NCBI GenBank assembly: GCA_937124525.1
Contig: CAKZLA010000529.1
Span: 1-24,238, forward strand
Reading direction: 5' to 3'
Source of the DNA: an uncultured Desulfobacterium sp.
Lineage (GTDB): Bacteria; Desulfobacterota; Desulfobacteria; Desulfobacterales; Desulfobacteraceae
DNA: 24,238 bases
This document shows positions 1 through 24,238 of the stretch, piece by piece. The notes under the pieces are model-generated. The model was not told the origin of the DNA. It saw only the letters and a list, made by a program, of their open reading frames with translations, and ran no database searches. Made by a program: the position numbers and the translations under genes. Position 1 is the stretch's first letter; every line of letters starts with the position of its first letter.

Positions 1-1
1 G

Positions 2-811
2 ATGACGGGCCAATCCATTGGTAAGTTATTTGCCGGCGGTCTGGTGGCAGGGGGATTGATCGTTACTGCATTTATTTTATACATCCTCATCCGGGCCTAT
101 ATCCAGCCAGACCTTTGCCCTGCCATGGAAGAAACAGCGCCCCTCATTGAGAAGGTCCGGGCTCTGAAATCTGTGGCACTTCCGGTGCTGATCATTCTTT
201 CCATTCTCGGGTCTCTTTTCTTTGGCATTGCCACTCCCACCGAGGCATCTTCAGTGGGGGCACTGGCTGTGCTGATATGCGTGATCATCCGGGGCGAATG
301 TAATTTACAATTTCTCAAGGATGTCTCCTATCAGACGGCCAGCATCACTGGGATGATTCTCTGGATCATGTTCGGGGCAGGTGGATTTGTCGCGATTTAC
401 AGTGGCGGCGGGGGGATCTATTTTGTCCAGAGCATGCTCATGGGATTTGATGTAAGTCCTCTTGTCATGATTGTCACTCTCCAGTTGACAATCTTGATAC
501 TGGGAATGTTTCTCGACCCCATGGGAATCATTTTACTGTGCATGCCGATTTTCTATCCGGTTGTGAAGAATCTGGGCTTTGATCCGATTTGGTACGGCGT
601 TGTTTTTAATATAGCCTTATGCATCGGCTATATAACGCCACCGTTCGGGTACAACCTCTTTTATCTTAAATCCCTCAGCCCGGCAACCTCGATGAGCACC
701 ATTTTTAGAAGTGTGCTGCCGTTTATCACCATCATGATGACGGCTCTGTTAGTTATGATGCTGTTCCCTTCGATTATCCTCTGGCTACCCCAGGTCATGT
801 TTCCTGCTTAA
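2..811 (+). CDS. dctM: TRAP transporter large permease (DctM), C-terminal part
   Basis: This is the membrane subunit that moves a small carboxylate into the cell using a sodium or proton gradient, working with a periplasmic binding protein (DctP) and a small permease (DctQ). The 269 residues seen are very hydrophobic. They contain the family's TPTEASSVGA segment (about residues 78-87) and the C-terminal block GMFLDPMGIILLCMPIFYP (about 168-186), followed by a YITPPFGYNLFYLKS-like region. Full DctM proteins have about 430 residues, so roughly the first 160 lie upstream of the window. The frame is open to the window edge, and the ATG at base 2 is probably internal. The substrate cannot be deduced. 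Neighbouring CoA-ligase and dehydrogenase genes suggest an organic acid that is metabolised as a CoA thioester; this is inference. Confidence 0.9.
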   Translation: MTGQSIGKLFAGGLVAGGLIVTAFILYILIRAYIQPDLCPAMEETAPLIEKVRALKSVALPVLIILSILGSLFFGIATPTEASSVGALAVLICVIIRGECNLQFLKDVSYQTASITGMILWIMFGAGGFVAIYSGGGGIYFVQSMLMGFDVSPLVMIVTLQLTILILGMFLDPMGIILLCMPIFYPVVKNLGFDPIWYGVVFNIALCIGYITPPFGYNLFYLKSLSPATSMSTIFRSVLPFITIMMTALLVMMLFPSIILWLPQVMFPA

Positions 812-949
812 AACGAGTCATAGGATGATCCATTCGGAGAGTGGGGATGTCAATTGAGTAACTAAAGAACCCTCGACATTTATTGTTTACACGTGCCGGT
901 GGTTCATCTGTCCAATAAATCATTATTTAAGCATCACGGGAGAAAATTT

Positions 950-1714
950 ATGTGCATGGATATCTTTGATTTAAAAGGTAAAGTGGCCATGATTACCGGA
1001 AGCTCCAAGGGACTGGGCGAAGCTGCGGCTGTTGCACTTGCCAAAGCCGGTGCCGATGTGGCCGTCTGCGGGCGGAACAATGTTGACATTGATCGAGTCG
1101 TCGATCGACCGAAATCAATGGGATGCAATGCAGCTGGGTTCATCGTTGAGGTCAGCAGTGGAGAAGCCGTTCGCAAGGGTGTCTCAGCTATAATGGATTA
1201 TTTTGGTAATATCGACATTCTGGTCAATAATGCTGGAACGAATTATAGGGTTCCGGTTGTCGACTACCCGGAAAAAGAGTGGGACCGAGTCCTCAATACC
1301 AATTTGAAAGGTTACTACCTGGTTGCCCAGGCGGTGGCACCTCAGATGATCAAGCGTGGTTATGGCAAGGTCATAAACATTAGTTCCATTCTCGGTCGAG
1401 TCGCGCTTCCAAATCAATTGGCATATGCATCGGCAAAGGGCGGGGTGGAGCAGATGACCATGGTAATGGCCCTGGAGTGGGCCAAACTCGGAGTACAGGT
1501 CAATGCTATTGCCCCGACCTATTTCGAAACGGAAATGGTCAAACAAATACAGGATGATAAAGATCGGTTTGACTTTATCAATCAGCGTACCCCTATGGGA
1601 CGATGGGGAAAACTGGAGGAAATCGAGGGAATCGTAATCTTTCTGGCTAGTTCGGCATCGAATTTCATTACGGGTCAAAGCATCGCCATTGACGGCGGAT
1701 GGACCATCGCATAA
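950..1714 (+). CDS. Short-chain dehydrogenase/reductase (SDR family)
   Basis: This is a cytoplasmic NAD(P)-dependent oxidoreductase acting on an alcohol or ketone. Numbering from the ATG at 950 gives 254 residues, normal for a classical SDR. It has the cofactor-binding TGSSKGLG (16-23), NNAG (about 93-96), a catalytic Ser near 145, and Tyr159-x3-Lys163 within YASAK. The C-terminal FITGQSIAIDGGW block is typical of gluconate 5-dehydrogenase and 3-oxoacyl-reductase-like members. The start at 950 is chosen because GGGAGA (938-943) sits 6 nt before it. An upstream in-frame GTG at 893 would add 19 residues that do not look like an SDR N-terminus. The gene follows dctM by about 140 bp and precedes an acyl-CoA synthetase, so it may oxidise or reduce an intermediate of the imported substrate. 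Substrate specificity is not readable. Confidence 0.92.
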   Translation: MCMDIFDLKGKVAMITGSSKGLGEAAAVALAKAGADVAVCGRNNVDIDRVVDRPKSMGCNAAGFIVEVSSGEAVRKGVSAIMDYFGNIDILVNNAGTNYRVPVVDYPEKEWDRVLNTNLKGYYLVAQAVAPQMIKRGYGKVINISSILGRVALPNQLAYASAKGGVEQMTMVMALEWAKLGVQVNAIAPTYFETEMVKQIQDDKDRFDFINQRTPMGRWGKLEEIEGIVIFLASSASNFITGQSIAIDGGWTIA

Positions 1715-1786
1715 CCCTTCGGATATAATTTTTTATTTAACCACCAACATATTATTAATTAAATCCGCAGTCCTAAGGAGAAATAA

Positions 1787-3451
1787 ATGTCCTCGTATTA
1801 TGATAGCAAGCCCTGGATAAAAACGTATCCGGAGTGGTTTACACCGACTCTGTCTCAGTCAAGGGAGAGTGTCCTGGACAAGTTCAGGCGTGTTGCTGCA
1901 AGTTTTCCGCAAAATCCTTGCATCTATTATTTCGATAGCGATTACAGCTATGCCCAGATTGAAAAGATGGCCGTTGCTCTGGCTGCTGCCCTGGCAGATC
2001 TCGGGATTGTTCAGGGAGATCGAGTCATGTTTGTGTTACAAAATGTTCCCCAAGCAGTCATCGCCTCCCTGGCTGTATGGATGCGAGGTGGGATCGTGGT
2101 GCCGGTCAACCCCATGTACACAACAAGAGACATTGCACATCTTTTAGAGGATAGTGGGGCGCGTTTGATTATCTGCGAGGAGACTTTGTTTGAAAAGACG
2201 ATTCAAACCGCAGCTGGCAACCGGAGGGTCATCACTACTTCTCCACTTGATCTTCTGAGAGGCGGAGATGATATTCCGAATCAGCTCAAAAATATCACCA
2301 AAGAACACATTGCCGGCACTCTGGATTTAATGACCTTGATACGGGACAACACCGATCGAGTTATTGAGGAGGTCTCCATTGTTCCCGAAGACTTGGCATA
2401 CCTGGTTTACACTTCAGGTACCACCGGCCCACCAAAAGGGGCCATGATTTCCCATGCCAATATTGATCACAATTGTCACGTGTATGAGTCAGCTGTCCGT
2501 ATGGACCCGTCAGATGTAGTACTCGGGATTGCACCCATGTTTCATATAACCGGCATTGTAGCCCATCAGGCCATTGCCTTTCATTTGGGCATCCCACTGG
2601 TCCTTTTCAATCGCTTTGATGCCCAGGAGGTTCTAAGGCTCATCGAAAAATATCGGGTGACATTCACTGTGGCGTCCATAACGGTTTATGTTGCCTTGCT
2701 AAATCATCCAGATGTCAAATCATTTGATATTTCCCATTTTCGTAAAGCTTACAGTGGTGGTGCTCCGGTTTCACCCAGCACGGTCAAAAAATTTCAGGAT
2801 GTAATGGGATTGACCATTTATAATGTCTACGGATTGACCGAGAGTTCATCACCAGCCACCATTAGCCCCCTTGGCCAGAATGGACCGGTGGACGAAGAAT
2901 CCGGGGCACTTTCTGTCGGCCTTATTGTTCCTGGTGTTGAGGCCTGGGTGGTTGATGTAAAAAAACCGGAAAAAATTCTTGCTCCTGGAGAAGAAGGCGA
3001 ACTGGTTCTGCGAGGGCCCAATATTATCAAAGGTTATTGGCAAAAATCTGAAGAGACAGCAAATGCCATCCGCGACGGCCATTTTTTCACTGGTGATGTT
3101 GCAAAAATTGATGAGCAGGGATGGTGCTACATTGTGGATCGTAAAAAAGATTTGATAAATGTTTCGGGATTCAAGGTCTGGCCCAGGGATGTTGAGGATG
3201 TAATATATCAACATCCCGGTGTCAAGGAAGCCGCGGTGGTAGGAGTACCGGACAGTTACCGTGGTGAGACGGTAAAGGCGTTTGTCTCATTGAGTGAAAA
3301 TTACCTGGAGAAAACCACAGTAGATGAGTTAATTGCCTTTTGCAAAGAACGCTTGGCAGCGTATAAGTACCCCCGCATCATTGAAATTATTGATGAGATT
3401 CCAAAAACAGCCACCGGAAAAGTGCTTCGTCGGGAACTGAAAAATCAATAA
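1787..3451 (+). CDS. Acyl-CoA synthetase / AMP-dependent ligase (ANL superfamily)
   Basis: It activates a carboxylic acid to its CoA thioester through an acyl-adenylate, consuming ATP. The 554-residue length is typical. Visible motifs are the phosphate-binding YTSGTTGPPKG (208-218), the adenylate-binding NVYGLTESS, the hinge region with FFTGDVAKIDEQGW and DRKKDLINVSGFKVWP, and the C-terminal catalytic Lys545 in KTATGKVLRREL. The start is supported by AAGGAG about 7 nt before the ATG. Sequence style resembles FadD-like medium or long-chain ligases, but the family is a poor predictor of acyl substrate. Placed between a TRAP permease and a hydroxyacyl-CoA dehydratase homologue, it is a candidate activator of a short hydroxy acid or related compound. 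That link is inference only. Confidence 0.93.
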   Translation: MSSYYDSKPWIKTYPEWFTPTLSQSRESVLDKFRRVAASFPQNPCIYYFDSDYSYAQIEKMAVALAAALADLGIVQGDRVMFVLQNVPQAVIASLAVWMRGGIVVPVNPMYTTRDIAHLLEDSGARLIICEETLFEKTIQTAAGNRRVITTSPLDLLRGGDDIPNQLKNITKEHIAGTLDLMTLIRDNTDRVIEEVSIVPEDLAYLVYTSGTTGPPKGAMISHANIDHNCHVYESAVRMDPSDVVLGIAPMFHITGIVAHQAIAFHLGIPLVLFNRFDAQEVLRLIEKYRVTFTVASITVYVALLNHPDVKSFDISHFRKAYSGGAPVSPSTVKKFQDVMGLTIYNVYGLTESSSPATISPLGQNGPVDEESGALSVGLIVPGVEAWVVDVKKPEKILAPGEEGELVLRGPNIIKGYWQKSEETANAIRDGHFFTGDVAKIDEQGWCYIVDRKKDLINVSGFKVWPRDVEDVIYQHPGVKEAAVVGVPDSYRGETVKAFVSLSENYLEKTTVDELIAFCKERLAAYKYPRIIEIIDEIPKTATGKVLRRELKNQ

Positions 3452-3610
3452 ATTTTTTGATACCGTTTCATAATAAAATTTTACTGAATCCGGTTAAAGT
3501 AACCAGGTAAAGGAGATACTGGGCGTATTTCCGTTTTGTTGATGTTCAGGCCGAAGTCGTAATCCTGGAAGACTTTTTTTATATGAAACTCCGTCCAAAA
3601 TGCTGGAATT

Positions 3611-4105
3611 ATGGGAGTTTCAACTTTCGTTGTGGCAGATGCTTACTGCCATGTATGTTTATATGACAGAGTAGGCATGTCTAACATCACTTTCATGCTT
3701 TGTTGTGGCAGAACCCGGATCCCAAATTCCGGTCCGTCCGTGGCGGTTGTTGAAACTATCTACATTGTAAGACCCAATCTTGCTGAAATCAACAATGGTG
3801 AAATCATCGTGGGCAAGAAAAAATGGGATGCACTGCCGCCCCACCTTCGGGCGATCATTGAAGAATGTACCTGTTCTGCGGGCGTTGATTTCCTGAAATG
3901 GACTGGGTATAATGACATTATTGACATTAAAGCCTGGAACGATAAAAAAATGGGTGAAATGAGTACTCTGGACCAAGACAGCGTTGCCCAGATGCGAAAA
4001 TTTTCCATAGAAGTTGTGGATGAATATTCTAAAAAAGACCCGAAATATTGCACCAAAGCCGGAGAATTACTTAAAACCCTTATGAAAATGACCGGAAGAA
4101 TATAG
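3611..4105 (+). pseudogene. Truncated TRAP solute-binding protein (DctP C-terminal fragment)
   Basis: From about base 3755 the translation matches the last third of TRAP periplasmic binding proteins: GKKKWDALPPHLRAIIEE, a short acidic linker, then DSVAQMRKFSIEVVDEYSKKDP and a LLKTLMKMTGRI ending. A complete DctP has about 330-350 residues with a signal peptide. Here only about 115 residues are family-like, and the upstream part of the open frame (3611-3750) is not recognisable. The frame has a stop at 3584. A strong ribosome-binding-like AAAGGAG at 3510-3515 has no start codon at proper distance, which suggests the 5' end was lost by deletion or rearrangement. Frames between 3511 and 3660 hold further non-repetitive coding-like peptides in shifted frames. 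A secreted binding protein cannot be made from this. Confidence 0.7.
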
Positions 4106-4115
4106 CACAGATTAT

Positions 4116-4146
4116 TTGACGACCTCGCTTTGCTGGGGGTCGTCAA
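4116..4146 (+). terminator. Hairpin after the dctP fragment
   Basis: A perfect 9-bp stem (TTGACGACC at 4116-4124 pairs with GGTCGTCAA at 4138-4146) encloses a 13-nt loop, 10 nt after the stop of the dctP fragment. There is no proper T-run downstream, so factor-independent termination would be weak. The position favours a transcript-end or mRNA-stabilising structure. Confidence 0.45.
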
Positions 4147-4255
4147 GTATTATCAAAATCAATAGACATTATATCTGTTTTTATAATTTATTGATTTGAT
4201 TAAGAATTTTATTTTTATGAAATTCAATAAAGTCAATCACCTAAGCAAAGATCGG

Positions 4256-4357
4256 GTAAGTTCTCAATAAGTCCGGGCATTCAGGGAATCCTTTTGAATA
4301 GCACCCGGCGTTTAAAGGGTAACCAGGCTTTCCTGCTCCGAGCTATTGAGAACTTAC
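4256..4357. mobile_element. 102-bp MITE-like element with 14-bp terminal inverted repeats
   Basis: GTAAGTTCTCAATA at 4256-4269 is the exact reverse complement of TATTGAGAACTTAC at 4344-4357. Immediately outside lie AAGATCGG (4248-4255) and AGGATCGG (4358-4365), matching at 7 of 8 bases, which looks like an 8-bp target-site duplication. The interior is too short to encode a transposase and shows no ORF. GTAA...TTAC ends with 8-bp duplications are what IS66-family elements produce, so this may be a non-autonomous relative moved by such a transposase; the family assignment is inference. It lies between the dctP remnant and the dehydratase gene, so it may mark or have caused the local rearrangement, or may separate the dehydratase from its old promoter. 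Confidence 0.65.
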
Positions 4358-4467
4358 AGGATCGGTATAAAGTCTAATATTTATGGACTTATCTGAATTT
4401 ACATGGCTGTCGTCTGGCAATGGCTGGAGATTATGATTATGCCCGCAATGAGCTCGAAGAGGATGAG

Positions 4468-5967
4468 ATGAAAATTAAAACCGGTATCGAATATATGGAT
4501 AGTCTCAAGCAACTTAATCCAGTAATTTATTATATGGGAAAAAAGATAAAAGATGTGACAGAGCATCCGGCCACAGCCCCTCATGTACGTGCTGCAGCCA
4601 TGACCTATGCCATTGCAGTACAGGATGAATATAAAGATTTAGCCACCGCCACCTCTCATCTTACGGGAAGGACCATCGGCCGTTTTACTCATGTTCACCA
4701 GAGTGTGGAAGATTTAATAAAAAAAGTAAAATTGCTCCGGCTCCTGGGCCAGAAAACCGGTACCTGCTTTCAACGGTGCGTGGGTTTTGACGGCATCAAC
4801 GCCGTCTATTCCACGGTTTACGAGATTGATCAAAAGTACAAAACCAACTATATGGAACGGTTTAAAAAATGGTTGATCAGAATACAGGACGAAAATCTTA
4901 TGGTGGTTGGTGCCATGACAGACCCCAAAGGAGATCGTTCCAAGGGTCCGGCAGAGCAGAAAGATCCGGATCAATACCTTCACATAGTAGAACGCAGAGA
5001 GAACGGTATTGTAATAAGGGGTGCCAAATTGCATATGACAGGTGCGGTGAACTCCCACGAAATTTTGATAATGCCCACCACTGCCATGAATGAGTCGTCT
5101 AAAGATTATGCCTTTATCTGTTCTGTTCCCATTGATGCCCCCGGTATCATCATGATATTCGGTAGACAGGCCAATGACAGTCGCCGTGACATGAACGAGT
5201 CCATTGATGTAGGTAAACCTTCCTTCGGAGTTGTTGGCGGAGAGGCGGTTATTGTTTTTGAAGATGTTTTTGTGCCCTGGGAAAATGTTTTCATGGATGG
5301 TGAGACGGATTTCACAGGTTTGGTTGTTCATCGGTTTGCTGCCCATCATCGTGCCAATTATGGTGCCTGTAAGACCGGTTTAATGGATGTGCTCACCGGA
5401 GCTGTCACCTACCTGGCACATAGTCAGGGAACTGCCAAGGGCTCCCACGTACGGGATAAAGTCACAGAAATGATTCACTTGAGTGAAACCCTTTACAGCT
5501 CTTCAATTGCCTGTTCAGCAGAAGGGGTCCCGACTTCTTCTGGGGCATATATGGTTGACACCATGCTTGCCAATGTTTGCAAACATAATGTCACTCGCTT
5601 TCACTTTGAGGTGGCCCGTCTTGCTGTGGATCTGGCTGGTGGGTTTATTGCTACATTGCCCAGTGAACATGACCTGCAGAGTGAAGAGGTGGGGCACCTT
5701 GTAAAAAAATATTTTTTAGGTGTTGAGGGGATTCCTGTGGAGGACCGGATTAAAATCGGTCGACTGATTGAAGCCATGACCGGTGGTACTGCCATGGTGG
5801 AATCCATGCATGGTGCAGGCTCCCCCCAGGCCCAGCGCATCATGATTTTCCGGGAAGGCCAGTTGAATAAAAAAATGAAGCTTGCCAAAGCTTTGGCAGG
5901 AATTCCCCAGAGAAAAAAATTTTATCACCACAATAGTGCAAGATCTGACAGAAACATCATTTTTTAG
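4468..5967 (+). CDS. abfD: 4-hydroxybutyryl-CoA dehydratase / vinylacetyl-CoA delta-isomerase family
   Basis: AbfD-type enzymes dehydrate 4-hydroxybutyryl-CoA to crotonyl-CoA by a radical mechanism using FAD and a [4Fe-4S] cluster. The family belongs to the 4-hydroxyphenylacetate 3-hydroxylase fold. Numbered from the ATG at 4468 (499 residues; the clostridial enzyme has about 490), the cluster ligands are all present: Cys100 and Cys104 in CFQRC, His294 and Cys301 in HRANYGACK, with the catalytic Tyr298 and Lys302 between and after them. GAMTDPKGDRS and ESMHGAGSPQAQR are also conserved, so true AbfD function is likelier than a flavin hydroxylase. The start at 4468 has an AGAGGA-like site just upstream and matches the family N-terminus. 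An in-frame ATG at 4420 would add 16 unmatched residues. It could serve 4-hydroxybutyrate or aminobutyrate use through crotonyl-CoA. Confidence 0.9.
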   Translation: MKIKTGIEYMDSLKQLNPVIYYMGKKIKDVTEHPATAPHVRAAAMTYAIAVQDEYKDLATATSHLTGRTIGRFTHVHQSVEDLIKKVKLLRLLGQKTGTCFQRCVGFDGINAVYSTVYEIDQKYKTNYMERFKKWLIRIQDENLMVVGAMTDPKGDRSKGPAEQKDPDQYLHIVERRENGIVIRGAKLHMTGAVNSHEILIMPTTAMNESSKDYAFICSVPIDAPGIIMIFGRQANDSRRDMNESIDVGKPSFGVVGGEAVIVFEDVFVPWENVFMDGETDFTGLVVHRFAAHHRANYGACKTGLMDVLTGAVTYLAHSQGTAKGSHVRDKVTEMIHLSETLYSSSIACSAEGVPTSSGAYMVDTMLANVCKHNVTRFHFEVARLAVDLAGGFIATLPSEHDLQSEEVGHLVKKYFLGVEGIPVEDRIKIGRLIEAMTGGTAMVESMHGAGSPQAQRIMIFREGQLNKKMKLAKALAGIPQRKKFYHHNSARSDRNIIF

Positions 5968-6025
5968 GGCTTGGCTCTAAGTTCGGCCACTTTTGACACA
6001 AATCCGTGATGAGCCCTCTTTTTTT
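5966..6025 (+). terminator. Possible weak terminator after the dehydratase gene
   Basis: AGGGCT at the very end of the gene (5966-5971) can pair with AGCCCT at 6012-6017, followed by a run of seven T (6019-6025). The stem is only 6 bp and the loop is 40 nt, so this is a weak candidate. The T-run directly after the stem is the main support. Confidence 0.3.
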
Positions 6026-6072
6026 GAGACCCAACTTTTAAAACTTTATCATTAATTATTTGGGGAAAAAAT

Positions 6073-6759
6073 ATGAACGAATTTTTGAATATTTCTATGT
6101 CACTGGTAGACGCAGTCAGAAACAGACGTTCTGTGCGCGGCTTTTTAGACAAGCAAGTCCCAGAAACAATTATTCGCCAAACCTTTGAGCTGGCCCAACT
6201 CTCACCGTCAAACAGCAATATTCAACCCTGGCAAGTTTTTGTTGCTTCTGGAAACATATGCCATAGTATTCGAGAAGAACTATACACGCTTGTAAAGAAA
6301 GGTGAGTCTATCCATCCTGACTTTAATTATCCCACGAAATTCGAAGACGTCTATCGAAAACGACAGGTCGATTGTGGTATGACATTATATAAGGAAATGG
6401 GGATTGCCAGGGAAGACAAGGGTGGCAGAACCCAGGCATTGCTACGCAATTTTAAATTTTTTAATGCTCCTCATATGGCTTTCGTATGTATGAAAAAACA
6501 GTTTCCCCAATCTGTAGCCGTGGACGTGGGCATATATGCCCAAACACTGATGCTGGCATTCACAGCACAGGGAATCAGCACCTGTGCCATGGGCTCAATG
6601 CGTGAACACCCCCAGGTTACAAGAAAGGTCTTCAACATTGATAAGGATGTGGGCATTCTTTTTGGAATTGCCTTTGGATACGAGGATACATCAGTACCGG
6701 CCAACAACACCAGAATGAAACGTGCTCCCATGGAGGAGTGTGTTACATTTATGAGTTAA
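6073..6759 (+). CDS. Nitroreductase-family flavoprotein
   Basis: This is an FMN-dependent NAD(P)H oxidoreductase of the nitroreductase fold, cytoplasmic. The 228 residues show the family's N-terminal RNRRSVRGFLDKQVP block (about 17-30), then the FMN-contacting LSPSNSNIQPWQVFV (about 44-58). A C-terminal region reads GIAFGYEDTSVPANNTRMKRAP, resembling the usual 'GYP...N..RS.R.P' ending. The start is preceded by GGGGAAAA about 5 nt before ATG; a second in-frame ATG eight codons later is also possible. It follows the dehydratase gene by about 105 bp on the same strand and could be co-transcribed. Members reduce nitroaromatics, quinones, enones or flavins, and its physiological substrate cannot be told. 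It ends facing a convergent diguanylate cyclase gene. Confidence 0.88.
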   Translation: MNEFLNISMSLVDAVRNRRSVRGFLDKQVPETIIRQTFELAQLSPSNSNIQPWQVFVASGNICHSIREELYTLVKKGESIHPDFNYPTKFEDVYRKRQVDCGMTLYKEMGIAREDKGGRTQALLRNFKFFNAPHMAFVCMKKQFPQSVAVDVGIYAQTLMLAFTAQGISTCAMGSMREHPQVTRKVFNIDKDVGILFGIAFGYEDTSVPANNTRMKRAPMEECVTFMS

Positions 6760-6806
6760 TACCAAACCGCGGGTAAATGGCCTCAGGGATGTTGGCATTC
6801 CATCAA

Positions 6807-6829
6807 TCAGCAGTTCAGAGAACTGCTGA
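6807..6829. terminator. Hairpin between convergent genes
   Basis: A perfect 10-bp stem (TCAGCAGTTC at 6807-6816 with GAACTGCTGA at 6820-6829) has a 3-nt loop. It lies between the convergent nitroreductase and diguanylate cyclase genes. No T-run follows on either strand, so it may stop or protect transcripts from both sides without being a classical intrinsic terminator. Confidence 0.4.
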
Positions 6830-6959
6830 GTCCTTCACAATCGAGGTCTTCCCGGCAGTTGTATTTTACAGGGTTGGTAACAACATGGGCCACTTTGAAC
6901 CGATTTTTTTCGATCTAAAAAGAAAGGGCTAACTTATGGTGTTTGTGCCATGATCCTTA

Positions 6960-8399
6960 TTAGGCTTGTTCAGTGCGATTGCGTCCATTGTCCTTGGCCG
7001 CATAAAGTGCCCCATCTACGCGCCTTGTGAAATCGGACACGGTCTCATCTTCCCCCAGCTGTGTGATCCCGAAACTCGCGGTAACGAAGATCTTTTGATC
7101 ATTGTGAACCACACTGTTGTCGGTTTCGATGTTCCGGCGAATTTTTTCTGCCACGGTGTGGGCCTGCTCCAGATTGCAGTCGGTGAGCAGTATCAAAAAT
7201 TCCTCGCCTCCCCATCGACAAAGAATATCAGAATCCCGGATATGGCGTTTTGCCGTCTGGGTGACGGCCTTGAGGGTGAGGTCACCGGTGGCATGTCCAT
7301 ATGTGTCATTTACCTTTTTGAACCGATCAATATCAAACATGATGGCAGATAACTGGGTGCCCCGACGTTTTGCCTGTTTGACGCACTGGTTAAACAACAT
7401 ATCAAATACCTGGCGATTTGCGGCCCCGGTGAGTTTGTCCGTGGTTGCCATCTCTTCCAGTCGTCGCTGATACCCCCCGATGGTGAGGTTGGCCAACAGG
7501 AGAACAATGGCGGTGACAACAAGGCTGAGGGTAAGATTTACCATCAGGGTGTTTAAAATGCGTGATTCGGCAGGATCATCGTCCTGCATCACCAGGAGGT
7601 ACCACTCAAACTGGGGGACCAGGCGGCTGTTCACATAGATGGTCTTTCCATTGTCTGCATAGGTTAATGCATTGCTGGGTGAGGTGAGAATCTGGGTGGC
7701 ATGTTTTGATAGCCCCGGAACCTTGCGGATATTATCCGGGCCGTTATAGCTTAAACCGTGGAGGGCCACCTGTCCTTCCGGGTCAATGAAGTAGATTTCC
7801 CGACCATATCGATTCTGATAGCTGTCGATCAAATCTCGTACGGCATTGACGGCAAGGCCCACCCCGGTGGCGCCGATGTAGCGACCGGCATAATCAAACA
7901 CCCGGTAGTTGATGAAGATCACCATGGAATTTTTGTCGGCGGTATCTGTGTCCACGTTGACTTCGTAGGGTTCCCGCATTTTTTGTACCCGGAAATACCA
8001 GGCATCCTGGGGATCGGTTTCACTCACTGTTTTCAGGGTTCCGGAGGTGTGATAATACCGTCTGGTTTTTTCCGACACAAAAAAACAGGTGACGGTGCCA
8101 TACTGGAGTTGAATTTCCTTGAGATATCGAATAATTGCGGTATCATCCTGTTCTCCAGCCATGGTCCAATCCCGGAGAAAGGTGTCCTGGGCCATGAGTG
8201 AGGAGATGAACACGGGGCGAAGCAGGTCCCGCTGAATCTCTGAATAGATGTTGTCGCTGGTCAGCGGCAGAGTGGTTTCGGAGATTTGCTGGGATAGAGA
8301 ATCATGGGCCACATAATAGCTGATCAGGCAGGTGGTCACAAATCCAGATAGCAGTAGAACTGTCAAAATTCCCACAAAACGCATTTTGCTGTTTTTCAC
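6960..8399 (-). CDS. Membrane diguanylate cyclase with periplasmic Cache sensor (GGDEF)
   Basis: It makes the second messenger c-di-GMP from two GTP in response to an extracytoplasmic signal. The 479 residues read as: transmembrane segment (about 8-30), periplasmic Cache-type sensor (about 35-280, with a WYFRV...NVD...FINYRVFD...IGATGVGLAV core), second transmembrane segment (about 285-308), then a GGDEF domain from about 318. The active site is GGEEF (397-401), a functional variant, and the inhibitory I-site RxxD is intact (Arg388-Asp-Ser-Asp391), five residues before it. The enzyme should therefore be active and product-inhibited. The start is a GTG, preceded at about 7 nt by AAGAGG. No partner gene is adjacent, so the c-di-GMP target is unknown, and it appears to be transcribed alone. 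Confidence 0.93.
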   Translation of the reverse strand: MKNSKMRFVGILTVLLLSGFVTTCLISYYVAHDSLSQQISETTLPLTSDNIYSEIQRDLLRPVFISSLMAQDTFLRDWTMAGEQDDTAIIRYLKEIQLQYGTVTCFFVSEKTRRYYHTSGTLKTVSETDPQDAWYFRVQKMREPYEVNVDTDTADKNSMVIFINYRVFDYAGRYIGATGVGLAVNAVRDLIDSYQNRYGREIYFIDPEGQVALHGLSYNGPDNIRKVPGLSKHATQILTSPSNALTYADNGKTIYVNSRLVPQFEWYLLVMQDDDPAESRILNTLMVNLTLSLVVTAIVLLLANLTIGGYQRRLEEMATTDKLTGAANRQVFDMLFNQCVKQAKRRGTQLSAIMFDIDRFKKVNDTYGHATGDLTLKAVTQTAKRHIRDSDILCRWGGEEFLILLTDCNLEQAHTVAEKIRRNIETDNSVVHNDQKIFVTASFGITQLGEDETVSDFTRRVDGALYAAKDNGRNRTEQA

Positions 8400-8474
8400 A
8401 GAAACCTCTTTTAAATATATTTGTTAACAACCCCCTTATGAGGCCGGTCTTCTCTCCTGGGAAAAATAAAATTT

Positions 8475-8502
8475 ATTTTATCTGAATCATTGATAAACGC
8501 AA
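8475..8502 (-). promoter_or_regulatory. Candidate promoter of the diguanylate cyclase gene
   Basis: On the minus strand TTGCGT (8502-8497) and TAAAAT (8480-8475) are separated by 16 bp, a reasonable sigma-70-type pair about 75 bp before the GTG start. It is identified by pattern only. Confidence 0.35.
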
Positions 8503-8615
8503 GGATGAAACGTGAAGATAAGGTTTTTCAGCCTGGTTCTGTGAGAACGGGGTCCGTTAATTGTCTATGCATCAAGGAATTCTCCCCGATATATATATAA
8601 AATGGGATCATTCGA

Positions 8616-9170
8616 TTAAGAGATCTGGAGATGAAATTGGGTAGCCCATTGGGCAAAGCGCTGTCCATGGCCAGGTTCTATCTTTGACAGGGAGGCAATG
8701 ATTTTTTCCACCGTCCCTTCAGCGCCTGCCTTGTCTGGGCTTTTGGAATAGAATTTATCTGCCACACAGATGATTTTTTCTTCCAGGGTCACCGGCACCA
8801 TGTCCCGGTGGGGAAGGGGCAGATGGTTGGATGTGATATTGCCCAGGGTGATGCCGGCTCCGGTGTGCCGTTCCGATACCAGCCCGTGGCGGGGAAATCC
8901 CATATCCTCCAGCAGCTGTCGACCCAGAAAACCATGGCAGACATAGGGATGGCTGCCCCTGCAATGGATGCCAGGGGCATGGGTCATAAAAATGCCAATG
9001 TCATGGAGCATGGCCGCCTCCTGGATGAAGGCCGTATCCGGATGCAGATGGCTTACGTTGTGGGCGATTTCAAGACTTTTTTCCGTGACAAGCTCGGCAT
9101 GGCGCATGAACAGATCATGTAAATCCGTACCCGGTGGGTAATGTGCATTGATAATTTCCTGGGGGTCCAT
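8616..9170 (-). CDS. HD-domain phosphohydrolase
   Basis: This is a small soluble metal-dependent phosphohydrolase of the HD superfamily, 184 residues. The metal site is visible as His24 (MRHAELV), the HD pair in AAMLHDIGIF (about 53-62), and a later ICVADKFYSKS containing the final Asp. The region between carries more His residues (HCRGSHPYVCHGFLG and RHTGAGI), as in small HD proteins often annotated as HDIG or YfbR-like. The substrate may be a nucleotide or nucleotide-like phosphoester and cannot be fixed. Its ATG overlaps the prfB stop codon by one base (TAATG), so it is translationally coupled to prfB and expressed from the prfB promoter. The reason for this coupling is unknown. Confidence 0.85.
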   Translation of the reverse strand: MDPQEIINAHYPPGTDLHDLFMRHAELVTEKSLEIAHNVSHLHPDTAFIQEAAMLHDIGIFMTHAPGIHCRGSHPYVCHGFLGRQLLEDMGFPRHGLVSERHTGAGITLGNITSNHLPLPHRDMVPVTLEEKIICVADKFYSKSPDKAGAEGTVEKIIASLSKIEPGHGQRFAQWATQFHLQIS

Positions 9171-10268
9171 TATATCTTGCCGGAAAGCAGCACCCCTTCA
9201 ATGAATTGATCCAGATCCCCGTCCATCACCCGATCCACGTCCCCCACCTCAAAGTTGGTGCGGTGATCCTTCACCATGCGGTAGGGGTGCATGACATAGG
9301 AACGGATCTGGTTGCCCCAGGCGATTTCATCCTTGCCGTCGTGGAGATCCTGCATTTTTTGGTTCTGTTTCTCTTTTTCAATCTGATAGAGCCTTGATTT
9401 TAACACCTTCATGGCGATCTCTTTGTTTCGGTGCTGGGAGGATTCCTGCTGGCACTGGGCCACCACCCCCGTGGGAAGATGGGTGATCCTGACGGCACTG
9501 CTGGTCTTATTGACATGCTGTCCCCCGGCACCGCTGGCCCGGTAGACGTCAACCCGCAGATCCCCCTCATCAATATCAATCTGGATATCATCCTTTAACT
9601 CGGGGTAGACAAACACCGAGGCAAAGGAGGTGTGGCGTTTTCCACTGGCGTTAAAGGGAGAGATGCGCACCAGACGGTGCACCCCGGATTCCACCTTCAT
9701 AAACCCATAGCAGTTGGTGCCGGACACACTTAAGGTGGCCCCTTTTAAACCGGCCTCATCCCCTGGTTGGTAATCAATGATCTGTAACTTGTATCCCTTT
9801 TTGGAAATCCAGCGGGTGTACATGCGGAAGAGTTTTTCCGCCCAATCCTGGGAGTCCGTACCACCCGCCCCGGCATTGATGGATACAATGGCATTTCTGG
9901 CATCATCCACATCATTTAACATGATATCAATGGAAAAGGTTTTGATCTTTTTTCCAAGGCGTTTGAGCTGGGACTCCACCTCTTTTTCCACTTCCTTGTC
10001 CTTTTCTTCCCGGGCAAGTTCAAGTAGGGTTTCCGCATCTTCTATTTCCGTATAAATCCCTTGCCACGCATCAATGAGATCGGATATTCGTGTCCGCTCT
10101 TTTAACAGTTCCGTGGCCTTGTCATTGTCGTTCCAAAAATCTTCCCTGGCAATGAAACTTTCCAGTTCTCTTAACCTGTTTTCCTTTATAGGGAGGTCAA
10201 AGATACTCCTTGAGCTGCTCTGCTTTTTCATAAAAAGAGGAAATGGTCTGTTTCGTTTCTAAGGACAT
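9170..10268 (-). CDS. prfB: Peptide chain release factor 2 (RF2), programmed +1 frameshift
   Basis: RF2 recognises UGA and UAA stop codons and triggers peptide release. The gene is in two frames. A 23-codon leader runs from the ATG at 10268 to CTT at 10202-10200, then an in-frame TGA at 10199-10197. Reading resumes one base on at GAC (10198) and continues to 9170. The slip site is AAGGAG-TAT-CTT-TGA-C, the classical internal Shine-Dalgarno three bases before CTT-TGA, so low RF2 levels favour frameshifting and autoregulate the gene. The joined product is 365 residues, identical in length to the E. coli protein. It has SPF at 203-205 (stop codon recognition) and GGQ at 248-250 (hydrolysis). AGGAG at 10279-10275 supports the start. 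It is followed by the overlapping HD gene. Automatic annotation can miss the first 23 codons. Confidence 0.97.
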
Positions 10269-10363
10269 GGGGTTCTCCTGTGGGTTTTTCTTTTAATTGA
10301 GTTCATAAATTATGACGCCAGCTCTGATTACACAGGCCTGATTCTGATTTTCAATAGGCCATT

Positions 10364-10392
10364 ATTTATCACAAAAGGGGGCTCCATTGCAA
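10364..10392 (-). promoter_or_regulatory. Candidate prfB promoter in the 10269-10609 intergenic stretch
   Basis: On the minus strand TTGCAA (10392-10387) and ATAAAT (10369-10364) are 17 bp apart, about 95 bp before the prfB ATG. The 341-bp gap between prfB and the divergent PP2C gene shows no convincing gene. It must also hold the phosphatase promoter, which I could not pick out with confidence. Confidence 0.4.
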
Positions 10393-10621
10393 CAAAACAG
10401 ATGGCCTTCCAGCAATTCTAATTTTGGATGTTCGGGATGATTCTTATGTCTCCGGGATCAAGTTTTGTCGTGGCAGGCCGGGTCCAGAATACAGTCTGCC
10501 TGTGGGAGTTATCTGGAAATTTCGAAATTAAAATGATGATATGGAAATATTCTATACCATGATCGGGAATCATTGTTATTATCATTTTGACATGAAATTC
10601 TAATGCCTTATGATTTCTTTC

Positions 10622-11461
10622 ATGGAAATAAAATATATACATGAAAAGGGTTCCGGCCGGATAAATGAAGATACGCTCCATCTGGGAAAAGAGCTGTTCG
10701 GTGTCTTTGATGGTGCCACAAGCCTTAATACCTCCTTATTTCAGCAAGGACTCACCGGGGGGAGAATTGCCGCTGATACGGCATGTCAAGTGTTTGCCAA
10801 AAACAGCTATCCCCTGGTAGAGCTGGCAAAGAGGGCCAACCGACAAATATATGATGCCATGATAGCCCAGGGACTTAATTGCAGCAGTCGGGACCAGCTA
10901 TGGAGTACCAGTGCTGCCGTGGTCAGGATAAAAAATAATTTTGTGGAATGGCTTCAATCCGGAGATTCCTTTGTGCTTTTCCTGTACCGTGACGGGTCAT
11001 ACAATGTACCGGTGAAGATTCCAGATCATGATTATGAGACACTTTCCATGTGGAAGGAAGTGGCCTGGAAGAGTAAGGTGAACATCAGCTGTGCATTGGC
11101 GGGTCAAATTAAAAAAACCCGCATGGAAATGAATCGTTCCTATGGGGTCCTCAATGGAGAGCCCTCAGGGGAAGGCTTTCTTCATTGGGGAAAAGAACCC
11201 CTGGCCCCGTTGGAAGAAATTTTATTGTTCACAGATGGTTTGTCCCTTCCCACGGAGATACCCACCAGAACCCGTCAATTTGATGGTCTGGTGTCCCATT
11301 ATCGCAGCCTTGGGCTGGAAGGGCTTAAAACCCATATCCGTCATCTTGAAGCAAAAGATCCCCAATGTCGCAGATTCCCCCGTTTTAAATGTCATGATGA
11401 CATCGCAGCCATTTCCATTCGTCCCATTGCCTCTGGTTTTCCCAGGGATTACATGATTTGA
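10622..11461 (+). CDS. PP2C-family serine/threonine phosphatase
   Basis: This is a metal-dependent protein phosphatase of the PPM/PP2C family, cytoplasmic, about 279 residues. The family's metal-binding aspartates are seen in order: GRINEDTLHLG (near residue 17), GVFDGATSL (near 30), a central SGDSFVLFL, LLFTDGLSLP (near 205) and the C-terminal CHDDIAAISI. All key Asp positions look intact, so it should be active. The ATG at 10622 starts at MEIKYIHEKG, which fits the family. An ATG at 10610 would add four residues. Neither has a clear ribosome-binding site. It has no membrane segment or sensor domain. No Ser/Thr kinase or anti-sigma gene is adjacent, so its partner is unknown. Its end overlaps the end of the convergent glycosyltransferase gene by 13 bp. 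Confidence 0.85.
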   Translation: MEIKYIHEKGSGRINEDTLHLGKELFGVFDGATSLNTSLFQQGLTGGRIAADTACQVFAKNSYPLVELAKRANRQIYDAMIAQGLNCSSRDQLWSTSAAVVRIKNNFVEWLQSGDSFVLFLYRDGSYNVPVKIPDHDYETLSMWKEVAWKSKVNISCALAGQIKKTRMEMNRSYGVLNGEPSGEGFLHWGKEPLAPLEEILLFTDGLSLPTEIPTRTRQFDGLVSHYRSLGLEGLKTHIRHLEAKDPQCRRFPRFKCHDDIAAISIRPIASGFPRDYMI

Positions 11462-12690
11462 GATTGTGCACTTTTAAGGGCTTTTTGATAGACTTTTTCC
11501 ACCCTGATGAACACCTGTTTCCAGGTGTGGGATTTTGTCAGTTCCGGGCTCATTTTTAAATTGTGTGTGGGATTATTAATGACTTGGCTTATGGCATCGG
11601 TCAAGGCTTTTTCAAGACGTTTATCAAGAAGATTCATGTCTTTTTCAAAGGGCCGATCCACTGTCTCAAGCAGGGGAAGCTTCACCCAGGATATCATAGG
11701 GGAGCTTGTGTGACCCAGTACCTCCCGTGTACCGGGAAGGGTGGTGGTGATAACCCTGCAACCGCAGGCAAGTGCCTCCATGAGTACCAGGGGAACGCCT
11801 TCAAAAAAAGAAGGCAGTACAAAAATATGGGTATCACGCATCAATTGGGCCAACTCCTGGTGGGGCAAAGGACCATGAATCACCACCCGGTTCCCCAGAT
11901 CCCGGGCCCGTTGAAGACACATCTCTTTCTCAGGACCGGAGCCATCTCCGGCCAAATGAAGTCTCCAGGGTAGATGCCTCTGTTTTTTCAATACCGTTAA
12001 CAGCCATGGCAGCCCCTTGGCCTGGCAAAGTTTGCCAGCATAAAGAAGCTCCACACTTTTTGTGGATGGTTTGGGACCCGGATGGAAAAGGACGTCGTTA
12101 AACCCGATACCCACCACATCAATGTTCCGGGAATCCACCTGGTACAGTGTGGTAATTTCCTGCTTTTGATGGTGGCTCAGGGCCATGATTCTGTTGATTT
12201 TTCTACACCTGTTTTTAGTATGCCCGGTGAGATCTCCGCAGTTGGCATACTGGCGCAGGCAGGTCCCATGGCAGGTGGTGACCATGGGAATATCCGGTGC
12301 CACCCCACAGGCCGTGGCCGTCATGATCCAGAGGTGATGGCTATGAATTATGTCCGGTTTGAATTGTTTGACAGCCCTTTTAATGGTCTTTTTAAATGTA
12401 TTTTCGTACTGACAGACCTGGCTAACGGTCATTTGAGAAAATACGGTGCTGGAGTAAGGCATCACATCGCTCATGCCGGGCAGGGCAAAGGGCAGAGCCG
12501 GGGTGTTGAATTTGACAAAAAGAGTGTTTTCCCGGGGAATAAGATGGCTGGTCAGGGAAAAATCGCCCTGAACACCCGCCACCAGGTAATTTTGATGCCC
12601 ATTTTCTGCGGCACAGGAAAGAAGTGCCTGGAGATATTTGCCACTTCCGGTGAAGTCTGGCGTTTGACTGATGAGATGAAGAATTTTCAT
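11449..12690 (-). CDS. Glycosyltransferase, GT4 family (GT-B fold)
   Basis: It transfers a sugar from a nucleotide-sugar donor, probably for a surface polysaccharide or glycolipid. The 413 residues have an N-terminal acceptor domain (MKILHLISQTPDFTGSGKYLQ, with the glycine-rich loop), an IIHSHHLWIMTA segment, and the C-terminal donor domain opening ELLYAGKLCQAKGLPWLL. The retaining GT4 E-x7-E motif is in FEGVPLVLMEALACG. The start at 12690 is chosen because it gives the canonical 'MKILHL' N-terminus. A TTG at 12741 would add 17 residues with no ribosome-binding site. Its C-terminus overlaps the convergent PP2C gene. No other polysaccharide gene is next to it, so acceptor and product are unknown. 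Confidence 0.88.
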   Translation of the reverse strand: MKILHLISQTPDFTGSGKYLQALLSCAAENGHQNYLVAGVQGDFSLTSHLIPRENTLFVKFNTPALPFALPGMSDVMPYSSTVFSQMTVSQVCQYENTFKKTIKRAVKQFKPDIIHSHHLWIMTATACGVAPDIPMVTTCHGTCLRQYANCGDLTGHTKNRCRKINRIMALSHHQKQEITTLYQVDSRNIDVVGIGFNDVLFHPGPKPSTKSVELLYAGKLCQAKGLPWLLTVLKKQRHLPWRLHLAGDGSGPEKEMCLQRARDLGNRVVIHGPLPHQELAQLMRDTHIFVLPSFFEGVPLVLMEALACGCRVITTTLPGTREVLGHTSSPMISWVKLPLLETVDRPFEKDMNLLDKRLEKALTDAISQVINNPTHNLKMSPELTKSHTWKQVFIRVEKVYQKALKSAQSQIM

Positions 12691-12878
12691 GGAATATATA
12701 TACTGAAATTTCTCTTTTTTGAAACCTAAAAGTTTTATCAACGCACCAGAGCGTCTGTTAGGAATTCGTTTTTCTTGACTTTTTAGCTGTTTTTTGATTA
12801 CTTCTGACTTTTTAGTACACTATTTTATGATGTGAGTTCAGAACTACTTGAACGGTTAAAAAAGGCAGATAAAATTCT

Positions 12879-13547
12879 TTGAAAACAGGTTCCATAAAGC
12901 TTGCTTCTCCAAAAGGCAAAATATATCAGACCCCCGAAGGTATAATATTATGGGGAGGGGTTCTTCTGACGGTGGCGCTTATGGCCATGATTGCCTGGTT
13001 TGCTGTGACAGATCCCCCCAAGGCCGGGAATTTACTGCTGGCCTTTCTGGCACACATTTTCGGAGGGCGGGCTGCGGGTATCGGGCTGTGCTTTATGGCG
13101 GGGTTTAACCTTGGCTGGACCTTATTGTATAACTTCTATCTTGAAATTCTTATCGTTTGTTTGGCCTATTCCGTGTTTATTCTTTCCATGAGCAATCATA
13201 TTAAATTTAAATGGGTGATGCATGTTTCCGTTGCCATGAAAAATAAAGCGGAAAAGCATAAGGATAAAATAGAAAAATATGGATGGATTGGCCTGTTTCT
13301 TTTTGTCATGATACCCCTTCCGGTGACAGGACCGGTGACCGGTTCCATTATAGGATATTTGCTTAATATCCATGTGGGACGAAATTTCAGTGCCGTGTTT
13401 CTCGGCACCTTTGCTGCCATCCTATCCTGGGTTATTTTTTTTGATTTTTTGGAACAGCATGTTCATGTGATTCAATATGTCATCATGGGCATTATTTTCA
13501 TTGTGTTGCTTTCCCACCTTAAGACCATCAAACGTTGGCTTGCCTGA
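12879..13547 (+). CDS. Small multi-drug export protein family (COG2426-like) membrane protein
   Basis: This is an integral membrane protein of 222 residues with about five hydrophobic segments (around 23-45, 60-80, 85-108, 137-160 and 170-220). The segment MIPLPVTGPVTGSIIGYLLN (about 144-163) resembles the 'PLPGTGxWTGxLxAxLLG' signature of the Sm_multidrug_ex/COG2426 family, whose function is not well established despite its name. The middle carries a charged loop (AMKNKAEKHKDKIEKYG). The start appears to be TTG at 12879, since no ATG lies nearby before residue 35; this start is uncertain. It stands alone on the plus strand and ends 10 bp before the convergent lnt gene. Confidence 0.7.
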   Translation: MKTGSIKLASPKGKIYQTPEGIILWGGVLLTVALMAMIAWFAVTDPPKAGNLLLAFLAHIFGGRAAGIGLCFMAGFNLGWTLLYNFYLEILIVCLAYSVFILSMSNHIKFKWVMHVSVAMKNKAEKHKDKIEKYGWIGLFLFVMIPLPVTGPVTGSIIGYLLNIHVGRNFSAVFLGTFAAILSWVIFFDFLEQHVHVIQYVIMGIIFIVLLSHLKTIKRWLA

Positions 13548-13557
13548 GACTTGAGGA

Positions 13558-15159
13558 TCAAGTTTTACCCCAAAAGCCACAAACCTGTTTCCACCATGCG
13601 AATAAAATTGTAGTCAGGAGACAGAACCACGCGAACAGATCCCCATGCTTGGTATAAAAACTCATCAAATTAACACAGGGAACCGCCTGGGTCAGGGTGG
13701 TTTTTTCAAAAAGAGCGCTGGTGCCTGTAATTTTGCCCCTGGGATCAATAAAGCCACTAATGCCTGTGTTGGCGGCCCTTGCAACACTTCTTCTGTTTTC
13801 AACGGCCCGGAATACGGCCATGGAAAAATGCTGCAAGGGGGCAGATGTTCGACCAAACCAGGCGTCATTGGTCATGGTTACCAGCAGATTTGCCCCATTT
13901 TTCACCACGGTTGAAGCAAGTTCAGGAAAAATAATTTCAAAGCAGATGAGTATCCCGGCGCGATTTTTTTTAAATGCCAGGGGCTTGGCACCTGTTGGTC
14001 CCGGTGAAAAATCACCTGCCTGGGAGGTCAGTTTGTCCAGAAAGGTTAAATACTTTCCAAAGGGAACGTACTCACCAAAGGGAACCAGGTGGCTTTTGTC
14101 ATAGAATTCATTGACGGTGGCCCGGGGGGTGAGCATATATGCCCGGTTGAAAAATTGAAAATCATCCTCCCCCAAAAGAGAAAAGGCCGGGCTGCCAATG
14201 AGAAACCATGCATTGCACTGACGTATACACGCATCCACCCCATCGGATATCTCCTTGTCCCAGGTATAGTAAAAGGGCAATGCCGTTTCCGGCCATATGA
14301 TAAGATCCCTTGCCTGGCCCGGAACAGACGTCTGGGAGAGTTGACAATAGGTTGATACAGTTTCAGTTTTATAGGCTTCATCCCATTTTTCTGCCTGGGG
14401 AATATTGCCCTGGATAACCGAAATAATTGGTTTCGGGGATTGGGCCATGGTCGTTTCCATGGTTGCAAGTCTTCCATGTCCATAGATCATTATTCCCATT
14501 ATCGCAAGAATAAGCACCCCCCCCCAGACACCCAAAGCAGTTGCCTGGACCCTTCTGGTTTTAGAAGGGGCTTTTCTGGTTTTAAAAAGATGCCATGCCA
14601 TGGCCAGGGTGATATTGACCATTACAATGATGAACGAAATGCCGTAAACACCGGTGATGTCGGCGATCTGGATCAGATTTATGTTCAGATACTGGGAATA
14701 TCCTGCCAGGCCCCAGGGAAACCCGGTGAATAATTTTGCCCTTATAAATTCAAGTGCCACCCACGCAAGAGACGCTTTTAACGGCAGTAAGGTAGGGATT
14801 TTTTTATGGGAATAATCTCTGGAAATGATCAGGCAAAACAGACCCGGGTAAAGGGCCAGGTAGAACACCATTAAAAGAAGCACAGGCAGTGCCAGCAAAA
14901 TGGGTAAATTTCCATAAATACGAAGGGTGGGCAGTATCCAGTAAATCAAAGATAAAAAATGCATCATGCCCATGGCCAGTCCCATCCTGAAGGCCTGGCC
15001 AGGGGCTGCCCCCCTTATGGATACCACAAGGGGAATCAGTGCTCCCCATGCCAGCCAGTCCCACTGGGTGCCAGGAAAGGCAAGGGTCATGAGATAACCG
15101 CTCATCAGTGCTGGAAAATATCGCACCAGTAATTCCGGAAGAGATCGGAGAAAATTCAT
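13558..15159 (-). CDS. lnt: Apolipoprotein N-acyltransferase
   Basis: This inner-membrane enzyme adds the third acyl chain to the N-terminal cysteine of lipoproteins, the last step of lipoprotein maturation in Gram-negative cells. The 533-residue protein has an N-terminal half of about seven membrane spans, then a periplasmic nitrilase-like domain. The catalytic triad is visible: Glu291 in IWPETALPF, Lys355 in YDKSHLVPFGEYVPFG and Cys406 in GILICFEIIFPE (CFE rather than the commoner CYE). MTNDAWFG and AANTGISGFIDPRG are conserved, and a final membrane helix closes the protein. The ATG at 15159 lies 7 nt after the stop of the upstream histidine kinase, so the two are probably one operon. A longer in-frame reading to 15318 overlaps the kinase gene and lacks family similarity. 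Confidence 0.95.
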   Translation of the reverse strand: MNFLRSLPELLVRYFPALMSGYLMTLAFPGTQWDWLAWGALIPLVVSIRGAAPGQAFRMGLAMGMMHFLSLIYWILPTLRIYGNLPILLALPVLLLMVFYLALYPGLFCLIISRDYSHKKIPTLLPLKASLAWVALEFIRAKLFTGFPWGLAGYSQYLNINLIQIADITGVYGISFIIVMVNITLAMAWHLFKTRKAPSKTRRVQATALGVWGGVLILAIMGIMIYGHGRLATMETTMAQSPKPIISVIQGNIPQAEKWDEAYKTETVSTYCQLSQTSVPGQARDLIIWPETALPFYYTWDKEISDGVDACIRQCNAWFLIGSPAFSLLGEDDFQFFNRAYMLTPRATVNEFYDKSHLVPFGEYVPFGKYLTFLDKLTSQAGDFSPGPTGAKPLAFKKNRAGILICFEIIFPELASTVVKNGANLLVTMTNDAWFGRTSAPLQHFSMAVFRAVENRRSVARAANTGISGFIDPRGKITGTSALFEKTTLTQAVPCVNLMSFYTKHGDLFAWFCLLTTILFAWWKQVCGFWGKT

Positions 15160-15166
15160 GGATGGG

Positions 15167-16747
15167 TTAGGCCTGTTGCCTTTCTTTTGCTTGTACGGGG
15201 TTGTCATGGGAAGGATCAGGATGATCAGATAAGGGGATATTGTCTGTGGGAAGTATGATGGTGAATATGGCGCCACCATGGGGTACATTGCCTGCTTGAA
15301 GTATCCCACCGTGCTCATGAATTGAGTCAGAACAGATGGTCAAGCCCACGCCCATGCCCAGTTTCTTCTTTGTTGTGAAAAAGGGGATAAATAAATTGGG
15401 CAGCACATTTTCTTTAATTCCGGGGCCGTTGTCTTGGAATTGAATGACAATTGTCTTCTGGTGACAGCGGGTCTGAATCTTAATTTCAGGTGTTCTGGGT
15501 TTTCCTTTTTCAGCAGGGGCATCATCGGCCATGGCCTCCAGGGAATTGTTGATGAAATTGATGAATACGTGGCTGAGCAGTTGGGAAGACGCCAATATAT
15601 GTGGTATGCCGGGTTCAAGGTCCAAGTGAATGGTCCCCCCTGCCTTTGCCACTTGTGTGTTAAAAAGAGAGAGGGTATTGGAAATGAGTTGATTAATATT
15701 AATATGGGATTTCTCAAGTCCGCTGGGGCGGTTCAGGTCCATGAGATTCTTTACGGTTTTTTTGATGGATTGAAGTCCTGTGTCAATACTTTCAAGCTCT
15801 TCCAGGGTTTCACTGTCCTTTGGTACTTCTTCTTTCATTAGTTCCACCAGGGAAAAAATGCCCTGGAGCGGTGAGTTGATCTCATGGGCAACGGTGGTGG
15901 CAAGCTGTCCGGCGGCGGCAAATCGTTCTGTTTTTGCCAGCCGCTTATTCATCTCCATCAACTTGCTGGTGCGTTCCCTGACAGCCTCCTCAAGTTCATC
16001 ACTTAATATGGTGATTTCCTGGAGACGATGGGTCATTTGGTTGAAGTTCCGGGCAAGTTCACCCAGTTCATCGTTGGATTCCACCTCTATAATGGTTTTC
16101 AGATCCCCCTGTCCCACCCGCCTGGTGCCATCAGTCAGACTTTTAAGGGGACGGGTCAGGCTATGGGTCAGTATCATTAATGCCACTGCCATGACCATGG
16201 CTCCCAACAATCCGGTGATCCATACTAAGGGTTTTATGCGCTGGGCTGCACCGAAAAATTCTTTCAGGGGATCTGTGGCAATGATAAACCATTCCCAGGG
16301 TTCAAAATAACCATAAAAGGCAAGATTATAGCCTTTGTCTGAGAGATAGGTAACGGTTCCCCTTTGTTTTCTTAATTGTTGGAACCAGGTTTCACCTGCC
16401 ACATTATACCCCACCAGGGAGAGATTCGGGTTGAAAACAATGCGGCCCTGTTTATCCACGGCAAAGATATATCCCTGTTTTCCCACCCCAATGCTGCTGA
16501 TCTCTTTTTCCGCATCCATTTTGGCTTTTAAAACGCTGGCCGGGATGCTCTCCAGATCGTATTTTTTTAAATTATCATTTTGCTGTTCAGCAATATGAAT
16601 GGCTTCGGATAAGCGAGTTTCAAGCCATGTGGTTGCCAGGTTTGTCAGGGCCTTTGAGGTGAAATGGGAGTGGATAAGACCGATAATGATCAGCAGAAGG
16701 AGACCCATGGGCAGAAGTGTCAGGAGAATTTTATAATAAATTTTCAT
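15167..16747 (-). CDS. Sensor histidine kinase with periplasmic Cache domain and HAMP
   Basis: This membrane kinase senses an extracytoplasmic signal and passes phosphate to a response regulator. Its 526 residues show: transmembrane helix (about 7-27), a single Cache domain (about 30-165, with GYIFAVDKQGRIVFNPN and a WEWFIIATDP end), second helix (about 172-194), HAMP (about 195-250), a coiled-coil linker, HisKA with phosphoacceptor His288 in TTVAHEINSPLQG, and HATPase_c. The ATPase N-box is INFINNSLEAM (about 396-406), G1 is DNGPGI (439-444), the F-box FTTKK, and G2 GMGVGLTI (464-471). It looks fully active. No response regulator is adjacent; the next gene is lnt, 7 nt away, so the regulator must be encoded elsewhere. 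A link to envelope stress would be speculation. Confidence 0.93.
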   Translation of the reverse strand: MKIYYKILLTLLPMGLLLLIIIGLIHSHFTSKALTNLATTWLETRLSEAIHIAEQQNDNLKKYDLESIPASVLKAKMDAEKEISSIGVGKQGYIFAVDKQGRIVFNPNLSLVGYNVAGETWFQQLRKQRGTVTYLSDKGYNLAFYGYFEPWEWFIIATDPLKEFFGAAQRIKPLVWITGLLGAMVMAVALMILTHSLTRPLKSLTDGTRRVGQGDLKTIIEVESNDELGELARNFNQMTHRLQEITILSDELEEAVRERTSKLMEMNKRLAKTERFAAAGQLATTVAHEINSPLQGIFSLVELMKEEVPKDSETLEELESIDTGLQSIKKTVKNLMDLNRPSGLEKSHININQLISNTLSLFNTQVAKAGGTIHLDLEPGIPHILASSQLLSHVFINFINNSLEAMADDAPAEKGKPRTPEIKIQTRCHQKTIVIQFQDNGPGIKENVLPNLFIPFFTTKKKLGMGVGLTICSDSIHEHGGILQAGNVPHGGAIFTIILPTDNIPLSDHPDPSHDNPVQAKERQQA

Positions 16748-17370
16748 TGTATTGTTTTTTCTCCCCTTATGCTCTCGTCAGTTATAGGTTTTCATTGTTG
16801 TCAACAAATAATCCATTTAGCTAAAAGCAAAAACGTAAATATTGGGTTGATAATGTAAATATTTGGCAAGTTCCCCATATTCGCCTAAGGTTGGGACTGC
16901 GTAGCATACTAATGCTATGTGAGCAGGCCAAACTTAGGTGAAGATGGGGCTCTGGCAGAATATTTACGCAAAAACGCTACATGTCGTATAAAGAACAATA
17001 GCTTACGACGCATGATGTCTGCTGATGGGCAGAGAAATCTGTCTGTCAATCAAAGCCCTGGGCGACAAGTTGTACTTGAATAGTAAAAACATACCGTTGC
17101 AGGGGTGTCAATCTTTATTCAATCATTGCCAATTGAGGAATGATGGCGCAAATGGGAGATCGCTCATAATGCCAATTGCTTGGGCTTCATCAATTGTCAA
17201 GAGTGGATGATGTTTGTGATTAAGAGCCTTTTCAAAAAGTCAACCCCCCCAAAAGCAAGAGTGCAGGGTATTGTAGATATTTTGCAAGAACGTGTTTCTG
17301 CAATTAGCTGATATTATTGCCATCTCATTGGGAGAGCCTGTTTAAAATTCAGGATCTAAGTCTTAGAATA
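16748..17370. other. Non-coding stretch upstream of the histidine kinase
   Basis: This stretch of about 620 bp has no convincing gene. It holds the palindromic insertion at 16835-16967 and presumably the kinase promoter near 16750-16830. A minus-strand open segment at 17123-17239 could be a decayed C-terminus (it includes LLTIDEAQAIGIMSDLPF), but it is only 38 codons and I do not recognise it. A run of seven C at 17244-17250 is also notable. The base composition is more AT-rich than the flanking lnt and kinase genes. Confidence 0.5.
16835..16967. mobile_element. 133-bp palindromic MITE-like element with 8-bp target duplication
   Basis: The direct repeat GCAAAAAC occurs at 16827-16834 and 16968-16975, exactly flanking a segment that starts GTAAATATT (16835-16843) and ends with its reverse complement AATATTTAC (16959-16967). 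A second GTAAATATT at 16855-16863 begins a long imperfect palindrome with the right end. CCCCAT pairs with ATGGGG, CCTAAG with CTTAGG, and the tip is TAGCAT (16902-16907), loop ACTA, ATGCTA (16912-16917). It could extrude as a cruciform or fold as a long RNA hairpin. It encodes nothing. GTAA/TTAC ends and 8-bp duplication resemble the 102-bp element at 4256 and IS66-type insertions. Confidence 0.65.
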
Positions 17371-17405
17371 AAAAAAGGGTTTGCAGAAAAAATCTGCAAA
17401 CCCTT
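17371..17405 (-). terminator. Strong intrinsic terminator, original tRNA-Val terminator
   Basis: A 13-bp perfect stem (17375-17387 with 17393-17405; core AGGGTTTGCAGA / TCTGCAAACCCT) has a 5-nt loop. On the minus strand it is followed by a T-run (plus-strand A-run 17371-17376 and just before). It lies 9 nt after the CCA of the tRNA-Val fragment in the same orientation, as expected for the native terminator of that tRNA gene. Confidence 0.85.
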
Positions 17406-17414
17406 GAATTCTTA

Positions 17415-17457
17415 TGGTAAGCACGAGCAGGCTCGAACTGCTGACTTCTACCGTGTC
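17415..17457 (-). other. 3' fragment of tRNA-Val(GAC): attachment-site remnant
   Basis: Read on the minus strand, this is a tRNA from the anticodon to the encoded CCA: GAC anticodon (17457-17455), A37 and C38, anticodon 3' stem GGTAG (17452-17448), variable loop AAGTC, T-stem AGCAG (17442-17438), T-loop TTCGAGC (17437-17431), T-stem CTGCT (17430-17426), acceptor strand CGTGCTT, discriminator A and CCA (17417-17415). The match stops at the anticodon: position 33 is C instead of the invariant T, and the next bases (TCACA) cannot pair with GGTAG. No D-arm or 5' acceptor strand is present, so it is not a working tRNA. Elements that integrate by tyrosine recombinase at a tRNA anticodon loop leave exactly this copy at their far end. 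Confidence 0.8.
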
Positions 17458-17486
17458 GATGTGATAAGCGACTGTTTTCATTATAT

Positions 17487-17825
17487 TTGAAATTTATTGT
17501 GACCACCTGTAAGCCTTTATTTGCAATCCTCTCCTGCCTTTTTGTTTTTTTCTATTTTTGCCCACTTTTTTTGAACCGGTCTCTATTTGGTCACCATTTG
17601 CGACGCATTGCGTCAGCTGAAATTCTCAATATCAGGAAAGCCCATAGCCGTGTATTGGAAAAGGCCCTGGGGCCACCACCGAAACAGCGTAAATTCAGGA
17701 AGACTAAGAACCCAGAGAAGCAGACAATGCAACTACCCGTTGAATATCGGGTTGGCTCTGCCATTGGATCAGCAATCAGACAGGCCAGGGCAACCGGTCA
17801 GAAATCGAGGCCGGAAAAGTTCTAG
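17487..17825 (+). CDS. Hypothetical ORF at the island edge
   Basis: This is an open frame of 112 codons opening with TTG and lacking a clear ribosome-binding site. The first 30 residues are hydrophobic and Phe/Cys-rich (LFAILSCLFVFFYFCPLF); the rest is basic, ending RQARATGQKSRPEKF, with a LEKALGPPPKQRKFRK centre. I recognise no family. If real, it could be a small membrane-anchored basic protein, but the hydrophobic part comes from a T-rich tract that may simply be AT-rich non-coding DNA. A shorter version could start within the basic part. It may be a decayed gene left at the end of the integrated element. I treat it as doubtful. Confidence 0.25.
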   Translation: MKFIVTTCKPLFAILSCLFVFFYFCPLFLNRSLFGHHLRRIASAEILNIRKAHSRVLEKALGPPPKQRKFRKTKNPEKQTMQLPVEYRVGSAIGSAIRQARATGQKSRPEKF

Positions 17826-17905
17826 CACACTCGCATGTTTTTGCCACAAGCGTTACACCATCTTTTAGAGATCCCATTACAAAGCACCTAACCTGGACAA
17901 GCCAG

Positions 17906-17926
17906 AACCAAAAAGGTTTTTTGGTT
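17906..17926 (+). terminator. AT-rich hairpin downstream of the edge ORF
   Basis: AACCAAAAA (17906-17914) pairs perfectly with TTTTTGGTT (17918-17926) across a 3-nt loop, about 80 bp after the stop of the doubtful ORF ending at 17825. A short T-rich stretch follows. It may be a weak terminator that isolates the BREX operon from upstream transcription. Confidence 0.35.
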
Positions 17927-17968
17927 TTCTTGCCCAAATAACACGAAAATAAGAGATAAGGCTCTAAT

Positions 17969-18133
17969 GAGTCACAGGTGGAGGTGGTACGCCTGGGCAT
18001 CACGGGTGCAGGAATTGAAATGGTGACACGGGATTTTATCCGGGCTTACACGGCGCAGACCGCCATGGTGGGGGAAGGCTTGTACAGACCATTAAAAGCT
18101 AATCAGCTCTTTTGCAACGCTTCAACTATTTGA
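17969..18133 (+). pseudogene. Possible decayed gene fragment before brxA
   Basis: An open segment of 54 codons ends at TGA 18131-18133. Its composition looks coding (VEVVRLGITGAG, then EMVTRDFIRAY and GEGLYRPLKAN) but it has no good start and I recognise no family. A GTG at 17978 could start a 51-residue peptide. It is either the tail of a broken gene at the element's end or chance. Its TGA overlaps the candidate -35 box of the brx promoter. Confidence 0.2.
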
Positions 18134-18158
18134 CAATATATGTGTATTTCAGGGTACA
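18130..18158 (+). promoter_or_regulatory. Candidate distal brx promoter
   Basis: A perfect -35 box TTGACA (18130-18135) is followed after 17 bp by GGTACA (18153-18158), a poor -10. It lies about 55 bp before the TTG start of brxA. It is suggested by pattern only. Confidence 0.3.
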
Positions 18159-18168
18159 CAAAACCATG

Positions 18169-18196
18169 TTGTTAATATATGTATATATGCTATAGC
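18169..18196 (+). promoter_or_regulatory. Candidate proximal brx promoter
   Basis: TTGTTA (18169-18174) and TATAGC (18191-18196) are 16 bp apart in a very AT-rich alternating ATATAT tract directly before brxA. Transcription from here would begin near 18203, leaving either a very short leader for the TTG start at 18213 or about 60 nt for the ATG at 18264. This placement favours the ATG. Confidence 0.4.
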
Positions 18197-18263
18197 TTCA
18201 TCGGGCATCATTTTGAATGAATTTTTTACCCATTATGACAAAAGGCAACACTTTGACAATGAT

Positions 18264-18869
18264 ATGAATAATTCTGGCCTGAAAATTTATTCTGGTGACA
18301 TTGTTGCCGGCGCTTTGCTGATGGAGGAAAGCCGTAAAATTGCAGCCCTTTTACTTGGGAGAGACCACCCGGGAAGATGGCATCAGGCCATTGTCATTGA
18401 CAATATTCTCCAGAAAAGAAGTCCGAAATCAGCAAAAAGGCAGGCCCACCTGATCCGGGCAAGGCTGGCCCTGATGTCCAGGGATCTCTGGAACATCATT
18501 GTTGAAGGTTCTTCTGAAACCACATCCCAGGCCCTTCTGGCCGCATCCATCAGGCACAGCCGTTTGGTGGGTGATTTTATGGACACCGTTCTCCGTCTTC
18601 ATTGGCGCACCTTTAATAGACATATCACTCCTGCAGACTGGAAAGACCACCTGGATGCATGTGAACAGATCGACCCGCGTGTGGCATCATGGAAACCCTC
18701 AACCCGGGACAAGCTCCGGCAGGTGGTGTTCAGGATGCTGGCTGAATCCAGATACATTGACAACACTCGAACCTGCAGGCTCATGCCTGTATCCCTGGTC
18801 CCAGACCTCAGAAAATATCTTGTTAATCATAATGAGTCATACGTGCTGCAGTGTATGGACATCTGTTAA
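18264..18869 (+). CDS. brxA: BREX protein BrxA (DUF1819)
   Basis: BrxA is a small conserved protein of BREX (bacteriophage exclusion) systems, encoded at the head of the operon; its family is DUF1819. From the ATG at 18264 it has 201 residues, the usual size. The N-terminal YSGDIVAGALLMEESRKIA, a basic middle (RSPKSAKRQAHLIRARLALMS) and the helical C-terminal LRQVVFRMLAESRYID...LVPDLRKYLV region match the family as I know it. The open frame extends upstream to a TTG at 18213 (218 residues). Neither start has a strong ribosome-binding site, and the ATG is preferred by length and by the proximal promoter position. brxB begins 17 nt after its stop, so the genes form an operon. No BrxR-type WYL regulator lies upstream in the window. 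Confidence 0.87.
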   Translation: MNNSGLKIYSGDIVAGALLMEESRKIAALLLGRDHPGRWHQAIVIDNILQKRSPKSAKRQAHLIRARLALMSRDLWNIIVEGSSETTSQALLAASIRHSRLVGDFMDTVLRLHWRTFNRHITPADWKDHLDACEQIDPRVASWKPSTRDKLRQVVFRMLAESRYIDNTRTCRLMPVSLVPDLRKYLVNHNESYVLQCMDIC

Positions 18870-18886
18870 GGCAGTAAGGATTTGAA

Positions 18887-19462
18887 ATGCCCCTATTCAA
18901 AGACCGTTTAAATAAGATCATGGATCGCCTGACATCCGATGAACTGCTGTCCAATTCAGGACTCGGCAATGAAATCGGATTTTATATTTTTGACTATCCC
19001 CCAGAGTATGAACTGGAAATGAGAGAACATATAAGGTTTATCCTCGGCCACCTCCCCAAAGAAAAGCCCAACATCCGTGTCCGGAACATCAACCTGTTTG
19101 AGCTTATTCTGCAATACTTGGAAACCCGGAAGCTCCTGGATCGCGTGATGGATATCCAGAAAAAGAAAGGAGATGCGGCGGTTTTGAAGGCCCTTAAAGG
19201 CCCCCTGGATGCAAAAAAGGTCGCTGCCGTCTTTGTCGATGCTGCCAGGCCCGGGGAACAGGATTTGGTCCTGTTATCCGGCGTGGGCAGTGCATATCCC
19301 ATGCTCAGGAGCCACAATCTTTTGAACAACCTCCACCATGTGATGGGGGACACCCCGCTTGTCATGTTCTATCCCGGGGTCTTTACCGGGCAGGGACTCA
19401 GCCTGTTTGGTAAGCTCAAAGAATCAAATTATTACAGGGCATTTCAACTGGTTGCGCATTGA
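18887..19462 (+). CDS. brxB: BREX protein BrxB (DUF1788)
   Basis: BrxB is the second conserved small protein of BREX operons, family DUF1788, needed for defence and host methylation in studied systems though its biochemical role is unclear. The 191 residues are the normal length. Diagnostic parts are the N-terminal FYIFDYPPEYELEMREHI, the central NIRVRNINLFELILQYLE, and the C-terminal block containing SGVGSAYPMLRSHNLLNNLH, then PLVMFYPGVFTGQGLSLFG and NYYRAFQLV. The TAAGGA at 18875-18880 lies 6 nt before the ATG. It sits between brxA (17-nt gap) and brxC (66-nt gap), in the standard type 1 order. Confidence 0.92.
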   Translation: MPLFKDRLNKIMDRLTSDELLSNSGLGNEIGFYIFDYPPEYELEMREHIRFILGHLPKEKPNIRVRNINLFELILQYLETRKLLDRVMDIQKKKGDAAVLKALKGPLDAKKVAAVFVDAARPGEQDLVLLSGVGSAYPMLRSHNLLNNLHHVMGDTPLVMFYPGVFTGQGLSLFGKLKESNYYRAFQLVAH

Positions 19463-19528
19463 TGTGACCCTGTGACGGTTATGCCCGTAAAAATGGCACC
19501 CGTATCATGATGTAAAGGAAAACTGACG

Positions 19529-22500
19529 ATGCAGATTCAATCTATATTCAAAAAGGACATCTCACGCCCCATTAACGGCGTTGTAAAAGCAGATCAGCTG
19601 GATGAATCCGTTGTCTGGCAGGAACTGGACGAATATGTCGTGACCCGGGAGCTGGACCAACATTGCAGGGGATTCATGTCCGCCTATCTGGCCGCCATGG
19701 ACACTCCCAATGATCCTGTTATTGCCAACCGGATGGCAGTGTGGATTTCCGGTTTTTTCGGGTCGGGTAAATCCCATTTCCTGAAAATTCTGTCCTACCT
19801 GCTGGGAAACAAATATGCTGTTCACCCCGATACCGCTGCCCGGAAAAAAGCAGTGGAATTTTTTTCAGACAAGATCAAGGATCCCATGCTGCTGGCTGAT
19901 ATCAAACGGACAGAGCAGTTTTCAGCGGACGTTATCCTGTTCAACATCGACAGCCGTGCGGATGCTTCCGATAACAGGAGGGGGGCCATTCTTTCAGTAT
20001 TCTGGCGGCTTTTTAATGAGCATCTCGGTTTCAGCCCGGAATCGCTTCCCCTTGCCGAGATCGAGAGGTACCTTTCAAAAAAGGGGCAGTATGAGGCTTT
20101 CAAGGAGAAGTTCAAACAGATTTACGGTTTGGCCTGGGAGGATGAGCGGGATGCCTATACCCTGCTCCAGGATGAAATCGTTGAGGCTCTCTCCATTGTT
20201 CTTGACACAACACCGGAGGCAGCCCAGGACTGGTTTGAAAAAAATGAAGATGATTTTTCCCAGACAGTGGAGCGGTTTGCAAAACAGGTGAAAGCCTACC
20301 TGGACACCAAACCTTCCCATCACCGGGTAATTTTTCTGGTGGATGAAATCGGCCAGTTCATCGGTAGTGATACCCACCTGATGCTGAATCTCCAGACCAT
20401 TGTGGAAGATCTGGGCAGGATCTGCGGGGGCCGGGCCTGGGTGGTGGTCACCTCCCAGGAGGACATTGATGCGGTTCTCGGGGATATCAAATCCGCCAAG
20501 GCCAATGATTTTTCCAAGATCCAGGGCCGGTTCAATACGCGCCTGTCCCTGTCCAGCGCCAACACCGATGAGGTGATCCAGGCCCGGCTTTTGGAAAAGC
20601 ATGACAACGCCGCATCCGAACTGACCCATCTGTTCGACCAAAAGGGAGATATCCTTAAAAGTCAGCTCGGCTTTACCCATGACACCGCTACCCTGAATCT
20701 TTTTTCAACACCACAGGATTTTATCAACAACTATCCCTTTATCCCTTACCACTTCCAGCTGGTCCAGAAAATCTTTGAATCCATTCGAAAAGCCGGAGCC
20801 ACCGGTCTTCACCTGAGCCGGGGGGAGCGTTCCATGCTGGATGCTTTCCAGTCCGCAGCCATTAATATCGCCCATCGGTCCATCAACGCGCTGGTCCCCC
20901 TCCATGAGTTTTTTCCCTGCATTGAGAGTTTCCTGGACACTTCGGTAAAAAGAAGCATTGAGCAGGCAAAGGTCAATAATGGCTTGCAGGTTCCATTCGA
21001 TATCCAGATTCTCCAGACCCTTTTTCTCATCCGGTACGTGGACATCATCAAACCCAATGTGGATAATCTGGTGACCCTTTCCATTAATCAGGTGGACGCG
21101 GACAGAATTGTTTTGAAACAAAATATCGATGAAGCCCTGGTGCGCCTTGAAAAAGAAAATCTCATCAGCCGGAATGGGGATCTTTACTTTTTCCTGACCA
21201 ATGAGGAGCGGGAAGTCTCCCGGGAGATAAAGAGCATAGAAATTTCATCCCATGCTGAAACGGACCTTCTGGGTACGATTATTTTTGAAGATATTTTAAA
21301 AGGTAAAACAAAACATAAATACCTTCCTTATAAAAGGGATTATGCCTTCAACCGGATCTGTGACGACAAACCCTGGGGTAAAAAGCTGGAGCATGACCTG
21401 ACCCTTGAGATCATCAGCCCCATGCATGATCAGTATGTCGTATTAAATGTCGGCCAGTGCACCATGCACAGCCTTAATACCGAGGGGACGGTTCTGGTTC
21501 GGCTGGACAATGATCAGAATCTTTTCACGGATATCCGCACCTTTATTCAGACGGAAAAATACATCAAGGACAAGAGCGATGCGGCGGCGTCCACCAGCCT
21601 CAAGCAGATTCTGAGAGACAGGGCCGATGAAAACAGGGAAAGAAAAAACCGGCTGATTTCCAAAGTGGACGATCTCATCCAGGGGGCTGATTTCTATACC
21701 CTTGGAAAGTCTTACACCCCTAAAGTCTCCGGTAACTCAACCCGTGTCATTGAAAGCATGTTGGAACACGTTATCCAGAATATTTTTAGCAAATACAGCT
21801 ATCTTTCCCAGGCCCATGACGATCCGGTCAAAGAGATCAAACAGATACTGCTTTCTGACAATATCTCCCAGCAGCAGCTCCTGGATTTTGCCCAGGAAAC
21901 GCCCCATGATGTCAAAGAAATCGTCACCTATATCCAGCTCAAAGCCGCCACCCACAAAACCGTGGTTCTCAATGAACTGGTCAGCCATTTTTCCCGACGT
22001 CCCTATGGATGGCCCGAATTCCAGGTGGTGGTCCTCATCGCAAAGATTTTTATGGCCGGGACCATCCAGCTGCTCCATGAAAAGGATCGGTTACAGCCAA
22101 AGGATGCCATCCCTTTCCTGACCAAGACCTCCCAGTGGAAGCATGTCCAGATTTTGGAAAAGCCTGCTCTGTCATCGGGTGACCTGAAAAAGGCACAGCA
22201 ACTGGGAAAAGATCTTTTCGGAACCCTGGCCCCGGACGGTCAGGACAAAATCAGCGATTACATCAAATCCGGACTGAACCAATGGACAGTCCCACTGGAA
22301 AAATACCGGACACTTGCAGATACCGGTAATTATCCTGGGAAAAAAGAGATAGAAAGCTGCCTGAAAATCACCGACATTATTCTGGATATTCAGGATGCAT
22401 ATGAAGTGATAAAGGCCTTTATCCAGAATAAAGAAGACCTTTTGGATGCCCAGGAAGATTTTCTGGATCTGAAAGATTTTTATACCCATCAGCAGGGTAC

Positions 22501-23080
22501 TTGGGAGATCCTCCTGGCAGCCATGTTGAGATTTAAAACCAACGAAGTTGAAATTAATAAGGATGCAGGTGCCAAAAAAGCTTTCAACAAATTAAGCCAG
22601 ATTGTCGCTTCACAAAGACCTTATAATGAGCTCAAAAATGTCAGTGAGCTGATTTCAACAGTGGAAAGAATCAATACGCAAAAGGTGCAAGCCCATCAGG
22701 TAGCCGTCATAAATGAAATTGATGAAAAAGTCGCATGTCTGTTGGATCTGCTGGATGATAACAGTGCGGATGATGACTTCAGGAACAAAACCCTATATCC
22801 TCTTCAGATCTGTAAAAAAAAGATTGCCGATGAAAAAAGCATTCCCCAGATTGCATACAGCGTAAAAGAGGTCCAGGAAAAATATGAAAGTGCACTGGAT
22901 GCCATTGAAGAGGCATTCAGGCCGGATGATGATGTCAAAGAAATTAAAAACATAAAGCTTTCAAATCTCAATAAAAAGCCATATCTTGATAAAGAAGAAG
23001 ATGTGGAGGTGTTTGTTGACCGGGTAAAAAGTGAGCTGCTTGAAGCGGTCAGGAAACAATTTCGGGTCAGGGTTCAGTAA
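19529..23080 (+). CDS. brxC: BREX ATPase BrxC
   Basis: BrxC is the large P-loop ATPase of BREX, thought to assemble with other BREX components to methylate host DNA and block phage replication. The 1183 residues are close to the roughly 1200 usual. The N-terminal SIFKKDISRPINGVVKA block is typical, Walker A is GFFGSGKSH (75-83, Lys81), and Walker B is VIFLVDE (267-273, Asp272-Glu273) followed by IGQFIGSD. After the ATPase part (up to about 480) comes a long helical region with coiled-coil-like, charged C-terminal stretches. AAAGGA (19514-19519) lies 9 nt before the ATG. No frameshift or stop is seen, so the gene is intact. In type 1 loci pglX comes next; here an ATPase gene follows after 63 nt. 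Confidence 0.95.
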   Translation: MQIQSIFKKDISRPINGVVKADQLDESVVWQELDEYVVTRELDQHCRGFMSAYLAAMDTPNDPVIANRMAVWISGFFGSGKSHFLKILSYLLGNKYAVHPDTAARKKAVEFFSDKIKDPMLLADIKRTEQFSADVILFNIDSRADASDNRRGAILSVFWRLFNEHLGFSPESLPLAEIERYLSKKGQYEAFKEKFKQIYGLAWEDERDAYTLLQDEIVEALSIVLDTTPEAAQDWFEKNEDDFSQTVERFAKQVKAYLDTKPSHHRVIFLVDEIGQFIGSDTHLMLNLQTIVEDLGRICGGRAWVVVTSQEDIDAVLGDIKSAKANDFSKIQGRFNTRLSLSSANTDEVIQARLLEKHDNAASELTHLFDQKGDILKSQLGFTHDTATLNLFSTPQDFINNYPFIPYHFQLVQKIFESIRKAGATGLHLSRGERSMLDAFQSAAINIAHRSINALVPLHEFFPCIESFLDTSVKRSIEQAKVNNGLQVPFDIQILQTLFLIRYVDIIKPNVDNLVTLSINQVDADRIVLKQNIDEALVRLEKENLISRNGDLYFFLTNEEREVSREIKSIEISSHAETDLLGTIIFEDILKGKTKHKYLPYKRDYAFNRICDDKPWGKKLEHDLTLEIISPMHDQYVVLNVGQCTMHSLNTEGTVLVRLDNDQNLFTDIRTFIQTEKYIKDKSDAAASTSLKQILRDRADENRERKNRLISKVDDLIQGADFYTLGKSYTPKVSGNSTRVIESMLEHVIQNIFSKYSYLSQAHDDPVKEIKQILLSDNISQQQLLDFAQETPHDVKEIVTYIQLKAATHKTVVLNELVSHFSRRPYGWPEFQVVVLIAKIFMAGTIQLLHEKDRLQPKDAIPFLTKTSQWKHVQILEKPALSSGDLKKAQQLGKDLFGTLAPDGQDKISDYIKSGLNQWTVPLEKYRTLADTGNYPGKKEIESCLKITDIILDIQDAYEVIKAFIQNKEDLLDAQEDFLDLKDFYTHQQGTWEILLAAMLRFKTNEVEINKDAGAKKAFNKLSQIVASQRPYNELKNVSELISTVERINTQKVQAHQVAVINEIDEKVACLLDLLDDNSADDDFRNKTLYPLQICKKKIADEKSIPQIAYSVKEVQEKYESALDAIEEAFRPDDDVKEIKNIKLSNLNKKPYLDKEEDVEVFVDRVKSELLEAVRKQFRVRVQ

Positions 23081-23143
23081 TAATACAAGATGGGCTGATC
23101 TCCTGTGTGTATTTCAGCAGATCAATTATCTGAGAGGCAAAAG

Positions 23144-24238
23144 ATGAGAATAAAACAGCTAAGAGTTGACAACTTTAAATCCCTGGTTGATTTTGAGTTG
23201 CCCCTTTCAAAATTCAACTGCATCGTGGGGTTAAATGGAGCAGGTAAATCCACTGTATTGCAGTTTTTTGATTTTTTGTCTCAGCAGGTAAGGGGAGGGA
23301 TGAAAGAATGGTTAAAAAAAAGGCACTGGCAATCTTCCGATATTAATTCCAAGTTGACCAAAAAGCATAATGTGAATTTTGAAATTATGCTCAATGACTC
23401 CGAAAAGAATGACGTGCTCTGGTCGGCAAGTTTTAATAGAAGAACGCTGAGCTGCACTTCGGAAAAAGTCTACTACGATCATAAATTGATTTTGAAGGTT
23501 GAAGATGGACATTATTTAACTTCAAAAATGAAAATGTCGGCGCCTATTCCCTTTGAATACCAGGGCTCGCTGATGTCTCAAATTAAGGATTCCCAACTTC
23601 CAACCGAGGTGTTGGCACTTAAAAAATTTATTGAACGAGTTCATGCCCTGGATCTCCTGGCACCGGAATTGTTGCGACAAAAATCAAGAGAAACAGTGGA
23701 TACTATCGGTTTAGGTGGAGAAAGGCTGTCTGCGTTTTTATATGATATGGATGAAGATAAAAAGGAAAAGATTCTTGAAGCAATGACCAGCTGCTACCCG
23801 AGTTTGAAAGCTATTGAAATTACGGCAATGCGTCCTGGTTGGAAAAAAATGACTTTTGAAGAAGAGTTTTACAAGATGTCTTTAAAAACGGAAGCCAGAC
23901 ATGTTGCAGATGGATTTCTTCGATTGTTAGCTATTTTTGCTCAATTGTCAAAGAGACAAAATATTTTTTTGTTGGATGAGATAGAAAATGGCATTAATCC
24001 AGAGCTTATCGAATTTTTAATGGATTTTCTTGTTGGAGCTCCTCCTCAAATAGTTGTAACGACTCATAGCCCTATGATTTTAAATTATATTGAAGACCAT
24101 ATTGCTATTGAAGGTGTTGTCTATCTTTACAAGGATAAAACAGGAAAAACCCAGGCTGTCCGATTGTTTGATATTCCCTCCATGCGTGAAAAGTTAACTG
24201 TTATGGGGCCTGGAGAAGTTTATGAAGATACATTGCTG
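23144..24238 (+). CDS. AAA/ABC-type ATPase (AAA_21-like), 3' end outside the window
   Basis: This is an SMC/RecF-like ATPase of the kind common in defence islands. The 365 residues in the window start MRIKQLRVDNFKSL and have Walker A GLNGAGKST (29-37), a family signature near residues 254-265 (VADGFLRLLAIF, where relatives usually have SDG), Walker B IFLLDE (274-279) followed by IENGINPEL, and the switch His308 in VVTTHSPMIL. The start is firm: GAGAGG lies 6 nt before the ATG. The frame is open to the last base, and ATPases of this type usually end soon after such a GPGEVYEDT segment. It follows brxC by 63 nt, but base use is visibly richer in A/T than brxC. Relatives act as the sensor half of two-gene systems such as Septu or PARIS, so an effector gene may follow. 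Which one cannot be said. Confidence 0.88.
   Translation, partial: MRIKQLRVDNFKSLVDFELPLSKFNCIVGLNGAGKSTVLQFFDFLSQQVRGGMKEWLKKRHWQSSDINSKLTKKHNVNFEIMLNDSEKNDVLWSASFNRRTLSCTSEKVYYDHKLILKVEDGHYLTSKMKMSAPIPFEYQGSLMSQIKDSQLPTEVLALKKFIERVHALDLLAPELLRQKSRETVDTIGLGGERLSAFLYDMDEDKKEKILEAMTSCYPSLKAIEITAMRPGWKKMTFEEEFYKMSLKTEARHVADGFLRLLAIFAQLSKRQNIFLLDEIENGINPELIEFLMDFLVGAPPQIVVTTHSPMILNYIEDHIAIEGVVYLYKDKTGKTQAVRLFDIPSMREKLTVMGPGEVYEDTLL

Follow-up and report, generated by a model that had tools for sequence, protein, structure and literature searches.

The window analyzed here (the whole stretch of 24,238 nucleotides) very probably contains one end of an integrated element. With a probability that we put at about 0.92, the boundary between positions 17459 and 17460 is the attL of an element that carries BREX genes as cargo, produced by a tyrosine integrase at a tRNA-Val(GAC) gene. 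Coordinates of the features on both sides of this boundary are collected in Table 1.

Table 1. Features of the window on either side of the proposed attL
Feature	Positions	Strand	Basis
Sensor histidine kinase gene, chromosomal left flank	15167..16747	-	Pfam HisKA/HATPase_c/HAMP/Cache; protein 83% identical in G715
Native intrinsic terminator of the chromosomal tRNA-Val	17370..17405	-	13-bp stem, 5-nt loop, T run
Displaced tRNA-Val(GAC) 3' half	17415..17459	-	Sequence; whole gene in G715
Probable element side of the junction	17460..17486	-	ATATAATGAAAACA-GTCGC-TTATCACA; block common to the G722, G667, G608 and G742 junctions, with small differences
Probable attachment arm of the element	17460..17657	-	Local alignment scores versus 500 shuffles
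Degenerate repeat pair, 11-bp spacing (GGTGACCAaatAGAGACCG)	17577..17595	-	13/16 match at -138 from the core
brxA, first recognized gene inside the proposed element	18213..18869	+	Pfam BrxA 1e-51; PADLOC BrxA
brxB	18887..19462	+	Pfam BrxB 6e-42; PADLOC
brxC	19529..23080	+	Pfam BrxC domains; PADLOC BrxC-PglY
AAA_21/AAA_15 ATPase gene directly after brxC, running off the window end	23105..24238	+	Pfam AAA_21; PADLOC PDC-M25A

The tRNA half and the uninterrupted gene in a relative

Direct reading of the minus strand from 17459 to 17415 gave the 3' half of a tRNA-Val(GAC) gene, 45 nt long (TCGACACGGTAGAAGTCAGCAGTTCGAGCCTGCTCGTGCTTACCA). The fragment runs from the seven-base anticodon loop (TCGACAC) through the 3' side of the anticodon stem and the T arm to the 3' strand of the acceptor stem and the CCA end. 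It has the correct orientation for an Islander-type island, with its broken end facing the proposed element. An initial annotation, made from the sequence alone, had read this fragment from the anticodon to CCA (17457-17415); the fragment is real, but it begins two bases earlier, at 17459, where the loop starts. The strong terminator that was placed 9 nt after CCA was confirmed, with a perfect 13-bp stem (17405-17393 paired with 17387-17375) followed by a run of T residues. Folding of positions 17365-17465 (minus strand) gave a z score of -5.4 relative to 200 shuffles, to which the terminator contributes most. ARAGORN found no whole tRNA in the window, and an Rfam scan of the window gave nothing at gathering scores. 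Note that both scans also miss the known tRNA fragment and thus say little about further fragments.

The annotation further held that a GGG/CCC acceptor pair would be usual and that the CTT end of the fragment was a sign of drift in a non-functional copy. The first point was wrong. Among 22 intact relatives called by ARAGORN, the acceptor strands were AGGCGCG/CGTGCCT in 19 and the 3' strand ended in CCT in 21, making AGG/CCT the usual combination. The second argument is weak, since the fragment is a single substitution away from these strands (CTT instead of CCT), which would still form a G-U pair with the G2 of the relatives' 5' strand.

Relatives were sought using the lnt gene (13558-15318) in 395 genomes of the phylum, 373 of them matching at E ≤ 1e-20, and in a sample of 389 genomes of the order, 123 of them matching at E ≤ 1e-140. 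The order sample led to G715, the closest relative found, in which Lnt, the kinase and PrfB are 72%, 83% and 96% identical to the window proteins; a closer relative may exist outside the phylum and order samples. Positions 17371-17462 were used as a query against the 86 given genomes of the G715 family at E ≤ 1e-4, with the best 10 candidates per genome being scored, so that some second copies may have escaped notice. Matches were obtained in 75 of the 86 genomes, the best of them in G715 itself, and 20 stretches from 19 matching genomes were taken for closer reading.

Read rightward, G715 has the same kinase gene and terminator, then an uninterrupted tRNA-Val(GAC) gene (L050 4571-4646, minus strand), followed by a gene without a Pfam match and a polyprenyl synthetase gene, past which lie genes that we take to be rimO and htpG. 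The 92 nt of the query are 91% identical to the same place in G715 (E = 1.1e-29). The two terminators form the same hairpin with one stem base pair exchanged, and the tRNA half differs at 2 of 45 positions. BREX queries had no match at the G715 site, and no brxC match was found anywhere in the G715 genome at E ≤ 1e-100. The predicted empty site, that is, a relative lacking BREX in which a whole tRNA precedes the same terminator, therefore exists, and is located next to the same kinase gene. Because G715 carries the 17370-17405 terminator after its whole tRNA, the chromosome is assigned to the left of the break. With the terminator being chromosomal, the sequence from 17460 rightward, BREX included, would therefore be the element. 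The empty site also refutes the proposal that the fragment is a chance match to half of a tRNA, or a repeat other than a tRNA. No supporting point was found for such a match, and its probability is negligible given the E value in a single genome and the position retained next to this kinase gene.

The tRNA half and terminator are 91-96% identical to G715 at the DNA level, compared with 80-86% for neighboring shared stretches. Because of this difference, we infer that selection acted on the half until recently, and therefore that the break is recent relative to the split between the window and G715 lineages.

Other differences from G715 were observed in the left flank. A 133-bp palindromic repeat (16835-16967) has inverted ends GTAAATATT.../...AATATTTAC and is flanked by a perfect 8-bp duplication (GCAAAAAC). 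It is absent between the kinase and tRNA genes in G715. That genome has at least 40 copies (40 of 86 candidates scored); none was found in G722, G693, G726 or G733 at E ≤ 0.01. Flanking duplications in which 7-8 of 8 bases match were present for 15 of the 21 repeat copies examined, including that of the window. The repeat has the appearance of a MITE, a non-autonomous transposon, belonging to this genus. Positions 10610-12741, between prfB and the next shared gene, contain genes for a PP2C-like phosphatase and a glycosyltransferase, a segment missing at that place in G715.

Junctions, attachment arms and integrases in related genomes

An intact tRNA-Val(GAC) gene together with a displaced 3' half was found in at least 7 of the 86 family genomes. 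The two copies have the same orientation on one contig, 1.8-29 kb apart, in G722, G755, G733, G667, G649 and G608. In G742 they are located on separate contigs and have an unusual T-stem variant in common. For G772 and G768, an integrase adjoins the intact gene, and the displaced half was not found among the best 10 candidates per genome. Counting the seven genomes with paired copies and these two, at least 9 of the 86 tRNA-Val(GAC) sites are, or have been, occupied. The arrangement that had been predicted for the window island, with an intact tRNA beside an integrase and a displaced half at the other end, is thus seen in related genomes.

All eight displaced copies, including that in the window, match CA[C/G]AT[C/T]GACA[C/T]GG, whereas intact genes have the 5' anticodon-stem strand before the loop. 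The break at the anticodon loop that the annotation described therefore recurs at the same place in seven related junctions, with the same CA[C/G]AT beside it. Within the shared stretch, the loop is the probable place of strand exchange, because sequence identity ends there. Just outside the junction, a block resembling ATATAATAAAAACA-N5-TTATCA is present in the window, G722, G667 and G608, and with small differences in G742.

The 200 nt past the break in the window were aligned with the corresponding arms of the seven related junctions. The alignment with the G649 arm scored 58 (best of 500 shuffles, 34). Scores as good were obtained with 0 of 500 shuffles for both G608 and G667, with 1 of 500 for G722 and with 2 of 500 for G742, giving similarity to five of the seven arms. 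Those of G755 and G733 were not significantly similar (89 and 140 of 500 shuffles as good, respectively). Because the sequence on the broken side resembles the arms of related elements, BREX is placed inside the element, in agreement with the earlier argument from a broken end that faces right. A deletion or rearrangement might instead have broken the tRNA-Val gene with no integrative element involved, and the location of the element's right end beyond the window is compatible with this. It is nevertheless very improbable, because a plain deletion would give neither a break exactly as in seven related junctions, with the same CA[C/G]AT, nor an arm like five of the seven.

Both ends and an integrase were seen for five elements (G722, G755, G733, G649 and G742). 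At the displaced end of each, approximately 149/138 nt from the core, there are two direct repeats with a spacing of 11 bp; a second such pair lies immediately past the terminator at the integrase end. The repeats are versions of GCTACC, GTGACC or GTGCCC, and the version is identical at both ends of any one element (the GTGCCC pair of G742 lies outside the pattern used by the script and was read by eye). These pairs look like arm-type integrase sites. One such repeat is present in G608, and G667 and the window have degenerate ones only. The pair in the window is possibly a set of arm-type sites as well. By itself it should be considered modest evidence, since 25 pairs scoring at least 13/16 occur in the whole window on both strands.

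The tyrosine integrase of G722 is 360 amino acids long and has seven matches at E ≤ 1e-60 among the 86 family genomes. For all seven, the intact tRNA-Val(GAC) is on the C-terminal side, at a distance of 69 to 595 nt where the reading frame is unbroken. A Pfam Phage_integrase gene adjoins the intact tRNA in G722, G755, G733 and G649, and an integrase was recognized there by similarity in G742, G772 and G768. Across the order, matches were found in 39 of 389 genomes at 44 or more places (best five candidates per genome scored). The 44 places and that in G772 make 45, of which 32 have a readable locus and 13 have no locus. A tRNA was called on the C-terminal side of the integrase at 31 of the 32 readable loci: Val(GAC) 12, Val(CAC) 11, Arg(CCT) 3, Phe(GAA) 2, Gln(CTG) 1, Arg(TCG) 1 and Pyl 1. 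The last of these (L158) has the reverse orientation relative to the rest and is perhaps a false call; the remaining locus (L155) had no tRNA call on that side. With a tRNA call at 31 of 32 loci, this family targets tRNA genes as a rule, with the nearest relatives of the G722 enzyme using Val(GAC).

BREX and other cargo

What these sites contain differs between genomes. In G722 there are genes for a capsid protein, a DnaB-like helicase and the integrase, and a match to a terminase small subunit that falls below the Pfam cut-off; a terminase large subunit is encoded on the element side in G742. The cargo of G733 includes IetA- and IetS-like proteins, a DUF3987 protein and a ResIII-domain protein with a weak PADLOC match to type III restriction. 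An Abi_2/AbiD protein is encoded in G667, and an integrase fragment in G649. The cargo of G608 is a HigB-like toxin, whose match lies just under the Pfam cut-off, with an HTH/IrrE-like partner likened by PADLOC to PD-Lambda-2_B. The tRNA-Val(GAC) gene is a recurrent landing site in this bacterial group for varied cargo, anti-phage genes included.

The islands in G667 and G608 are only 1.8-2.4 kb long (L091 3898-6379 and L093 3701-5638) and contain no match to the G722 integrase at E ≤ 1e-60. Unlike the integrase-bearing elements, they have nearly the same terminator after the displaced and the intact copies. In G755, the chromosomal side of the displaced half (L088 13556-13660) carries a repeat pair (TTGTGACCATTTTGTGACC). 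Because this pair resembles an integrase-end arm, it suggests a second, tandem element at that site.

BREX type 1-like systems are defined by brxA, brxB, brxC, pglX, pglZ and brxL. The first three are present in the window in this order, with brxA starting approximately 750 bp from the junction. In one relative (L128 2867-4837), a PDC-M25A-type ATPase and PDC-M25B lie between brxC and pglX (a PglX homologue). Matches to brxC at E ≤ 1e-100 were found in 13 family genomes, seven of them close (64-76%) and six distant (29-35%). None of the seven close copies is beside a tRNA-Val(GAC) match; the flanks of five of the seven were scanned for tRNAs, and three of the seven are on contigs of only 11-27 kb. 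Because close relatives of brxC are not beside tRNA-Val(GAC), BREX is, as far as these genomes indicate, cargo with no fixed association with this site. In G427, a close relative of the window BREX operon lies 680 bp from tRNA-SeC, with several ACTGCCA-like repeats between them (L127 1957-2760). It may belong to an element that uses a different tRNA gene; the 28 kb examined there yielded no further copy of the tRNA-SeC end. Of the 86 genomes, G772 alone combines a close brxC with the integrase, on separate contigs. On its 11.4-kb BREX contig, no match to a tRNA or tRNA half that would link it to the integrase contig was found. Searches of viral contigs found neither brxC nor the exact junction pattern, and a kinase search of genome contigs for the other end of the element gave six distant matches, none with a tRNA call. 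The G+C content (0.466 left of the junction and 0.456 in the BREX part) is uninformative as a boundary test.

These data bear on another explanation, in which the half tRNA is the relic of an older element and BREX entered later by a different route, the junction not being its boundary. Relics of this kind do exist, given that the G667 and G608 junctions persist 1.8-2.4 kb from an intact copy with no integrase match at the above threshold, and both the degenerate arm repeats of the window and the location of close BREX relatives elsewhere, one of them near tRNA-SeC, would fit such a history. Against it, brxA begins close to the junction, no second copy of the tRNA half was found as a repeat in 16700-18300, and the identity values for the half and terminator relative to their neighbors speak for a recent break. 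We consider a relic improbable, though less so than a deletion.

Insertion model and comparison with known systems

In the favored model, the attP of the element would carry its own copy of the tRNA-Val(GAC) 3' half. As in the integrase-bearing relatives, where attP also has its own terminator directly after the tRNA half, a new terminator would be supplied with it. At the anticodon loop, the tyrosine integrase would recombine attP with the tRNA-Val(GAC) gene of the chromosome, displacing the old chromosomal 3' half and its native terminator, which would stay attached to the kinase-side DNA at the left. At the far right, the chromosomal 5' half and the 3' half brought by the element would together restore a functional tRNA, followed by the new terminator. 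Rightward from the junction, the left arm would extend from 17460 to approximately 17657, with the BREX operon following as cargo. The right end is predicted to be past position 24,238, where the intact tRNA-Val(GAC) would be accompanied by the terminator, paired repeats resembling TTGTGACC and a tyrosine integrase gene. Not in favor of this model are the dissimilar arms of G755 and G733, the degenerate repeats, the flat G+C content and the presence of close brxC genes elsewhere. A wider scheme, which we consider rather unlikely, is that a family of elements in these bacteria resupplies the complete 3' end of the tRNA-Val(GAC) transcription unit, both the tRNA half and a terminator of its own, and that one docking site serves prophage-like, satellite-like and defense elements. 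Cargo units lacking an integrase (Abi, the HigB-like pair and possibly the BREX unit) would then move in trans using a resident integrase.

If the attL assignment is correct, one BREX island boundary is fixed to the base, and the pairing of integrase and target predicts where the other end of the window island, and those of similar islands, should lie. The literature searched contained nothing on attP-borne terminators at tRNA anticodon sites. No published report of the tRNA-Val(GAC) site was found in searches on Desulfobacteraceae islands and on BREX with integrase in Desulfobacter, which is no proof of absence, and the parts seen of the Desulfotignum phosphitoxidans genome paper (PMC4046663) did not report the site.

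The window operon shares the BrxA, BrxB, BrxC order of known BREX operons (brxA-brxB-brxC ... pglX), but it has an AAA ATPase (PDC-M25A) after brxC, and the remainder of the operon is beyond the window. Relative to the elements in G722, G755, G733, G742 and G649, whose integrases belong to one family, the target gene and junction are the same. The arms of G649, G722 and G742 are similar to that of the window, whereas those of G755 and G733 are not significantly so. These elements differ in having satellite- or prophage-like or Iet/restriction cargo, and BREX was not found in them. In the portion of the Islander study consulted, a 3' fragment is listed for 3760 of 3919 islands and an anticodon-centered site for 2083 of 3919 (Table 1, PMC4383910). 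An excerpt of a review of archaeal tyrosine recombinases notes that the anticodon stem-loop resembles the 7-bp overlap and flanking core sites of a lambda-type attB (PMC8371274). The window resembles Islander islands, as presented there, in its displaced 3' tRNA fragment, and its relatives do so in their restored gene and tyrosine integrase; it differs in host group and in its tRNA-Val(GAC) target, with the left end alone being read here. An anticodon-loop tRNA island with defense cargo is a known type with a well-known insertion mechanism, to which this island is newly added.
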